From: Desulforamulus hydrothermalis Lam5 = DSM 18033 | GTDB taxonomy: Bacteria; Bacillota; Desulfotomaculia; Desulfotomaculales; Desulfotomaculaceae | Assembly: GCF_000315365.1 (NCBI RefSeq) | Contig: NZ_CAOS01000013.1 | Coordinates: forward strand, 248,001 to 312,000 | Direction: 5' to 3' | DNA: 64,000 bases | Shown here: in pieces, positions 1-64,000 of the stretch | How the letters are laid out: the number at the start of each line of letters is the position of its first letter | Position numbering within the stretch: the first letter of the stretch is position 1 | Program-made: the position numbers and the translations under genes | The notes under the pieces: generated by a model | The model's database searches: none | Seen by the model: the letters and a program-made list of their open reading frames with translations, nothing else | Told to the model about the DNA's origin: nothing

Positions 1-31
1 ATAAGTTTTATTTGTTCTAAATAAAACTTAT
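1..31. repeat. Perfect 13-bp inverted repeat at window start
   Basis: The arms ATAAGTTTTATTT and AAATAAAACTTAT are exact reverse complements around a 5-base loop. There is no clear T-run after it on the + strand, and the minus-strand flank lies outside the window. It could be a terminator for a gene to the left or an operator. Confidence 0.45.
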
Positions 32-79
32 CCTGGTCACTGGTTTTTTAGAACAGCCAAATATAATTACTTTTGAACT

Positions 80-107
80 TAAAATAAAGACGACCCCTAA
101 AGGGGTC
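80..107 (-). terminator. Probable terminator of the MarR gene
   Basis: GACCCC and GGGGTC form a short GC-rich stem just beyond the stop codon of the minus-strand MarR gene. Reading leftwards, the stem is followed by a T-rich stretch (GTCTTTATTTT). The stem is only six pairs, so this is a modest call. Confidence 0.4.
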
Positions 108-136
108 ACAAAATATTTAATAACTGATTATTTAAT

Positions 137-604
137 TTACGATTCGGAAGTTTCGAGGCTGCCTGTTTCCTGTATCATCAGTTGATTAATTTTTTCCAGG
201 CCGGTTAAAAGACCTTGTATTTCTTCCTGGGTCATGGCAGCCAAAAGACTTGCCAGGTAATTGGTGCGCATTAAACAAATGTTTTGACCTAATTCTTTAA
301 CTTGGGGCGAAAGATCGATGTGTACAACCCTGCGATCATGTTCGTTGCGTTTTCTAACCACTTTGTTTTGTTTTTCTAACCGATCCACAATGCCTGACAC
401 AGTACTTTTAGCCAGGCCTAAGCGAATGCTTAATTCACCCAGCGTGATGCCCGGGTTTTGAAATAGCTCCTGCATCAGGTGCAACTGAGGTACCGTTAAG
501 CCACAGCCAACCGTTTGCGCCATCATATATTGACGAAACTTTCGGTTAAGGGTTCTTAATAAATCCTTTAACTGTTCAGCTTGAACAATTAGTTTCTCCT
601 CCAC
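137..604 (-). CDS. MarR-family transcriptional regulator
   Basis: This 155-residue protein is the usual size of a MarR dimer. An N-terminal dimerisation helix is followed by a winged helix-turn-helix at about residues 45-105, including LGELSIRLGLAKSTVSGIVD as the recognition region and a wing containing KRNEHDRRVVHIDLS. The C-terminal helices would complete the dimer interface. The start is GTG at 604, behind a G-rich ribosome site. It is divergent from sdaAB across about 250 bp, so it may control that operon or itself, but no operator is proven. The ligand cannot be told from sequence. Confidence 0.85.
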   Translation of the reverse strand: MEEKLIVQAEQLKDLLRTLNRKFRQYMMAQTVGCGLTVPQLHLMQELFQNPGITLGELSIRLGLAKSTVSGIVDRLEKQNKVVRKRNEHDRRVVHIDLSPQVKELGQNICLMRTNYLASLLAAMTQEEIQGLLTGLEKINQLMIQETGSLETSES

Positions 605-795
605 AGGATCACCCCCCCTGTTGCCAAAAAAATAAAAATATTCATTGTATTTAGAATATCATTAATTCGAACAATAGTAAATACTGACAGTTAAAACACA
701 AACCATATTCAAAAAATATCGGCAGATTGTTCAAAAGTTGGAAAAGGCAAATTAGTTCAATAACCAGGCCATAATATATTAACAAACTATTCCTG

Positions 796-824
796 TTGAG
801 AAAGTTTATAATAAATGTTATTAT
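796..824 (+). promoter_or_regulatory. Sigma-A type promoter of sdaAB-sdaAA
   Basis: TTGAGA and TATTAT are separated by exactly 17 bases and lie 33 bases before the sdaAB start. The rest of the 605-856 gap is AT-rich and contains no gene that I can see. It must also hold the divergent MarR promoter. Confidence 0.55.
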
Positions 825-856
825 CTTTCTGAATTAATCGTGTAAGGAGTATTTTT

Positions 857-1522
857 ATGCGATATACATCCGTATTTGACATTATTGGCCCGGTTATGGT
901 AGGGCCTTCCAGCTCCCATACTGCCGGGGCAGCCAGAATCGGCAAAACGGCCCGGCACATTTTTGGCAGGCAGCCTGCTAAAGCAGAAATCACACTATAT
1001 GGTTCCTTTGCCCAGACTTACCGCGGCCACGGCACGGATCTCGCTTTGGTAGGCGGTATTTTAGACCTTGCGGCAGACGATGAGAACATTATTAATTCTT
1101 TTCAACTGGCCCGCCGGCTTGGTGTAGAAATCGTATTTAAAGTTGTACCGGAGGAATCGGATTACCATCCCAATACTGCCCGAGTGCGGTTAAGCGATTC
1201 TCACGGCTCGCTGGAAGTGGTGGGTATTTCAGTAGGCGGGGGCAAAATTACTGTTACAGAAATTGAGGGGTTTCGGATCTCACTGAGCGGGGATAGCCCA
1301 ACCTTGCTGGTGTTTCATCACGACAGGTATGGCGCTGTAGCCAGGGTGGCACAAGTATTGGCCTGCAATGAAATTAATATCGGTCATATGGAAGTTGCCA
1401 GAAAATCCAAGGGTGATTTGGCTTTAATGGTAATTGAAACAGACCAGGATTTAACTGAGGAAATTATTCGTGACGTTAAGCGTATTGACCATGTATTCAG
1501 TATAGCTCTACTTAAACCATAA
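857..1522 (+). CDS. sdaAB: L-serine dehydratase, beta subunit
   Basis: With the alpha subunit this protein forms the iron-sulfur L-serine dehydratase, which deaminates serine to pyruvate and ammonia in the cytoplasm. The N terminus carries the signature GPVMVGPSSSHTAGAARIG. A C-terminal ACT-type region (about residues 145-221) begins LVFHHDRYGAVARVAQVL and is likely regulatory. The length of 221 residues is normal for the separate beta subunit of Firmicutes. A GTAAGGAG ribosome site precedes the ATG. The stop overlaps the upstream ATG option of sdaAA by one base, so the two subunits are translated together. Confidence 0.95.
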   Translation: MRYTSVFDIIGPVMVGPSSSHTAGAARIGKTARHIFGRQPAKAEITLYGSFAQTYRGHGTDLALVGGILDLAADDENIINSFQLARRLGVEIVFKVVPEESDYHPNTARVRLSDSHGSLEVVGISVGGGKITVTEIEGFRISLSGDSPTLLVFHHDRYGAVARVAQVLACNEINIGHMEVARKSKGDLALMVIETDQDLTEEIIRDVKRIDHVFSIALLKP

Positions 1523-1539
1523 TGAGAGGGGAAGGCGGT

Positions 1540-2424
1540 TTGCAATACCGTACTGTAGCTGAATTGGTTGCCCTTGCCCGGCAGCAAGGTGAAACCATTG
1601 GCAAGACTGTGTTTACCCAAGAAGTACAAGCCGGGGGTCGCACCCAGACAGAGGTTTTTGCTGAAATGGAAAAAAGCCTGCTGGTGATGGAACAGGCTGT
1701 GGAGAAAGGAATCAACGAAGCCCTGACCTCCCGCAGCGGGCTAACCGGAGGAGACGCTAAGCGCTTGCAAGACTACGCCCGTGAAGGCAAAAGTTTATGC
1801 CGCGGCATAGTTTTTGATGCTGTAAACTATGCCTTGGCTGTTTCCGAGGTAAACGCTGCCATGGGGCTGATTGTGGCAACACCCACCGCCGGTTCCAGCG
1901 GCGTTTTGCCCGGCAGTGTGCTGGCTGCCGGACGTCATTTGGGCTGCAGCCGGGAACAAATGGTGTATGCTCTGTTTAACGCCGGCGGTATAGGCTATGT
2001 TATTGCTAACAATGCTACAATTTCCGGGGCTGCCGGGGGATGCCAGGCAGAAATCGGAGCCGCTGCGGCTATGGCTGCTTCCGCCGTGGCTGAACTGGCC
2101 GGCGGATCACCGGAACAATCCGCCCATGCGGCGGCCATTGCTTTAAAAAACCTGTTGGGGCTGGTTTGCGACCCTGTAGCGGGACTGGTGGAAGTGCCCT
2201 GTGTAAAAAGAAATTCTATGGGCGCAGCCATATCTATTGTGGCAGCAGACATGGCACTGGCAGGCATTACCAGCGTCATACCCTGTGATGAAGTAATTGA
2301 AGCAATGTTTAAAATTGGCACCATGCTGCCCGTTTGCCTGCGGGAAACTTCTCTGGCCGGCTTGGCTACCACGCCTACCGGTTTGGAACTAGGGCAAAAG
2401 ATTAATGCAAAAGACCAGGCATAA
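1540..2424 (+). CDS. sdaAA: L-serine dehydratase, alpha subunit
   Basis: This is the catalytic, [4Fe-4S]-binding subunit of L-serine dehydratase. The glycine-rich stretch around TPTAGSSGVLPG and cysteines in the segments LVCDPVAG, VEVPCVKRN and VIPCDEV are the expected cluster and active-site elements. I prefer the TTG at 1540, preceded by GAGAGGGGAAGG, over the ATG at 1522, because the protein then starts QYRTVAELV as is usual in the family. The length becomes 294 residues. It is co-transcribed with sdaAB. A hairpin mobile element lies directly downstream. Confidence 0.93.
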   Translation: MQYRTVAELVALARQQGETIGKTVFTQEVQAGGRTQTEVFAEMEKSLLVMEQAVEKGINEALTSRSGLTGGDAKRLQDYAREGKSLCRGIVFDAVNYALAVSEVNAAMGLIVATPTAGSSGVLPGSVLAAGRHLGCSREQMVYALFNAGGIGYVIANNATISGAAGGCQAEIGAAAAMAASAVAELAGGSPEQSAHAAAIALKNLLGLVCDPVAGLVEVPCVKRNSMGAAISIVAADMALAGITSVIPCDEVIEAMFKIGTMLPVCLRETSLAGLATTPTGLELGQKINAKDQA

Positions 2425-2645
2425 GGCGAAGGGTATATTCCTTTGCTCAGACTGTAGACAAAAGAAAGCCAAGGTGGTTTGATAATCCCCTGCCGGCGAC
2501 TTGTCGAAGCGCCGTCACGGCACTTGATGAGCGAAAGGAGCTATTGGGGTGGCGCCCGCAGCGAATCATAGTGCTGTCGGTGCGTAGGCCCGGAGCTAAA
2601 GGGGATCATCAACCACCTTTATTGTTTGTCGGGCGAAGGGTATAT
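2425..2645 (+). mobile_element. Hairpin repeat element, copy 1, with 14-bp flanking direct repeats
   Basis: The core runs from GACTGTAGACAAA at 2450 to TTTGTC at 2630. It contains no credible gene. An outer stem pairs 2473-2491 with 2600-2617 and an inner stem pairs 2509-2524 with 2570-2583. TGAT and ATCA extend the inner stem. The sequence is clearly homologous to a second copy at 34362-34621 in the same orientation. The exact direct repeat GGCGAAGGGTATAT occurs at 2425-2438 and 2632-2645, as expected for a target duplication, though 11 extra bases separate the left repeat from the element end. The right terminal inverted repeat seen in copy 2 is mostly lost here. Confidence 0.75.
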
Positions 2646-2671
2646 CTTTTATGACTTTAAAGGTACTGCCG

Positions 2672-2881
2672 TTAGCCGGTAGCTGCCTGTACCTCCTCTA
2701 AAGCCGCTCTGATTAATGCTTCTACCACCCTGGAAACCGGCAAGCCGGATTCTTTAGCCAACCGCTTGATACATCGTACGGTTTCATTGTCACTTACAAT
2801 ATTTACTTCCTGAAAATCGGGTAAAAAAATTATTTGTTCCTGTGAGATTTGCTTAATATGCTTATCAACTTTATTTAACAT
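2672..2881 (-). CDS. Small ribbon-helix-helix-like protein
   Basis: This 69-residue protein starts at ATG 2881, eight bases behind GGAGG. A short basic N terminus is followed by FQEVNIVSDNETVRCIKRLA and a helix-turn-helix-like C terminus with GLPVSRVVEALIRAAL. The layout of a beta strand followed by two helices resembles Arc/MetJ-type ribbon-helix-helix proteins, which bind DNA as dimers. No toxin gene adjoins it. The target is unknown and the family call rests on pattern only. Confidence 0.6.
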   Translation of the reverse strand: MLNKVDKHIKQISQEQIIFLPDFQEVNIVSDNETVRCIKRLAKESGLPVSRVVEALIRAALEEVQAATG

Positions 2882-3052
2882 GTACGACGCCTCCAATTTT
2901 TTTTCCGCGCTCAGTAATTCCTTATCAGATGCCCGGATACCTTTGGAGATTTTTTAAAGGTTTGTCGATAAAACAGAAAGTTTCGACAGTTTGGCAGCAG
3001 TGTGCTTATACTGTCGAGAATAATAATGGAAAAATCTAGATAAACTAATGTC

Positions 3053-3778
3053 ATGAACCAAGTCATTTATCTTAATATGATTGAACAAGAAAAAAGCCAC
3101 TGGTGGTATAAAGGAAGAAGAGAAATCATCGGACAGGTTATAAAACCTTACCTGCAGCCGGCTATGAAAATACTGGATGCCGGGTGCGGCGCCGGTGGAA
3201 ATATGGAATATATGCTAAAATATGGGAGTGTAGTAGGGGTAGATATTGCTCCCGAAATGGTAAAACATTGTCGTAAGAAGGGTTTATCTGCTTATTGTGA
3301 AAGTATTACGGCTTTACCCTTTGCAGATCATGTTTTTGATTTGGTCATTTGTTTAGATGTGCTGGAACACTTGGCGGATGAACGGGCAGCCCTGGCGGAA
3401 CTAACCAGGGTAGTCCGTCCCGGAGGTGTTGTGGTTGTCAGCGTGCCGGCTTTTAACTGGCTCTGGGGGGAGCATGACATCTTAAATAATCATTACCGCA
3501 GATATAATTACGGTCAATTAAACAGACTGGTTAAAGAGTTTCCCCTCAGCATAGAGCGCACCACTTATTTTAATTTCTTTTTACTTCCGATAGTTTGGGC
3601 AGTGAGGCAATTTAAAAACAGCCTGCCCGGTTTTTTAAACAAGAGAACTGATTTGTATTTGGGATCAGGTAGGTTAAACAGGCTTTTTTATCAAGTTTTA
3701 AAGATTGAACAATTAATTTTAGTTTTTTGCAACCTGCCCGTCGGAGTATCTCAGGTGTTAGTGGCACGGAAAAAGTAA
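3053..3778 (+). CDS. Class I SAM-dependent methyltransferase
   Basis: The SAM-binding motif I is visible as MKILDAGCGAGGNMEYM near residues 38-54. It is followed by the acidic strand VVGVDIAPEMV and motif IV-like LVICLDVLEHLADE. The fold is the Methyltransf_11/ubiE-like type. The 241-residue length and hydrophobic C-terminal part (NFFLLPIVWAVRQF) suit a protein acting on a lipid or glycolipid, but the substrate cannot be assigned. The ribosome site is weak. Upstream are three TGTCGA half-sites that may be regulatory. Confidence 0.8.
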   Translation: MNQVIYLNMIEQEKSHWWYKGRREIIGQVIKPYLQPAMKILDAGCGAGGNMEYMLKYGSVVGVDIAPEMVKHCRKKGLSAYCESITALPFADHVFDLVICLDVLEHLADERAALAELTRVVRPGGVVVVSVPAFNWLWGEHDILNNHYRRYNYGQLNRLVKEFPLSIERTTYFNFFLLPIVWAVRQFKNSLPGFLNKRTDLYLGSGRLNRLFYQVLKIEQLILVFCNLPVGVSQVLVARKK

Positions 3779-3784
3779 CCGCCC

Positions 3785-3901
3785 TCAGTCAGTTTTACCG
3801 TCACGACAACCGCTGCGGCCTTCCCAGGCATAGATTTCAGCCGGTGAAATTTTATATGGTTTAGGTTTAACCGGTGAGTTTTTCTTTTTCTTTTGTTTCA
3901 T
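3785..3901 (-). CDS. 38-residue basic hypothetical peptide
   Basis: A well-placed AGGAGGT lies seven bases before ATG at 3901 on the minus strand. The reading frame encodes a lysine-rich N terminus (MKQKKKKNSPVKPKPYKISP) and ends GRSGCRDGKTD. I do not recognise a family. The strong ribosome site and sensible composition support a real small gene, in a gap of about 240 bases that otherwise lacks one. The basic head could bind nucleic acid, but this is speculation. Confidence 0.55.
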   Translation of the reverse strand: MKQKKKKNSPVKPKPYKISPAEIYAWEGRSGCRDGKTD

Positions 3902-3961
3902 AAGTATAACCTCCTGCTTGTAATATGCTGTGAAAAAAGCAGATCTATGCTTGCAACAGCC

Positions 3962-4003
3962 CCATATTATCCGGAAACTTCCGTAAGCTGTATTAAAATA
4001 TGG
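3962..4003. repeat. Inverted repeat upstream of the flavin reductase gene
   Basis: CCATATT and AATATGG face each other around a GGAA/TTCC inner pair, ending 19 bases before the flavin reductase start. It could be an operator or leader hairpin; there is no T-run. Confidence 0.3.
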
Positions 4004-4022
4004 CAGTCATAGGAGTTGTTTT

Positions 4023-4682
4023 ATGTCAAATAAAAAAAGTTTTTATTTGTGGCAATGCAGCGTATGCGGCGAAAAATCACACGGTAAACATCCCCCGCGG
4101 CAGTGTATAAACTGCGCCAGTGAAGCTAATCGTCATATCCTGATCGGGCCACAGAAGCAGACGACGGGCATATGCCCGCCCGTTTGCGAAAGTTTGCCGG
4201 GGAAACTGGTTCTGGACAGCCCGCTATATGTTGTTAGTTCAACCAGGGCAGGCCGGGTAAATGCCATGTGCTGCAGCAGTGTTATTCAGGCCACTTTTTA
4301 CCCGCCTCGGATAGTGGTGGCTGTCAATAAAATTAACCTCACCCACGATTTTATTAAAGAAAGCGGCGCTTTTTCAGTATCGCCCCTGGAGCAAAAGCAA
4401 ATTCACCTGGCTCATCTTTTCGGCAGAAACTCCGGCCGGCAAATGGATAAATTGGCTTCTCTAAGTTTTACATATGGTCAAACCGGCAGTCCTATTATAC
4501 AGGATTGTTCAGGCTATTTTGATTGTCTGGTAGATCACCGGGCTACGGTTGATTTAGACAGCCATACCCTGTTTGTGGGCCGGGTGGTGGATGCTTTGCA
4601 TCACAATAACAACCTGCCTTTACTGACCTATCGAGAATATATTAAGCAGGCGGCACAAATATTTCAGCCCTTGGTGAACTAG
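4023..4682 (+). CDS. Rubredoxin-like / flavin reductase fusion protein
   Basis: The first 40 residues hold two CxxC pairs (CSVCG and CINC), a rubredoxin- or rubrerythrin-like iron or zinc knuckle. Residues of about 65-219 match the FMN-binding flavin reductase domain, with SSTRAGRVNAMCCSS and a typical PPRIVVAV strand. Anaerobic bacteria use such fusions (high-molecular-weight rubredoxin type) to pass electrons to flavodiiron oxygen or NO reductases. Here the metal domain is N-terminal and short. A partner reductase is not in the window. The start has AGGAG nearby. The function in redox stress is inferred from the family. Confidence 0.78.
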   Translation: MSNKKSFYLWQCSVCGEKSHGKHPPRQCINCASEANRHILIGPQKQTTGICPPVCESLPGKLVLDSPLYVVSSTRAGRVNAMCCSSVIQATFYPPRIVVAVNKINLTHDFIKESGAFSVSPLEQKQIHLAHLFGRNSGRQMDKLASLSFTYGQTGSPIIQDCSGYFDCLVDHRATVDLDSHTLFVGRVVDALHHNNNLPLLTYREYIKQAAQIFQPLVN

Positions 4683-4734
4683 CTTTCGAACATTATGAAA
4701 ATTCTGCTTGCGGCAATAATTGGTTTGGCTTACA

Positions 4735-4785
4735 ATGAGTTTTAATACCAAGGTGATAAGGAGGTACGTAATAGCTACCTTATTT
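4735..4785. other. Gap between flavin reductase and IS607 recombinase
   Basis: The gap 4683-4830 has no gene. TAAGG and CCTTA at about 4756-4782 can pair and may end the flavin reductase transcript. The left end of the IS607-type element should lie in this gap, but IS607 elements lack terminal inverted repeats and I cannot fix the boundary. Confidence 0.3.
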
Positions 4786-4830
4786 CCGACAAACCTTGAT
4801 AAAACTTAACAAACATAATACAATAAACTT

Positions 4831-5496
4831 ATGGAACTATTAACTATAAGCAAAGCGGCAAAGAAATTAGGTGTACATCCGAACAGCCTGCGCAACTGGG
4901 AAAAGCAAGGTTTGATTAAGCCTGTCCGTTTACCTGGCGGTCAGCGCCGGTACTCCATGGACGAACTAAACAGGCTTTTGCAATCCGGCCAACTGGACGC
5001 CGGGCAGGAAGGCGTCGTCCTGTACGCCCGGGTGTCCACCAAAAAGCAGGCGGATGCCGGCAACTTAAACAGGCAACTGGAAAGGCTGAGGCAATATGTG
5101 ATCGAGTCGCATTACCGTGTTGTTGCTGAGGTCACCGACGTAGCCAGCGGTTTAAACCAAAAACGCCGCGGTCTGACAAACGTGCTCAAGTTGGCCGAGC
5201 GGGGTGAGTACAAAAAACTAATTATCGAATATCCCGACCGGCTGGCCCGGTTCGGGTATTCGTACATTGAGCGGCATTTAAGGTACTGTGGCGTAGAGAT
5301 CGTAGCCATAGCTGAAAAAGAGCCGGAAGACGCACAATCCGAATTGGTCAGGGACTTATTGGCAATAGTAACGTCTTTTTCGGCCCGGCTGTATAGCGCC
5401 AGAGGCAGGAAGAAGGTCAGGCAGGGTTTTCGGGAACTGATAGCGGAGGCATCTCAAAATGAAAAAACGGAAGAACAACAAGAAGAAGCCGACTAA
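4831..5496 (+). CDS. tnpA: IS607-type serine recombinase (TnpA)
   Basis: Residues 4-50 form a MerR-type helix-turn-helix (SKAAKKLGVHPNSLRNWEKQ). They are followed by a small serine-recombinase domain beginning GVVLYARVSTKKQ, with Ser69 as the likely nucleophile. The later YPDRLARFG and the C-terminal RARK-like helix are typical. The enzyme cuts and rejoins the element as a circular intermediate, as known for IS607. The length of 221 residues is intact. No clear ribosome site precedes the ATG at 4831, so expression may be low. Confidence 0.93.
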   Translation: MELLTISKAAKKLGVHPNSLRNWEKQGLIKPVRLPGGQRRYSMDELNRLLQSGQLDAGQEGVVLYARVSTKKQADAGNLNRQLERLRQYVIESHYRVVAEVTDVASGLNQKRRGLTNVLKLAERGEYKKLIIEYPDRLARFGYSYIERHLRYCGVEIVAIAEKEPEDAQSELVRDLLAIVTSFSARLYSARGRKKVRQGFRELIAEASQNEKTEEQQEEAD

Positions 5497-7168
5497 GACC
5501 GGTGGCGACATAAGCTACACCGCCTGCGGAGAATTTTTTCCGGAGGTTTACCCTGCCTTCCGCTCTCAGAAGTGGAGCCGCGGGATGGAGGATCCGTTAG
5601 ACACCGAGATGCGGCTGTTCTGCTCCTGCACCCGCTGGGCCTTCAACCGGTTACAGGAGGATAATTCCCGCCCAGAGCTAAAGAAGCAGGGTCAAGGAAC
5701 ATTCAGCATAAACTCCCGCTATTGCGACGACGCCATACTGAAGGCCAAAGCCGTAATTGAATCGCAAACAGAGCTGCTGACACTGGAAATGGAAGAGACG
5801 GAAACGAAACTGGCCCGCGCCAAGAAGAAACTCAGTTGGGCAGAAAAAGACCTGGACAGGGCCGTTAAAGCAAACAATCAGGCTAAAATCGAGGACTTTA
5901 AGCACACCGTACACGGCCGCAAAGCCAGGGTAAAAAAGCTGGCTGACAAGCTGGACGAGCTAAAGGTCCACCGGGACAACGGCACCATACCAAAAGTAAT
6001 TTTCGGAGGCCGCTCTCTGTGGAAGCGAGTGTGCAGAGGCAGGGTTTCGAGAGAAGAATGGCGGCAGGCCCGGCAGGACAGGCTATACGCCCGCGGCGAC
6101 GAGACCAAAGGCGGCAACCCGAATCTCAAAATAAGCTGGCATAATGGAGAGTTCACCCTGTCTGTGACCATCTCTCACCTGTCCGAACAGAAAGGGACAG
6201 ACAAGAAGGGTAGACCCATAATGACCAGGGCCCCCCGGGTAACGGGTAAGCTCTGGCTGCCTGAGAAGCACCGGCAAAAAGTGCTGGAGCTGCTCTTATC
6301 AGGTGTGCCTTACACTGTGGAGCTAATCAAAGGTAGGGACAGCCGGTATAGGGTGCACATCACCTTTGCCGTTACAGCCCCCGTTTTAGTGACCAACCCC
6401 AACCAGGGTTACCTGGGTGTAGACACCAACCCCGACGGAGCAGCGCTGGCCAACGTCAGTTACACCGGACAGCCAACGCCCTGGCCGGAAGGTTTCACCG
6501 TACCCTATCCGAAAGCACTGCACAAATTCGCCGGGGAATTTCAGATAACCATGCACCCGAACGGTTTTCTTTACATCAAGGTACCAGAATTGTCCTACAG
6601 CCGGGGCTTCCGGCGCACGTACTTAATTGGCGTGCTTGCCAAAGTAGTGGTGGACACAGCTAAAACTTTAGGCAAACCCATCGCTTTAGAGAGCCTGGAC
6701 TTCGGCAAAGACCGTTTTGACACCAACCGGAAATTCAACCGCATGGCGGCCAATTTTCCGTTCAAGAAGATGGTCGAGGCCGTCACCCGTAAAGCCTTCA
6801 AAGAAGGCGTCGGTGTAAAGCAAGTCTGGCCGGCGCACACGTCCACCATCGGCTATTACAAATACATGGAGCGTTACGGCATAACTATCCACCACGCCGC
6901 GGCATTAGTGATAGCCCGGCGGGCGATAGGTTTTAGAGAGCGCATTACCAAAGAGTTAAAGCAGAAAGTTCAGGCCGTCAAAGAGAAGCTGAGTCAAAAG
7001 GTAAATTCCTTGCCTGGGGAAGGAAGAGGGATGACCCGAAAGGTGAAGCAACTCTTCAAGCGGCTGGACGGAAAGATTTCTGTACACAACGGTTTGACCC
7101 GTTACAAACAGGAATCGTTTCACTCTGTCTGGCATGACTTGAAACACCTTGCTTTATCAAGTAGGTGA
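5459..7168 (+). CDS. tnpB: TnpB-related RuvC-fold protein of IS607-type element
   Basis: The 569-residue protein is longer than a minimal TnpB. It has a basic N terminus, a coiled coil at about residues 103-170, and a C-terminal RuvC-like domain. RuvC-I is GVDTNPDG with Asp322. RuvC-II is IALESLDF with Glu411. The third motif reads YGITIHHAAALVIARRAIG at about 473-491, where canonical TnpB has an Asp two residues before NAA. The zinc-ribbon CxxC pairs between motifs II and III are absent. This fits the TnpB-related accessory group rather than textbook TnpB. Guide-RNA-directed DNA cutting is known for TnpB, but activity here is uncertain. GCGGAGG precedes the start inside tnpA. Confidence 0.85.
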   Translation: MKKRKNNKKKPTKTGGDISYTACGEFFPEVYPAFRSQKWSRGMEDPLDTEMRLFCSCTRWAFNRLQEDNSRPELKKQGQGTFSINSRYCDDAILKAKAVIESQTELLTLEMEETETKLARAKKKLSWAEKDLDRAVKANNQAKIEDFKHTVHGRKARVKKLADKLDELKVHRDNGTIPKVIFGGRSLWKRVCRGRVSREEWRQARQDRLYARGDETKGGNPNLKISWHNGEFTLSVTISHLSEQKGTDKKGRPIMTRAPRVTGKLWLPEKHRQKVLELLLSGVPYTVELIKGRDSRYRVHITFAVTAPVLVTNPNQGYLGVDTNPDGAALANVSYTGQPTPWPEGFTVPYPKALHKFAGEFQITMHPNGFLYIKVPELSYSRGFRRTYLIGVLAKVVVDTAKTLGKPIALESLDFGKDRFDTNRKFNRMAANFPFKKMVEAVTRKAFKEGVGVKQVWPAHTSTIGYYKYMERYGITIHHAAALVIARRAIGFRERITKELKQKVQAVKEKLSQKVNSLPGEGRGMTRKVKQLFKRLDGKISVHNGLTRYKQESFHSVWHDLKHLALSSR

Positions 7169-7411
7169 CCCCGTTTAGCCGGAGTACGGGAACAACCGGT
7201 AGGCCGCATCTAACAGATTGCGGGAAGCAGAGCCGCAAGGCTTTCGCCGGACGGTCAACGCAAGACGGAAACCACCGTGGTTTTCCATATGGCCGCGTTT
7301 TGCGCCCGTAAAGCACTGTTTTTCCGTCCGGGTGAGACTCCCGGGGCCGAGGTCCCCTGTCACCCCAGGGAAAATTTTTCATGGAGGTGTAAAGCCTGGT
7401 CATGGGGGGCA
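7169..7411 (+). ncRNA. Candidate omega (guide) RNA region at the 3' end of tnpB
   Basis: About 240 bases after the tnpB stop contain no convincing gene but many GC-rich complementary segments, for example CGGGTGAGACTCCCG near 7329-7343. TnpB guide RNAs are made from the 3' end of tnpB and run out of the element, so this is the expected place. The exact ends and scaffold are not determined. Confidence 0.4.
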
Positions 7412-7471
7412 GGGTTTACAAAAATCTAACTATTGTTAGGTATTGTTAACTTAAAGGGGCCAGGTTGCGTT

Positions 7472-8479
7472 TTGGTTAGTTTAGGCGGTCTTTCATTTTT
7501 AGTCTTATTAATCCTACTGGCAGTGTTTGTGGTGGTATTATTCAGCTTTATTCCGGTAGGGCTGTGGATATCTGCCCTGGCTGCCGGGGTAAAAGTGGGT
7601 ATTTTTACTCTGGTGGGCATGCGGCTGCGCCGGGTGCCGCCGGCCCAAATTGTTAACCCCCTGATTAAGGCGGATAAAGCGGGGTTGTCGGTTAATGTCA
7701 ACCAGCTGGAAGCCCATTACCTGGCCGGCGGTAATGTGGACCGCGTGGTGGATGCCCTGATTGCAGCGGAACGGGCTAACATTCCCCTTGCCTTTGAACG
7801 GGCCGCAGCCATTGATTTGGCAGGCCGCAATGTGCTGGAAGCGGTGCAAATGAGCGTAAACCCGAAGGTTATTGAAACCCCTGTCATCAGTGCGGTGGCC
7901 AAAGACGGTATTGAACTGAAGGCAGTGGCCCGGGTGACGGTGCGTGCCAATATTGACCGGCTGGTGGGCGGCGCCGGCGAAGAAACCGTTATTGCCAGGG
8001 TGGGCGAAGGTGTTGTCACCAGTGTGGGCAGTGCGGAATCCCATAAACTGGTGTTGGAAAACCCGGACAGTATTTCCAAAACTGTTTTGTCTAAAGGCTT
8101 GGATGCGGGTACTGCCTTTGAAATTCTGTCCATTGATATTGCTGATGTGGATATTGGACGCAACATCGGTGCCCAGTTGCAGATGGACCAGGCGGAAGCA
8201 GATAAAAATATTGCCCAGGCCAAGGCAGAGGAAAGACGGGCCATGGCGGTTGCCCGGGAACAGGAAATGAAAGCCAGGGTGCAGGAAATGCGGGCCAAAG
8301 TGGTGGAAGCAGAGGCAGAAGTGCCCCGGGCCATGGCGGAGGCTTTCCGCACCGGCCGGCTGGGTGTTATGGACTACTATAACATGCAAAACATCCTGGC
8401 CGATACCAAAATGAGGGAGTCCATAGCCGGTTCCGGCAACGGCAGAGAGGGCAGACATAAAGAGCTGAAGAACGAATAG
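7472..8479 (+). CDS. floA: Flotillin-like membrane protein FloA
   Basis: FloA is an integral membrane scaffold of bacterial functional microdomains. An N-terminal hydrophobic segment ([23 protein letters not shown]) is followed by an SPFH-type region and an alanine/glutamate-rich coiled coil with repeated AEA-type heptads, ending in [20 protein letters not shown] favour TTG 7472, about 12 bases behind AAGGGG, over TTG 7433, which lacks a ribosome site. The length is then 335 residues, as in Bacillus YqfA. The usual partner NfeD (yqeZ) is missing upstream, where an IS607 element sits instead. The small gene downstream follows after 11 bases. Confidence 0.92.
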
Positions 8480-8490
8480 GGGGAGCCCCG

Positions 8491-8913
8491 TTGAAAACTA
8501 TTTTGATTGTTTTTATCATCTGGACTGTTCTCAAAGCCTTGTCTGACCGGGCCGGAAACAGGGTTCCGGAACAGTTGCCAGAGAACCGGGAAGAGCCGGC
8601 TGCCTACCGGCTACCTCCCGAACTGCAGGAAAAGTGGGGGGCGCCGGCTGACCATAAACAGACCCTTGAACAGGCGGTGCCTGTCCCGCCGGCAGCTTCC
8701 CCTGCCGGCGCCAGGCAGCCCCAACCGGCAGACCCCAAGCCGCTGCGGGTGCCTGATGCGGCCAGGGAAGCCAAACCACCGGCAGCCCAGGAGTGCCGGG
8801 AAATACCCGACCGGTTGCTTAACGGCCCGGCTTTGCGGCAGGGTATTATTCTGTCAGAAATCCTTGGTCCGCCGGCCGCCCGGCGCAGGCGCAGCAGGCC
8901 TACCATTAATTAG
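8491..8913 (+). CDS. Membrane-anchored Pro/Ala-rich hypothetical protein
   Basis: A TTG start behind GGGGGA gives a 140-residue protein with one short N-terminal hydrophobic segment (ILIVFIIWTVLKAL). It continues as a proline-, alanine- and glutamate-rich tail with no recognisable domain, except a conserved-looking end (RLLNGPALRQGIILSEILGPP). That end resembles the short segment repeated in YqfB-like or other downstream-of-floA proteins of Clostridia, but I cannot name the family. Its position between floA and yqfC suggests co-transcription and a membrane role. Confidence 0.7.
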   Translation: MKTILIVFIIWTVLKALSDRAGNRVPEQLPENREEPAAYRLPPELQEKWGAPADHKQTLEQAVPVPPAASPAGARQPQPADPKPLRVPDAAREAKPPAAQECREIPDRLLNGPALRQGIILSEILGPPAARRRRSRPTIN

Positions 8914-8964
8914 TAATGTTCCCCTCCCGGTGTGCATACACATATGCCAAGGAGGGGATTTTTT

Positions 8965-9264
8965 ATGTCCTTTAGAGATTTGCAAAAAAAGCTGAAAAAA
9001 CAGCTTTCGGATTTTCTTGAAATTCCCCATGATGTCATGCTGGACTTGCCTAAAATAGTGCTGGTGGGCAATTTGCAGGTATTTATAGAGAATCACAGGG
9101 GGATTGTGGAATACAGTACTGAAAAAATCCGGGTTATGGTGGGGGAAGGGGAAGTGGGCATCACCGGCCGGCAACTGGTGCTGCGCAATATCCGGACGGA
9201 TGAGATATGCGTGGAAGGGCAGATAAAATCCTTGAGCTTTCTGGCTCCCGGGGAGGTGTGGTAA
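8965..9264 (+). CDS. yqfC: Sporulation protein YqfC
   Basis: This 99-residue protein of the YabP/YqfC family starts at ATG 8965, seven bases behind AAGGAGGGG. The body has IPHDVMLDLPKIVLVGNLQVFIENHRGI, the family hallmark. In Bacillus yqfC and yqfD form a sigma-E operon in the mother cell. Here yqfC and yqfD are one base apart, so the pairing is conserved. The biochemical role is not established in the family. Confidence 0.93.
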   Translation: MSFRDLQKKLKKQLSDFLEIPHDVMLDLPKIVLVGNLQVFIENHRGIVEYSTEKIRVMVGEGEVGITGRQLVLRNIRTDEICVEGQIKSLSFLAPGEVW

Positions 9265-10554
9265 ATGGTTCTGCTGCGCTTGTTTTCTTTTTTATTGGGA
9301 CATGTATCCCTGGTGGTGCGGGGCGAGTTCCTGGAGAAATTTGTTAATTTGGCTGCCAGCCGGGGTATTTATCTTTGGGACATTACCCGCCTGAGCGAGG
9401 ATAAGGTGAGAGTGAAGGCTCGAATTTCGGATATTCGGTCCCTCAAACAGGTTGCCAGGACAACCCACAGCGGATTCAAAATTGTGGAGCGCCGGGGTTT
9501 GCCTTTTCTTATTAACAGCCTAAAAAAGCGTAAACTGCTGGCTATTGGGGGAGTTATATTTTTAGCCATCCTTTATTTTTTATCTTCTTTTGTCTGGTTT
9601 ATTGAAATTACCGGCCATGATAAGCTGTCTGCCGCAGAAATTAAGCAGATTGCCGCACAGGCAGGCCTGCGGCCCGGGGTAGCCAAATGGCAGCTGGATA
9701 CCAAGCAGGTGGAAACCACCCTGCGTGAAAAACTTCCCTCTCTGGCCTGGGCGGGTGTTTATGTTAAGGGAACCAAAGTAATTATTGAAGTGGCGGAGAA
9801 AAAACTGGTGCAGCCGGAGCCTGCTCAGGGGCAGCCGGCCCATATAATTGCCGGCAAGGCCGGTTTAATAAAAGAGGTGCTGGTGTTAGAAGGACAAGCG
9901 ATGGTAAACGAGGGCGATACGGTGTTGCCGGGCAGTGTTCTGATCAGCGGGGAAATAATACAAGAAATCAGGCCGGAAGCGGGCAATCAGCCGCTGCCGC
10001 CGGGTCAGGAACCGCCGCCCCCGCAAACAGTCAGCCGTTTTGTGCAAGCTAAGGGCATTGTCAGAGCCCGGGTATGGTACGAAGGTTACGGCGAATGCAA
10101 GTTTTCCGAAACTGTAGAAAAGCTGTCCGGCCAGCAAAAAACCTCAGTCCGTATTAAATTTGGGCCCAAGGAAATAATCATAGCAGGACCTGCCGTATCG
10201 CCTTACCGGTACTACCAAACCAGTCAGACAGTGAAAAGTCTGCCCAAATGGAGGAATCTGGCCATTCCCGTCGAAGTTACAACAGTGAATTATTTGGAAG
10301 TAATTAAGGAACGGGTCAATCACGGCCGGGCCGGCGCCCAAAAAATTGCTGAACAAAAGGCCCTGGCGGCGGTAAAGGCCAAGTTGCCCCAGGGTGCCAA
10401 ACTGGTGGAACAGCGGCTTGAACAGGTGAATACCGGCAGGGGAGAAGACCTGGTGAGAATTAAAGCATTTGTGGAAACCATTGAAGACATCGGGGTTGTG
10501 AAACCCTTTCAGGCAACTAAGGAGGATTACGTTGACCGAACGCACCGAACGTAA
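9265..10554 (+). CDS. yqfD: Sporulation protein YqfD
   Basis: The 429-residue protein has a soluble head, one transmembrane helix at about residues 91-112 (LLAIGGVIFLAILYFLSSFVW), and a large outer or intermembrane domain starting FIEITGHDKLSAAEIKQIAAQAG, as expected for YqfD. It is known as a stage IV sporulation protein needed for spore maturation in Bacillus. It directly follows yqfC. Its end overlaps the TTG start of phoH by 23 bases. A proline-rich insert PPGQEPPPPQ near residue 250 is a small oddity. Confidence 0.93.
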   Translation: MVLLRLFSFLLGHVSLVVRGEFLEKFVNLAASRGIYLWDITRLSEDKVRVKARISDIRSLKQVARTTHSGFKIVERRGLPFLINSLKKRKLLAIGGVIFLAILYFLSSFVWFIEITGHDKLSAAEIKQIAAQAGLRPGVAKWQLDTKQVETTLREKLPSLAWAGVYVKGTKVIIEVAEKKLVQPEPAQGQPAHIIAGKAGLIKEVLVLEGQAMVNEGDTVLPGSVLISGEIIQEIRPEAGNQPLPPGQEPPPPQTVSRFVQAKGIVRARVWYEGYGECKFSETVEKLSGQQKTSVRIKFGPKEIIIAGPAVSPYRYYQTSQTVKSLPKWRNLAIPVEVTTVNYLEVIKERVNHGRAGAQKIAEQKALAAVKAKLPQGAKLVEQRLEQVNTGRGEDLVRIKAFVETIEDIGVVKPFQATKEDYVDRTHRT

Positions 10555-11494
10555 AATAGTAATTGATGATCACGAAGCAGCGGCAGAAATTTTTGGTAAA
10601 CAGGATGAAAATATTAATTTAATTGAACAAGGGCTGGGTGTCCGCATTGTGGCCCGGGGAGAAGAACTGACCCTGCTGGGATCAGCGGAGCAGGTACAAC
10701 AAGGTGAAGAAGTTTTTGCACAGTTATATGGTTATTATAAGTCCGGCAACCATATCAGCCGGCATGAAATTAATTATGCGTTGAGATCGGTCAAGGCAGG
10801 AGTTAAAGATACTTTAACCAATTTAGCCAGGGATGTTGTGCTGGTGACCGCCCGGGGCAAACAGGTGAAGCCCAAAACCCTGGGCCAAAAGGATTATATT
10901 CAAAACATCAGGCATAACGACATTGTATTTGCCATTGGCCCGGCCGGCAGCGGCAAAACTTACCTGGCGGTGGCCATGGCAGTCAATGCGTTGCGGAAAA
11001 AAGAGGTAAACCGTCTTATCCTTACCCGCCCTGCTGTGGAAGCGGGGGAAAAGCTAGGCTTTTTGCCGGGAGATTTGCAGGAAAAGGTGGACCCTTATTT
11101 GCGTCCCCTGTATGACAGCCTGTATGATATTTTAGGTTTTGACCACACGCAAAAATATCTGGAGAGAAATACCATAGAAATTGCCCCCCTGGCTTATATG
11201 AGAGGCAGGACCCTGGAAGATGCCTTTATCATCCTGGATGAGGCCCAAAACACCACTCCGGAACAGATGAAAATGTTTTTAACCCGCCTGGGCTTCGGCT
11301 CTAAGGCAGTGATAACCGGTGATATCACCCAAATTGACCTGCCCCGGGGCCAAGTTTCCGGGCTGGTGGATGCCAAACGGGTGCTGGAAGGTGTTAAGGG
11401 TATTGCTTTCCAATGGATGACCGCAGCGGATATAGTGCGCCACCCCCTGGTAATGGAGATTATCCGGGCTTACGACCGGCAGGCTGAACAGTAG
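10532..11494 (+). CDS. phoH: PhoH-family ATPase
   Basis: A KH-like N-terminal region leads into a PhoH ATPase domain with Walker A GPAGSGKTY at about residues 136-144 and Walker B FIILDEAQNTTPEQMKMFLTRLG. PhoH proteins couple ATP hydrolysis to RNA processing, and the gene is nearly always next to ybeY, as here. The TTG start lies inside yqfD behind AAGGAGG, so the two genes are translationally coupled. The length of 320 residues is standard. Confidence 0.95.
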   Translation: MTERTERKIVIDDHEAAAEIFGKQDENINLIEQGLGVRIVARGEELTLLGSAEQVQQGEEVFAQLYGYYKSGNHISRHEINYALRSVKAGVKDTLTNLARDVVLVTARGKQVKPKTLGQKDYIQNIRHNDIVFAIGPAGSGKTYLAVAMAVNALRKKEVNRLILTRPAVEAGEKLGFLPGDLQEKVDPYLRPLYDSLYDILGFDHTQKYLERNTIEIAPLAYMRGRTLEDAFIILDEAQNTTPEQMKMFLTRLGFGSKAVITGDITQIDLPRGQVSGLVDAKRVLEGVKGIAFQWMTAADIVRHPLVMEIIRAYDRQAEQ

Positions 11495-11531
11495 GACAGG
11501 CCTCTTAGGCAGGTCGGGGAGTGATGGTTAT

Positions 11532-13691
11532 ATGTTTTCATGGCGAGATATCGGTGGCGGCCTTGTCAAAGGCCTTAAATATGTGTTTAAAAATTATTTA
11601 TTCCGGCGTTATATAACAGCAGGGTTATTTTTTCTGCTGATTACCATACTGGTATCCTTTGAGTTTGTTCCTCAAAAGGTGAATCTGCAGGTGGGGCAGA
11701 TTTCTCCCACCACTATTTATGCGCCCAAAAGTGTGGTGTATATTGACCAGGAAAAAACCCAGGCAGAACGACGCCAGGCCATGGAGAAGGTACCCCGGGT
11801 ACCGGAAATCAATCCGGACGTGAGTACAGCGGTACGCCGGGATATTAACCAGGTGCTGCAGGATGTTAAAGCGGTGCAGGCGGATCACGACACCGACCCG
11901 GCAGCCAAGGTTAACCGGCTGAAATCACTGTTGCCTTTTGAGCTGCCACAGCAGGTTTTGGCAGAATTGGCAGCCGGCAGCCCCGCCGGCACCGATCAGC
12001 TGGCGGCGGGTATTGATGCGGTGCTCAGTGAGATATTGGATCAGGGGGAGGGGGTAACGCCCGAAAAATTATCCCCGGCCAAGGATCAGGCAGCCGCTAA
12101 ACTGGCGGCCCGGCAGTTTGCCGAACCGTACCGCCTGCTGGGCCAGAATCTGGTCAGACATTTTTTAAGGGCCAATGCCTTTTTTGACGAAGAAAAGTAC
12201 CGCCTGTTGCAGCAGGAAGCTGCTGAGAGTGTGCCGCCGGTGCGGGTTAGCATACAGTACCGGGAGAGAATTATCTCCCAGGGAGATGTAGTTACCGAAG
12301 AACATATTGCCAAGCTGCAGGCACTGGGTTTATCCAGGCCCCAGCATTCCTTTGCCACTCTTTTGGGTACCGGCTTACTGGTGGCTTTGTTAATGACGGT
12401 GCTGCTGATGCACACCTATATCCATCACCGGGATATCTACCACAACGGCAGCTATCTCAGCTTAATCGGTATTATCAGTTTGATTACCTTAATTGTGTCC
12501 CGGGCCGTCATGGCGATCAATATCAGCCACTGGCCGGAATTGGGGGCGCTTTTCGGCTATCTGGCTCCCATCGCGGCAGCCGGCATGTTAATTACCGTTT
12601 TACTGGATTCCCGGCTGGCTCTTTTGCTGGTGACAATTTTGTCTTTACTGCTGGGAGTAATGGCCGGCAACCAGTTTCACTTCAGTCTGGTTGGCTTTGT
12701 GGGCGGTGTCAGCGGGGTTTACAGTGTGTCTAAACTAAGCCAGCGGGGGGACCTGGTGCGGGCAGGAATTTATGTAGGACTCTCCAATGTGGTAATTATT
12801 GCGGTGGTGGGGCTGATTACCGGGGTTCCCTGGTACCTGGTGGTAACCTCCTCACTGGCCCTGGGGATTGCCAACGGCCTGCTTTCCTCCATCCTGACCA
12901 ATGGGGCGCTGCCTTACTTGGAAACCAGCTTTGGCATTACCTCCACTGTCAGACTTCTGGAACTGTCCAACCCCAACAACCCGCTGCTGAAAAAGCTGCT
13001 GACCGAAGCTCCCGGTACCTACCACCACAGTATATTAGTGGGCAACCTGGCGGAAGCAGCGGCCGAAAGCGTAGGGGCAGAACCGTTGGTGGTGCGGGTG
13101 GGTGCCTATTATCATGATATCGGTAAACTAAAGCGCCCTTATTTCTTTATTGAAAACCAGCTGGGCGGTGACAACCCCCATGATAAAATTGCCCCTTCTT
13201 TAAGCACCTTAATCCTTACATCCCATGTTAAGGACGGGGTGGAACTGGCCAGAGAACATAAACTGCCGCAGCCAATCATTGATATTATTGAGCAGCATCA
13301 CGGTAAAAGCCTGTGCAGCTTTTTCTATCACAAGGCCCTGGAAGGTGACCGTACCGAATCCGTCAATGAAGAAGATTTCCGCTACGAAGGGCCTAAGCCG
13401 CGCACCAAAGAGGCAGCCATTGTGATGCTGGCCGACAACATCGAAGCAGCCGTCCGCTCTTTGCAAAATCCGACCCCGGGCAGGGTGGAAGGTGTGGTGC
13501 GTAAACTCATTAAAGACAGGCTGATGGACGGCCAGTTGGACGAGTGCAATCTTACCTTTAAAGACCTGGATGCCATCGCCAACAGTTTCCTGCGGGTTCT
13601 CTCGGGTATTTTTCACAACAGAATTGAGTATCCTGATATGAAACAGGAAATGGAAAGGAGAAAAACACCCTATGCCGGTTCTCGTAAGTAA
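11532..13691 (+). CDS. pgpH: 7TM-HD cyclic-di-AMP phosphodiesterase PgpH
   Basis: The protein has an N-terminal membrane helix (about residues 27-44), an extracytoplasmic 7TMR-HDED domain (about 50-270), a cluster of seven membrane helices (about 278-465), and a cytoplasmic HD domain. The metal-binding HD pair lies in YYHDIGKLKRPYFF near residue 527. Family members hydrolyse the second messenger c-di-AMP. The 719-residue length is full. The gene overlaps ybeY by 20 bases and sits in the standard phoH-pgpH-ybeY order. Confidence 0.94.
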   Translation: MFSWRDIGGGLVKGLKYVFKNYLFRRYITAGLFFLLITILVSFEFVPQKVNLQVGQISPTTIYAPKSVVYIDQEKTQAERRQAMEKVPRVPEINPDVSTAVRRDINQVLQDVKAVQADHDTDPAAKVNRLKSLLPFELPQQVLAELAAGSPAGTDQLAAGIDAVLSEILDQGEGVTPEKLSPAKDQAAAKLAARQFAEPYRLLGQNLVRHFLRANAFFDEEKYRLLQQEAAESVPPVRVSIQYRERIISQGDVVTEEHIAKLQALGLSRPQHSFATLLGTGLLVALLMTVLLMHTYIHHRDIYHNGSYLSLIGIISLITLIVSRAVMAINISHWPELGALFGYLAPIAAAGMLITVLLDSRLALLLVTILSLLLGVMAGNQFHFSLVGFVGGVSGVYSVSKLSQRGDLVRAGIYVGLSNVVIIAVVGLITGVPWYLVVTSSLALGIANGLLSSILTNGALPYLETSFGITSTVRLLELSNPNNPLLKKLLTEAPGTYHHSILVGNLAEAAAESVGAEPLVVRVGAYYHDIGKLKRPYFFIENQLGGDNPHDKIAPSLSTLILTSHVKDGVELAREHKLPQPIIDIIEQHHGKSLCSFFYHKALEGDRTESVNEEDFRYEGPKPRTKEAAIVMLADNIEAAVRSLQNPTPGRVEGVVRKLIKDRLMDGQLDECNLTFKDLDAIANSFLRVLSGIFHNRIEYPDMKQEMERRKTPYAGSRK

Positions 13692-14133
13692 TTTGCAGGA
13701 AGAAGTAGCAGTGCCTGACAACCTGGTTAACCTGGTGGAAAAAGTAATATTAGAAACCCTGCAGTATGAGGGCTATTCGCCCGGGGCCGAGGTAGGGCTG
13801 ATTTTTGTGGACGACAACTACATCCAAAGTTTAAACGCCGAATACCGGGGTATTGATAAACCAACCGATGTTTTATCTTTTGCTCTCAATGAAGGGGAAG
13901 ACATGCCCCAGGTTGAAGAAGCGGAGGACCTGCTGGGGGATATCGTTATTTCCCTGCCCACCGCCCGGCGCCAGGCCGCGGCCTACGGTCATTCATTCGA
14001 GCGGGAGGTGGCCTACCTGACTGCCCACGGCTGCCTGCACCTGCTGGGCTACGACCACCAAAACGAAGCAGACCGCCAAGTTATGCGGCAAAAGGAAGAA
14101 GCAATTTTGCACCGCCTCAATATCTCCCGCTAA
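13672..14133 (+). CDS. ybeY: Endoribonuclease YbeY
   Basis: The zinc motif HxxxHxxxxxH is seen as HGCLHLLGYDH, giving His119, His123 and His129 as ligands. YbeY takes part in 16S rRNA 3' maturation and ribosome quality control. A GGAAAGGAG site lies inside the end of pgpH, so translation is coupled. The 153-residue length and the neighbours phoH and era, also ribosome-linked, match the family context. Confidence 0.96.
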   Translation: MPVLVSNLQEEVAVPDNLVNLVEKVILETLQYEGYSPGAEVGLIFVDDNYIQSLNAEYRGIDKPTDVLSFALNEGEDMPQVEEAEDLLGDIVISLPTARRQAAAYGHSFEREVAYLTAHGCLHLLGYDHQNEADRQVMRQKEEAILHRLNISR

Positions 14134-14190
14134 TTTAACTTGAAGCGGTGTATGTTTTTTGCAATCCGCTTGAAGTGGGAAAGGGTTACC

Positions 14191-14559
14191 GTGAGTATGA
14201 AGGGTTTTGTTAAAAGTTTCGGCTGTGCCCTGGCGGGCATATTATATACCCTGCGCACCCAGAGGAATATGAAGATTCACTTTGCTGCCGCTCTCTGGGT
14301 GGTGACAGTGGGGATTTTTTTGGATTTAACCGCCGCTGAGTGGACAGATATTACCCTGGCGGTCTTTTTTGTCCTGGCCGCTGAGTGTATTAACACAGCT
14401 GTCGAAGCAGCGGTAAACCTATGCTCGCCCCACCGGCACCACCTGGCCAAAGCAGCTAAAGACTGTGCCGCCGGTGCGGTACTGCTGGCAGCCATGCATG
14501 CTTTATTGGTGGCTTTTTTCATTTTGTGGCCGAAAATAATCAGGTTATTCCAGCTGTAA
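14191..14559 (+). CDS. dgkA: Undecaprenol/diacylglycerol kinase DgkA
   Basis: The small integral membrane kinase has three predicted helices and the motif AECINTAVEAAVNL, which holds the conserved glutamates and asparagine of the family. In Gram-positives it phosphorylates undecaprenol for cell-wall lipid recycling. I choose GTG 14191 behind GGGAAAGGG; an upstream ATG at 14152 would add a sequence with no ribosome site. The length is about 122 residues. It lies between ybeY and cdd as in Bacillus. Confidence 0.9.
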   Translation: MSMKGFVKSFGCALAGILYTLRTQRNMKIHFAAALWVVTVGIFLDLTAAEWTDITLAVFFVLAAECINTAVEAAVNLCSPHRHHLAKAAKDCAAGAVLLAAMHALLVAFFILWPKIIRLFQL

Positions 14560-14618
14560 ACAATTGCCGCCGATGCCGGGGCGGGCCGGCTGGCCGCGGC
14601 TTATCAAGGGGTGATTAA

Positions 14619-15023
14619 ATGTCTGTGACACCGGAAACACTGATAGAGCGGGCTAAAGAGGCCAGGCAACGGGCCTATGCGCCTTATTCCAAGTTTAAGG
14701 TAGGAGCTGCCCTGTTAACCAAAGAAGGGCGTATCTTCACCGGATGCAATGTGGAAAATGCTTCTTACGGACTTACCTGTTGCGCTGAACGAACAGCTCT
14801 GTTGAAGGCTGTTTCTGAAGGATATCAAAACTTTACGGACATCGCTATAGTGGCGGATGTAGCAACCTTCTGCAGTCCCTGCGGGGCGTGCCGGCAAGTG
14901 CTGGCTGAGTTTGGCGGGCACATTAAAGTGCACATGGCTAACCTGCAGGGTCAATATGAGACTGCTGCGGTACAGGAATTGCTGCCCGGTTTTTTTGAGG
15001 CTAAAGATATGCATTTTAAATAA
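14619..15023 (+). CDS. cdd: Cytidine deaminase
   Basis: The zinc-binding and catalytic motifs are NVENASYGLTCCAERTAL (Cys-Ala-Glu) and CSPCGACRQVLAEF. The enzyme deaminates cytidine and deoxycytidine for pyrimidine salvage. The protein is 134 residues, the homotetrameric type. A GGGGTGAT site precedes the ATG. It lies in the conserved dgkA-cdd-era order. Confidence 0.95.
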   Translation: MSVTPETLIERAKEARQRAYAPYSKFKVGAALLTKEGRIFTGCNVENASYGLTCCAERTALLKAVSEGYQNFTDIAIVADVATFCSPCGACRQVLAEFGGHIKVHMANLQGQYETAAVQELLPGFFEAKDMHFK

Positions 15024-15093
15024 GCATGTCAAATTGTCTTGCAAGCGAGCGGTTAATAACTGTGGGATTACCTTTATACTGGGAGGATGAATT

Positions 15094-16002
15094 ATGCTTG
15101 GTACACCGGAAAATTTTCGTTCAGGATTTGTAGCCCTGGTGGGGCGCCCCAATGTAGGGAAGTCTACCCTTTTAAACAAGCTGGTGGGACAAAAGGTGGC
15201 CATCATGTCAGACAAGCCACAAACCACCAGGCACAAAATTCACTCGGTACTAACCCGGCCGGATGCACAAATTGTTTTCCTGGATACGCCGGGTATTCAC
15301 AAACCCAGGCATAAACTGGGTGAATATATGGTGGAGGTAGCCCTTAACGCCCTTAAGGAAGTTGATGTGGTGTTATTCCTGGTGGAAGCCACCGATCCGC
15401 CGGGTGCCGGCGACCGGTATATTGCTGAACAGCTAAAGCAGATTAAGACGCCGGTTTTCCTGATGATTAATAAAATAGATTTAGTTAAAAAAGAAGATGT
15501 TCTGGCATCTATTGTCCGCTATAAAGACCTGCTGCCCTTTGCGGAAGTAATTCCTGTTTCCGCCCTGGCCGGCGATAATGTGGAGCGCCTTATTGATACC
15601 ATAGTCAGCTACCTGCCGGCAGGACCCCAGTATTACCCGGCAGACATGATCACCGACCGGCCGGAACGCTTTATTATGGCAGAAATTATCCGGGAAAAGG
15701 TGCTCCACCTGACCAGTGAGGAAGTGCCCCATTCGGTGGCGGTGGTGGTGGAACAGGTGCAGGCTAATAATAACGGCGTCGTGGTAGTAAACGCTGTTAT
15801 CTATACTGAGCGTGATTCGCAAAAAGCCATTTTAATCGGCAAAGGCGGTGCCATGCTTAAAGAAGTGGGCCGCCGGGCCAGGGAAGAAATAGAAAACTTG
15901 TTGGGCTCCCGGGTGTACCTGGAGCTATGGGTAAAAGTGAAGAAAGATTGGCGCAATAAAATGGCTGATCTGAGAAATTTTGGCTTCACCCGGGAAGAAT
16001 AG
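15094..16002 (+). CDS. era: GTPase Era
   Basis: The G1 motif GRPNVGKST, G3 DTPGIHKP and G4 NKIDLV define the GTPase domain. A C-terminal KH domain with AILIGKGGAMLKEVGRRARE binds the 3' end of 16S rRNA. Era is an essential 30S assembly factor. The 302-residue length is standard. GGGAGGAT lies in front of ATG 15094. The next gene (ubiX) is convergent, so the block ends here. Confidence 0.97.
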   Translation: MLGTPENFRSGFVALVGRPNVGKSTLLNKLVGQKVAIMSDKPQTTRHKIHSVLTRPDAQIVFLDTPGIHKPRHKLGEYMVEVALNALKEVDVVLFLVEATDPPGAGDRYIAEQLKQIKTPVFLMINKIDLVKKEDVLASIVRYKDLLPFAEVIPVSALAGDNVERLIDTIVSYLPAGPQYYPADMITDRPERFIMAEIIREKVLHLTSEEVPHSVAVVVEQVQANNNGVVVVNAVIYTERDSQKAILIGKGGAMLKEVGRRAREEIENLLGSRVYLELWVKVKKDWRNKMADLRNFGFTREE

Positions 16003-16013
16003 AACGAAAAGCT

Positions 16014-16574
16014 CTACCCGGGCCATCTTTTTACCAGGTCATTGGCCAGTCCTAAACGGTCGCAAATCCGGCCCACAGTCTGGTTAACAATATCCTGCAC
16101 CGTGCCGGGTTGTTGATAAAAGGCCGGCATAGGAGGCAGGATAACTGCCCCGGCCCGGGCCAGCTTCAACATATTTTCCAGGTGAATCACATTTAAGGGG
16201 GTTTCCCGGGGAACTAAAATCAAGGGCCGGCCTTCTTTTAAAGTAACATCCGCTGCCCGGACAATCAGGTTTTCGGCATAGCCATGGGCCAGCCCGGCCA
16301 GTGTTTTCATACTGCAGGGCACAATTACCATGCCCTGGTGCAAAAATGAGCCACTGGCTATGGCTGCCGCCAAATCATCCTGATCATAGCAAAAGTCCGC
16401 CAGCCGGGTCACTTCTGCCGGGGTGAAGGATGTTTCCAACTCGATGGTGCGCCGGGCCCACCGGCTTAAAATCAAATGGGTTTCTATAGCCAGTTTTTTT
16501 AACTGTTCCAACAAAGTTATACCGTATATTACACCGGTGGCACCGGTAATACCTACCACAAGACGCAACTTCAT
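16014..16574 (-). CDS. ubiX: Flavin prenyltransferase UbiX
   Basis: The protein begins MKLRLVVGITGATGVIYG, the FMN-binding start of the UbiX/Pad1 family. It continues with the PCSMKTLAGLAHGYAENLI signature. The enzyme makes prenylated FMN, the cofactor of UbiD decarboxylases. ATG 16574 with AAAGGAGGG six bases before it is the clear start. A ubiD partner is not in the window, so the physiological decarboxylase is unknown. The length of 186 residues is normal. Confidence 0.93.
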   Translation of the reverse strand: MKLRLVVGITGATGVIYGITLLEQLKKLAIETHLILSRWARRTIELETSFTPAEVTRLADFCYDQDDLAAAIASGSFLHQGMVIVPCSMKTLAGLAHGYAENLIVRAADVTLKEGRPLILVPRETPLNVIHLENMLKLARAGAVILPPMPAFYQQPGTVQDIVNQTVGRICDRLGLANDLVKRWPG

Positions 16575-16625
16575 CCCTCCTTTCCCCATTTTACAGATAT
16601 TTCCCGGAAAAGCAAAGCAAAAAGT

Positions 16626-16660
16626 AACCCGTACCACTCTTTGGCCGGTGATACGGGTTT
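16626..16660 (-). terminator. Terminator of the rubrerythrin gene
   Basis: AACCCGTA and TACGGGTT form an 8-bp stem. Reading leftwards the stem is followed by ACTTTTTGCTTTGC. It lies between the rubrerythrin stop and ubiX. A second perfect 7-bp hairpin (AAGCCTG/CAGGCTT, 16680-16696) is just upstream on the same transcript. Confidence 0.6.
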
Positions 16661-16709
16661 CTTGACAGCGACCCCGGGCAAGCCTGCCGCAGGCTTAACG
16701 GGCAGGGCT

Positions 16710-17132
16710 TTAGGCGGAGAAATACCTATCCAGCAAGCCTTTAATGGCCCTGGCGTGGCGGGCTTCGTCTTTGGCTGCCTCATCAAAAACATCGTGGGCT
16801 TCGTCCACATCATTTTGCTTGGCCAGCACGGCTGCCTCTCTTTTGCTTTTATTCGACATGGTTTCGCCGGCCAGTGCTTTTTCCAAATTTTCTTTGGTAC
16901 TGCTGGAAATTTCGCCGTTTAGCTCCGCAAAACGAGCTGCATGCCAGGCTTCTTCCATGGCAATGGCCTTCAGTACCTCTGCTATTTCCGGATAGCCTTC
17001 CCGCTGGGCGTTTCTGGCTACCGCCAGGTACCAGCCTACCTCGCTGTTTTCTCCCCGGTAGTTTCTGTCCACATGCTCTTCTACCGCTGTTCCTTTACTG
17101 ACGCCGTATTTATTTTCGGTGGCAAATTCCAT
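16710..17132 (-). CDS. Rubrerythrin-like diiron protein
   Basis: Two ExxH-type iron motifs are visible as AMEEAWHAARFAE and AAKDEARHARAIKG, with further glutamates in VEEHVDRNYRGENSEVGWYL. The four-helix diiron domain is complete at 140 residues, but the rubredoxin tail of classic rubrerythrin is missing. Such proteins reduce peroxide or protect anaerobes from oxygen. AAGGAGG precedes the ATG. It is monocistronic and divergent from recO. Confidence 0.88.
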   Translation of the reverse strand: MEFATENKYGVSKGTAVEEHVDRNYRGENSEVGWYLAVARNAQREGYPEIAEVLKAIAMEEAWHAARFAELNGEISSSTKENLEKALAGETMSNKSKREAAVLAKQNDVDEAHDVFDEAAKDEARHARAIKGLLDRYFSA

Positions 17133-17238
17133 AATAAACCTCCTTTATGATGTACTGCTAATATTTTGTCCCATCTGCCGGGTTAATTTACGTTATAATA
17201 AAATAACTTATAAATAATCTAAGAAGGTGCCCGGTCGC

Positions 17239-18036
17239 ATGAAACTGTATAAACTGGATGCCATTGTTTTAAAAGCACGAGACATGCGGGAAGCGGATAA
17301 AATCATTACCCTTTATTCCGTACAAAGAGGCAAACAGCGGGTGGTGGCGCACGGGGCGGCCAAACCAAACAGCCGCAAGCGGGGGGCGGTTCAACCCTTC
17401 TGTTATGCAACCTTCCTGCTGCATCAGGGCAGGGAGATAGATTCCATCAGCCAGGCGGAATTGCGGGAAGCCTTTGCGGATTTAAGGATCGACCTGGAGC
17501 GGCTCACCGCAGCGGCCTATGTGGCCGAACTAACAGACGGCTTCACCGGAGAAGGCGAACCCAACCCGGGTATGTTTGCCCTGCTTTTAACAGCCCTGCA
17601 CTTGCTTGCGGCAGGTGAAATTGACCTAACCTTGCGCGCCTTTGAAGCAAAACTGTTAGATTTGGCAGGTTTTAAACCCGAGCTAAATGTCTGTTCAGGA
17701 TGCGGCACCCCCTTAAAGGATGCCCAAATATTTTTTGACAGCCGGTTGGGCGGCCTGCTGTGCCGGACCTGTGCTGCCGCAGCAAGTAAAGTTATGACCT
17801 TTAATCGGGGCACCCTGGAAGTGCTCAAGACATTCTACCGCTGGGAGCTGGCCAAACTCCGCCAATTAAAGGTGCCCGGGTCGATGCAAAAGGAACTGAA
17901 CAGCCTGCTGCGCGCATATATTGAATATAACCTGGAAAAAAGACTCAAAACTGCAGATTTTCTGGCTCGGCTGCATAAAAGTACCCCTGGCGGGGGTACA
18001 AATATATCAGGGAAAAAAGAGCCGGAAAAACCCTGA
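17239..18036 (+). CDS. recO: DNA repair protein RecO
   Basis: The N-terminal OB-fold (KLYKLDAIVLKARDMREADKI) and C-terminal helical domain with a four-cysteine zinc site (CSGCG and CRTC) define RecO. It loads RecA onto SSB-covered DNA in the RecFOR pathway. I choose ATG 17239 over GTG 17227 because the family begins just before this tyrosine-leucine segment. The length is 265 residues. In many Firmicutes recO follows era; here ubiX and rubrerythrin intervene on the other strand. Confidence 0.93.
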   Translation: MKLYKLDAIVLKARDMREADKIITLYSVQRGKQRVVAHGAAKPNSRKRGAVQPFCYATFLLHQGREIDSISQAELREAFADLRIDLERLTAAAYVAELTDGFTGEGEPNPGMFALLLTALHLLAAGEIDLTLRAFEAKLLDLAGFKPELNVCSGCGTPLKDAQIFFDSRLGGLLCRTCAAAASKVMTFNRGTLEVLKTFYRWELAKLRQLKVPGSMQKELNSLLRAYIEYNLEKRLKTADFLARLHKSTPGGGTNISGKKEPEKP

Positions 18037-18065
18037 CAGGGTCTGACCCAAAGGAGGCGTGTGCA

Positions 18066-18515
18066 GTGACCAGCGATCTGGAAAAAATCGACCTGTTGCG
18101 AGCCAGGCTGGGTGTCAGCTACAAAGAAGCAAAAGAGGCACTGGATGCAGCGAGTGGGGATGTAGTGCAGGCGCTGATTAAACTGGAAGAGAAAAACAGA
18201 AACTGGGGTGAAAAACTGCAAGGCAAAAGCAATGAAGTGATAGGACAGGTTAAGGCCTTGGTTGAAAAGGGTCAGAAAACCAAAATAAAAATCAAAAAAG
18301 ACGATAATACGGTAGTGGAATTTCCTGCTACCCTGGGTGCTTTGGGAGTCCTGGGGGCGATGGCCAGCACGCCTGTGTTGATTGTGGGGGCGCTGGGCAC
18401 CATCGCCGGGTTAGCCAACAACTACCGCCTGGAGTTCAGCGAGCCAGGCGACAACTGGCAGCCCGAGGTAGAAATACCGGAAGATGACCGGCGGGAAGAT
18501 TATCCGAAACATTAA
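18066..18515 (+). CDS. DUF4342 protein with UBA/TS-N-like N terminus
   Basis: Residues 1-45 resemble a UBA or EF-Ts N-terminal three-helix domain (LLRARLGVSYKEAKEALDAASGD). They are followed by a DUF4342 region with GQKTKIKIKKDDNTVVEFP and a short hydrophobic segment (LGALGVLGAMASTPVLIVGALGTIAG) that may enter the membrane. GTG 18066 lies behind AAAGGAGGCG. It sits between recO and glyQS, as in related Clostridia. The function is unknown. Confidence 0.85.
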   Translation: MTSDLEKIDLLRARLGVSYKEAKEALDAASGDVVQALIKLEEKNRNWGEKLQGKSNEVIGQVKALVEKGQKTKIKIKKDDNTVVEFPATLGALGVLGAMASTPVLIVGALGTIAGLANNYRLEFSEPGDNWQPEVEIPEDDRREDYPKH

Positions 18516-18534
18516 CAGCTTGTATTAGCAGCTA

Positions 18535-18563
18535 TTGACATAACATAAGTCTTTTGATAGATT
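18535..18563 (+). promoter_or_regulatory. Sigma-A promoter of the glyQS T-box transcript
   Basis: A perfect TTGACA is followed after 17 bases by TAGATT. It lies just upstream of the T-box leader. Confidence 0.7.
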
Positions 18564-18584
18564 TTTGTTGTGGAAATTTAAAAC

Positions 18585-18812
18585 ATGCGATGAGGGAAAG
18601 AGTGTTTGGCAGCAAGTTTTAGCAGCGAGCCGGGAGGGTGAAAGCCGGCAAAACGGGCCAAATACGGGGGTTCCTGAGCAGCGGGGGGAAAGCCTGCAAC
18701 AGGTGAGTAAAACCCGCACCAAATGAAGGCGGGCTGCGCATGCAGCCAAGCAGGGTGGAACCGCGGGAATGACCTCCCGTCCCTGACGTAATGTCAGTGA
18801 CGGGAGTTTTTA
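18585..18812 (+). promoter_or_regulatory. Glycine T-box riboswitch with terminator
   Basis: The conserved T-box AGGGTGGAACCGCGGG lies at 18752-18767. The terminator CTCCCGTC/GACGGGAG with a T-run spans 18774-18812. Stem I is visible through GTGTTTGGC (about 18603) pairing with GCCAAATAC (about 18657). The following genes are glyQ and glyS, so uncharged tRNA-Gly should stabilise the antiterminator. The specifier codon cannot be read with certainty. Confidence 0.93.
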
Positions 18813-18846
18813 TTTTAGCAGCACAAACAGAAGGAGGTACATTACT

Positions 18847-19734
18847 TTGAATTTCCAGGACTTAATTTTGACCCTAAACAAATTTTGGTCCGAACAAAAC
18901 TGTATTATTCAGCAGCCCTATGATATTGAAAAGGGCGCCGGCACCATGAACCCGGCTACTTTTTTACGGGCCTTGGGGCCGGAACCCTGGCGGGTGGCTT
19001 ATGTGGAACCTTCCCGGCGCCCCACCGACGGCCGCTATGGCGAAAACCCCAACCGGCTGCAACATTATTTTCAATACCAGGTAATCCTTAAACCGTCCCC
19101 GGACGATGTCATCCCTGTTTATCTGGATTCCCTGCGGGCCATCGGTATTGATCCGGACAAGCATGATATACGCTTTGTGGAGGATAACTGGGAGTCCCCT
19201 ACCCTGGGTGCCTGGGGATTGGGCTGGGAAGTATGGCTGGACGGCATGGAAATCACCCAGTTTACCTATTTCCAACAGTGCGGCGGCATAGACTGCCGGC
19301 CGGTCAGTGCGGAAATAACCTATGGTCTGGAAAGGCTGGCCATGTTTATCCAGAAGAAGGACAGCGTCTTTGATATTATTTGGGTGGATGATATTACTTA
19401 CGGTGATGTTTACCACCAGAATGAGGTTGAGCAATCCGCTTATAACTTTGAAACAGCCAATACCGACATGTTGTTTGAATTGTTTGACATGTATGAGAGC
19501 GAGGCCAGCCGCACCCTGGAAAAGGGATTGGTGCTGCCGGCTTACGATTATGTCTTGAAATGTTCCCATACCTTCAACCTGTTGGATGCCAGAGGCGCCA
19601 TCAGTGTTTCCGAACGCCAGGGCTTTATTGCCCGGGTCAGACAAATGGCCCGAGCCTGTGCCCAGGCCTATGTGGCACAGCGTGAAAAACTGGGATTCCC
19701 CCTGCTGAAGAAAGGTGGTAACATAAATGGCTAA
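18847..19734 (+). CDS. glyQ: Glycyl-tRNA synthetase, alpha subunit
   Basis: The 295-residue alpha chain of the bacterial alpha2beta2 enzyme starts with [20 protein letters not shown] and the class II motif 2-like [25 protein letters not shown] 18847 is preceded by AGAAGGAGGT. It charges tRNA-Gly together with glyS, which it overlaps by eight bases. Control by the T-box is described above. Confidence 0.97.
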
Positions 19735-21814
19735 AGATTTTTTACTGGAAATCGGTATTGAAGAAATGCCTGCCCGTTTTCTGGGGCCGGCTTTAGCACA
19801 ATTAAAAGAACTGGCTGCCAAGACCCTGCAGGAGCAGCGCCTGGCTTACGGCGATATTCATACCTACGGCACCCCCCGCCGGCTGGTGCTGCATGTCAAG
19901 GAATTGGCCGATCATCAGGCAGCCCTGGCCAAAGAAGTAAAGGGGCCGGCCAAAAAGGCCGCTTTTGACGTAGACGGCAATCCCACCAAAGCCATTTTAG
20001 GTTTTATCCGTTCCCAGGGGGTTGCCTTGGAAGACCTGGTGGTACGCCATATCGGCCAGGTGGAATACCTGTATGCCTTGAAGCAGGAGGAAGGCCGTCC
20101 CGCTGCTCAAGTATTGGCAGACATCTGTCCCGCTTTGGTTACCGGCTTGCATTTTCCTAAGCCCATGCGCTGGGGCAGCGGCGAGCTGCGCTTTGCCCGG
20201 CCCATTCGCTGGCTGTTGGCACTGTTTGGCCAGGAGGTGGTACCCTTTGAGCTGGCCGGCTTAACAGCCGACCGCTTTACCTACGGTCACCGCTTTTTAT
20301 CCGGCGGCCCCCTGGAGGTATTAAATCCGGCCGACTACTTTGCCAAAATTCGGGCTGCCTATGTACTGGTGGATCCCGTCGAGCGTAAGAACCTTATCTG
20401 GCAGCAGGTGCAGCAGCTGGCCGCTGCCCAGGGGGGGACGGTGGAAAAAGACGAAGACCTGCTGGACGAAATTACCAACATCCTGGAGTGGCCCACCGCC
20501 CTGTGCGGCAGTTTTGACCCGGATTATTTAAAATTGCCGGCAGCTGTGCTGGTAACGCCCATGCGGGAACACCAGCGTTATTTCCCTGTTATTGGCAAGG
20601 ACGGCAAACTTTTAAATAAATTTATTGCCGTAAGAAACGGTACTGATGCATATATAGAAATTGTGACCGCAGGTAACGAAAAGGTGCTGCGGGCCCGCCT
20701 GGCCGATGCTGCCTTCTTCTTTGAAGAGGATTTAAAACAGCCCCTGGCCGGCAAGGTTAACGGTTTGAAGAAAGTTGTATTCCTGGAGGGGCTTGGCTCT
20801 ATTGCCGATAAAGTGGATCGTATCGGGGCCCTGGCTGATCACCTGGCCGATGAACTGGCTGCCGACGAGCAAACTAAAGAAAAAATCCAGCGGGCCGCCC
20901 TGCTGGCCAAAGCCGACCTGGTTACCAACATGGTTTACGAATTTCCCGAACTGCAGGGCGAAATGGGGCGCGAATATGCCCTGCGCAACGGCGAAGATCC
21001 GCTGGTGGCGGAGGCCGTTTTTGAGCATTACTTGCCCCGGTTTGCCGGCGACAACCTGCCCGCGACACTGGCGGGACGTGTCTTAAGCCTGGCTGATAAA
21101 ACAGATACCGTAGTGGGTTGCTTTGCCATCGGGATCCAGCCCACCGGTTCTCAAGATCCCTATGCCCTGCGCCGCCAGGCCCTGGGCATCTGCCACATAT
21201 TAATTGAAGGTAAAATCCACCTGTCCCTTAAACAGTTGATTGCCTGGGCTTACCAGGGTTATGACCAGGTGGTGGAATTAAAGCATAATTTAACCCAGGT
21301 TACCGCCGAGATTGAAGAATTTTTCAAGCAGCGCCTGAAGGGTATCCTGGGTGACAAAGGGCTTTCCTACGATACTGTGGAAGCAGTGCTGGCGGCCGGC
21401 TTTGATGACCTGGCCGACGTGGTGGACAGAGGTTTAGCGGTGGCTGCTTTCCGTCATCAGCCTGCCTTTGCTGCCCTGCTGACCGCCTTTAACCGGGCCA
21501 ACAACCTGGCCAAACAGGCAGCTGCCGCAGAAATTCAGCCGGCCCGCCTGGAGCACCCCGCCGAGCAGGAGTTATACCATCGCCTGTCGGCTCTCCGGCA
21601 GGAAGTACAATCTATGCTGCAGGCCAGGGATTATGCCGCCGCCCTGCAGTGTATCGCCACCATCCAGCCACCCTTGGACGCTTTCTTTGAACAGGTAATG
21701 GTTATGGTAGAGGATGCGGAATTAAAGAACAACCGCCTGGCACTGTTAAAAGGGCTGGTGGAATTAAGCAAAAGTGTGGCAGATTTTAGCAAAATTGTGG
21801 TGGATACAAAATAG
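19727..21814 (+). CDS. glyS: Glycyl-tRNA synthetase, beta subunit
   Basis: The 695-residue beta chain begins [21 protein letters not shown], the family hallmark, and carries the central HD-like region and a C-terminal anticodon-binding domain. It recognises tRNA-Gly for the alpha subunit. AAAGGTGG lies inside the end of glyQ. The length is normal and no disruption is seen. Confidence 0.97.
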
Positions 21815-21830
21815 CATTAAAATTTAGCTA

Positions 21831-21871
21831 AAAATATTTCGTAAAAGTAGGGATTTTTTACGAAAAATATT
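21831..21871. promoter_or_regulatory. Inverted repeat ahead of ccpN
   Basis: AATATTTCGTAAAA and TTTTACGAAAAATATT face each other with one extra base. The sequence is AT-rich and lacks a T-run, so it looks more like an operator than a terminator. CcpN could bind here to control its own operon; this is inference. Confidence 0.4.
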
Positions 21872-21932
21872 ATATATTATAAGTGTTGATTTCTTAATTA
21901 GTATGTTACATTTGAGGTTGGTGGGTGAGGGG

Positions 21933-22568
21933 ATGGAACTTTCCAAGCGGCAGGAAACCATCATAGAAATTGTCAAAAAACATGGCCCCATCACCGGTGA
22001 ACAAATTGCGGAAAAGCTTAACCTGACCAGAGCCACCCTGCGACCGGATTTATCTATTCTTACAATGGCAGGGCTGCTGGAGGCCAGGCCGCGTGTAGGA
22101 TATTTTTACAGCGGCAAGGCCACCGACCGGGTGCTGGCAGATAAGATTACCCGCATTAAGGTGGGGGATGTCAAGTCGGTACCCATTGTGGTGCCCGAGG
22201 ACTGCTCGGTGTATGACGCAGTGGTGACCATGTTTATTGAAGATGTCGGGACTCTTTACGTTGTTCGGCAAGGCGGCCTGCTGGAAGGAGTTGTGTCCCG
22301 CAAGGACCTGTTAAAGACCACCCTGGGGGGGCATGACATTCATAAGCTGCCGGTGGGCGTGATAATGACCCGGATGCCAAACGTGCACATGACCTTTGAA
22401 AACGATTCCGTATGGCTGGCCGCCCACAAGCTGTTAACCCATGAGGTGGACTCACTGCCGGTGGTACGGGCAGTGCCGGGCAGCAAGCACAAAGACTATG
22501 AGGTCATCGGCAGGTTTTCTAAGACCAACGTAACCCGGCTCTTTGTTGAATTAGGAGAAGGGGCTTGA
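21933..22568 (+). CDS. ccpN: CcpN-type repressor (HTH + two CBS domains)
   Basis: An N-terminal winged helix ([37 protein letters not shown] in sections) is joined to a tandem CBS pair (about residues 75-205), which senses adenine nucleotides in related proteins. In Bacillus CcpN represses gluconeogenic genes. Here it directly precedes the PPDK regulatory protein and ppdK, so local control of that pathway is likely. ATG 21933 is the family start. The stop lies 13 bases before the next initiation site. Confidence 0.9.
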
Positions 22569-22581
22569 GGAGGGGTTAACC

Positions 22582-23412
22582 ATTATTGCGCCGAAAGACG
22601 ACAATCCGGTGGTTTACATAGTATCAGACTCCATCGGTGAAACTGCGGAACTGGTAGCTAAGGCCGCTGTCAGCCAATTTAACGGCGGCAACGTGCAGAT
22701 TCGCCGGGTTCCCTATGTCAACGATCCCCAGGATATTGTTGATATTATTGATGAAGCCAAGGGCCAAAATTGTATTATTGCTTTTACCCTGGTACTGCCG
22801 GAGCTGCGGGAGGTGCTGGTGCGGGAAGCCGACCGGCACCACATTCCCACCGTGGATATTATGGGTCCCTTTTTGGATGCCCTGACCTTAATCACGGCCG
22901 GCCCGCCCAAACTGGAACCCGGCCTGGTCCGCAAACTGGATGAAGAATATTTCCGGCGGGTAGAGGCCATTGAATTTGCAGTTAAATATGACGACGGCAA
23001 AGATCCCCGGGGTATTCTCCGGGCTGATCTGGTAATTTTAGGGGTGTCCCGCACTTCCAAGACACCCCTCAGCATGTACCTGGCTCACAAGCGAATTAAA
23101 GCCGCCAATGTGCCGCTGGTGCCGGAAGTGGCACCTCCCCAGGAGATTTTTAACCTGCCGCCCCATAAAGTAATTGGTTTAACTATTAAACCCCAGCAGT
23201 TAAACGTGATTCGTACCGAACGGTTAAAAACCCTCGGTCTCACGTCCCATGCGGATTATGCCAGTCCTGAACGCATTTTGAAAGAACTGGAGTACGCCGA
23301 GGGGATTATGAAGCGGATCGGCTGCCCGGTCATTGATGTTACCAATAAAGCTGTTGAAGAAACAGCCAGCAAGGTGCTGGAGATTTATTACCGTGGCGAA
23401 AGACACCGGTAA
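22582..23412 (+). CDS. PPDK regulatory protein (bifunctional kinase/pyrophosphorylase)
   Basis: The DUF299 (PDRP) family is recognised by [18 protein letters not shown] and the P-loop-like [17 protein letters not shown]. It switches pyruvate, phosphate dikinase off by ADP-dependent phosphorylation of a threonine near the catalytic histidine and on by phosphorolysis. The strong site GAGGAGGGG ends seven bases before ATT 22582, whereas the first standard start, GTG 22609, lies 33 bases away with no ribosome site. I therefore call ATT as the initiation codon. The length is then 276 residues. Its target ppdK follows after 33 bases. Confidence 0.9.
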
Positions 23413-23445
23413 ACAGTAAAGCAAGTAGTCGAGGAGGGAATTGAA

Positions 23446-26091
23446 GTGGCGAACAAGAAATACGTGTATACGTTTTCTGAAGGAAGAGCTGATATGAAAA
23501 GTCTTTTGGGCGGCAAAGGCGCCAACTTGGCTGAAATGACCAATATCGGTCTGCCGGTTCCCCCGGGCTTCACCATTACCACCGAGGCTTGTAAAGAATT
23601 TTACCTGGCCGGGCGGCAGTTTCCTGCCGGTATGGTAGAAGAAGTGGAAGAAAAGATTGCCTGGCTGGAACAAACCCTGGGCAAAAAATTTGGCGATCCC
23701 AACGGGCCCCTGTTGGTTTCCGTCCGTTCCGGTGCCGTCATCTCCATGCCGGGCATGATGGATACCGTTCTCAACCTGGGCCTCAACGACCGGACAGTAA
23801 TCGGCCTGGCGGCCGGCAGCGGCAATCCCCGCTGGGCATATGACTGTTATCGCCGGTTTATCCAAATGTTTGGCGATGTGGTGCTGGGCATTGAGCACCA
23901 TAATTTTGAGGCTGTTTTGGAGGAGCAAAAATACAAGCGTCAGGTTCAGTATGATAATCAACTGACGGCTGAAGACTGGCAGCAGGTGATTGAAAAATAC
24001 AAATTTATTGTGCGCCGGGAGACCGGCAGCGAATTCCCGCAGGATCCCAAAGAACAGCTCTACAAAGCCATTTACGCCGTATTCAATTCCTGGGAAAACG
24101 ACCGCGCCATAGTTTACCGCCGGATTCATAAAATCCCTGATGACCTGGGCACTGCCGTTAATGTACAGGCCATGGTATTCGGCAACATGGGGGATGATTG
24201 CGGCACCGGCGTGGCCTTTACCCGCAATCCCTCCACCGGTGAAAAAATGCTCTACGGTGAATTTCTCACCAACGCCCAGGGGGAGGATGTGGTGGCAGGC
24301 ATCCGTACCCCGCGCCCGATAGCCAAACTGCAGGAAGAAATGCCGGATGTTTATCAACAGTTTGTCCGCATTTGCACCCTGCTGGAAAACCATTACAGAG
24401 ATATGCAGGATATAGAGTTTACCATTGAACGGGGCAAGTTATGGATGCTGCAAACCCGTAACGGCAAGCGCACAGCCCAGGCGGCCATCCGCATTGCGGT
24501 GGAGATGGTGGATGAAGGCATTATCAGCAAAGAAACTGCCATAACCAGAGTTGATCCCGGCCAGCTGGACCAGCTGCTGCACCGCCGCATTGACCCCGCC
24601 GCCCAACTAAATGTAATTGCCAAAGGCTTGCCGGCATCTCCCGGCTCTGCTTCGGGTACGGTTGTCTTTAACGCTGACCGGGCAGAAAACCTCAGCCAGC
24701 AGGGGCAAAAAGTGATTCTGGTGGGTACGGAAACCACCCCGGACGACATTCACGGCATGGTGGCGTCCCAGGGTATTCTCACCTCCCGGGGCGGCATGAC
24801 CAGTCACGCTGCGGTGGTGGCCCGGGGTATGGGCAAACCCTGTGTTTGCGGTTGTGAAGCCATAAAAATAGATTACGAAAACAAGCAGTTTACAGTGGGC
24901 GATATTGTTGTAAAAGAAGGCCACGTTATTTCCATCGACGGTTCCACCGGTCAAGTAATCCTGGGTGAGGTGCCAATGATCGAGCCCGAGTTGTCGGCTG
25001 AGTTTCAAAAACTGCTGCAGTGGGCGGATGAAATCCGTACCCTGGGTGTCCGGGCCAATGCCGATACCCCCGAGGATGCTGCCAAAGCCAGAGAGTTTGG
25101 CGCCGAGGGTATTGGTTTAACCCGTACCGAGCATATGTTTATGGCCCAGGATCGCCTGCCCATTGTCCAGCAGATGATTCTGGCTGCCGATCCGGAAGAA
25201 AGGGCAGCGGCGCTGGCCAAACTGTTACCCATGCAGGAAGGGGACTTTTACGGCATTTTAAAAGCTATGGCCGGCCTGCCGGTGTGCATCCGCCTGCTGG
25301 ATCCGCCGTTGCACGAATTCCTGCCTAACGGGGAAGAATTGGCGGTGGAAATCAGCCGGCTCAAACTGACCGGCGGACCGGCAGCGGAGCTGCAGCAAAA
25401 AGAAGAACTGCTGCGCAAAGTACGTTCTTTGTCCGAGTTTAACCCCATGCTGGGGCACCGGGGCTGCCGTCTTGGCATTACCTGGCCGGAAGTATATGCC
25501 ATGCAGGCCAGGGCCGTTTTCCAGGCTACGGCCCGGCTGGTACAGGAAGGCTACCGGGTTGAACCGGAAGTGGAAATACCGCTGGTGATTGATGTTAAAG
25601 AACTGGCCTACCTGCGGCAGTTGGTGGAAAGCGTGGCAGAGGAAGTAAAACAAGCAACCGGTGTGGCTTTCCACTACACCGTGGGCACCATGATTGAAGT
25701 GCCCAGGGCAGCCCTGCTGGCCGACGAAATTGCCACCCAGGCGGAATTCTTCTCCTTTGGTACCAACGATTTGACCCAAACCACCCTGGGCTTCTCCCGG
25801 GATGATGCCGAGGGCAAGTTTATGCAACCCTACCTGGAAAAGAAAATCCTGGCCGAAAACCCCTTCATTGTGCTGGACCGCAAGGGCGTTGGCAAGCTCA
25901 TGCAATGGACGGTGGAAAATGCCCGCCGGGTGAAACCCGACCTGTTAATCGGTATTTGCGGTGAGCATGGCGGCGAACCCAGCTCGGTGGAATTCTGCCA
26001 CCGGATCGGTTTAAACTATGTCAGCTGCTCCCCTTACCGGGTACCTGTGGCCCGGTTGGCAGCCGCCCAGGCAAAAGTTAAAAACAGCTAA
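23446..26091 (+). CDS. ppdK: Pyruvate, phosphate dikinase
   Basis: This 881-residue enzyme interconverts pyruvate, ATP and phosphate with PEP, AMP and pyrophosphate. It has an N-terminal ATP-grasp domain, a central swivelling domain with GGMTSHAAVVARGMGKPC (His454 catalytic, Thr452 the expected regulatory site), and a C-terminal PEP-binding barrel with TRTEHMF and GTNDLTQTTLGFSRDD. GTG 23446 follows GAGGAGGG. The presence of the threonine two residues before the histidine fits control by the upstream regulatory protein. A strong terminator follows. Confidence 0.97.
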   Translation: MANKKYVYTFSEGRADMKSLLGGKGANLAEMTNIGLPVPPGFTITTEACKEFYLAGRQFPAGMVEEVEEKIAWLEQTLGKKFGDPNGPLLVSVRSGAVISMPGMMDTVLNLGLNDRTVIGLAAGSGNPRWAYDCYRRFIQMFGDVVLGIEHHNFEAVLEEQKYKRQVQYDNQLTAEDWQQVIEKYKFIVRRETGSEFPQDPKEQLYKAIYAVFNSWENDRAIVYRRIHKIPDDLGTAVNVQAMVFGNMGDDCGTGVAFTRNPSTGEKMLYGEFLTNAQGEDVVAGIRTPRPIAKLQEEMPDVYQQFVRICTLLENHYRDMQDIEFTIERGKLWMLQTRNGKRTAQAAIRIAVEMVDEGIISKETAITRVDPGQLDQLLHRRIDPAAQLNVIAKGLPASPGSASGTVVFNADRAENLSQQGQKVILVGTETTPDDIHGMVASQGILTSRGGMTSHAAVVARGMGKPCVCGCEAIKIDYENKQFTVGDIVVKEGHVISIDGSTGQVILGEVPMIEPELSAEFQKLLQWADEIRTLGVRANADTPEDAAKAREFGAEGIGLTRTEHMFMAQDRLPIVQQMILAADPEERAAALAKLLPMQEGDFYGILKAMAGLPVCIRLLDPPLHEFLPNGEELAVEISRLKLTGGPAAELQQKEELLRKVRSLSEFNPMLGHRGCRLGITWPEVYAMQARAVFQATARLVQEGYRVEPEVEIPLVIDVKELAYLRQLVESVAEEVKQATGVAFHYTVGTMIEVPRAALLADEIATQAEFFSFGTNDLTQTTLGFSRDDAEGKFMQPYLEKKILAENPFIVLDRKGVGKLMQWTVENARRVKPDLLIGICGEHGGEPSSVEFCHRIGLNYVSCSPYRVPVARLAAAQAKVKNS

Positions 26092-26111
26092 CGAAAAACT
26101 ATCAGCATGTA

Positions 26112-26148
26112 TTTAAGAGGGCAGCGCAAGCTGCCCTCTTAAACTGTT
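26112..26148 (+). terminator. Terminator after ppdK
   Basis: TTTAAGAGGGCAGC and its exact complement GCTGCCCTCTTAAA enclose a GCAA tetraloop. This very stable 14-bp hairpin lies 20 bases past the ppdK stop. The T-run is short, so it may also act as an RNA-end stabiliser. Confidence 0.8.
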
Positions 26149-26323
26149 AAGGCGGTTTGTGATCTCCGGCCGGTCAAGGGGCAGATAGAGGCGATTCCCT
26201 GCATTATTAGCAGCAAAGTCTGAATACCGCAGGTACATGAACCTTTCCTTACAAAATTATTACGCATAAAAGGATTTGCCGGGCCTCCGTCGAAATTACC
26301 TGCATAAAGAGAGGCAGGAAGAT

Positions 26324-26920
26324 ATGAAGGCATTACGACTGTTTATTGCCGTCCGGCTGCCTGACAGCATCAAGCAGCGGCTGGCCGCCGTCCAGGCTGT
26401 GCTGCGGCAAACCGGGGCGGCTGTTAAATGGGTGGAGCAGCATCAATTTCATCTTACATTAAAATTCTTAGGAGAAACCCCGCCGCCACAGGTACCGGCT
26501 ATTGTAGAAGCTATCCGGACGTGCGGTGCGGCTGCCGCTCCTTTTGAACTGAGCCTGGGCAGCCTTGGCGTTTTTCCTGACCGGGGTAAGCCCAGGGTGA
26601 TTTGGGCCGGGCTGGGGGGAAACCGGCAGGCCCTGACGGCTTTACAGGCATGCCTGGAACAACAACTGATGCCGCTGGGCTTCCCGCCGGAAAACCGGCC
26701 TTACACGCCCCACTTAACCCTGGGGCGGTTCCGGCAGCCGGGGGCGGATGCTGAGCTGCTCGGGCAAATGGCGCGGCACAAGCATTCCTTACAGGGAGAG
26801 TGGCAGGTAGCCGACCTGCACCTGATGCAAAGTGTCCTGACACCCCGGGGGCCTGTTTATACCATTCTTGCCGCGGTACCGCTGCACTCGCCGGGTCTAT
26901 CCTCAAGCAATCCGGCATAA
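26324..26920 (+). CDS. thpR: RNA 2',3'-cyclic phosphodiesterase (2H family)
   Basis: Two HxT/HxTL motifs of the 2H phosphoesterase family are visible as FHLTLKFLGE and PYTPHLTLGRF. The protein starts KALRLFIAVRLPDSIKQRL, typical of ThpR/LigT, which opens 2',3'-cyclic phosphates on RNA. ATG 26324 behind GGCAGGAAG is preferred over the longer frame from 26276. The length is 198 residues. No partner gene is suggested by the context. Confidence 0.92.
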   Translation: MKALRLFIAVRLPDSIKQRLAAVQAVLRQTGAAVKWVEQHQFHLTLKFLGETPPPQVPAIVEAIRTCGAAAAPFELSLGSLGVFPDRGKPRVIWAGLGGNRQALTALQACLEQQLMPLGFPPENRPYTPHLTLGRFRQPGADAELLGQMARHKHSLQGEWQVADLHLMQSVLTPRGPVYTILAAVPLHSPGLSSSNPA

Positions 26921-26993
26921 GGTGATATAAATACGCAAGACTTGTATTGGTCGCAAAATGTTATGCCTTGCCCATGATCAAGGAGGAAAAAAC

Positions 26994-27608
26994 ATGCTGA
27001 TACTTGCTTTAAACGGCAGTCCCCATACCGACGGCAATACCGCTTTCATGCTGCAGGAGGCCCTGGCCGGCGCGGCTGAAAAGGGGGCCGCCACCCGCTT
27101 AGTGCATGTGGCGGCAATAGTCACCACCGGCCGCAAGTTATTCTGCGACGCCTGCAGCAACCCCTGTACCGGTGCTTGTTACCAGGGAACCCCGCTGGCC
27201 GAACTGTTTAACTTAATTAAAACCGCCGACGGTATTATCCTGGGAAGCCCGGTTTATTTCGGTACGGTTGCCTCACCATTAAAGCTGTTGTGGGATAAAA
27301 GCCGGGCCCTGCGCAAGGAAAAAGCCCTGGTGGATGTGGTGGGGGCAGCGTTGTCGGTGGGGGCGTCCCGTTTTGGCGGGCAGGAAAGCACCGTCCGGGC
27401 ATTGCAGGATATTATGTTGGTGCATGGCATGACGGTGGTGGGCGACGGGGCCTTTGGGGACGATGCGGGCCATCAGGGGGCCAGTGCCCAGCGGCCGGCG
27501 CAGGAAGATCCGGAAGCAGCCCGGAGGTGCCGTATTCTGGGGCGTCGGGTGGCCGAGGTGGCAGAGGCTACCGTTGCCTTGCGGGCAAGGAAAAATAAGG
27601 TAGGTTAA
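26994..27608 (+). CDS. Flavodoxin-fold NADPH-dependent FMN reductase
   Basis: The start MLILALNGSPHTDGNTAFML gives the FMN phosphate loop, and ADGIILGSPVYFGTVASPLK is the second flavin-binding segment. A cysteine cluster CDACSNPCTGACY at about residues 47-59 resembles that of iron-sulfur flavoproteins (Isf), which bind a [4Fe-4S] cluster, though the spacing should be checked. ATG 26994 has AAGGAGG. The length is 204 residues. An electron-transfer role is likely; the partner is unknown. Confidence 0.83.
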   Translation: MLILALNGSPHTDGNTAFMLQEALAGAAEKGAATRLVHVAAIVTTGRKLFCDACSNPCTGACYQGTPLAELFNLIKTADGIILGSPVYFGTVASPLKLLWDKSRALRKEKALVDVVGAALSVGASRFGGQESTVRALQDIMLVHGMTVVGDGAFGDDAGHQGASAQRPAQEDPEAARRCRILGRRVAEVAEATVALRARKNKVG

Positions 27609-27612
27609 CATC

Positions 27613-28614
27613 ATGGAAATCAGGCTGCGAACCGAAGAACTGGAAAACAAGCACCTGTCGCCCTTTGCCTGCCGCAGCAGCATGAGCAGGGGCAGAGAAC
27701 GGCCGGAAGAGCCCTGCCCGGTGCGAACCGTTTTTCAACGGGACCGGGATCGCATCATCCATTCTAAGGCGTTTCGCCGGCTCAAACTAAAAACCCAGGT
27801 GTTTATTATACCCGAGGGTGATCATTACCGCACCCGGCTTACCCATACACTGGAAGTGGCGCAAATTGCCCGCACCTGTGCGAAAGCTCTGGGCCTGAAC
27901 GAAGATTTAACCGAGGCCATAGCCCTGGGCCATGACCTGGGTCACACTCCCTTCGGCCATGCCGGAGAACAGGTATTAAACCGGTTGTATGAGGGCGGCT
28001 TCAAGCATAATGAACAAAGCCTGCGGGTGGTGGATTTGCTGGAGGGCCAGCGAGGGTTGAACCTCACCTATGAAGTGAGGGACGGCATCCTCAATCACAC
28101 CGGTCCCCGTATACCCTTCACCCTGGAAGGGCAGATTGTCAGGATTGCCGACCGTATCGCCTACATCAACCACGATATTGACGACGCTTTGCGGGCGGGC
28201 GTTTTGCTGCAACAGGACTTGCCCCGGGACTGCCTGCAGGTATTGGGGGCAACCCACAGCCGGCGGATTAATACCATGGTGCTGGATTTGGTGCAATCAA
28301 GCATGGGAAAACCCTTCATTGCCATGAGCCCGGCTGTGCAGGAGGCTATGGATAGATTAAGAACTTTTATGTTTGATCATGTATATATTGGTTCAGAGGC
28401 CAAAAAAGAAGAAGATAAGGCCCGGCATGTGGTGGAAGGGCTTTATTTGCATTATATCCGGCATCCCCGGCTGCTGCCGGAGTACTTGCTGCAGCGGCTT
28501 GAGCAGGAAGGGGTTGCCCGGGCGGTGTTAGACTATATTGCCGGCATGACCGACCGCTTTGCGGTGGCCCAGTATAAAAAAATGTTTATTCCCAAAGGTT
28601 TTCCCCTGGGATAA
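27613..28614 (+). CDS. dgt: dGTPase-like HD phosphohydrolase
   Basis: An HD domain is visible with TRLTHTLEVAQIAR and ALGHDLGHTPFGHAGE, and the N terminus has RDRIIHSKAFRRLKLKTQVF as in deoxyguanosinetriphosphate triphosphohydrolase-like proteins. The enzyme cleaves dNTPs to nucleosides and tripolyphosphate. The 333-residue size is the short Gram-positive form. It lies just before dnaG and rpoD, a common order in Clostridia, four bases after the FMN reductase stop. Confidence 0.92.
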   Translation: MEIRLRTEELENKHLSPFACRSSMSRGRERPEEPCPVRTVFQRDRDRIIHSKAFRRLKLKTQVFIIPEGDHYRTRLTHTLEVAQIARTCAKALGLNEDLTEAIALGHDLGHTPFGHAGEQVLNRLYEGGFKHNEQSLRVVDLLEGQRGLNLTYEVRDGILNHTGPRIPFTLEGQIVRIADRIAYINHDIDDALRAGVLLQQDLPRDCLQVLGATHSRRINTMVLDLVQSSMGKPFIAMSPAVQEAMDRLRTFMFDHVYIGSEAKKEEDKARHVVEGLYLHYIRHPRLLPEYLLQRLEQEGVARAVLDYIAGMTDRFAVAQYKKMFIPKGFPLG

Positions 28615-28816
28615 GGGTTTGTGCTATAGAGATTGCAAATATTGGTAATAATAAAGCTGTTGTCATAAGAAAAAATGTCGAAGCGTTGCAGGAAATTTTT
28701 TAGTAACAGCGAATAAACTTTAAACTGTAGTTCAGATTCGGGTTTCTTCCAGTGGCAGGAAAAGCACCCTTGGACAAAGAAAAACCTTATGTACCTGTGG
28801 TAGAAGGGTGGTTTTT

Positions 28817-30628
28817 ATGGCAGGACGGATCCCGGAAGCCGTGCTTGAAGAAATCAGACAGCGTTCAGACATTGTAGAGATTGTTGCACGGTATGTTCCT
28901 TTGGAAAAGCGAGGCAAAAACTATTTGGCCCTTTGCCCCTTTCACCAGGAAAAGACGCCCTCCTTTAATGTCAGCCAGGAAAAACAAGCCTTTCACTGTT
29001 TTGGTTGCGGCGTGGGAGGAAATGTCTTTAGCTTTATCATGATGGTGGAGGGTCTTTCTTTCCTGGATGCTGTAAGATTTCTGGCTGCCCGGGCGGGAGT
29101 CAAAATACCCGCCGAAGCATCACCGGCTGAGCAGGCACGCCAGGGAAAAAGAGACAGGGCTTTTAAGATATACGGCCTGGTCAGGGATTTTTACCGCCTG
29201 CTGTTGGGCAAAGAAATCGGCGCCGGGGCACGCCGTTACCTGGAATCGCGCAGGCTGGCCGAGTCAGCTGCAGAAACCTTTCAATTGGGTTATGCCCCGG
29301 CCGGCTGGGATAACCTGGTCAAATTTTTAGCTGCCCGGGGGATCAAAACAGAAGAAATGGTACAACTGGGTTTGGCCCAAACCAGGGAGAGCGGCGGTTG
29401 TTATGACCGTTTCAGAAACCGGGTGATGTTTCCCATCTGGGACAGCCAGGGGCGCGTGGTGGGTTTCGGCGGACGCACCATGGGAGATGATAATCCCAAG
29501 TACCTGAACTCGCCGGAAGGAGAATTTTTTAATAAAGGCCGCTTGTTATACGGTCTGCATATAGCTCGCCGGAGCATCCGTGAGCTGGGATATGCCATTT
29601 TAATGGAAGGGTATATGGATGTCGTATCTGCCTACCAGCACGGCGTCGCCAATGCGGTGGCCTCTTTAGGCACCGCCTTTACCAGGGAACAGGCCGGGTT
29701 ATTAACGGCCTATACCAATGAAGTGGTAATAGCCTATGATGCGGATGCAGCCGGTATTAAGGCAGCCCTGCGGGCGGCAGAAATTCTGCAGCAGGTCGGC
29801 TGCCAGGTGCGCATTGCCAGCATAACCGGGGCCAAAGACCCGGACGAGTTTATCCAAAAATACGGCCTTGCCGGCTGGCAAAAAATAATTCAGCAAGCTG
29901 CCCCTCTGGTGCAGTTTAAGCTGTTGCAAGCTGTTAAAGCACATGGATTGTCAAATAAAAGAAAAATCCTTCAGGAGGTGTTACCCAACTTGGCTGCTGT
30001 GGCCAGTCCAATTGAATTAGAAGAAGCTGTTAAACAAACGGCCACGGTTTTACAGGTAAATTGGGAGACCGTGCTGGAGGAAATTAAATCTTTCAAGAAA
30101 AATACCAGAAAAATATCCCAAATTGGGGATAATTCTGTAAAAAACAGCCATAATATAGCGAGTACGCGCCCTGCCGTTCCGCAACAGCCCAGGGATGCCC
30201 GATCCCAGGCCGAAGCCGGGATCCTGCGCATGGCTTTGGAAAACCGGTCATGGTTGGAGCGAATACTGGCCGAATTGGGACAGCAATTCTTTCAAAACAG
30301 CGATTATCAAAGTATTTTTAATGCTTATCTGGCCGGCGGCTCTGACCGGTCGGCGGCGGCATTGTTTAATTTGCTGGACGAACCCCGGCAAAAAATCTTA
30401 AGCAGTATTCTGCTGCAGGAACTGCCCGGCCCGATTACCGAGCAGATGTTAGCTGATTTTATTAATACAATTAAGAAATTGAGCGATAAGGCCCGGCTGG
30501 AAGATTTATTGGCCCGGTTGGCGGCGGCTGAACAGTCCGGCGATACCGCTCAAGTGCGCGATCTCAGCCAACAGATTCACATTCTGATGAATAAATTGAA
30601 GTGGCCCGAAAGGGGAGTGGCAACATGA
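28817..30628 (+). CDS. dnaG: DNA primase
   Basis: The CHC2 zinc finger is complete (Cys40, His43, Cys61, Cys64), followed by the TOPRIM core ([16 protein letters not shown] and [19 protein letters not shown]) and a C-terminal DnaB-binding domain. It makes RNA primers at the replication fork. ATG 28817 behind AGAAGGG is chosen over GTG 28808. The stop overlaps the rpoD start as ATGA. The gap 28615-28816 shows no gene; it should hold the operon promoter. Confidence 0.96.
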
Positions 30629-31719
30629 GGGACGAAACAAAAGTAGAGCAGGTTAAAGAACTGATCGAAAAGGGCAAAAAACGCGGCGTGCTTACCTATA
30701 CAGAGATCATGGATACGCTGCAGGGGATTGAGCTGTCCCCGGACCAAATTGATGACATTTATGAGAAAATTGCTGCCATGGGTGTGGAAATCGTCCCTGA
30801 AACCACCGATTTGGAGCCACTGGAAGTAGATGACGCCATAGACGCGCCGCCGGAAGAAGTGGAAGTTGACCTTACCATTCCGGAAGGCATCGGGATTGAC
30901 GATCCGGTCAGAATGTATTTAAAAGAGATTGGCCGGGTTCCTCTGCTGTCACCCGAAGAAGAGGTGGAGCTGGCCAAACGCATGGAACAGGGGGATGAGG
31001 AAGCGAAGCGCCGCCTGGCGGAAGCCAACCTGCGCTTGGTGGTCAGCATTGCCAAACGCTATGTGGGCAGGGGCATGCTGTTTCTGGACTTAATCCAGGA
31101 AGGCAATCTTGGCTTAATTAAAGCGGTAGAAAAATTTGATTACCGCAAAGGTTATAAATTCAGCACCTATGCCACCTGGTGGATCCGCCAGGCCATTACC
31201 CGGGCCATTGCCGACCAGGCCCGCACCATCCGCATACCGGTTCATATGGTTGAAACCATTAACAAATTAATCCGGGTTTCCCGCCAACTGTTGCAGGAGT
31301 TGGGCCGCGAACCAACCCCCGAAGAAATTGCCAAAGAAATGGATATTTCCAGTGAAAAAGTGCGGGAAATTATGAAAATAGCCCAGGAACCGGTTTCCCT
31401 GGAAACACCCATTGGCGAGGAGGAAGATTCCCACCTGGGAGATTTCATCGAAGATGCGGATGCCCGGGCACCCGCTGAGGAAGCATCTTTCACCCTGCTG
31501 CGGGAGCAACTGGACGAAGTGCTAAAAACCCTCACCGACCGGGAACAAAAAGTCTTGCGGCTGCGTTTTGGGCTGGATGACGGCCGGGCCAGAACCCTGG
31601 AAGAAGTGGGGCAGAAGTTTGGGGTCACCCGGGAGCGCATTCGCCAGATTGAAGCCAAGACGCTGCGCAAGCTGCGTCACCCCAGCCGCAGCAAAAAGCT
31701 GAAAGATTACCTGGATTAA
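30625..31719 (+). CDS. rpoD: Primary sigma factor (sigma-A/RpoD)
   Basis: Region 1.1 is present but short, followed by region 1.2-2 ([26 protein letters not shown] in sections, [22 protein letters not shown]-like core) and region 4 ending [20 protein letters not shown]. The 364-residue length is that of a Gram-positive housekeeping sigma factor. ATG 30625 behind AAAGGGGAG overlaps the dnaG stop. It recognises TTGACA/TATAAT promoters such as the tRNA promoter just downstream. Confidence 0.97.
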
Positions 31720-31755
31720 CGGTTAAAAAATGTGATAAAAAACAACAATATGCTG

Positions 31756-31784
31756 TTGACCTGATAAAGTTGTTTTAGTATAAT
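31756..31784 (+). promoter_or_regulatory. Consensus sigma-A promoter of the tRNA cluster
   Basis: TTGACC and a perfect TATAAT are separated by 17 bases. The tRNA-Asn gene begins 16 bases later. Confidence 0.85.
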
Positions 31785-31800
31785 AACTTTCGTGGTGATG

Positions 31801-31876
31801 CTCCTCGATAGCTCAATGGTAGAGCAACCGGCTGTTAACCGGTAGGTTGCAGGTTCGAGTCCTGCTCGGGGAGCCA
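31801..31876 (+). tRNA. tRNA-Asn (GTT)
   Basis: The acceptor stem CTCCTCG/CGGGGAG, the D arm TAGCTCAATGGTAGAGCA and the T loop GGTTCGAGTCC are intact. The anticodon loop CTGTTAA gives GTT. CCA is encoded. Confidence 0.97.
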
Positions 31877-31883
31877 AATCAAC

Positions 31884-31958
31884 GGGCCTATAGCTCAATG
31901 GTAGAGCATCCGGCTCATAACCGGCGGGTTCCAGGTTCGAGTCCTGGTGGGCCCACCA
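31884..31958 (+). tRNA. tRNA-Met (CAT), elongator type
   Basis: GGGCCTA pairs with TGGGCCC, and the anticodon loop CTCATAA reads CAT. The paired first base argues for elongator Met rather than initiator. A lysidine-modified Ile tRNA is not excluded. CCA is encoded. Confidence 0.93.
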
Positions 31959-32030
31959 GTTGAGATGTGGGTGTGAGAGGTGCCAAGCCTCTTACAATCT
32001 GCATCAAAAATTAACCCATAAATGAAATGC

Positions 32031-32106
32031 GGCCCCTTGGTCAAGTGGTCTAAGACACCGCCCTTTCACGGCGGTAACACGGGTTCGAATCCCGTAGGGG
32101 TCACCA
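32031..32106 (+). tRNA. tRNA-Glu (TTC)
   Basis: GGCCCCT pairs with AGGGGTC, the anticodon loop CTTTCAC gives TTC, and the T loop GGTTCGAATCC is standard. CCA is encoded. A 72-base spacer with no visible gene separates it from tRNA-Met. Confidence 0.97.
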
Positions 32107-32112
32107 TATACC

Positions 32113-32188
<76 letters not shown>

Positions 32189-32191
32189 TGC

Positions 32192-32220
32192 AAAACCTCA
32201 CCGTTAGGTGAGGTTTTTTT
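32192..32220 (+). terminator. Terminator of the tRNA cluster
   Basis: AAAACCTCAC and GTGAGGTTTT pair around CGTTAG, followed by a run of seven T. It starts four bases after the tRNA-Val CCA. Confidence 0.9.
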
Positions 32221-32232
32221 GCATTTTGGTTT

Positions 32233-32282
32233 GGGACGGTACCATTGAATTTGCAATTTGTTTAGTTCAAAATGGTGTCCCG
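32233..32282. repeat. Inverted repeat in the tRNA-mcp gap
   Basis: GGGAC(GGT)ACCATT faces AATGGTGTCCC across about 27 bases. The gap 32221-32472 has no gene that I can see. The repeat could be an operator or the trace of a lost mobile element. Confidence 0.35.
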
Positions 32283-32472
32283 TCTTTGTTATAGTTGTAC
32301 CAGAATAACTTTCCTGACAATAATGCAAACCAGCGGACCTTTTTTGTGTCCGCAATTTGTCGAAATTTAGGCAATGCACAAGACATTAGCACCCCACCCC
32401 TTAATGATAATTTAATAATAATGGAAACAAAGGTTAAAAAATCCTAAAATATTTCATGTAAGGGGTGTGCGG

Positions 32473-34353
32473 ATGCTGCAAAGTGTTAAAACAAAATTAT
32501 TGATCCCCCTGCTTGTGCTGTTGGGACTCTCCCTGGTCATGCTGGTAGCCATGGGATACCGGCAAATGCGCGAGGCTGTTTTGGATCAAGAGCAAGTGCG
32601 TTACCGCAACATCGAATCCATCGTCAGAAACGACCTGGAAGCAGTGTTTGCTGCTGCCGGCATGGGCCTTAGCGCCTTAATTGAAATGCCGGAGGTGCAA
32701 AAGGCCTTTGCCGAGCGAAACCGGGAAGAACTTTACCGGCTGACTGCGCCGGTTTTTGCCCGGGCCAAACAGGAGGGAATTGAGCAAATTCAGTTCCACC
32801 TGCCACCGGCCACTTCTTTTTTGCGCTTGCACCAGCCGCAAAAATTTGGTGATGATTTATCATCCTTCCGGGCCACCGTTTTGCAGTGCAATAACGAAAA
32901 AAAATGGGTGGCCGGGCTGGAGGAAGGACGGGGCGGTTACGGTTTCCGGGTGGTTGCCCCGGTGTATTACCAGGGGCAGCATGTGGGTAGTGCCGAGTAC
33001 GGCATGGGTTTTGGCGCCAAGTTGTTGGCTCGCTGGAAAGAACAATGCGGCGGGGAATTCTTTATGTACCCCTATGCCGGTAACGGCGTAGCCTGGCAAA
33101 AGGTTGACAAAGATAAGCCGCTGGCCGGCACAGCCGAGCAAGATCCCTGGCCGGTGCCCAACGAGGAAGTGAAAAAGGCGGTGGCGGGCCGGGGCTATCA
33201 CCTGGTGTACCAAAACAATGCAGCATCTGCAGTGCTGATTATACCTCTTTATGATTATAGCGGTCAGCCCATCAGTTATGTCAAGGTCAACCTGGATCGT
33301 ACAGAAGTTTTAAAGCAATTGTCCGCAGTTTTAAGAAACAGTGCCCTGCACCTGGTGCTTTCGCTGCTGGTGATGGGGCTGGTGATGTACTGGTTGATCG
33401 GGAATATTTTAAAACCCTTAAATCGGCTGTCTGAACATATGGCAGTGGTGGCCGGCGGCAATTTAAGCGGCAGTTTCACCGTCCAGGGTAAAGATGAGAT
33501 AGCCCGGGTGGGGCACAGCTTTAATACCATGCTGCAGAATTTTCGACAGTTGCTTGGACAAACCGGCGAGGTGGCCGGACAACTGAGCGAGGCCGGCAAG
33601 TCGCTCAGCATGTCATCAGAAGAAACCAGCGCCTCCCTGCAGGGGGCTAACCAGCAGGTGGAACAATTGGCCTATTCGCTGAAAGATTTAACGGACACGG
33701 CCCGGCAGACGGCGGATTATTCTGAACAGGCCGGCCAGGCGGCCCGGGCAGGCCAGCAGGTGGTGCAACAGGCAGTGCAGCAAATGCGGGTGCTGCATCA
33801 GATGGTGGAGAACCTGGCCGGGGATACCGGCAGTTTAGGACATCAGATTGAAGATGTCAGCAAATTTGTGCAACTGATTGGTGAGATTGCCGAACAAACT
33901 AACCTGTTAGCCTTGAATGCTGCCATTGAAGCAGCCAGGGCGGGCGAACACGGCCGGGGCTTTTCCGTGGTGGCGCAAGAGGTGCGCAAACTGGCAGACA
34001 GGTCAAACCAGGCGGCAAAAGATGTGGCAAACATTATCCGGGAAATTACCGAGCGCTCCCAGGATGTTATGTTCAGTATGAATGAGGGTCTGAACGAGGT
34101 TAAAGCGGGGCACCGCTTAATTGATGAAACGGGTGAAAAATTCAGGCAGATCAAATCACTGGTGGACGTTTTGGTGGCCCGCTCCGGGGAAGTGGCGGCA
34201 GCCTGTACCAGGGCCACCGCCAACAGCACAGAAATTGCTGCCGCCATGCAGCAGCAATCCGCCGCCGCCCAGCAGGTGGCCGCATCCGCCGGCGTGCTTA
34301 ACCGGTTGTCCGAGGATTTACAGAACCATATCAGTCAATTTAAAATGACTTAG
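32473..34353 (+). CDS. Methyl-accepting chemotaxis protein with dCache-type sensor
   Basis: A first membrane helix (about residues 10-28) and second helix (about 285-307) enclose an extracellular sensor with [19 protein letters not shown], typical of a double-Cache (dCache_3-like) ligand domain. HAMP follows, then the signalling domain with the conserved tip [20 protein letters not shown] (residue order seen in receptors of all lengths). It should signal to the CheA-CheW encoded at 51 kb. ATG 32473 behind AAGGGGTG is chosen. No sigma-D motif was found in front. The ligand is unknown. Confidence 0.94.
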
Positions 34354-34637
34354 GCAGTTAAGACTGTAGACAAAGGTTGTAAACAAAGTGAGGCGGTTTT
34401 ATGATCCCCTGTCGGCGACTTGTCGAAGCACCGGCAACAGCACTTGATGAGCGAAAGGAGCCATTGGGGTGGCGCCCACAGGACGTGGGCGCCAGCCGAA
34501 CCGGGCCAGGATGGCCCGTTTGAGGCGACCTCAAGGGCGACCGGAGCGAATCATAGTGCTGTCGGTGCGTAGACCGGAGCCAAAGGGGATCATAAACCAC
34601 CGCTAATGTTTGTCGACACTCTGACTTAGGCAGTTAA
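34346..34637 (+). mobile_element. Hairpin repeat element, copy 2, with 16-bp flanking direct repeats
   Basis: The element proper spans 34362-34621 and is flanked by exact copies of TGACTTAGGCAGTTAA (34346-34361 and 34622-34637). Its ends GACTGTAGACAAA and TTTGTCGACACTC are imperfect inverted repeats (11 of 13). The outer stem pairs about 34392-34410 with 34584-34601. The inner stem pairs 34428-34444 with 34555-34568. Relative to copy 1 it has about 64 extra bases (34481-34544) made of small hairpins. The insertion lies in the loop of the chemoreceptor gene's terminator. There is no credible reading frame. Confidence 0.82.
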
Positions 34638-34657
34638 TGCCTAAGTTATTTTATTTT
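34624..34657 (+). terminator. Terminator of mcp, regenerated downstream of the hairpin element
   Basis: ACTTAGGCA and TGCCTAAGT pair perfectly around GTTAA and are followed by TATTTTATTTT. The 5' arm and loop also occur alone at 34348-34361, before the element, so the element split the original terminator and the duplication restored it. Confidence 0.85.
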
Positions 34658-34725
34658 GGCAATACTTTAAAGGAATTTGCAGATGCGTCGGCGAAGTAAG
34701 CATGACAAGAAAGGTAAGGTTTTTG

Positions 34726-35430
34726 ATGATTACGCTCAGTCAACGTTTAGCAACACTGGCCAACTATATTCCTGCCGGCAGCCTGGTGGCTGATATTGGC
34801 ACAGATCACGGCTACCTGCCTGTTTACCTTGTGCTGACCGGCCGGGCACCCCGGGTGATCGCAGCCGACCTGCGCCCCGGCCCTCTGGCAGCCGCCAGGG
34901 CTACCCTTCAAAGATACCGGACGGCAGACAGCATCCAGCTGCGCCTGGGTAACGGCCTGCGAGTGCTGCAACCGGGTGAAGCGGATGTAATTGTGATAGC
35001 CGGCATGGGCGGTGGCACTATCAGGGATATTTTACAGGACAGCCCGGTTGTGGCAGCGGCTGCCCGCCGGCTGATCCTGCAGCCTATGGCGGATGAGCCG
35101 GAGCTGCGACAGTATTTAATAAACCACGGCTGGACCATCGCTGACGAAACCCTGCTGCTGGAGGACGACCGGCTGTACCTGGTTATTGTGGCCGAGCCGG
35201 GGCAGGAGGACATTAAAGACCCGTTGCTTTTAGAGGTAGGTCCCCGCCTGTGGGAGAAAAAACACCCTTTATTAAGGGAACATCTGCAAAGGTTGCTTGC
35301 TAAATACGATAAGGTTGGCCGGGGGCTTACGCAAAGCAGCCAACCGGCAGCCAGGGCAAAAGCAGACTTAATTAAAGAAAAAATGGCGGCCCTGGAGAAG
35401 TTGGCCGCAGCACTTGAGATAGGGGGTTAA
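34726..35430 (+). CDS. trmK: tRNA (adenine-N1)-methyltransferase TrmK
   Basis: The Rossmann methyltransferase motif GSLVADIGTDHGYLPVYL is the TrmK signature, and VIAGMGGGTIRDIL is motif IV-like. TrmK makes m1A22 in tRNA of Gram-positives. ATG 34726 behind AAAGGTAAGG fits the family start better than ATG 34702. The length is 234 residues. It is followed after six bases by the Nif3-like gene, the same pair as Bacillus yqfN-yqfO near rpoD. Confidence 0.93.
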   Translation: MITLSQRLATLANYIPAGSLVADIGTDHGYLPVYLVLTGRAPRVIAADLRPGPLAAARATLQRYRTADSIQLRLGNGLRVLQPGEADVIVIAGMGGGTIRDILQDSPVVAAAARRLILQPMADEPELRQYLINHGWTIADETLLLEDDRLYLVIVAEPGQEDIKDPLLLEVGPRLWEKKHPLLREHLQRLLAKYDKVGRGLTQSSQPAARAKADLIKEKMAALEKLAAALEIGG

Positions 35431-35436
35431 AGCAAG

Positions 35437-36552
35437 ATGGCAACCGGCAAGGAAATAGCTGCCTTAATCGAGTCCTTTGCTCCCCGCGGGCTGGCGGAGG
35501 ATTGGGATAACAGCGGCTGGCAACTGGGGGATCCCGGGGCGGCAGTTAAAACCGTGCTGCTGGCGCTGGATGTTGATCAGACAATCCTGCAGGAGGCCCG
35601 GGAAAAGCAAGCCAATTTAATCCTTTGCCATCACCCGCTGTTTATGAAAGGGATAAAAAACATTCGCTTGGATGAACCTAAAGGGGCTTTGGTGGCAGAA
35701 CTGTTGAAAAACAATATTGCTGTTTACGCTGCCCATACCAATTTAGACAGCGCTGTGGGAGGAGTCAACGAGCTGCTGGCGGCACGCCTGGGCCTCAGCG
35801 GGGCAGACGTCCTGCAGCCGGCCCGGGGTGAGAAGTATTACAAGCTGGCAGTTTTTGTACCGGCAGAGCATACCGAGGCGGTGCAGCAAGCGTTGGCCGG
35901 AGCAGGAGCCGGCTGGATAGGCAACTACAGCGACTGTACCTTCCAGGTGCGGGGTACCGGCACTTTCCGTCCCCGGTCGGGCAGCCATCCCTTTATCGGA
36001 GAGCAGGGTGAGCTGGCCAGGGTGGAAGAAATCCGCCTGGAAACCATTGTGCCTGCCGGAAAAGTAAAAACTGTTTTGGCAGCCATGCTGGCTGCCCATC
36101 CTTATGAGGAGGTGGCCTACGACCTGTATGCCCTGGAAAACCGGCCGGCTGCCGGCGGGCTGGGCAGAATAGGCAATCTGGCCAACCCCAAGAGCTTCGC
36201 CGATTTGGTTATTGCTGTGAAAGAAGCACTGGGCCTGGCCACTGTCAAGGTGGGCGGCGGCATGTGGCGGGAAGTCCGTCGGGTGGCGGTTTGTGGCGGC
36301 GCCGGGGGAGAACTTTGGCCGCTGGCGGCGGCCCAGGGGGCCGATGTGTTCATCACCGGCGATATTAAATATCACACCGCTCAGGATATGCTGGCAGCCG
36401 GGTTAAACTTTATTGACGCCGGTCATTTTGCCACTGAACATGTGATCCTGCCGGCCCTGCAAGAACGGCTGACAGAAGCCTGCCGGCAGCAAAAACTGGA
36501 TGTTGTATTTATTTTAACCAAACGTCAATCAGATCCTTTTATGTTTCTTTAG
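35437..36552 (+). CDS. Nif3-like dinuclear metal-binding protein (YqfO type)
   Basis: The N terminus APRGLAEDWDNSGWQLGD and the metal motif ILCHHPLFMKG are hallmarks of the Nif3/YqfO family, and HFATEHV near the C terminus supplies further ligands. An inserted PII/CutA-like domain (about residues 130-235) gives the 371-residue long form. Some members have been described as GTP cyclohydrolase I type 2 homologs, but the role is not settled. It is next to trmK and the zinc-ribbon gene, as usual. Confidence 0.92.
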   Translation: MATGKEIAALIESFAPRGLAEDWDNSGWQLGDPGAAVKTVLLALDVDQTILQEAREKQANLILCHHPLFMKGIKNIRLDEPKGALVAELLKNNIAVYAAHTNLDSAVGGVNELLAARLGLSGADVLQPARGEKYYKLAVFVPAEHTEAVQQALAGAGAGWIGNYSDCTFQVRGTGTFRPRSGSHPFIGEQGELARVEEIRLETIVPAGKVKTVLAAMLAAHPYEEVAYDLYALENRPAAGGLGRIGNLANPKSFADLVIAVKEALGLATVKVGGGMWREVRRVAVCGGAGGELWPLAAAQGADVFITGDIKYHTAQDMLAAGLNFIDAGHFATEHVILPALQERLTEACRQQKLDVVFILTKRQSDPFMFL

Positions 36553-36623
36553 GGATAGTGGGCCGGGTGCCCCTGTCCCTTTATGTTTTGCAGGTAATTT
36601 TAACTACCAGAAGGAGTGGTAAT

Positions 36624-37337
36624 ATGACAGACACCGGTAAATTATGGCGCTTGCAAAGGCTGGAGCAAGAACAAGCCGCAATTTGCCAAGCCCCGCCGGC
36701 CCTGCAGCAGGGGCTAAGGGAGCTGAAAAAACAAATAGAGCAAACCCAAAACTCCCTCCGGCAATTAAAAGCGAACTACCAAGAGGTTAAAGAACAGGCC
36801 GCCGTGCTGGAACAGCAGGCCGGTCAGCTCAGGGAGAACTGCCGCCAAACCGACAACCTGATCTACAACGGCAGCTTGCAACTAAAAGAAATTGCCGGCT
36901 ACCAGCAGAAATATGACAAATTAAAACAAGATTTAACCCGGCGGGAAGACCGGCAGCTGGAACTGATGCAGCTGCAGGAAGACATACAAAAGGAATGGGC
37001 CGACCAAAAACAAAGGCTGGCCGGCTTGACCGAGCAATATAAAGAACAGCACCACAACTATTTGCAAGAAAAAGAAAGGAAGGCGGCACGCAGCAGGGAA
37101 CTGGCCGGCGAGATTGATTCATTAATTAAGGAAATTAACCCGGCTTATCTAAAGGTTTACCGCCGGCTCAAAACAAAGTTCAACAATCCGGTCAGCATGG
37201 TTACTAAAAACACTTGCGCCGGCTGCCACCTGGGGCTGCCCTTTGATATCCTGAAACAATTAAAGCGCCGGGACGGGATGGTGTTTTGCAATCACTGCGG
37301 ACGCCTGCTCTTCCTGCCCAGCGGGAACGGCTCTTAA
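36624..37337 (+). CDS. Coiled-coil C4 zinc-ribbon protein (DUF164)
   Basis: Residues of about 10-170 form a long coiled coil rich in Gln, Glu and Lys. A C-terminal zinc ribbon follows with CAGCHLGLPFD and CNHCGRLLF. This is the architecture of the CT398/DUF164 family, a possible nucleic-acid-binding or secretion-related adaptor. ATG 36624 behind AGAAGGAG is chosen over the longer frame. The length is 237 residues. The function is unknown. Confidence 0.88.
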   Translation: MTDTGKLWRLQRLEQEQAAICQAPPALQQGLRELKKQIEQTQNSLRQLKANYQEVKEQAAVLEQQAGQLRENCRQTDNLIYNGSLQLKEIAGYQQKYDKLKQDLTRREDRQLELMQLQEDIQKEWADQKQRLAGLTEQYKEQHHNYLQEKERKAARSRELAGEIDSLIKEINPAYLKVYRRLKTKFNNPVSMVTKNTCAGCHLGLPFDILKQLKRRDGMVFCNHCGRLLFLPSGNGS

Positions 37338-37347
37338 ACTTGCCTGA

Positions 37348-37812
37348 TCAACGAATATCCGGCGGCAGATCCGGCTGCCTGGCGGCTTCCACCGCCAGCC
37401 GGTCGCAGCGTTCGTTTTCCGGGTTGCCGGCATGCCCGCGCACCCATACAAATTTAACTTGATGATACTCTAAGAGCTTTAATAACCTTTCCCAGAGGTC
37501 GGCGTTTAAAGCGGGTTCTTTTTTATTGCGCATCCAGCCGTTGGCCCGCCACTTTTTTGCCCACCCCTGCTCTATGGCGTTTACCAGATATTGCGAATCG
37601 GTGTACAAAGTGACGCTGCACCTTTCTTTAAGCTGTTCCAGCCCTACGATGGCGGCCAAAATTTCCATGCGGTTGTTGGTGGTGTTGCGAAAACCGCCGG
37701 ACAGTTCTTTGCGGTGTCCCTTGTACAGCAACACCACGCCGTAGCCGCCGGGCCCCGGGTTGCCCGAGCAGGCACCGTCGGTATAAATGATAACCTCTTT
37801 CAAACTTGACAT
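37348..37812 (-). CDS. rnhA: Ribonuclease HI
   Basis: The catalytic acidic residues are in [28 protein letters not shown] and LYTDSQYL, with a final Asp in NERCDRLA. It degrades RNA in RNA-DNA hybrids. The length is 154 residues. It is convergent with the zinc-ribbon gene and has its own promoter. Confidence 0.96.
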
Positions 37813-37861
37813 AAATCAACCCCACTTTACTTGTGCCACAATTTGCCATTAAAACAAGGTA

Positions 37862-37889
37862 ATTATACCATGGCCTTGTTACATAACAA
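37862..37889 (-). promoter_or_regulatory. Sigma-A promoter of rnhA
   Basis: On the minus strand TTGTTA and a perfect TATAAT are separated by 16 bases, about 50 bases before the rnhA start. Confidence 0.6.
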
Positions 37890-37993
37890 AGTTTTATCCG
37901 GCAGATTAAATAATTTGCCCCCGTTGCTGCTGCCCCGGTGCGGCAACAGACGGGATGATAAAATTGCCTGAAGTTCACCGGCTATAAACCGGA

Positions 37994-38051
37994 TTGAAAA
38001 TAAATGAATGGTTATCTAATCCTCAGTTGCAGCAGAGGATGATAACCATTC
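37994..38051 (-). terminator. Terminator of the LSm-like coat gene
   Basis: GAATGGTTATC and GATAACCATTC are exact complements, with an inner TCCTC/GAGGA stem. Reading leftwards the hairpin is followed by ATTTATTTTC. The gap 37813-38138 has no gene. Confidence 0.65.
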
Positions 38052-38138
38052 AAAGGTCACCGTGCCAGCCGGTCTGCCGGATATATTATCGTCACAGATC
38101 CAAAGTGTTGTTTTCACAACCTTGCATTGACAGTCGGA

Positions 38139-38621
38139 CTATGCTTCCTTTTCTTCTTTTGCTTCCTCTTTAACGTCTTTAACTTCCATCATGCCGGGCA
38201 TCGGTCCCATACCCATGCCGGGCGGTGAAGACCAGCCGCCTGGCGGACAGGGGCCGGTTGGCGGGCAGCCGGGCATCATGCCGGGGCCCATGCCCATGCC
38301 CGGGCTGACAGGATATTGGGGTTGGCCGGGGTAGGGTTGGGGCGGCGGGCAAATTTGATCTTTGGCGCCGGCCACCTGAACAGCGCAAATATTGTAAATG
38401 GGGATAATGGTAGCCTGGGTATTGCTGCCGCTACCGTTATGCAATTCAATATAGTCCTGGCCCACCGCATGCAGGGTACCTGCTACCGGGCTGGCGTTGG
38501 GGCAGGTAAGAGAAACGGTGACTCTTTGATGCAGCAGGTCACACAGACGCTGCAAAAAGGTGGGAGCCACCTTGGGAGGCATCATGCTGCCCTTTGCTTC
38601 CATTTCTTCGCTCATAAACAT
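38139..38621 (-). CDS. LSm-like (DUF2642-type) protein with Gly/Pro/Met-rich tail
   Basis: The first half (about residues 18-85) looks like a small beta-barrel of the LSm/DUF2642 kind, with HQRVTVSLTCPN and GTLHAVGQDYIELHN. Such domains occur in Firmicute spore-associated proteins. The second half is low-complexity, rich in Pro, Gly and Met (repeats of PGMGMGP), and ends in an acidic-lysine tail (VKDVKEEAKEEKEA). AGGAGGT lies six bases before the ATG. A spore coat role is inferred only. Confidence 0.7.
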   Translation of the reverse strand: MFMSEEMEAKGSMMPPKVAPTFLQRLCDLLHQRVTVSLTCPNASPVAGTLHAVGQDYIELHNGSGSNTQATIIPIYNICAVQVAGAKDQICPPPQPYPGQPQYPVSPGMGMGPGMMPGCPPTGPCPPGGWSSPPGMGMGPMPGMMEVKDVKEEAKEEKEA

Positions 38622-38683
38622 ATCAAACCTCCTATAAGGATTTGCTATATCTTATTAATTCAAATGTAAAAAGGTGCCAAAAA

Positions 38684-38711
38684 TAAAAAAAACCGGTCAT
38701 GATGACCGGCC
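38684..38711 (-). terminator. Terminator of the DUF1540 gene
   Basis: CCGGTCAT and ATGACCGG pair and are followed on the minus strand by a run of eight T. It is placed 20 bases after the DUF1540 stop. Confidence 0.85.
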
Positions 38712-38730
38712 AGCCAGCGGTTTGCTTGCC

Positions 38731-38880
38731 TCAGGCTTTGGGTTTAAAGGTGTCGCATTGAGTTTCTTCGGAGGTATGGGAGTTTTGGGTGCCACAATGG
38801 TTCACTTGAATCATCGGTGCGTCACACATAACATTGGAGTTGTAGGCGCACTCGGTAACTGTACATTTAATATTGGGCAT
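38731..38880 (-). CDS. DUF1540 small cysteine-rich protein
   Basis: This 49-residue protein begins MPNIKCTVTECAYNSNVMCD and ends TQCDTFKPKA. The Cys spacing (C-x4-C-x7-C, then a Cys before TF) and the YN pair match DUF1540, a metal-binding-like family common in spore-forming Clostridia. GGGAGGTG precedes the start. A possible forespore-type promoter lies upstream. The role is unknown. Confidence 0.88.
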   Translation of the reverse strand: MPNIKCTVTECAYNSNVMCDAPMIQVNHCGTQNSHTSEETQCDTFKPKA

Positions 38881-38910
38881 GACATTTCACCTCCCTGTTT
38901 GACTTGCTTA

Positions 38911-38939
38911 TAGTATGCCCGGACAGAGAGATAAAATTC
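38911..38939 (-). promoter_or_regulatory. Possible sigma-F/G promoter of the DUF1540 gene
   Basis: On the minus strand GAATT is followed after 17 bases by CATACTA, close to the forespore consensus (GHATR, CATWHTA). Only sequence likeness supports it. Confidence 0.35.
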
Positions 38940-39147
38940 ACTGCTAATAACCAACTGAATAATTATAATACATTTGTTATATTTAAACAATAAGTGTCCA
39001 AAAAGTATACAAAATATTTCCTGAATTTTATGAAGGAAAAAGTTATTTTTCGTAGAAAAAATTACTAGTCTCGTGTAAATGCATGAGGAGGGGAACCGGG
39101 ACGGAGTTCTTAACAGAAACAGATTAAAGAGAGGAGATGCCAAGTTG

Positions 39148-40734
39148 ATGCTGCGGAAAAAGCAAATGTTTTTGCTGCTGCTGGCAGCCTTGCTGGCGGT
39201 GGCACTGGTTGGCTGCGGCGGCGGTGACAAAACTCAACCGGCTGCTGACAATGCCCAACCGAAAGTTTTTGTGTTTGCCCAGGGTTCCGACCCCAGGGGT
39301 TTGGATCCTGCTTATGTTGACGACGGCGAATCTGCCAACCCAATTGTCAACATTTATGACGGCCTGGTTCGTTATAAGCCCGGCAGTACTGAAATTGAAC
39401 CGGCCCTGGCTACTGAATGGTCCGCTTCCCCGGACGGCAAAGAATGGACCTTCAAACTTCGTCAAGGCGTTAAATTCCACGACGGAACTCCCTTTAACGC
39501 GGACGCGGTGGTATTCAGTGTATCCCGTCAATTACCTCCTCAGCGTACCGATGAAATGCCCTATGCTTCCTTTACCTTCGGCCCGGTAGAAAAGGTTGAA
39601 AAGGTAGACGATTACACCGTTAAGTTTATCTTGAGCGAACCCTATGCCCCCTTCCTGGCTAACCTGGCCATGGCGCTGGCTGCTCCCATTGTCAGCCCGG
39701 CAGCGGTAGAAAAGTACGGCAAAGATTTTATTGAGCACCCGGTAGGCACCGGCCCCTTTAAGTTTGTGGAATGGAAGAAGGGCCAGCAAATTGTTTTGGA
39801 AGCCAACAAAGAATACTGGGACGGCGCCCCCAAAATCGACAAACTGGTTTACAAGTTTGTTAAAGAAAACTCGGTGCGGGCCAGCGAGCTGAGAACCGGC
39901 AGCATTCAAGCCATGAACGGGGTTGACCCCAACGATGTTAAGATGCTGGAAGACGCCGGCCTGACAGTGATTAAAAACCCCGGCATGAACATTAACTACC
40001 TGGCTTTCTTCTGCAACAAGAAACCCTTTGACAATCCTAAACTGCGCCTGGCCGTGGCCCATGCCATCAACCGCGAACACCTGATCAGCTACCTGTACCA
40101 GGGGCTGGCCGAACTGCCCAACAGCATGCTGCCCGGCTTTATGCCCGGCCATGACAAAACCCTGCAGGCACCTGAGTACAACCCGGAAAAAGCCAAGCAA
40201 CTGCTGGCAGAAGCCGGTTATCCCAACGGTTTAAAGGTAACCCTGTTAACCTATTCTACCGTGCGTCCTTATAACCCGGTGGGCGGTGACAAGCTGGCTG
40301 CCGCTATCCAGGCCGATTTGCGCAAGGTGGGTATTGATGTAGAAATCAAGACCTACCCGTGGAAAGAATACAAACAGGTTTACACACCGGAAATCGTTAA
40401 AGACGGCGACTTTATGCTGTATGGCTGGATTGGCGACAACGGTGACCCGGACAACTTCCTGTCTCTGCTGGAAACCAAGGAAATCAAGAGTTCTCTGAAT
40501 GCTGCCAAGTATTCCAACAAGCAAGTGGACGAGCTGCTGGTGAAAGGCCGCACCGCCAAAACCCAGGAAGAACGCAACGCTGCTTACAGCCAGCTGCAAA
40601 AAATTGTTCAGGCAGAAGCACCCTGGGTATTCTTAAGCCACAGCAAAGACATGGCAGCGGTTAGCAAGAACGTGGTCGGTTTTGATCTGCACCCGGTGGG
40701 CGTTGTTTACTTCCGCAACGTCGACATTAAGTAG
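39148..40734 (+). CDS. oppA: Oligopeptide ABC transporter, substrate-binding lipoprotein
   Basis: A lipoprotein signal peptide (KKQMFLLLLAALLAVALVGC) ends at Cys23 of the predicted start. The remainder is a family-5 extracellular solute-binding protein with TNEGLVRY-like NIYDGLVRYKPGSTEIEPALA and VKFHDGTPFNADAVVFS. It captures peptides or related solutes for the downstream permeases. ATG 39148 is chosen; TTG 39145 directly before it fits the GAGGAG site equally. A stem-loop separates it from oppB. Confidence 0.93.
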   Translation: MLRKKQMFLLLLAALLAVALVGCGGGDKTQPAADNAQPKVFVFAQGSDPRGLDPAYVDDGESANPIVNIYDGLVRYKPGSTEIEPALATEWSASPDGKEWTFKLRQGVKFHDGTPFNADAVVFSVSRQLPPQRTDEMPYASFTFGPVEKVEKVDDYTVKFILSEPYAPFLANLAMALAAPIVSPAAVEKYGKDFIEHPVGTGPFKFVEWKKGQQIVLEANKEYWDGAPKIDKLVYKFVKENSVRASELRTGSIQAMNGVDPNDVKMLEDAGLTVIKNPGMNINYLAFFCNKKPFDNPKLRLAVAHAINREHLISYLYQGLAELPNSMLPGFMPGHDKTLQAPEYNPEKAKQLLAEAGYPNGLKVTLLTYSTVRPYNPVGGDKLAAAIQADLRKVGIDVEIKTYPWKEYKQVYTPEIVKDGDFMLYGWIGDNGDPDNFLSLLETKEIKSSLNAAKYSNKQVDELLVKGRTAKTQEERNAAYSQLQKIVQAEAPWVFLSHSKDMAAVSKNVVGFDLHPVGVVYFRNVDIK

Positions 40735-40763
40735 TGATGCAAGCCATGAAGGCTGAACGAAAG

Positions 40764-40793
40764 CACGAATATGGCCCCAGAGCCATATTCGTG
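40764..40793 (+). promoter_or_regulatory. Intercistronic hairpin between oppA and oppB
   Basis: CACGAATATGGC and GCCATATTCGTG form a perfect 12-bp stem with a 6-base loop and no T-run. Such hairpins after binding-protein genes protect upstream mRNA and attenuate the permease genes. Confidence 0.6.
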
Positions 40794-40874
40794 TCTTCAT
40801 GTTCAGGGGCTGGCGAAATTGACACAAGGGAAAACCGTTGATTACAATCCCCGGCCGGGGAAAGAGGGATGGAA

Positions 40875-41879
40875 ATGCTAAAATACATTGTCAAACGACT
40901 GATACTTTTGGTGCCGGTACTTTTTGGCATCAGCTTGTTTGTGTTTTTGGTGCTGCGTTTGTTTACCGCCGACCCGGCCTCTGTTATGCTGGGCCAGCAT
41001 GCCACAGCGGAACAGGTGGCTGCCCTGCGGGAGGAACTGGGCTTTAATAAACCACTGTATGTCCAGTTTGGTATCTTTTTAGGCCAGATTTTGCAAGGTG
41101 ATTTCGGCCGCTCGCTGATGACCAGGGCGCCGGTGACGGATGAACTGCTGGCCCGTTTTCCGGCCACAGTGGAACTGGCAATGGCCGCCATGCTGATTGC
41201 CACCGTTATCGGCGTGACGGTGGGTGTTATTTCCGCCGTTAAGCAATACTCGGCCTTTGATTACCTGAGCATGGTGGGTGCCCTGCTGGGGGTATCCATG
41301 CCCATTTTCTGGTTGGGTCTCATGTTGATTATTTTATTTTCGGTTACCCTGGGCTGGCTGCCGGTATCCGGACGCATTGCGGTAGGCATGGAGCCGGCGT
41401 CCATAACTGATTTTTACCTGTTGGACAGCCTGTTAACCGGCAACTGGGCAGCCTTTAAGTCTGCTCTCAGCCACCTGGTACTGCCCGCGGTGGCCCTGGC
41501 TTCCTATTCCATGGCCATCATTGCCCGCATGACCAGATCCACCATGCTGGAAGTAATCCGCCAGGATTACATTCGCACAGCCCGATCCAAGGGCCTGGCA
41601 GAAGGCACAGTGATTTTTAAACACGCCCTGCGCAACGCCTTAATTCCGGTCACCACCGTGATTGGCCTGCAGATGGGTTCCCTGCTGGGGGGAGCCGTTT
41701 TAACTGAAACGGTTTTCTCCTGGCCCGGCATCGGCAGCTTTATTGTTAACGCCATCCTGGCCGGCGATTTTCCGGTGGTTCAGGGAGGCGTGATTATGGT
41801 AGCCACCATCTTTGTGGTGGTCAACCTGATTGTCGATATACTGTACGCTTACCTGGATCCCAGAATAAAGTATTCTTAA
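40875..41879 (+). CDS. oppB: Oligopeptide ABC transporter, permease 1
   Basis: Six membrane helices are expected, and the EAA loop is seen in QDYIRTARSKGLAEGTVIFKHALRNALIP. The N terminus LKYIVKRLILLVPVLFGISLFVF is typical of OppB/DppB. I choose ATG 40875, seven bases behind AGAGGG, over ATG 40869. The protein is 334 residues. Together with oppC it forms the channel. Confidence 0.94.
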   Translation: MLKYIVKRLILLVPVLFGISLFVFLVLRLFTADPASVMLGQHATAEQVAALREELGFNKPLYVQFGIFLGQILQGDFGRSLMTRAPVTDELLARFPATVELAMAAMLIATVIGVTVGVISAVKQYSAFDYLSMVGALLGVSMPIFWLGLMLIILFSVTLGWLPVSGRIAVGMEPASITDFYLLDSLLTGNWAAFKSALSHLVLPAVALASYSMAIIARMTRSTMLEVIRQDYIRTARSKGLAEGTVIFKHALRNALIPVTTVIGLQMGSLLGGAVLTETVFSWPGIGSFIVNAILAGDFPVVQGGVIMVATIFVVVNLIVDILYAYLDPRIKYS

Positions 41880-41946
41880 TGATACAGTACGGTACTGCCT
41901 GATGCGCCAACCAACTTTCACTCATTAAGAAGAAAGGACGCTTTGT

Positions 41947-42837
41947 ATGTCACAAGCTCAAGCAAGTGTGCAGGTTAAGCAACCTGCGGAGCAGGCTTAT
42001 TCGCCGGCGGCGGATTTTTGGCGCCGTTTGCGCAAAAACAAGCTGGCTATGGTCAGCCTGGTATTTCTTTTAGCCCTTAGCCTGATGGCTGTATTGGCTC
42101 CCTTTGTGGCCCCCTACGACCCTTATTTAAGCGATATGCCCAAAGCTCTGCAGGGGCCCAGCGCCCAGCACTGGCTGGGTAACGACGAACTGGGCCGGGA
42201 CATATTAAGCCGCATTATTTACGGGGCCCGTATTTCCCTGCGGGTAGGCTTAATTGCTGTGGGCATTGCCCTGTCGGTGGGCATGACCCTGGGTTCCCTG
42301 GCCGGCTATTACGGCGGCCGCCTGGATAATCTGATCATGCGGGTAATGGATATTATGCTGGCTTTTCCCTCCATCCTGCTGGCCATTGCCTTAATGGCGG
42401 TGCTGGGCCGCGGGGTGGAAAACGCCATTATAGCCATCGGTATTGTTTCTATCCCGGAGTATGCCAGGATTGTCAGGGGATCGGTGCTGTCGGTAAAAGA
42501 AAACGAGTATGTGCAGGCGGCCCGGGCCATTGGCAATAACGACCTGCAAATCATTTTCCGGCATATCCTGCCCAATGTGATGGCGCCCGTTATTGTGCGG
42601 GCCACCCTGGGTATTTCCACCGCCATCCTGGAAACCTCGGCTCTCGGTTTCCTGGGGCTGGGTGTTGTGCCGCCCTATGCCGAATGGGGTACCATGCTGG
42701 GCAGCGGCCGCGGTTATATGTTTAATGCGCCGCACCTGGTATTTTTCCCGGGTATTGCCATCACCCTGACGGTAATGGCCTTTAACTTGCTGGGGGACGG
42801 ACTGCGCGACGCCCTGGATCCCCGGCTGCGACGCTAG
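41947..42837 (+). CDS. oppC: Oligopeptide ABC transporter, permease 2
   Basis: An OppC-type N-terminal cytoplasmic segment (FWRRLRKNKLAMVSLVFL) is followed by membrane helices and the EAA loop ENEYVQAARAIGNNDLQIIFRHILPN. The 296-residue length is normal. GAAAGGACG precedes ATG 41947. It lies 67 bases after oppB and 12 bases before oppD. Confidence 0.95.
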   Translation: MSQAQASVQVKQPAEQAYSPAADFWRRLRKNKLAMVSLVFLLALSLMAVLAPFVAPYDPYLSDMPKALQGPSAQHWLGNDELGRDILSRIIYGARISLRVGLIAVGIALSVGMTLGSLAGYYGGRLDNLIMRVMDIMLAFPSILLAIALMAVLGRGVENAIIAIGIVSIPEYARIVRGSVLSVKENEYVQAARAIGNNDLQIIFRHILPNVMAPVIVRATLGISTAILETSALGFLGLGVVPPYAEWGTMLGSGRGYMFNAPHLVFFPGIAITLTVMAFNLLGDGLRDALDPRLRR

Positions 42838-42849
42838 GAGGTGGGTGCC

Positions 42850-43830
42850 ATGACACAAACGTTATTAGAAGTAAAAGACTTACAAACCCACTTTTTTCTG
42901 GAGGACGGTGTTGTACCGGCGGTGGACGGGGTGAGCTTTCACCTGAACCGTGGCGAAACCCTGGCGGTGGTGGGGGAATCCGGCAGCGGCAAAAGCATTA
43001 CCGCTACTTCCATCATGCGGCTGATTCCCAATCCTCCCGGGCGGATTGTGGGGGGACAGATTTTATTTAACGGCGAGGATTTGTTGCAAAAAACCGAAAA
43101 AGAAATGCGGGCCATCCGGGGCAACCGCATCTCCATGATTTTTCAGGAACCCATGACTTCGCTGAACCCGGTGTTCCGGGTGGGCCAGCAAATTGCCGAA
43201 TCCCTGATGCTGCACCAGGGTTTGAACAAGCAGGCCGCCCTGGAGAAAAGCATTGAAATGTTAAGGCTGACCGGCATTCCGGCGCCGGAAAAACGGGTGC
43301 ACGACTTCCCGCACCAGATGAGCGGCGGCATGCGCCAGCGGGTGATGATTGCCATGGCCCTTTGCTGCCGGCCGGAACTGTTAATTGCCGATGAACCTAC
43401 CACCGCCCTGGATGTTACCATCCAGGCTCAAATTTTGGATCTGATGCTGGAATTAAAACAACAGCTGGGCACCGCCATTATCATGATTACGCACGACCTG
43501 GCGGTGGTGGCCGAGATGGCCGACCGGGCGGCGGTGATGTACTGCGGCAAACTGGTGGAAGAAGCGCCGGTGCCGGAGTTATTTGATAACCCCCTGCACC
43601 CGTATACCAGGGGGCTGCTGAAGTCCATTCCCCATATCAATGAACGGCAGGACAGGCTGTATATGATAGAAGGCATGGTACCTCCCTTAACCAACCTGCC
43701 GCCGGGCTGTGCCTTTGCGCCCCGTTGTCCGGAGGCCGGGCCACGCTGCCGGTTGGCGCGGCCTGTTTTGCAAGAGTTGGCCGCCGGGCGCCGGGTCAGC
43801 TGCTGGCTGTATGAAGGGGGTGTGCAATAG
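42850..43830 (+). CDS. oppD: Oligopeptide ABC transporter, ATPase 1
   Basis: Walker [13 protein letters not shown], signature [14 protein letters not shown] and Walker [14 protein letters not shown] are all intact. The C-terminal oligopeptide/dipeptide region with [11 protein letters not shown] (Cys-rich) is present. ATG 42850 behind TAGGAGGTG is chosen. The stop codon shares its last base with the GTG of oppF. Confidence 0.95.
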
Positions 43831-44804
43831 TGTCTGCACTGGTGCATGTGGCAAACCTGACCAAGTATTTTCCCATCCGCAAGGGCCTGTTTGGCAAAGA
43901 ATCGGGCCAGGTCAAAGCGGTGGACGGTTTAACCTTCGACATTCGCCAGGGGGAAACCCTGGGTTTGGTGGGCGAGAGCGGTTGCGGCAAATCCACCACC
44001 GGCCGCCTGATACTGCGCCTGTTGGAACCCACTGCCGGCCGGGTGGAATTTGCCGGGCAGGATGTGCTGGCGGCAAGCCCCAGGGAGTTAAGGGCCCTGC
44101 GCAAAGATATGCAGATTATTTTTCAAGACCCTTATGCTTCCCTTAACCCCCGCATGTCAGTGGGCGACATCATTGCCGAACCCATCAAGCTGTATAAACT
44201 GGCCAGCGGGCCGGCTGTCCAGAAAAGGGTGGAGCACCTGCTGTCCTGTGTGGGGCTGGCCTCCTACCATGCCCGGCGCTACCCCCATGAGTTCAGCGGC
44301 GGCCAGCGGCAGCGGGTGGGCATTGCCCGGGCGTTGGCCCTCAACCCCAAGTTAATCGTGTGCGACGAGCCGGTTTCTGCCCTGGACGTATCCATCCAAT
44401 CGCAGGTGTTGAACCTGTTAAAAGACCTGCAGCAGGAATTCGGCCTGACTTACCTGTTTATTGCCCATGGCTTAAACGTGGTGAAGCATGTCAGCGACCG
44501 CATCGGGGTTATGTACCTGGGTAAAATGGTGGAGCTGGCCGGGGGTGATGAACTGTACAACAACCCGCTGCACCCCTATACCAAAGCGCTGCTGTCGGCG
44601 GTGCCGGTGCCGGACCCCCGGGCCAAGAAACAGCGCATTATTTTAAAAGGCGACGTGCCCAGCCCGGTTAACCCGCCCCGGGGCTGCCGTTTCCACACCC
44701 GCTGTTTCTGCAGCCAGGACATTTGCCGGCACCACGAGCCGGTATTTAAAAGAATTAAACCGGGCCACTGGGTAGCCTGCCACCTGGTGGAGGAAGTAAA
44801 ATAA
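43830..44804 (+). CDS. oppF: Oligopeptide ABC transporter, ATPase 2
   Basis: Walker [15 protein letters not shown], signature [15 protein letters not shown] and Walker [15 protein letters not shown] are intact. A C-terminal [18 protein letters not shown] segment is the usual Cys-rich tail of OppF/DppF. It pairs with oppD to energise import. The GTG start overlaps the oppD stop by one base. A strong bidirectional terminator follows. Confidence 0.95.
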
Positions 44805-44811
44805 ACAAGGC

Positions 44812-44847
44812 GGCTGCGGTCCGGTTGTGCCGCAGCTGCCTTGTTTA
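44812..44847. terminator. Bidirectional terminator between oppF and the diguanylate cyclase gene
   Basis: TAAACAAGGC and GCCTTGTTTA are outer arms with an inner GCTGCGG/CCGCAGC stem. T-rich flanks occur on both sides. It serves the two convergent genes. Confidence 0.8.
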
Positions 44848-44851
44848 GTGT

Positions 44852-45865
44852 TTACGGACCGGCCACCTTAACCCGGTTGCGGCCGGCAGCTTTGGCCGCA
44901 TATAAGGCTTTGTCCGCCAGTGCCGGCAGTTGGCCGGCATCCGCCGTATGGGTCGGGCAGTGGGCGACGCCGAGTGAAACCGTCACCGGCCGGTGGGGGA
45001 AGGTGGTAGCGGCCACCGTCTGCCGGATGTGTTCCGCCAGCCGGATGCACTCCTCCAGGCCGGTATCAGGCAGGATGAAAGCAAACTCTTCGCCGCCGTA
45101 ACGGGCCGCAATATCACCGGGCCGCACTGCCTGCCGGAACAATTGGCCCAGTGTAATTAACACCCGGTCGCCCGCCGGGTGGCCGAAACGGTCGTTATAG
45201 TCTTTAAAAAAGTCCACGTCCAGCATAATCAGGCCGATATGCCGGGACACATGGCCGTTCAGCCGGACTTCCCGGTTTATTCTTTCCGCAAAGTAGCGGT
45301 GGTTGTACAGCCCGGTGAGGGCGTCCGTAAAGGAAAGGCTTTCAAACTTTTTATTTAACAGGGCGTTTTCCAGCGCCAGGCTTACCTGAATGGTAAACAG
45401 CTCTAAAATCATGTGTCTTTCTTCCGCCGTATCCGGCGGTTGTTCATACTGGGCCATAATTATGGCCAGCGGCTTGCCGTACTTGCTGTCCAGGGTCAAC
45501 ACCTGCAGCATGCCCTGGCAGGGAGAGCCGCAGTGGCCGCAACAGATTGGGTGGGGCAGGGCCAGAGCGGTGTTTTTAATCCGGTGCATGTGCGAAAGTA
45601 TTTTAGACAGCTTGCCACAAGAGCCAAAGGGGTTGTTAGCCAGGCTGCGCTGTACGTTGGCAATGGGAGCACCGTTTTCATCCAGCACGAGCAACTGGCA
45701 GCCGGCCACTTCGGCAATTTCCATAAAACCGTTTAAGATTAAATTATACATGGTGCGCAGGTCGTGCTCCCCTGCAATTTGGGCCACGATCCAGTGCAGC
45801 TGCGTCAGCTTTTCATTTAGCTTAACCAGTTTTTGGAATTTGGATAATATGTTGTCATCAACCAC
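44852..45865 (-). CDS. Diguanylate cyclase with GAF-like sensor
   Basis: The C-terminal GGDEF domain has the active motif RYGGEEF and an RxxD product-inhibition site (RPGD) five residues before it. The N-terminal half (about residues 20-180) looks like a GAF domain and contains a Cys-rich insert CCGHCGSPCQGM that could bind metal or sense redox state. The enzyme should make c-di-GMP. GTG 45865 behind GGGAGG is chosen. The length is about 337 residues. No transmembrane helix is seen, so it is cytoplasmic. Confidence 0.9.
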   Translation of the reverse strand: MVDDNILSKFQKLVKLNEKLTQLHWIVAQIAGEHDLRTMYNLILNGFMEIAEVAGCQLLVLDENGAPIANVQRSLANNPFGSCGKLSKILSHMHRIKNTALALPHPICCGHCGSPCQGMLQVLTLDSKYGKPLAIIMAQYEQPPDTAEERHMILELFTIQVSLALENALLNKKFESLSFTDALTGLYNHRYFAERINREVRLNGHVSRHIGLIMLDVDFFKDYNDRFGHPAGDRVLITLGQLFRQAVRPGDIAARYGGEEFAFILPDTGLEECIRLAEHIRQTVAATTFPHRPVTVSLGVAHCPTHTADAGQLPALADKALYAAKAAGRNRVKVAGP

Positions 45866-46032
45866 CGTGGTTTGCCTCCCTGTGTGAATTAACAAGTAAA
45901 TTCTCTGATGCCCTTGGAAAATCCTTGGCATAAAAAGTATATTAACGTCGAATTAACATTATTTTAAAAAGTCCGTTCCGGTTGCGCATAACCTTGCAGC
46001 AGGCTGTTAAACTATCTGTGAAAGGAGCAGGT

Positions 46033-46443
46033 ATGCATACCATTATCGTTACAGCGGCTATTATTGTTAACCAGGATAAAATTTTAATTGCCCAGCGCCC
46101 CGCACAGGCTGAGCACGGTTTAAAATGGGAATTTCCCGGTGGCAAGCTGCATGTTGGGGAAGACCCGAAAGCCGGCTTACAGCGGGAAATTCAGGAAGAA
46201 CTGGCCATGGAGGTGGCAGTGGAAGATATTTTTGAGGTGGTTTCCCACTGCTACGGCGACAGGCATGTCCTGCTGCTGTGCTACACCTGCCGTTACCTGG
46301 GGCAACAGCCGGTGGCCCGGGAGTGCCGCGATTTCCGCTGGGTAAGACCTGACGAAATGGATGGGTACGATTTTACCGCCGCGGATTTGCCGGTGGTTAA
46401 AAAGTTGCAAAAGTTATTGGACAAGAAAGAAGCCTGCCAATAA
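46033..46443 (+). CDS. NUDIX hydrolase, MutT-like
   Basis: The NUDIX box is visible as GGKLHVGEDPKAGLQREIQE followed by EL. The N terminus HTIIVTAAIIVNQDKILIAQRP and WEFPGGK are typical of MutT/8-oxo-dGTPases and CTP pyrophosphohydrolases. ATG 46033 with AAAGGAGC is chosen over the longer frame. The length is 136 residues. The exact substrate is not known. Confidence 0.9.
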   Translation: MHTIIVTAAIIVNQDKILIAQRPAQAEHGLKWEFPGGKLHVGEDPKAGLQREIQEELAMEVAVEDIFEVVSHCYGDRHVLLLCYTCRYLGQQPVARECRDFRWVRPDEMDGYDFTAADLPVVKKLQKLLDKKEACQ

Positions 46444-46462
46444 ATACGGCAGGCTTTAAAAT
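46430..46462 (+). terminator. Terminator overlapping the NUDIX stop codon
   Basis: AAGCCTGCC and GGCAGGCTT form a 9-bp stem around the stop codon, followed by TAAAAT. The T-run is weak. Confidence 0.6.
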
Positions 46463-46583
46463 AAAGATATATTGAGAAGGAGACAGATTCACTGGGTGTA
46501 AACAATTGTACCACGGGTGACGAACTTTGACAATAACATGCACATTTTTGGACAAAAATTCCTTATGGACATGCAGAATTTTG

Positions 46584-46633
46584 TGATATAATTCCTGATA
46601 AAGGCCTGCCGATCACCCCGGGTAACCACCGGG
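46584..46633 (+). promoter_or_regulatory. Extended -10 promoter and leader hairpin
   Basis: TGATATAAT at 46584-46592 is an extended -10. A CCCCGG/CCGGGG hairpin lies at 46616-46634. It should drive the next gene, 46679-47185. No good -35 is visible. Confidence 0.4.
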
Positions 46634-46678
46634 GATATTCATTTTTATACACTGTTTAACATCAAGGGGAGATCGAAG

Positions 46679-47185
46679 TTGCACAAACAAGTGGTATTTC
46701 CCGAGTTTTTGGGGGAATCTGAAATAGCCGTGGTCATCATCATTCCTTCGCTGCAACAGGAGCTGGGCGACCTGTTTGAGCGGTTTTACGCCGGGGACGA
46801 GATAGACTACCGGTTTACCTGGGATCTGGTGGTTACCAACACCGCCGAGTACCTGGTGGTATTGGAAATTGATTGGGATGAAGGCGAGGGGTTGCTGGTT
46901 GCCTTCAGCCCCGAGATGTGGGAGTTCATCAACCTGATTGCCCAAAAGCAAAACCTGGTTCTTGTGGGCGACTGGGGGGCTTTAGAGGAAGGGGCTGCCC
47001 TGGCTCTGGCCGAAGGCGGCGAATACCGGCCCTATGCCCTGTTGATCCGGGATGCCCACAGCGGTTTGGACAAATTATACGATCATGTCAAAGAGCTGGC
47101 GGCGGCCAACCAGGAGGTGCCCGAGCTGGCTAGACTGCAGCTGATCCTGGAAGGCGCCGGCAGCCGGCCCCTTACTTACCACTAA
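46679..47185 (+). CDS. Unrecognised 168-residue acidic protein
   Basis: TTG 46679 lies behind GGGGAGAT. The protein is acidic and soluble, with no signal peptide, membrane helix or motif I know. Two parts are visible: a beta-rich half (EIAVVIIIPSLQQELGDLFERF, DLVVTNTAEYLVVLEI) and a helical C terminus. It is convergent with the zinc-finger gene at 47.2 kb. A clear promoter in front suggests it is a real, separately expressed gene. Confidence 0.65.
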   Translation: MHKQVVFPEFLGESEIAVVIIIPSLQQELGDLFERFYAGDEIDYRFTWDLVVTNTAEYLVVLEIDWDEGEGLLVAFSPEMWEFINLIAQKQNLVLVGDWGALEEGAALALAEGGEYRPYALLIRDAHSGLDKLYDHVKELAAANQEVPELARLQLILEGAGSRPLTYH

Positions 47186-47200
47186 GCAAGCGGCCTTCAA

Positions 47201-48052
47201 CTAACCCAGGCCGCCCGAAGTGCGGGTAGCGGCAAAGCAAGCCGGGTGGCCGGCCAGCAGTTGGCTGCCGGCATAGGCATAAAAGGTTGGTTCGCCGGAC
47301 GCCAGCGGCAGGCCGCACAGCGCGCAGGTCACCTGGTCCTGACAGGGTATTAAAATACCGGTCAACTGACCGCCCTGCCAGGGTACCGTCAGCTGTTCCA
47401 GCCGGCTTTGCAGGGGCTGTACCGGGCTACAGGCCGGGTGAAAAAAGTACCTGAACTTGCGGCCGTTCTGGCGGTATTTTAATTCCACCGCCGGGCTGAA
47501 GGGGGGTATGGGCTGCCGGCAATGGCGGCAGGTGCGGGCCCGGCCCAGCGTGCTTTTTAATACATACCTGGCCTGAGCCGGTTTTTTGCGCACCTCCCGG
47601 TCTTTCCAGTACAGTTGCTGGCGGGCCGGATCACTGGCCACCCATTTTTCAATTTCGTTATAATATGATCGGTAATCACGGTCTACCAGCTTGATGTGAG
47701 CCGGAAAACCGGCTTCCACCACCATCCGGTGAAATTCGTTTTCGGCAGCCTCATGGGCCAGCCCGTCCATTTTGTGGGTGGCCCAGTTATATCCATGCTC
47801 GGTTAACCACTTGTGGTAGGTGTGAAAAATGTTGCCGCTGCACACCAGGTAACGATCCGCCGGGCCGGCCCCGGCGGCAGCCATTAAATCAATCATCAGC
47901 TGGCAAACCAGCTCCTCCCAGCCCATTTTATTGCTCCAGGTTACCGGCACCCGGGCTGCATAAACCTCATTGGTTTCCTCACACACCAGCACCAGCACTT
48001 CACCAAAGGCCCGGCAGCCGCCGCCGGCATCCTCCACATACCAGGTTTTCAA
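47201..48052 (-). CDS. Unrecognised protein with two C-terminal LIM-like zinc motifs
   Basis: The first 175 residues contain conserved-looking runs (YLVCSGNIFHTYHKWLTEHG and WATHKMDGLAHEAAE), with alternating strands and helices that might be an RNase H-like fold. The tail has two CxxC...HxxC units: CRHCRQPIPPFSP with HPAC, and CALCGLPLASGEP with HPAC. TTG 48052 with GAGGTGAT is chosen. The protein is about 283 residues. I cannot assign a family. It sits next to comB on the same strand, 147 bases away. Confidence 0.65.
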   Translation of the reverse strand: MKTWYVEDAGGGCRAFGEVLVLVCEETNEVYAARVPVTWSNKMGWEELVCQLMIDLMAAAGAGPADRYLVCSGNIFHTYHKWLTEHGYNWATHKMDGLAHEAAENEFHRMVVEAGFPAHIKLVDRDYRSYYNEIEKWVASDPARQQLYWKDREVRKKPAQARYVLKSTLGRARTCRHCRQPIPPFSPAVELKYRQNGRKFRYFFHPACSPVQPLQSRLEQLTVPWQGGQLTGILIPCQDQVTCALCGLPLASGEPTFYAYAGSQLLAGHPACFAATRTSGGLG

Positions 48053-48198
48053 ACATATCACCTCATCAAGCAAAACAGGCCTCCGGTTGGCCACCAAGAA
48101 GCCTGCTGTTGTGTACCAGAACTATCACTTAATATAGTAAACAATTTTCCGTGGTCTTGCAACCGCAGATTCTGCCTGCCCGGTCAGTGTCGGGAGCA

Positions 48199-49020
48199 TT
48201 AACGGACGGCCGCTTCACCGGCCAGGGTTATTTTGCCCTGCCGGTACACCGGCACCACTTCTAACAGATCCACCTGGGCGCAATAGGCCAAATCTGACGC
48301 CAACCCCAGTTGCACCAGTTTTTGCCCGTGCAGGGAGTCATGCAGGGCCTGCAGCGGGTTGGCGCTGTAGTATTCAGCCAGCCGCAGGGCTGCCATTGCT
48401 GCGTCGGTCAGCACCAGGGGGCGGCCTTTATAAAGGGGCCGTTCTTCCGCATACGGCCCGTCGGACGCCGGAGCAGCCGCCGGTGCTGTTGCTTCTCCGG
48501 AGGGCAGCAGCTTTAACAACTGCCGGATAACCAGGCCGGCCGCCAGGGTGTCCTCCAGGGAAAACTGCCCCCGGGTGCCGGCGCACACCAGCGCCACGTC
48601 ACGGCCTGCCGCCACCAGTGCCCGGGCGGTTGCCGTAACGTTCAGCAAACTGCCGATGATAACCAGGCCGCTGCCCGCGGCTGCCAGCCTAATGGCCCGG
48701 GTGCCGTTGGTGGTGGTTAAAATAATTGTCTTGCCCTGCACCACCGGCCGGGTGTATTCCGACGGCGAGTTGCCCAGGTGAAAGCCCGGCAGCCTTACGG
48801 CACCCCGTTCACCGCCCAGCAAACAGGTTTGTTCCGGCAGGCTTTGGGCCAGCGCCAGGGCATCCGCCACTTCTGACACCGGCAGCACCGCCTGACAGCC
48901 GTTCGCCAGGGCAGTGCAAACTGTAGAACTGGCTCTTAAGATGTCGAACATAACTGCCGATTTATTTATCAGGGACTCCCGGCTGATCTGTTCGGCAGTG
49001 GGAATAAGTGAAATCTCCAT
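48199..49020 (-). CDS. comB: 2-phosphosulfolactate phosphatase (ComB family)
   Basis: The family is recognised from VMFDILRASSTVCTALANGCQAVLPV, LLGGERGAVRLPGFHLGNSP and LTTTNGTRAI. ComB removes phosphate from 2-phosphosulfolactate, a step known from coenzyme M and sulfolactate synthesis. ComA and ComC are not seen here, so the pathway is uncertain. ATG 49020 lies nine bases behind AAAGGA, while ATG 49029 has no room for a site. The 273-residue length is about normal. It is divergent from motA. Confidence 0.9.
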   Translation of the reverse strand: MEISLIPTAEQISRESLINKSAVMFDILRASSTVCTALANGCQAVLPVSEVADALALAQSLPEQTCLLGGERGAVRLPGFHLGNSPSEYTRPVVQGKTIILTTTNGTRAIRLAAAGSGLVIIGSLLNVTATARALVAAGRDVALVCAGTRGQFSLEDTLAAGLVIRQLLKLLPSGEATAPAAAPASDGPYAEERPLYKGRPLVLTDAAMAALRLAEYYSANPLQALHDSLHGQKLVQLGLASDLAYCAQVDLLEVVPVYRQGKITLAGEAAVR

Positions 49021-49209
49021 CTGTATCATTCCTTTCCCGACCCTTCATTATGCTCATATTATACATTAAATATAAAGGGGGTTCACGATGGCTCTGAGTG
49101 GCGAGAGCAAAGGTTAAAGAAAATTTAAATCTGCCCTTGATGCAGGAATTTAACCGCAACTGGTCGTAAATTAGAAAATAATTCAATTTTAATTGAGGAT
49201 GTGACGAGA

Positions 49210-49989
49210 TTGGAAATTATGACCCCTCTGGGGATTTTATTTGCAGCCACCTGCCTGATTGCAGGTTTCCTTTGGGAAGGCGGGCACGCCTCTGCCCTGC
49301 TGGCCCCCAGCGCCTTTGTCATTGTTATCGGCGGCACCATAGGTGCCACTGTTATTGCCTTTTCCACCAGCGAAGTGCTTTCCATGCCCAAACTGGTAAA
49401 AACGGCCATGACCAAAAAACTGCCGGATTTTTCCGAAACCATTAATTTAATCGTGGAGCTGGCCGAAAAGGCCCGCCGGGAAGGTTTGCTTTACCTGGAC
49501 AGCCAGCTGCACACCATTGAAGACCCGTTTCTCCGTAAAGCCATGCAGCTGGTGGTGGATGGCACCGATCCGGAAATGGTGCGCAGTATTTTGGAAACAG
49601 AGGTTTACGCTTCCTACGAAAGGCACCAGGTGGGCGTACATATTTTTGAAGCGGCAGGAGGCTATGCCCCTACCATGGGCATTATCGGTACGGTTATGGG
49701 TCTGGTGCACGTGCTGGGCAGCCTGCAGGACCCGGACAGCCTGGGTCCCGCCATTGCCATGGCCTTTATTGCTACCCTGTACGGGGTATCTTCCGCCAAC
49801 GTTTTCTGGCTGCCCATCGGCGGCAAATTAAAAAATTTGAGCAAAAAAGAATTAATCCTGCGCGAAATGATGATTGAGGGCGTGCTGGCCCTGCAGGCGG
49901 GCTACAACCCCTCCATTATCCGGGAAAGACTGAACGCCTTTATTAAACCCGGCCAGGTGAAGAACCAAGCAGATGAAGGTGAAGCGTAA
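49210..49989 (+). CDS. motA: Flagellar motor stator protein MotA
   Basis: Four membrane helices are expected, with GILFAATCLIAGFLWEGG at the start and AAGGYAPTMGIIGTVMGLVHVL as the proline-bearing third helix. The cytoplasmic loop has a conserved charged region (ETEVYASYERHQVG). It forms the proton or sodium stator with MotB. I prefer TTG 49210 over GTG 49201 and ATG 49219 because of GAGGA spacing. The end overlaps motB by one base. Confidence 0.94.
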   Translation: MEIMTPLGILFAATCLIAGFLWEGGHASALLAPSAFVIVIGGTIGATVIAFSTSEVLSMPKLVKTAMTKKLPDFSETINLIVELAEKARREGLLYLDSQLHTIEDPFLRKAMQLVVDGTDPEMVRSILETEVYASYERHQVGVHIFEAAGGYAPTMGIIGTVMGLVHVLGSLQDPDSLGPAIAMAFIATLYGVSSANVFWLPIGGKLKNLSKKELILREMMIEGVLALQAGYNPSIIRERLNAFIKPGQVKNQADEGEA

Positions 49990-50768
49990 TGAAAAAACGG
50001 GGCCAGGAACCGGTTAAGGAAAACCATGAGCGGTGGCTGATTACCTACGCCGACTTAATTACCTTGCTGCTGATTTTTTTTGTGGTAATGTACACCCTCA
50101 GTAAAATTGATGCCAATAAATATTATGCCATAGCATCCTCCCTGGCTAAAACCATGGGCGGCAGCCAGAGCATTATGGAGAGCGGCGGCCCCTCGATGGT
50201 GCCCGGGGCCAGCGAAAGCAAAGAGCTGGACACCGCCATGGAAAACCTGGAACAGCAGAACATGGAGAAGATCAAACGGCAGATCCAGGCCTATGTGGAC
50301 GAAAACGGCTTGTCCGGCAAGGTTACCGTTACCATTGAGGAACGCGGCGTGGTGGTCAGCTTCCAGGATGTGGTTTTGTTTCCCCTGGGCGTGGCCGAGC
50401 TGAATTCTTCCTCCCGGGAGATTGTCGACAAGGTGGGGGCTATCCTGCGCCAGACCCCCAATTACATCCGGGTGGAGGGGCATACCGACGACCTGCCCAT
50501 CAATACCAGCCGTTTCCCCTCCAACTGGGAGCTGTCTCTGGCCAGGTCAGCCAGTGTGGTGCACCGCTTAATTGCATACAGCGGCATTTCGCCCGACCGG
50601 CTGTCGGCCACCGGCTACGGCGAATACCGGCCCAGAAAACCCAATGATTCGGATGCCAACCGCCAGCAAAACCGGCGGGTTGATATAGTGGTATTAAGAA
50701 CCAAGTTCCGGGATGTGGAACCGGAAGCGGTACACGAACTTTTGCCAACCAACCAACCCAAGGAGTGA
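49989..50768 (+). CDS. motB: Flagellar motor stator protein MotB
   Basis: One N-terminal membrane helix holds the ion-binding aspartate (TYADLITLLLIFFVVMYTLS, Asp22). A C-terminal OmpA-like peptidoglycan-binding domain follows, with VEGHTDDLPI and RLSATGYGEYRP. It anchors the stator to the wall. The length is 259 residues. It is followed six bases later by cheW, so motor and chemotaxis genes form one operon. Confidence 0.96.
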   Translation: MKKRGQEPVKENHERWLITYADLITLLLIFFVVMYTLSKIDANKYYAIASSLAKTMGGSQSIMESGGPSMVPGASESKELDTAMENLEQQNMEKIKRQIQAYVDENGLSGKVTVTIEERGVVVSFQDVVLFPLGVAELNSSSREIVDKVGAILRQTPNYIRVEGHTDDLPINTSRFPSNWELSLARSASVVHRLIAYSGISPDRLSATGYGEYRPRKPNDSDANRQQNRRVDIVVLRTKFRDVEPEAVHELLPTNQPKE

Positions 50769-50774
50769 TGGATA

Positions 50775-51266
50775 GTGTCAAAGGCCATGCAGAACAGCCA
50801 GGAACTGCAAATTGTTGTGTTTCAACTGGCAGAACAAGTCTACGGCATAGATATTAATTCTGTTTACGAAATTATCCGGATGGAAAACATTACGAAAATT
50901 CCCCGGGCACCTCACTTTGTGGAAGGCGTGATTAACCTGCGGGGCCGCATTATCCCGGTCATCGACCTGAGCCGCCGCTTTGGCCTGGAGCAAAAGCAGC
51001 GCACCCAGGCCTGCCGCATTATCATTGTGGAGGTGGCGGGTCAAACCGTCGGCATGATTGTGGATTCCGTCCAGGAAGTGCTGCGCTTGCCCCTGGCCGG
51101 TATTGAGCCGCCCCCGCCGGTGGTGCATGGCATTGATGCGGCCTACCTGCGGGGCATTGCCATTTTAGAGGAACGGTTAATCATCCTGCTGGATCAGGAT
51201 AAAATCCTGCTGGAAGAAGAAAAGGCCCAGCTGCTGCAGGCCGATATTGCCGGGAGCCAAGTCTAG
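50775..51266 (+). CDS. cheW: Chemotaxis adaptor CheW
   Basis: The single CheW domain has VVFQLAEQVYGIDINSVYEI, GVINLRGRIIPVIDLSRRFG and a glycine-rich QEVLRLPLAGIEPPP. It links receptors to CheA. GTG 50775 is ten bases behind AAGGAG. The 163-residue length is normal. It precedes cheA by 12 bases. Confidence 0.95.
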   Translation: MSKAMQNSQELQIVVFQLAEQVYGIDINSVYEIIRMENITKIPRAPHFVEGVINLRGRIIPVIDLSRRFGLEQKQRTQACRIIIVEVAGQTVGMIVDSVQEVLRLPLAGIEPPPPVVHGIDAAYLRGIAILEERLIILLDQDKILLEEEKAQLLQADIAGSQV

Positions 51267-51278
51267 GAGGGACAGAGC

Positions 51279-53375
51279 ATGTTTTCAGATTTAGAAATTG
51301 GGGTATTTATTGACGAGCTGGAAGAAAAAATTCAGGTTATTAACGACGGCCTGCTGGCGCTGGAACGGGATGAAGGGAACCCCGACATTATCCAGGAAAT
51401 CTTCCGGGCCGCCCACACCGTTAAAGGGTCTTCCGGCATTATGGGCTATCAAAATATGGCCAATCTGACCCATGAAATGGAAAACCTGTTTGACAAAATC
51501 CGCCATGGCGAAATCCAGGTGACTTCTGCCATGATTAACGTGCTGTTTGAGTGCCTGGATACCCTGAAGGCCCTGAAGGAAGAAGTAACCGGCGAGGGGC
51601 CGCCGGTGGACACCGCCGGCGTAGTGGCAAAAATCAAGCAGTTTGTGGCGGGGGCGGGTTCTGACCGGCCGGCCCGGCCGGCGTCGGCAGCGGCGCCGCC
51701 GGAACAGGCGGCAGCTGTTGCGGCTGCTCCGGCCCCCCGGCGCTGGCTGGACATCGGCGAAGTGGAAGAAAACGTAATCCGGGAAGCGGAACTGCGGGGT
51801 TTTCAGTGTTATAAAGTGGCGGTGGACATCGACCGGGATTGCCAAATGAAAAACGTGCGGGCTTTCCTGGTTTTTGAAACCCTGCAGCAGGCAGGAGAAA
51901 TTATCAAAAGCGAACCGCCGGCCGAAGATATTCAAGAAGGCAAGTACGACCTGGGTTTCCAACTGCTGCTGGTGACCAAAGAGGATGCCGACCGCATTAA
52001 AAACCTGGTTATCACCATCTCCGAAGTTACCGAGGCGGAGGTGCAGCCGGTGGTGCTGGGTAATCCGGAACCCGCCCTGGCTGCTGCTGCGCCCGACACG
52101 GCCGGCCGGCTGCCGGCAGCCGGGCCGGAGCATAACGGTACCAAGCCGGAAGCTGCTGATAAAAAGGCGGTTAAAACCGTACGGGTGGATGTTAACAAGC
52201 TGGATAATTTAATGAACCTGGTGGGCGAATTGGTCATCGACCGCACCCGCCTCAACCGTTTTGCCGAAATATTTGAGTCACGCTTTGGCTCGGATGACCT
52301 GGTGGAAGCCATTAACGAGATTTCCAACCACCTGGGCCAGGTTACCGGCGACCTGCAGGAGCAAATTATGAAGGCGCGCATGCTGCCGGTGGCCCAGTTG
52401 TTCAACCGGTTCCCCCGCATGGTGCGGGATACCGCCCAGAAACTGGGCAAAGAAATCGACTTTGTGGTGGAGGGCAAGGAAACCGAGCTGGACCGCAACG
52501 TTATTGAGGTAATCGGCGACCCCCTCATCCACCTGATCCGCAACGCCATCGACCACGGCATCGAACCGGCCCAGGAGCGACTGGCCGCCGGCAAGCCGGC
52601 CACCGGTACCCTGCTGCTGAAGGCCTCCTATGCCGAAAGCCATATTGTTATTACTGTTAAGGATGACGGCCGGGGTATGGATGCCGGCAAAATACGCCAC
52701 AAAGCAGTGGAAATGGGCTTTGTGGACCGGGAAACCGCCGATCGCATGAGCGACCGGGAGGCCTTGCAACTGATCTTTAGGCCGGGCTTTTCCACCAAGA
52801 ACAATGAGGTGAGCGATTTATCCGGCCGGGGCGTGGGCATGGATGTGGTAAATACTGCCATTGAACAAATCAACGGCACGGTGGAATTGGATACCAAGCC
52901 GGGCGCCGGCACCACCATTACCATCCGGCTGCCCCTGACCCTGGCCATCATCCGGGCCCTCATGGTAACCCTGGGCAACCAGGTGTATGCCTTCCCCTTG
53001 ACCAACGTGTCTGAAACCATCCGCATCACCGACCAGGATGTCCGCCGCATCGGCAACAATGAGGTCATTGTGGTAAGGGATAAAATCCTGCCCTTGGTAC
53101 GCCTGGGCCGGCTGTTCAACTGCTCCGAATGTCAGGAAGACAGCAAAATGTTTGTGGTCATTCTTGGTTCCGGCGACAAGCGCATTGCCGTAGTGGTAGA
53201 CAAGCTGCTGGGCGAACAGGAGATTGTGATTAAATCTCTGGGCGATTACCTGGGCCAGGTGCCCGGCTTGTCCGGCGCTTGCATCCTGGGCGACGGCAAA
53301 GTGGCCCTGATTGTAGACGTGCGGGGCCTGGTGAAAGAACTGGGTACCGAGGAGGTAGCTTATGCTGCCGGTTAA
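51279..53375 (+). CDS. cheA: Chemotaxis histidine kinase CheA
   Basis: Domains in order are Hpt (His46 in IFRAAHTVKGSSG), a P2-like region after a proline-alanine linker, P3 dimerisation (VDVNKLDNLMNLVGELVIDRTRL-like), HATPase with HLIRNAIDHGIE and DDGRGMD, and CheW-like P5. It autophosphorylates in response to receptors. The 698-residue length is full. Its 3' end overlaps cheB by 14 bases. CheY and CheR are not in this window. Confidence 0.96.
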   Translation: MFSDLEIGVFIDELEEKIQVINDGLLALERDEGNPDIIQEIFRAAHTVKGSSGIMGYQNMANLTHEMENLFDKIRHGEIQVTSAMINVLFECLDTLKALKEEVTGEGPPVDTAGVVAKIKQFVAGAGSDRPARPASAAAPPEQAAAVAAAPAPRRWLDIGEVEENVIREAELRGFQCYKVAVDIDRDCQMKNVRAFLVFETLQQAGEIIKSEPPAEDIQEGKYDLGFQLLLVTKEDADRIKNLVITISEVTEAEVQPVVLGNPEPALAAAAPDTAGRLPAAGPEHNGTKPEAADKKAVKTVRVDVNKLDNLMNLVGELVIDRTRLNRFAEIFESRFGSDDLVEAINEISNHLGQVTGDLQEQIMKARMLPVAQLFNRFPRMVRDTAQKLGKEIDFVVEGKETELDRNVIEVIGDPLIHLIRNAIDHGIEPAQERLAAGKPATGTLLLKASYAESHIVITVKDDGRGMDAGKIRHKAVEMGFVDRETADRMSDREALQLIFRPGFSTKNNEVSDLSGRGVGMDVVNTAIEQINGTVELDTKPGAGTTITIRLPLTLAIIRALMVTLGNQVYAFPLTNVSETIRITDQDVRRIGNNEVIVVRDKILPLVRLGRLFNCSECQEDSKMFVVILGSGDKRIAVVVDKLLGEQEIVIKSLGDYLGQVPGLSGACILGDGKVALIVDVRGLVKELGTEEVAYAAG

Positions 53376-54426
53376 AGTCCTGGTGGTGGATGATTCCTCG
53401 CTGATGCGGCGGCTGATCAGCCGCCTGCTGGAGGGTGACAGGGAAATTAAAGTCATCGGCACCGCCGCCGACGGCCTGGAGGCTTTGCAGCAGATTAAAA
53501 ACCTCAAGCCGGATGTGGTTACCCTGGACGTGGAAATGCCCAAACTGGACGGCATTGCCACCCTGCGCCGTTTGATGAAGGAATGTCCCACGCCCACAGT
53601 CATGTTAAGCGCCCACACCCACGAAGGTGCCCGGGCCACCATGGACGCCCTGTCGGCCGGGGCGGTGGACTTTGTGCCTAAACCGGCCACTTCCGCCGAA
53701 CTGCCCAGGATGGTGGAGGAATTAAAGGCTAAAATCAAGGTGGCCTCCCGGGTGGTATTGCGCCGGGTGGTCAAAACCACGTTGGCGCCGGCCGGTTCGG
53801 CAACCCCGCCCCGCCGGCCGGCCCTGGCGCCCCGGCAACAGGTGTGCGGCAAAATCGACCTGGTGGTGATCGGCTGCTCCACTGGCGGCCCGGCCGCCCT
53901 GCAGCAAATCATCCCCTACCTGCCGGCGGATCTGCCCGCCGGCGTGGTGATTGTGCAGCACATCCCGGTGGGTTTTTCTAAATCGATGGCAGAACATTTA
54001 GATAAAAAAAGCGCCCTTGCGGTGCGCCATGCCGAGTCGGGCGATGCCGTCAAACCGGGCCTGGCGCTGGTGGCGCCGGCGGGCTATGATTTGAACTTTG
54101 TACCCCAGGGCAGCGGCGCCGCCGTAAGCCTGAGCAATTTTGGCCAGCCGCTGGCTCCCGGCGGTTTCCGCCCTTCGGTAGATTGGGTTATGCAATCTGC
54201 CGCCGAGGTGTACGGCTGCCGCGCCCTGGGGGTGCTGCTTACCGGCATGGGGCGGGACGGCGCCCGGGGCATGCTGGCCATTAAAGAACAGGGCGGTCCC
54301 ACCATTGCCGAGCACGAAAGCACCTGTGTGGTGTACGGTATGCCCCGGGCGGCGGTGGAACTGGGGGCAGCCCAAAAAGTGGTGCCCTTGCCGCAAATTG
54401 CCCAGGAAATTCAAAGGTTTTTCTGA
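53362..54426 (+). CDS. cheB: Chemotaxis response regulator methylesterase CheB
   Basis: An N-terminal receiver (phosphoacceptor Asp56 in VTLDVEMPKLDG) joins a C-terminal methylesterase with IGCSTGGPAALQQI, the histidine in IVQHIPVGFSKSMAEHL, and LTGMGRDGARGM. It demethylates or deamidates receptors. The 354-residue length is normal. It is the last gene before a sigma-D promoter. Confidence 0.96.
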   Translation: MLPVKVLVVDDSSLMRRLISRLLEGDREIKVIGTAADGLEALQQIKNLKPDVVTLDVEMPKLDGIATLRRLMKECPTPTVMLSAHTHEGARATMDALSAGAVDFVPKPATSAELPRMVEELKAKIKVASRVVLRRVVKTTLAPAGSATPPRRPALAPRQQVCGKIDLVVIGCSTGGPAALQQIIPYLPADLPAGVVIVQHIPVGFSKSMAEHLDKKSALAVRHAESGDAVKPGLALVAPAGYDLNFVPQGSGAAVSLSNFGQPLAPGGFRPSVDWVMQSAAEVYGCRALGVLLTGMGRDGARGMLAIKEQGGPTIAEHESTCVVYGMPRAAVELGAAQKVVPLPQIAQEIQRFF

Positions 54427-54435
54427 AAAACAGGT

Positions 54436-54462
54436 TAAGAAACAGGCCTAACCTGCCGATAT
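54436..54462 (+). promoter_or_regulatory. Sigma-D (flagellar) promoter of flgM operon
   Basis: TAAG, 15 bases, then GCCGATAT matches the TAAA-N15-GCCGATAA consensus closely. It overlaps a 7-bp inverted repeat (CAGGTTA/TAACCTG, 54431-54455) that could also end the cheB transcript. Confidence 0.75.
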
Positions 54463-54498
54463 ATACTGCAGTAACAAGAGAACTTGCAGGTGATCGAG

Positions 54499-54792
54499 AT
54501 GAAAATCAACGGGTTTAAACCAGCCGGTGACTTAATTAAAGCATATAACCGGCAAAAGACCGAGCAGGCCGGGTCAAAACAGGCTGCCGGTACGGCCGGG
54601 GCTACCCTGCAGCTGTCTGCAGCAGCCAGGTTTAAAAAAGAAATTGAAACAGCCTTGCAAAACCTGCCGGAGATCAGGGAAGACCTGGTCAACCGCTTGC
54701 GAACAGAGATTCAGGCCGGCACTTACCGGCCGGCTGCCGATAAAATTGCTGAAGGCATATTGAAAGAGAGGCTCCTGGATAAATTGGTTTAA
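54499..54792 (+). CDS. flgM: Anti-sigma-D factor FlgM
   Basis: The start MKINGFKPAGDLIKAYN and the C-terminal sigma-binding helices with LVNRLRTEIQAGTYRPAADKIAEGIL are typical of FlgM. It holds sigma-D inactive until the hook is complete. ATG 54499 is the family start. The length is 97 residues. The sigma-D promoter upstream suggests the usual autoregulated loop. Confidence 0.94.
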   Translation: MKINGFKPAGDLIKAYNRQKTEQAGSKQAAGTAGATLQLSAAARFKKEIETALQNLPEIREDLVNRLRTEIQAGTYRPAADKIAEGILKERLLDKLV

Positions 54793-54806
54793 AGGATGAT
54801 GCAAAA

Positions 54807-55295
54807 ATGGAGTCTTTATTTTTTAACTTGAGCCGGCTGTTGTCCGCCCTGCAGGAAAAACTGGCGGATATGCTGCAGGCCACCGAAAAGCACAACCAGG
54901 CCCTGCGGCACAACGATATGGAGGCCCTCCGGCTGGCGCTGCAAGAGCTGCACGCCATCACTGCCCAGACCAGGCAGCTGGACCGGCAGCGGGAAGCCGT
55001 ACAAGCAGCCCTGGAGGCACAGCTAAATTTGCCGGCGGGGGCCACCTTAAGCGAAACCCTGCAGCACGCTCCGGCCGGGCTGGCCCGGGAGATGCATAAA
55101 ACGGCCGGTTCCCTGCGGCAGTTAACCGAAGCCATTAACAGCATGGCGGCATTAAACAAAATCCTCACCCAAAATGCCATGCAGTTTAACCAGATTTTGC
55201 TGGCCGGCTGCCAGCCCGCCCAGACCACCTACAAGCCGGGCGGTCAGGCAACGGTGGCCGCCGAACCCCTCTCGTTGCTCAACAAAACCGTTTAA
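54807..55295 (+). CDS. flgN: FlgN-family flagellar chaperone
   Basis: The protein is helical and rich in Gln, Ala and Leu (LSALQEKLADMLQATEKHNQAL), with no other motif, as FlgN chaperones are. Its position between flgM and flgK makes the call secure. It escorts FlgK and FlgL to the export gate. The length is 162 residues. Confidence 0.88.
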   Translation: MESLFFNLSRLLSALQEKLADMLQATEKHNQALRHNDMEALRLALQELHAITAQTRQLDRQREAVQAALEAQLNLPAGATLSETLQHAPAGLAREMHKTAGSLRQLTEAINSMAALNKILTQNAMQFNQILLAGCQPAQTTYKPGGQATVAAEPLSLLNKTV

Positions 55296-55356
55296 CTTTA
55301 TGCATGATGACAGCTAACAGCCGGCCCTATTGCCGGCTTAAAAAGGTGGTATCTAC

Positions 55357-56841
55357 ATGCCTGGAACCTGGTTTGGACTGGAAATTGCCAAAAGGGGCGT
55401 CATGTCCCACCGTACTGCCCTGGACGTAACAGGGCACAACATTGCCAATGCCAACACCGAAGGCTACTCCCGCCAGGAGGCGGTGCTTAAGCCCACCGAT
55501 CCCTGGACCCTGCCCGACCTGGCCACCAAAATGCTGCCGGGCCAGCTGGGCACCGGCGTATCGGTGGAAGAAGTGCGGCGCATCCGGGACTATTACCTGG
55601 ATGTGCAGTCCCGCCAGTCCGGCAGCTACGAAGGCTACTGGGAGAAAAGGCTGGACCTGGCCAAACGGATGGAAACCGTGTTCCCGGAACCGGACGGCCG
55701 GGGCCTGCAGGCAGTGCTGCTGAATTTCTTCAACGACTGGCAGGATGTCAACAACAACCCGGCCGACCCGGGCGTTAAAAAAGCGGTGATTGAATCTGCC
55801 GATGAACTGGCGGGTATTTTCCGCCAGATGCACACCCAGCTCAGCACCATCGGCGAGGGCATTGCGGTTGCCGCTGCCGGCGAGGATCCGCCGGGCTACT
55901 TCCGGGTGGTGGGGGGTATGATGAGCTTTGAGGCAGATAAAATCAACCTGATTACCAAAAGGATTGCCGATCTTTCCAATACCATCATCCGCCTTAAACA
56001 AAACGGCGCTTCCCCCAACGACCTGCTGGACCAGCGGGATGCCCTGCTGGATGAGCTGGCCAAATACGGCAATATTAAAACCACCATCAGCGACGGCGGC
56101 CAAATCACGGTGAGCTTTATCGATGCCGGCGGCAGTTTTGATATTGTCAAAATGAATAACGGCCAGGCTGAGGCGGGCCAGGTGGCAGTGTTTAAGGACA
56201 ACAGTGCCGACCCCCATTACCACCTGCTGCTGGATTACGACGGCACCTTTGATGCGGCCGATGCCAAACTGGACTTAACGGCACGGGCTGTTTATTCCCC
56301 GCTCTTGGCCGGTTCCGGCCAGGGTTCCCTGCTGGGCCTGGAAGCCGCCCGCCAGGATAATGCCAAGCTGTTGAAGGATTTGGACGACCTGGCCCTTAAA
56401 CTGGTGGAACTGGTAAACGGCGGCGCAACCGATAGCCCGCCCGGCTCCGGCATTGAGTTTTTTGATGCATCTGCCACCGGGGCGGCCGACATCAAAGTAA
56501 AAGCCGGCTACCTGGATATTATCGGCCAGAACGCCATCAACGTGGCCCGCCTGCGCAGCACCTTGATTACCGTAGGCAGCGTCGCCAACACTACCTTTGA
56601 GAACTTTTACCAGGGCATTGTGGCCCAGGTGGGGGCCAATGTGGATCACTACGCCAACATGCTGGAAAACCAGCAGGCCATCGGCAGTCAGATTGAAGCC
56701 CTGCGCCAGTCGGTGTCCGGCGTTTCGGTGGACGAGGAACTGACCCGCATGATCCAGTTCCAGTACGGCTACCAGGCCTCCGCCCGCATGCTCGCCCTGC
56801 AGGACGAGTTGCTTGATTATTTAATTAACCGTATCCGCTAA
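55357..56841 (+). CDS. flgK: Flagellar hook-associated protein 1 (FlgK)
   Basis: The N terminus WFGLEIAKRGVMSHRTALDVTGHNIANANT carries the rod-type motif of the family, and the C terminus SVDEELTRMIQFQYGYQASARML the coiled-coil end. It forms the hook-filament junction with FlgL. The 494-residue length is on the normal side. The ribosome site is AAAAGGTGG. Confidence 0.95.
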   Translation: MPGTWFGLEIAKRGVMSHRTALDVTGHNIANANTEGYSRQEAVLKPTDPWTLPDLATKMLPGQLGTGVSVEEVRRIRDYYLDVQSRQSGSYEGYWEKRLDLAKRMETVFPEPDGRGLQAVLLNFFNDWQDVNNNPADPGVKKAVIESADELAGIFRQMHTQLSTIGEGIAVAAAGEDPPGYFRVVGGMMSFEADKINLITKRIADLSNTIIRLKQNGASPNDLLDQRDALLDELAKYGNIKTTISDGGQITVSFIDAGGSFDIVKMNNGQAEAGQVAVFKDNSADPHYHLLLDYDGTFDAADAKLDLTARAVYSPLLAGSGQGSLLGLEAARQDNAKLLKDLDDLALKLVELVNGGATDSPPGSGIEFFDASATGAADIKVKAGYLDIIGQNAINVARLRSTLITVGSVANTTFENFYQGIVAQVGANVDHYANMLENQQAIGSQIEALRQSVSGVSVDEELTRMIQFQYGYQASARMLALQDELLDYLINRIR

Positions 56842-56858
56842 AGGGGGAGGTGTGTAAA

Positions 56859-57827
56859 ATGTTGCGTGTTTCCAACACCCTGCTGGCCAACAATATGTGC
56901 CGCTATATCCAGAACAACCTGCAGCGGTCGGCCAAAGTGCAGGAGCACAGCGCCACCGGCAAAACCATTAACCGGCCTTCGGATAACCCGTCAGAAATCA
57001 GCCAGCTGATGGCCATTAACGCCACCCTGACCGGCAACGAGCAATACCTGCGCAACATCCAGGACGGCCTGGCTTACCTGAACCAGACCGATACCGCCCT
57101 GAACACCGTCGGTGTGACCTTGCAGGATGCCAAAGCACTGGCCCTGCAGGGGGCTAACGGCACCCTGACGGAAGAAGACCGCAAGGCCATCGCCGAGCAA
57201 ATTGACAAGCAAATTGACGCCCTGGTGGACCTGGGCAACAGCAGCCTGGGCGGCAAGTACCTGTTTGCCGGCACCCAGAACGGCATGCCGCCCTTTATGC
57301 GTCAAGGCGATAAGATTTACTACCGGGGCAATACCGACCTGGTGCAGCGGGAAATCCTGTTTGGCGGCAGCTACCCGGTGGTGGCGCCCGGCGTGGCGGA
57401 TGCAGCGTCGTCAGAAAACGGTGTTTTTGGCAAGCTGACCGCCAACACCATAGAAGAACCGCCCGGTTCCGGCCAAATCTGGACCGAGGTGACCGGCGGC
57501 CCCCTGGAAGTTTTGAAAAACCTGCGGGATGCCCTGCAAACCAATGACACCGCCGGCATTAATACTGCCCTGGGCCGGTTGGACGCCGCCCATGATGAAG
57601 TATTGGCGCATCGGGTCGCGGTGGGCGCCCGTACCCGCCACCTGGAAGCGGTGCAGGAACAGCTGGAGGATCAAGAAACCAAGCTGAAGGAGCGGCTGGT
57701 GCAGGTGCAGGGGGCAGACATTGCCAAACTCACCATTGAAGCGGCCGAAAACCAGCTGGTACACCAGGCCTCCCTGATGACTGCCGCCAACCTGTTGAAC
57801 GTCAGCCTGCTGCAGTATTTGAAATAA
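56859..57827 (+). CDS. flgL: Flagellar hook-associated protein 3 (FlgL)
   Basis: The start LRVSNTLLANNMCRYIQNNLQRS and a flagellin-like N-terminal helix with GKTINRPSDNPSEISQLM identify FlgL. The C-terminal helix ends AANLLNVSLLQYLK. It joins FlgK to the filament. ATG 56859 behind GGGGGAGGTG is chosen. The length is 322 residues. Confidence 0.95.
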   Translation: MLRVSNTLLANNMCRYIQNNLQRSAKVQEHSATGKTINRPSDNPSEISQLMAINATLTGNEQYLRNIQDGLAYLNQTDTALNTVGVTLQDAKALALQGANGTLTEEDRKAIAEQIDKQIDALVDLGNSSLGGKYLFAGTQNGMPPFMRQGDKIYYRGNTDLVQREILFGGSYPVVAPGVADAASSENGVFGKLTANTIEEPPGSGQIWTEVTGGPLEVLKNLRDALQTNDTAGINTALGRLDAAHDEVLAHRVAVGARTRHLEAVQEQLEDQETKLKERLVQVQGADIAKLTIEAAENQLVHQASLMTAANLLNVSLLQYLK

Positions 57828-57923
57828 CAGCAGGTATTACTGCTGCTGCGGCAAAACCGCCGGGTAGTATGAAGAACTGACCTGCAGTACCGGGGCCGGC
57901 TGCCCCAAGGGAGGTGCTGCCTT

Positions 57924-58292
57924 ATGAAAATCGGCGCGGGCGGCCTGCAAAACCTGGCCGCCCAGGAAATGATCGCCCGCCAGGGCGATGCCGCTGCCAG
58001 GAGCAAGCCGCTGCCCGACCCTGCGGTCATGCAGGCCCGGGACATGGCCCGGAACCTGCTCCACCAGGACCTCAACCGGGCGGTGGAACAGCTTAACCGG
58101 CTGGCCCGCATGCTCAACCAGAGCCTGGAATTTGCCCTGGTTAAGCAGGGCAAAGAAAGCCGCATCAGGGTAAAAGACAAAGCCGGCGGCCGCAGCCGGC
58201 ATCTCACCCCGGCACAAGCCCTGGCCCTGCTTGCAGAGGATGCACAACCGTCAGAAAAAACCAAAGGCCGCCACCTGGACGGCTATGCCTAG
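57924..58292 (+). CDS. FlaG-like flagellar protein
   Basis: The segment NRAVEQLNRLARMLNQSLEFALVKQGKESRIRVKD in sections matches the FlaG fold (helix, then a strand pair with an arginine-valine core). FlaG proteins affect filament length. ATG 57924 behind GGGAGGTG. The length is 122 residues. Position between flgL and hag supports the call, though identity is weak. fliW and csrA, often found here, are absent. Confidence 0.65.
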   Translation: MKIGAGGLQNLAAQEMIARQGDAAARSKPLPDPAVMQARDMARNLLHQDLNRAVEQLNRLARMLNQSLEFALVKQGKESRIRVKDKAGGRSRHLTPAQALALLAEDAQPSEKTKGRHLDGYA

Positions 58293-58384
58293 CGGCAACA
58301 TTTTAATTGTATATTTTAATTATATTAAAATACAAACAACTTCCTGGAATTTCTGTTACAATCACTATAAATGCTTAAAAGCGA

Positions 58385-58398
58385 GGTTTGTACAAACC
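58385..58398. repeat. 14-bp perfect palindrome upstream of hag
   Basis: GGTTTGTACAAACC is an exact palindrome 59 bases before the -35 region of the hag promoter. It lies next to a terminator. It could be a dimer-binding operator. Confidence 0.35.
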
Positions 58399-58401
58399 GG
58401 C

Positions 58402-58433
58402 AACCGCTGCCTGCCAGGAGCGGTTTTTATTTT
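58402..58433 (+). terminator. Terminator of the flg operon
   Basis: AACCGCT and AGCGGTT pair around ten bases and are followed by TTTATTTT. It ends the operon before hag. Confidence 0.75.
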
Positions 58434-58456
58434 AACAAAAAAATATTTCTCAACAC

Positions 58457-58483
58457 TAAACTTATTGCTGCCACTGCCGAAAT
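58457..58483 (+). promoter_or_regulatory. Sigma-D promoter of hag
   Basis: A perfect TAAA is followed after exactly 15 bases by GCCGAAAT, the flagellar sigma-D consensus. It lies about 90 bases before the flagellin start. Confidence 0.88.
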
Positions 58484-58574
58484 AAATACTGGAAAGCAAA
58501 TCCGGGGCGGCCGACCGGATACAGCTTTTACCGCACGGATGCGGTAATAAAATAAATTCATGGAGGAATGAAAA

Positions 58575-59708
58575 ATGAGAATCAACCACAACATTGCAGC
58601 GCTGAATACCTACCGTCAGTTGAGCAACAACAACGCCATCGGCGCAAAATCGCTGGAGAAGCTCTCCTCTGGCTTGCGCATCAACCGCGCCGGTGACGAC
58701 GCAGCAGGTTTGGCCATCAGCGAAAAGATGCGCGGGCAGATCAGGGGTTTGGACATGGCATCTAAGAATGCTCAGGATGGTATTTCCTTAATACAGACTG
58801 CTGAAGGTGCTTTAAACGAAACCCACAGTATTCTGCAGCGTATGCGTGAATTAGCAGTTCAGGCTTCTAACGACACTAATACTAATGATGACCGTGAAGA
58901 ACTGCAAAAAGAATTAGATCAGTTAATTAAAGAAATTGATCGTATTTCTGACACTACAGAATTTAACACTAAGAAACTATTGGATGGCTCGCTTAGTGGT
59001 GTACGTTCAGTTGCACAATTTGCTAAATTTGATGAAAATAACACGGCTTCATTTACTGCCATTGCAGCTGCAACTACAATCAGTGTTGACAATACTTATA
59101 ACGTAAGAATTACATCTGCTGATTCTACTGGGACAACCTATATCGTTACCTGGACAGATTCTACTGGTACTAGTGGGACATTTGCGGTTAACAAAACTGG
59201 CGGCACAATTGGGTTTACTAATGCCGCAACCTTAACCTTAGCAGCATTAACTGCTGCTAACATTGGTGATGAAGTGACCTTTACTACAAGGCAGACAGTT
59301 ACAGATAATACCGATACTGCTTTAAGCTATCAAATTGGTGCTAATTCTTCTCAAACAATGCGCGTTGAGATAGAAGACATGAGTGCCAGTGCTCTGCATG
59401 TTAGCGGTCTGAAAATCAATACCCAACAAGCAGCTGAAGCATCTGTCTCCGCTATCAATAAAGCGCTGACTGATGTTTCTGCCCAGCGTGCTAAGTTAGG
59501 TGCATTCCAAAATAGACTAGAACATACCATTAACAACCTTGGTACATCACAAGAAAACTTAACTGCCGCTGAGTCAAGGATTAGAGATGTAGATATGGCC
59601 AAGGAAATGATGGAATTTACCAAGAACAATATCCTGTCTCAAGCTGCCCAGGCAATGCTTGCTCAGGCAAACCAACAGCCACAAGGAGTTCTGCAACTTT
59701 TACGGTAG
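58575..59708 (+). CDS. hag: Flagellin (Hag/FliC)
   Basis: The N-terminal D0/D1 region starts MRINHNIAALNTYRQLSNNN and includes the conserved EKLSSGLRINRAGDDAAGLAI. The C-terminal D0 ends NNILSQAAQAMLAQANQQPQ. A central variable domain of about residues 155-255 is rich in Thr and Ser and could carry sugars. GGAGGAATG precedes the start. The first roughly 190 bases have host-like GC-rich codons while the rest is AT-rich, indicating a recombinant gene. It is preceded by a sigma-D promoter and ended by a strong terminator. The length of 377 residues is medium. Confidence 0.97.
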   Translation: MRINHNIAALNTYRQLSNNNAIGAKSLEKLSSGLRINRAGDDAAGLAISEKMRGQIRGLDMASKNAQDGISLIQTAEGALNETHSILQRMRELAVQASNDTNTNDDREELQKELDQLIKEIDRISDTTEFNTKKLLDGSLSGVRSVAQFAKFDENNTASFTAIAAATTISVDNTYNVRITSADSTGTTYIVTWTDSTGTSGTFAVNKTGGTIGFTNAATLTLAALTAANIGDEVTFTTRQTVTDNTDTALSYQIGANSSQTMRVEIEDMSASALHVSGLKINTQQAAEASVSAINKALTDVSAQRAKLGAFQNRLEHTINNLGTSQENLTAAESRIRDVDMAKEMMEFTKNNILSQAAQAMLAQANQQPQGVLQLLR

Positions 59709-59715
59709 TAGAAAT

Positions 59716-59750
59716 AAAGAGGGAGCAAAAGAAGCTCCCTCTTTATTATA
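59716..59750 (+). terminator. Terminator of hag
   Basis: AAAGAGGGAGC and GCTCCCTCTTT are perfect complements around seven bases, followed by ATTATAT. It isolates hag from the glycosyltransferase gene. Confidence 0.88.
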
Positions 59751-59789
59751 TAAAACTTATATTTTGCATGTAAGAAGGGAACATGAAAG

Positions 59790-61733
59790 ATGAAACTCTC
59801 GGCCTGTGTTATAACAAAAAATGAAGAGAAAAATATTGTATCCTGTTTGGAAAGCGTAAAGTCTCTTGTGTCTGAAATGATAGTAGTGGATACTGGTTCG
59901 ACGGATAAGACGGTAGATGTGGCAAAAGGGTTAGGGGCTAAAGTGTATCATTATGAATGGTGCAACGATTTTTCCAAAGCTAGAAATTATGCAATATCTA
60001 AAGCTAAAGGGCAGTGGATAATTTTTCTTGACGCAGACGAGTACCTTACAAGAGAATCTATTAATAAATTAAAGCTAGTAGTTATTGAAGCTAATAATAG
60101 AAAAGCAGACTTTTTGGTTTGCATGCTAACTAACTATGATAAGAAAAGTAAAAAAGCGATAAATTCTGTTCCTGTTATTCGCATATTTAGAAATGACAAT
60201 AATATTGAATATTATGGTGCAATTCATGAAATGTTAATTCGTAAAGATTGCAATCCAAAGATATTAGATGCTACAAATTATATTAAAATTATTCATACAG
60301 GCTATTCCTTGGACGATATTAGGGATAAAAACAAGATGCACAGGAATCTTGAACTGTTGCTGAAAGAACTTGAGAAAAACCCCCAAGACAGTAATTTGTG
60401 TTTTTATATTTCTGAATCATATGCTATAGGGGGATGTTATGATAAAACAATAGACTATGCATTAAAAGCGATTAAATATAATAACGGTACATTGCTTGGT
60501 ATGTATCAGAAAAACTATCTTAATTTAATAAATGCTATGGTGCAATTAAAGTATCCTAAAGAAGAAGTCATAAATATTGTTAAAGAAGCTAACAAAGCTT
60601 TCCCGGAATTTCCTGATTTTTATTTTTACCTTGCAGATTTTTATGAACAAGATAAACGTTATTATGATGCTATTGATGCATATGAACGGGGCATACAAAA
60701 TTTTGAGAATGGATTGATTGGTCAATCTAGTGCGCATTTTAACTTGGCTAATATAACAAGACTCATGGGTGATATATATTTTAAAAAGGGAAACTTTCAT
60801 AAAAGTATAGAAATGTATATTGAATCGTTAAAGACTGATTATGATAATTATATTTCACTAAAACAGTTACTGTTTATTCTTTCGAAGTTTGAATCTGCTA
60901 AAGAGATAATCAAGTTCTTAGGTAATATGTATGATTATAGCAATTTAAAACATTTACTGCTTTTATTAAAAGCTTCATTACAAGCTAATAGTCCTAATCT
61001 TGCAGAGTATTATTATTTTTTGATTCAAAACTTATCGCAGGGTGATAAACTAACTAAGGAATCAGCCGATATTGATATGTTAAATGATAAATATGATAGT
61101 GCAGCAATGAAGTTTAATCAGCTGTATCTACATGCATATGACACTAGATTTGCTATTAAAGGAACAATAGCTTCTATTTTAGCTAAAGATGAGGAGAGTT
61201 TATGCAGGCTTAAGAAAATCGTAAAGCCTTCATTAAAAAGATTTATTCAATGGTATCTAAAAGAAGACGTATCATTTTTAAAATCTGACAAGTATGTTCT
61301 TCTTGATGTTTTTCAAGAAATGATTAAATTATCTAAAATTGACAAGTTGACTATTTTTAATGATATAATCGAAAATATGGATATTATTCAAGAAGTTGCA
61401 GAGTTATGTTATTATTATGGGCAATATAGTTATGCAGTAGAAATGTTCCATAAATACATAGAAAAAGATAATATCTTGCCTTCACATAAATTGGCTGACA
61501 TTTTAGTAAAAATGGCAGATTGTTTGTACAAAACTGGTCAGTTAGATCTTGCACTTGAGTTTTTTATTGATGCTCTAAAAATTAACCCTATGGACTTTAG
61601 AGTGTATGAAACACCTATAGAAATCTGTAAAAAATTAAATAACCAACAACTTCTTAAAGAACTGGTTGACAAAGCAATTCTTTATTTCCCTGACTCAAAA
61701 TATATTATGTCTTATAAAAAGGTTGTGAATTAA
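59790..61733 (+). CDS. Family-2 glycosyltransferase with C-terminal TPR-like repeats
   Basis: Residues 1-100 form a GT-A fold start (LSACVITKNEEKNIVSCLES, IVVDTGSTDKT) with the metal-binding FLDADEY. The remaining 500 residues are helical with TPR-like units such as AIDAYERGIQNFENGLIG and LDLALEFFIDALKINPMDFR. GT2-TPR proteins placed after flagellin often add sugars to it. The gene is much poorer in GC than its upstream neighbours. AGAAGGGAAC lies before the start. It overlaps the next gene by one base. The donor sugar is unknown. Confidence 0.88.
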   Translation: MKLSACVITKNEEKNIVSCLESVKSLVSEMIVVDTGSTDKTVDVAKGLGAKVYHYEWCNDFSKARNYAISKAKGQWIIFLDADEYLTRESINKLKLVVIEANNRKADFLVCMLTNYDKKSKKAINSVPVIRIFRNDNNIEYYGAIHEMLIRKDCNPKILDATNYIKIIHTGYSLDDIRDKNKMHRNLELLLKELEKNPQDSNLCFYISESYAIGGCYDKTIDYALKAIKYNNGTLLGMYQKNYLNLINAMVQLKYPKEEVINIVKEANKAFPEFPDFYFYLADFYEQDKRYYDAIDAYERGIQNFENGLIGQSSAHFNLANITRLMGDIYFKKGNFHKSIEMYIESLKTDYDNYISLKQLLFILSKFESAKEIIKFLGNMYDYSNLKHLLLLLKASLQANSPNLAEYYYFLIQNLSQGDKLTKESADIDMLNDKYDSAAMKFNQLYLHAYDTRFAIKGTIASILAKDEESLCRLKKIVKPSLKRFIQWYLKEDVSFLKSDKYVLLDVFQEMIKLSKIDKLTIFNDIIENMDIIQEVAELCYYYGQYSYAVEMFHKYIEKDNILPSHKLADILVKMADCLYKTGQLDLALEFFIDALKINPMDFRVYETPIEICKKLNNQQLLKELVDKAILYFPDSKYIMSYKKVVN

Positions 61734-62806
61734 TGAATAGAGTTAAAAATATTTTATATTTGGGTTGGTTAGGAAGGGGTAACGTAGGAGACGATATTTT
61801 ATATACTCTTTTTAAAAGGTTGTTTTATCAGTTCTTCGATAGAAATGCAAATGATTATGAAGTTAACATTGATGGATATTTGCCAATTAATAATTATACA
61901 TGGGATTTAAAAGTTTATGATTTAGTCGTATTAGGTGGGGGATCATTATTTAATATTCCTTACTGGATTGATCTGTGCTTAAAAGCAAAGGAATTAAATA
62001 TACCCCTAATATCTTGGGGTACCGGAATTGATGGCTTATATACTTCAGAGGATGTTGGCAAGATTAATGACACAAGAGTATGGTTAAATGATGACTTGAA
62101 AACAAAGATTATGGAAATAACAAGTTATATGAAATATATTTCAGTTCGAGGTCCTTTAACGAAGGAAGTACTAATAAATATAGGCGTTGAGCCCTATAAG
62201 GTGCAAATAGTTGGTGATCCAGCACTAATATACACCAACTCGATAAGCCAACCTAATAATAGAAAAATTTTGGTAAATTGGGGGACCTCATATAATAATA
62301 TTTTTGGCGGTAACGAAGAAAAATTAGAGGAACAATTAGAGATAACAATACAGATCTTGCTTAATAAAGGATATGACATAGTCATATATCCAATATGGGT
62401 AGAAGATATTGAAGTTGTTCAAAGGCTTGGCAGCAAATTCACAGAAAGTAATTTGACAGTTATAAATCAAGTTTATGACGCAAATAAACTTGTTAAACTA
62501 ATTAATGATTCTTTTTTAACTATAAATATAAAATTACATGCTAATATAATATCAGCTGCAGTGGGTCGACCATTTATATCGTTAGCATACAGAGGTAAAT
62601 GTTTTGATTTTGCAGAGACTGTTGAGAGTAATGATCTAATAATTTCTACTGATAAAGTACATGCTGGGGAAATTTTAGATCGGATCAAGTTAATAGAAAT
62701 TAATTATAAACAAATTGTAAACCGCTTTATTAAAGCAAAGGAAGAGTACATGCCTAAATTATTGATAAGCTTAAAAAACATTGTTAAATTGTTAGATAAG
62801 GAGTAA
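61733..62806 (+). CDS. Polysaccharide pyruvyl transferase family protein
   Basis: The glycine-rich start LGWLGRGNVGDDILYTLFKR, the second LVVLGGGSLFNIPYW and the later LINDSFLTINIKLHANIISAA (with the family histidine) match the CsaB/WcaK pyruvyl transferase fold. Members attach pyruvate ketals to glycans. It overlaps the glycosyltransferase stop and shares its AT-rich composition, so the two came together. It may modify the flagellin glycan or an S-layer-anchoring polymer. The length is 357 residues. Confidence 0.87.
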   Translation: MNRVKNILYLGWLGRGNVGDDILYTLFKRLFYQFFDRNANDYEVNIDGYLPINNYTWDLKVYDLVVLGGGSLFNIPYWIDLCLKAKELNIPLISWGTGIDGLYTSEDVGKINDTRVWLNDDLKTKIMEITSYMKYISVRGPLTKEVLINIGVEPYKVQIVGDPALIYTNSISQPNNRKILVNWGTSYNNIFGGNEEKLEEQLEITIQILLNKGYDIVIYPIWVEDIEVVQRLGSKFTESNLTVINQVYDANKLVKLINDSFLTINIKLHANIISAAVGRPFISLAYRGKCFDFAETVESNDLIISTDKVHAGEILDRIKLIEINYKQIVNRFIKAKEEYMPKLLISLKNIVKLLDKE

Positions 62807-62959
62807 TACTCAAGTTTGAAGGAAGTGTAAGGAGTATTGTATAGTTGGTGTATAAAATTTTATGTTTATGACAAACTAAAAATAGAGCACGGCGAATTGC
62901 AAAACTTATAGGCCTTTGTAAGCGGTCAATACTTTTGGCAAAAAACGGCCATTAATTTT

Positions 62960-63350
62960 GGTGAGAGTGTAAAATAAATTGTGCTTTTGTCCTTTCCTCA
63001 ATTACAATATCAAGGAAAGGTAGGAAAAGCATATTCACTCATGGACAAAAATTAACTCCGTCATTTATCAAAGAAAACAACCTGAAGTCCGTAATAGACA
63101 TACAGAATGCACTAAAAGAGCTGTTCGCCGACACACTACAGGAGATGCTTGAAGCCGAGCTAGATGAAAGCCTAGGTTACGAAAAGAATGATATTAAGAA
63201 CAAGAAACCACCCAACCGCCGCAATGGCCACAGCAAGAAGCAAGTCAGGAGGAAATATGGTCAGATAGACTTGACTGTTTCCCATGGCATAGAAGGCGAA
63301 TTTGAACCCGTTATCGTTTAAAAACACCAAAAAAGTGTGCTACAGAAATT
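62960..63350 (+). pseudogene. IS256-family transposase remnant
   Basis: From about 63055 one frame reads TPSFIKENNLKSVIDIQNAL, ELFADTLQEMLEAELDESLG and GEFEPVIV, the N terminus of an IS256-type DDE transposase. A TAA at 63319 interrupts it, with KHQKSVLQKF (the expected continuation) in the same frame after the stop. The only nearby ATG (63041) is in another frame. Most of the catalytic part is gone. GAGAGTGTAAAATAAATTGT at about 62963-62982 resembles the element's left end. It is dead. The gap 62807-62960 holds nothing else that I can see. Confidence 0.85.
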
Positions 63351-63377
63351 TAAGATGGTAGTTAGCTATACGGTTAC

Positions 63378-63788
63378 CTAACCATCCAGCTTTACTAATA
63401 TACCGGCAAAGGTCTCCAGATCAGCAAGGTGGTTTTCAATAATTTTTTGCAGTATATTAAGATTAACAGACTGGTAATCGTGCACGGCTATGTTGCGAAA
63501 ACCTACCATGGCTTTTAACCGTTCCGACAGTTCCCTTTCAATCAAACCGTTTTCATAAAGCAAGTCAAAGGCTTGCCGGCTGCTTTGAGGCAAGCCCAAT
63601 TTCTTCTCGGCTACCACATGCATGGCCAGGTCGATGGCAGCCTCGCAAGCCCGCTGGATGTTTAATATAATCGAATCCTGCCTGGTATAGTTTAATAAAT
63701 TCTGAAAATTATTATCATATTCTTCCTGGATTCTTTTCTTACAACGCTTAATGACTTGGGTTTTATTTAAAATGACATCATTAATCAT
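63378..63788 (-). CDS. hepT: HepT-like ribonuclease toxin (DUF86)
   Basis: The RX4HXY motif of HEPN toxins is present as FRNIAVHDYQ (Arg98, His103, Tyr105). The helical 136-residue protein matches DUF86. HepT is an RNase silenced when its MntA partner modifies the tyrosine with AMP. ATG 63788 behind GAGGAAAG overlaps the end of the MntA gene by eight bases. It sits next to an IS256 remnant. Confidence 0.92.
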   Translation of the reverse strand: MINDVILNKTQVIKRCKKRIQEEYDNNFQNLLNYTRQDSIILNIQRACEAAIDLAMHVVAEKKLGLPQSSRQAFDLLYENGLIERELSERLKAMVGFRNIAVHDYQSVNLNILQKIIENHLADLETFAGILVKLDG

Positions 63789-64000
63789 GGCAACCACTTT
63801 CCTCAATTTTCTTTAAAATGCACTGTCGCTCCTCATTTAACTTGGCGTATTTTTTATAAACAAGCATATAAAAGAACATACGCTTGTTTTCATCCTTTGA
63901 ATAAATAATTTTGCCGGTACTTAAAACCCTGGCTTGAAAAACGGTAGATGCTTTTTCTAAATCCACCAGGTCGATGTCCCGGTTTAAAAGATCTGCCAGG
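63781..64000 (-). CDS. mntA: MntA-like nucleotidyltransferase antitoxin (partial)
   Basis: Only the C-terminal part lies in the window; the gene enters from the right edge. The segment LADLLNRDIDLVDLEKAS followed by VFQARVLSTGKIIYSKDE is the end of the MNT domain (with the third acidic residue in DLVDL). In the known pair this antitoxin AMPylates HepT. The gene order antitoxin then toxin on the minus strand fits. The GSxxxGxxxxxSDxD catalytic start is outside the window. Confidence 0.85.
   Translation of the reverse strand, partial: LADLLNRDIDLVDLEKASTVFQARVLSTGKIIYSKDENKRMFFYMLVYKKYAKLNEERQCILKKIEESGCHD

Follow-up and report, generated by a model that had tools for sequence, protein, structure and literature searches.

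TwoAYGGAY RNA as cargo of a probable IS1182-type MITE between duplicated terminator stem-loops in Desulforamulus hydrothermalis

REP/REPIN-RAYT and IS200/IS605-type elements are small, dispersed, hairpin-rich and extragenic sequences that are moved in trans by HUH transposases, which act on single strands and leave no target duplication. The element analyzed here resembled them in its small size, dispersal, hairpins, extragenic sites and probable movement in trans; however, membership in either group was ruled out by its long duplications, its terminal inverted repeats and the DDE type of its partner transposase.

Insertion of IS1182-family elements into terminators is already known. IS1272 trims terminators without duplication (Furi et al., PMC4923244) and replaces the stem-loop (PMC5678879), ISCbo5 of Clostridium botulinum group III lies in terminator hairpins and has a 'surrounding hairpin' (PMC3098183), and the direct repeats of the IS1182 family, according to ISfinder, range from 2 to 60 bp (PMC7335449). 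The present system shares with IS1272/TnSha1 of Staphylococcus and with ISCbo5 the transposase family and the choice of stem-loops, mostly terminators, as targets. IS1272 takes the place of the stem-loop or trims it, and no duplication results; in the present system, by contrast, the stem-loop was duplicated in full and the moving units included MITEs with an RNA cargo. Stem-loop replacement of the IS1272 type was thus ruled out.

The RNA in question, TwoAYGGAY (Rfam RF01731), was described from human gut, gamma-Proteobacteria and Clostridiales (Weinberg et al., 2010; PMC2864571) and has been proposed as a CsrA-binding sRNA of Clostridia (PMC4333381). Rfam types it as Cis-reg, whereas here it appeared within a dispersed mobile element. 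We found no description of TwoAYGGAY as such an element in the texts consulted, and ISfinder or the supplements of Weinberg et al. may hold earlier notice. The CsrA-sequestering sRNAs CsrB/CsrC/Rsm likewise present GGA in hairpin loops, but each is a single dedicated gene with many sites, in contrast with two putative sites per unit of a high-copy transposon located in 3' regions.

The element family and its terminator duplications

The window, that is, the whole 64,000-nt stretch of the source genome (G000) analyzed here, contains one copy of the element at the sdaAA locus and one at the mcp locus, with the following features.

2426..2446, + strand: left target-site duplication of copy 1, the sdaAA terminator stem-loop GCGAAGG GTATATT CCTTTGC (from the sequence and congener sdaAA loci)
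2448..2462, + strand: left terminal inverted repeat of copy 1, CAGACTGTAGACAAA (exact pattern match, G000:C13:250448-250462)
2448..2631, + strand: copy 1, an internally deleted element of 184 nt (from the sequence and the alignment of copies)
2632..2645, + strand: right terminator stem-loop copy of copy 1, 3' arm lost, GGCGAAGGGTATAT (from the sequence)
34348..34361, + strand: left mcp terminator stem-loop copy, 3' arm lost, ACTTAGGCAGTTAA (the mcp stop codon TAG, 34351-34353, falls within it)
34362..34623, + strand: copy 2, a near-intact MITE of 262 nt, first two left-end bases lost (from the sequence, the fold and an 18-mer search)
34421..34575, + strand: RF01731 TwoAYGGAY core of copy 2 (56.1 bits, E 9.4e-9, gathering score 43)
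34471..34493, + strand: candidate CsrA-type hairpin 1, GGCGCCCAC-AGGAC-GTGGGCGCC (invariant loop CAGGA, covarying stem)
34502..34518, + strand: candidate CsrA-type hairpin 2, CGGGCCAGGATGGCCCG (from the cross-species alignment and covariation)
34609..34623, + strand: right terminal inverted repeat of copy 2, TTTGTCGACACTCTG (exact match, G000:C13:282609-282623)
34624..34646, + strand: right mcp terminator stem-loop copy, intact, ACTTAGGCA GTTAA TGCCTAAGT (followed by a T-rich run at 34647-34657)

The first-pass annotation had described a dispersed hairpin element without protein-coding capacity, present in two copies. Both its dispersal and the lack of an encoded protein held, but the number of copies was far higher: BLAST of copy 1 against the 2.69-Mb genome returned 77 pieces, and a conserved 18-mer of the element occurred at 88 places (none for the reversed control), so the dispersed family has about 90 members. 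When copies were retrieved with their flanks and oriented, the intact unit was found to be approximately 265 bp long, to start with CAGACTGTAGACAAAGG and end with TTTGTCGACACTCTG, and to carry imperfect terminal inverted repeats of 15 bp, CAGASTGTMGACAAA; the consensus folded into a single rod (-144 kcal/mol). Short derivatives of about 115 bp were also present, as were derivatives of 42 and 57 bp that comprised barely more than both ends. Copy 1 itself has lost about 66 nt, including both AGGAY hairpins, at a junction near 2558, and its right end lacks the final 8 nt. Because both defining hairpins are deleted, it was missed by Rfam (no match to RF01731 even at E 1).

With respect to genes predicted by a codon-usage model, 13 elements between tandem genes were in sense and 6 in antisense orientation, 16 lay between convergent genes and 1 between divergent genes. 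We rejected the idea that all elements point the same way with respect to the terminated gene, as 13 versus 6 represents no significant bias, so that some copies would not be transcribed in the CsrA-binding sense. T-rich tracts were found on both sides of the elements. Several loci had a more complex arrangement. At L125:4902-5733 (G000:C10:84330-85161), a 114-bp derivative appeared twice, 718 bp apart and each time with its flanking hairpins, apparently by tandem duplication of the neighbourhood, and at L126:301-502 (G000:C11) elements followed one another with copies of one stem-loop between them, which looks like repeated insertion at the same terminator. One orthologous terminator was occupied both in G000 (L136) and in D. 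putei (G001; L105/L158), by a 57-bp derivative and, in inverse orientation, a full element, respectively; inversion via the flanking palindromes or independent insertions could account for this.

Directly outside both element ends we found the same stem-loop, which was specific to each locus and differed from locus to locus. Alignment of left against right flanks for the 55 near-full-length copies gave a median score of 19, compared with 6 for mismatched pairs, and 47 copies scored above every one of 2970 mismatched flank pairs. In these 47 copies the duplicated stretch measured 15-31 bp (median 23, mean identity 95%), lay flush with the left end in 39 cases and with the right end in 40, and folded in 45. 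The 42- and 57-bp derivatives, which run from one terminal repeat to the other, were also flanked by duplicated stem-loops, as were those of about 115 bp.

Single terminator hairpins were present at most of the orthologous gene ends without the element that were examined in G001 and G003 (for example, L028/L182, L047/L184, L018/L191, L030/L188, L039/L193, L027/L196, L012/L194 and L052/L197). The same comparison had been suggested for the two loci of the window: sdaAA orthologues in G001, G003 and G006 had one terminator hairpin downstream and no element, and the mcp orthologue in G001 was likewise followed by a single terminator, though one different from that at the copy 2 site. In some other relatives (for example, L025 and L036) the terminator at the orthologous position was unrelated, and these hence do not give the exact sequence before insertion. 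The target duplication is the whole transcription-terminator stem-loop of the host gene, present on both sides of the insert. Insertion with target duplication had been correctly read from exact direct repeats of 14 bp in copy 1 (GGCGAAGGGTATAT, 2425-2438 and 2632-2645) and 16 bp in copy 2 (TGACTTAGGCAGTTAA, 34346-34361 and 34622-34637), but these are not arbitrary duplications; they correspond to one arm plus the loop of the stem-loop, the other arm having been lost on one side of each copy.

Autonomous relatives and the missing transposase

A search of related genomes for the element ends detected pairs approximately 1.6 kb apart in two congeners, Desulforamulus putei DSM 12395 (G001) and G008. 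These insertion sequences encode a 490-aa transposase that belongs to the IS1182 family (NCBIfam NF033551; 456 bits, with the cut-off at 270, E 1.5e-136) and matches Pfam DDE_Tnp_1 and DDE_Tnp_1_6. The left end CAGACTGTAGACAAA and right end CAGAGTGTCGACAAA of the MITE were identical to those of the insertion sequences, which were also located between copies of one stem-loop; in G008, the sdaAA terminator, the site of copy 1, holds a 1.6-kb insertion sequence instead. Related insertion sequences in Desulforamulus (G004), Bacillota MAGs and Acholeplasma/Tenericutes lay between exact or near-exact stem-loop copies, and at L168 a relative was flanked by a 34-bp perfect hairpin. An IS1202-type origin, considered for its long duplications (PMC10132070), was dropped because the partner belongs to the IS1182 family. 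D. putei also contained a further family of MITEs, about 175-240 bp long, that combine these ends with a different interior (L148, L152 and L156).

In the source genome (99.94% complete), no close relative of this transposase was found, the best being weak matches of 25%. When it was sought at 20 regions of G000 with apparently unpaired ends, those that had a mate held short derivatives only. Mobilization is therefore deduced from the relatives, and the MITEs of this genome appear to be stranded without their mover; the same absence hid their IS1182-type mobility from the first-pass annotation. A relic MITE needs no active partner in its own genome. Based on the ends, the duplications, the single terminators of relatives and the autonomous relatives with the same ends, which, like the lack of the transposase here, were directly observed, we consider it highly probable that the element is an IS1182-type MITE that inserts at terminators with duplication of the whole stem-loop.

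The TwoAYGGAY cargo and its possible relation to CsrA

At or above the gathering score of RF01731 (43 bits), 55 copies with the same two-hairpin core were identified in G000, with copy 2 among them and copy 1, which lacks the defining hairpins, unmatched. The family had been recorded as unrecognized, and the Rfam comparison proposed at that stage thus supplied its name for the intact copy.

Conservation of the fold was analyzed in an alignment of 27 cores from 13 genomes, with the structure derived by RNAalifold. Compensatory double changes occurred at 27 of the 32 pairs, 132 compensatory cells were observed compared with 29 in shuffles, and 96.7% of cells were paired as against at most 39% when partners were slid as a control. 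The CAGGA of loop 1 was invariant in all 27 sequences and that of loop 2 invariant or nearly so, while the surrounding stems varied. These data uphold the earlier proposal of a conserved fold under selection. Both copies in the window also folded far more stably than expected by chance (z -4.7 for copy 1 and -10 for copy 2, with 0 of 200 shuffles equally stable in either case). The stem letters first put forward were also correct (TTGAT/ATCAA in copy 1 versus TTTAT/ATAAA in copy 2, and GCGCCG versus GCACCG against CGGTGC), but the G-C to T-A double change in the outer stem carries little weight alone: among classifiable copies this pair was T-A in 32, G-C in 1, G-A in 2 and A-A in 1, so copy 1 is the odd one. 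Covariation within the 55 G000 copies was weak as well (19 cells with double changes, compared with a mean of 6.9 and a maximum of 15 in shuffles), and the structural argument is therefore based on the cross-species alignment.

The copy number of RF01731 differed widely among relatives. In G005, G003, G008 and G009 the core occurred at 1-3 copies, without MITE ends in the copy examined, and hence the RNA is not restricted to the MITE. Moreover, RF01731 cores of G038, G019 and G046 (L102, L100, L118 and L248-L255) were located in multi-copy repeats without CAGA ends. That the cores of G019 and G038/G046 ride transposons with other ends was partly supported, with an inverted AACTTTCGCAC pair in L102 that was inconsistent elsewhere.

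With regard to function, the hairpin loops match features of CsrA sites (GGA in the loop, A-N-GGA context) and thus look like candidate binding sites with the anatomy of such sites. In G000, the candidate site was intact in hairpin 1 in 54 of the 55 copies, in hairpin 2 in 52 and in both in 51. The source genome encodes csrA (G000:C13:312340-312495, E 1e-23) 340 bp past the window end. Among 60 relatives, 17 of the 38 that carry csrA and 1 of the 22 that lack it had RF01731 (Fisher p 0.001, ignoring phylogeny), and the single exception was only 70% complete. As cargo, the TwoAYGGAY RNA is an extended rod in which two hairpins expose CA-GGA loops. On balance, we favor the view that transcription of the upstream gene reads through into the element and ends at the terminator copy downstream of it, and that the resulting RNA binds CsrA. 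That many copies together titrate CsrA or mark the mRNAs that carry them is a more speculative possibility. Against such roles, copy 1 persists although both of its CsrA-type hairpins are gone.

A purely parasitic element, whose RNA serves the transposon alone (for example, as a transposition aid or in transcript protection) and resembles CsrA targets incidentally, is an alternative that we regard as rather unlikely, yet the strongest of those considered. It would suit the highly variable copy number among relatives and the fact that the interior can be lost while the element still lies between duplicated hairpins. On the other hand, the same RNA core is found at 1-3 copies in relatives without visible terminal repeats, its loops are conserved as well as its stems and match the hairpin A-N-GGA site of CsrA, and its occurrence tracks csrA. 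A cis-regulatory RNA beneficial to the host, selected at each gene end for local regulation with mobility being secondary, appeared less probable still. It would agree with the pronounced covariation and unchanging loop letters seen in different genera, and with the retention of both sites in most G000 copies, but the loci differ between species, orthologues lack the element, orientation is not fixed and deletion derivatives without the motif persist.

Route of insertion and implications

We propose that an IS1182-family DDE transposase, acting in trans, would recognize the CAGASTGTMGACAAA ends and insert the element at stem-loops, in practice intrinsic terminators at gene ends. To judge from the structure of the product, the two ends would join opposite feet of the stem-loop cruciform, and since the joined feet are opposite, gap repair would leave the whole stem-loop on both sides. 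This route fits the '5-prime-feet' branch of the cruciform model, which Wan et al. (2017; PMC5678879, Fig. 13) sketched as another possible outcome for IS1272. RNA-mediated dispersal at terminators, similar to that of SINEs or group II/IIC introns and with the duplications produced by target-primed reverse transcription, is very improbable: although the variable duplications, the terminator targets and the structured RNA core resemble traces of retroelements, the terminal inverted repeats are common to DDE-transposase insertion sequences that leave the same stem-loop duplications, derivatives of 42-57 bp consisting of the ends without RNA also lie between duplicated stem-loops, and neither poly-A nor intron hallmarks were found.

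Outside the genus, G016, from another family of the order, had duplicated hairpins on either side of TwoAYGGAY copies whose ends were CAGACTGAAGACAAA (L237, L239 and L241). Among six copies examined in G007, one was located between duplicated hairpins (L245, 23 bp exact) and four between two different terminator hairpins (L242, L243, L244 and L247), the latter perhaps reflecting ectopic recombination between copies or misassembly. These four unlike pairs, and the known existence of tandem terminators, are what could be said for flanking repeats that are independently evolved tandem terminators and not target duplications, but this is the least credible explanation, given the near-identical abutting hairpins at 47 of 55 G000 copies, which none of the mismatched pairs reached, and the single terminator in relatives.

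With transposition into terminators by an IS1182-type MITE as the preferred reading, the new aspects are RF01731 as transposon cargo, a record from several species of duplication of the whole stem-loop, and the idea of a CsrA sponge spanning the genome, which can be tested. TwoAYGGAY, an orphan family in Rfam curated as cis-regulatory, gains a concrete biology as transposon cargo that has the anatomy of CsrA sites in this lineage. The duplications provide many natural cases of structure-directed insertion duplicating a hairpin of variable length, which was predicted, not shown, in the IS1272 cruciform model. With terminators as targets, the RNA module enters 3' regions without breaking genes, and this placement makes its effects on CsrA regulation and on termination directly testable. 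It is conceivable, though doubtful at present, that a terminator-targeting transposon has placed a CsrA-binding 3' UTR module at dozens of gene ends, with some 50 intact copies and more than 100 predicted sites acting as a dispersed sponge that rewires Csr control genome-wide. If true, such a dispersed CsrA sponge would be a bacterial parallel to regulatory SINEs.
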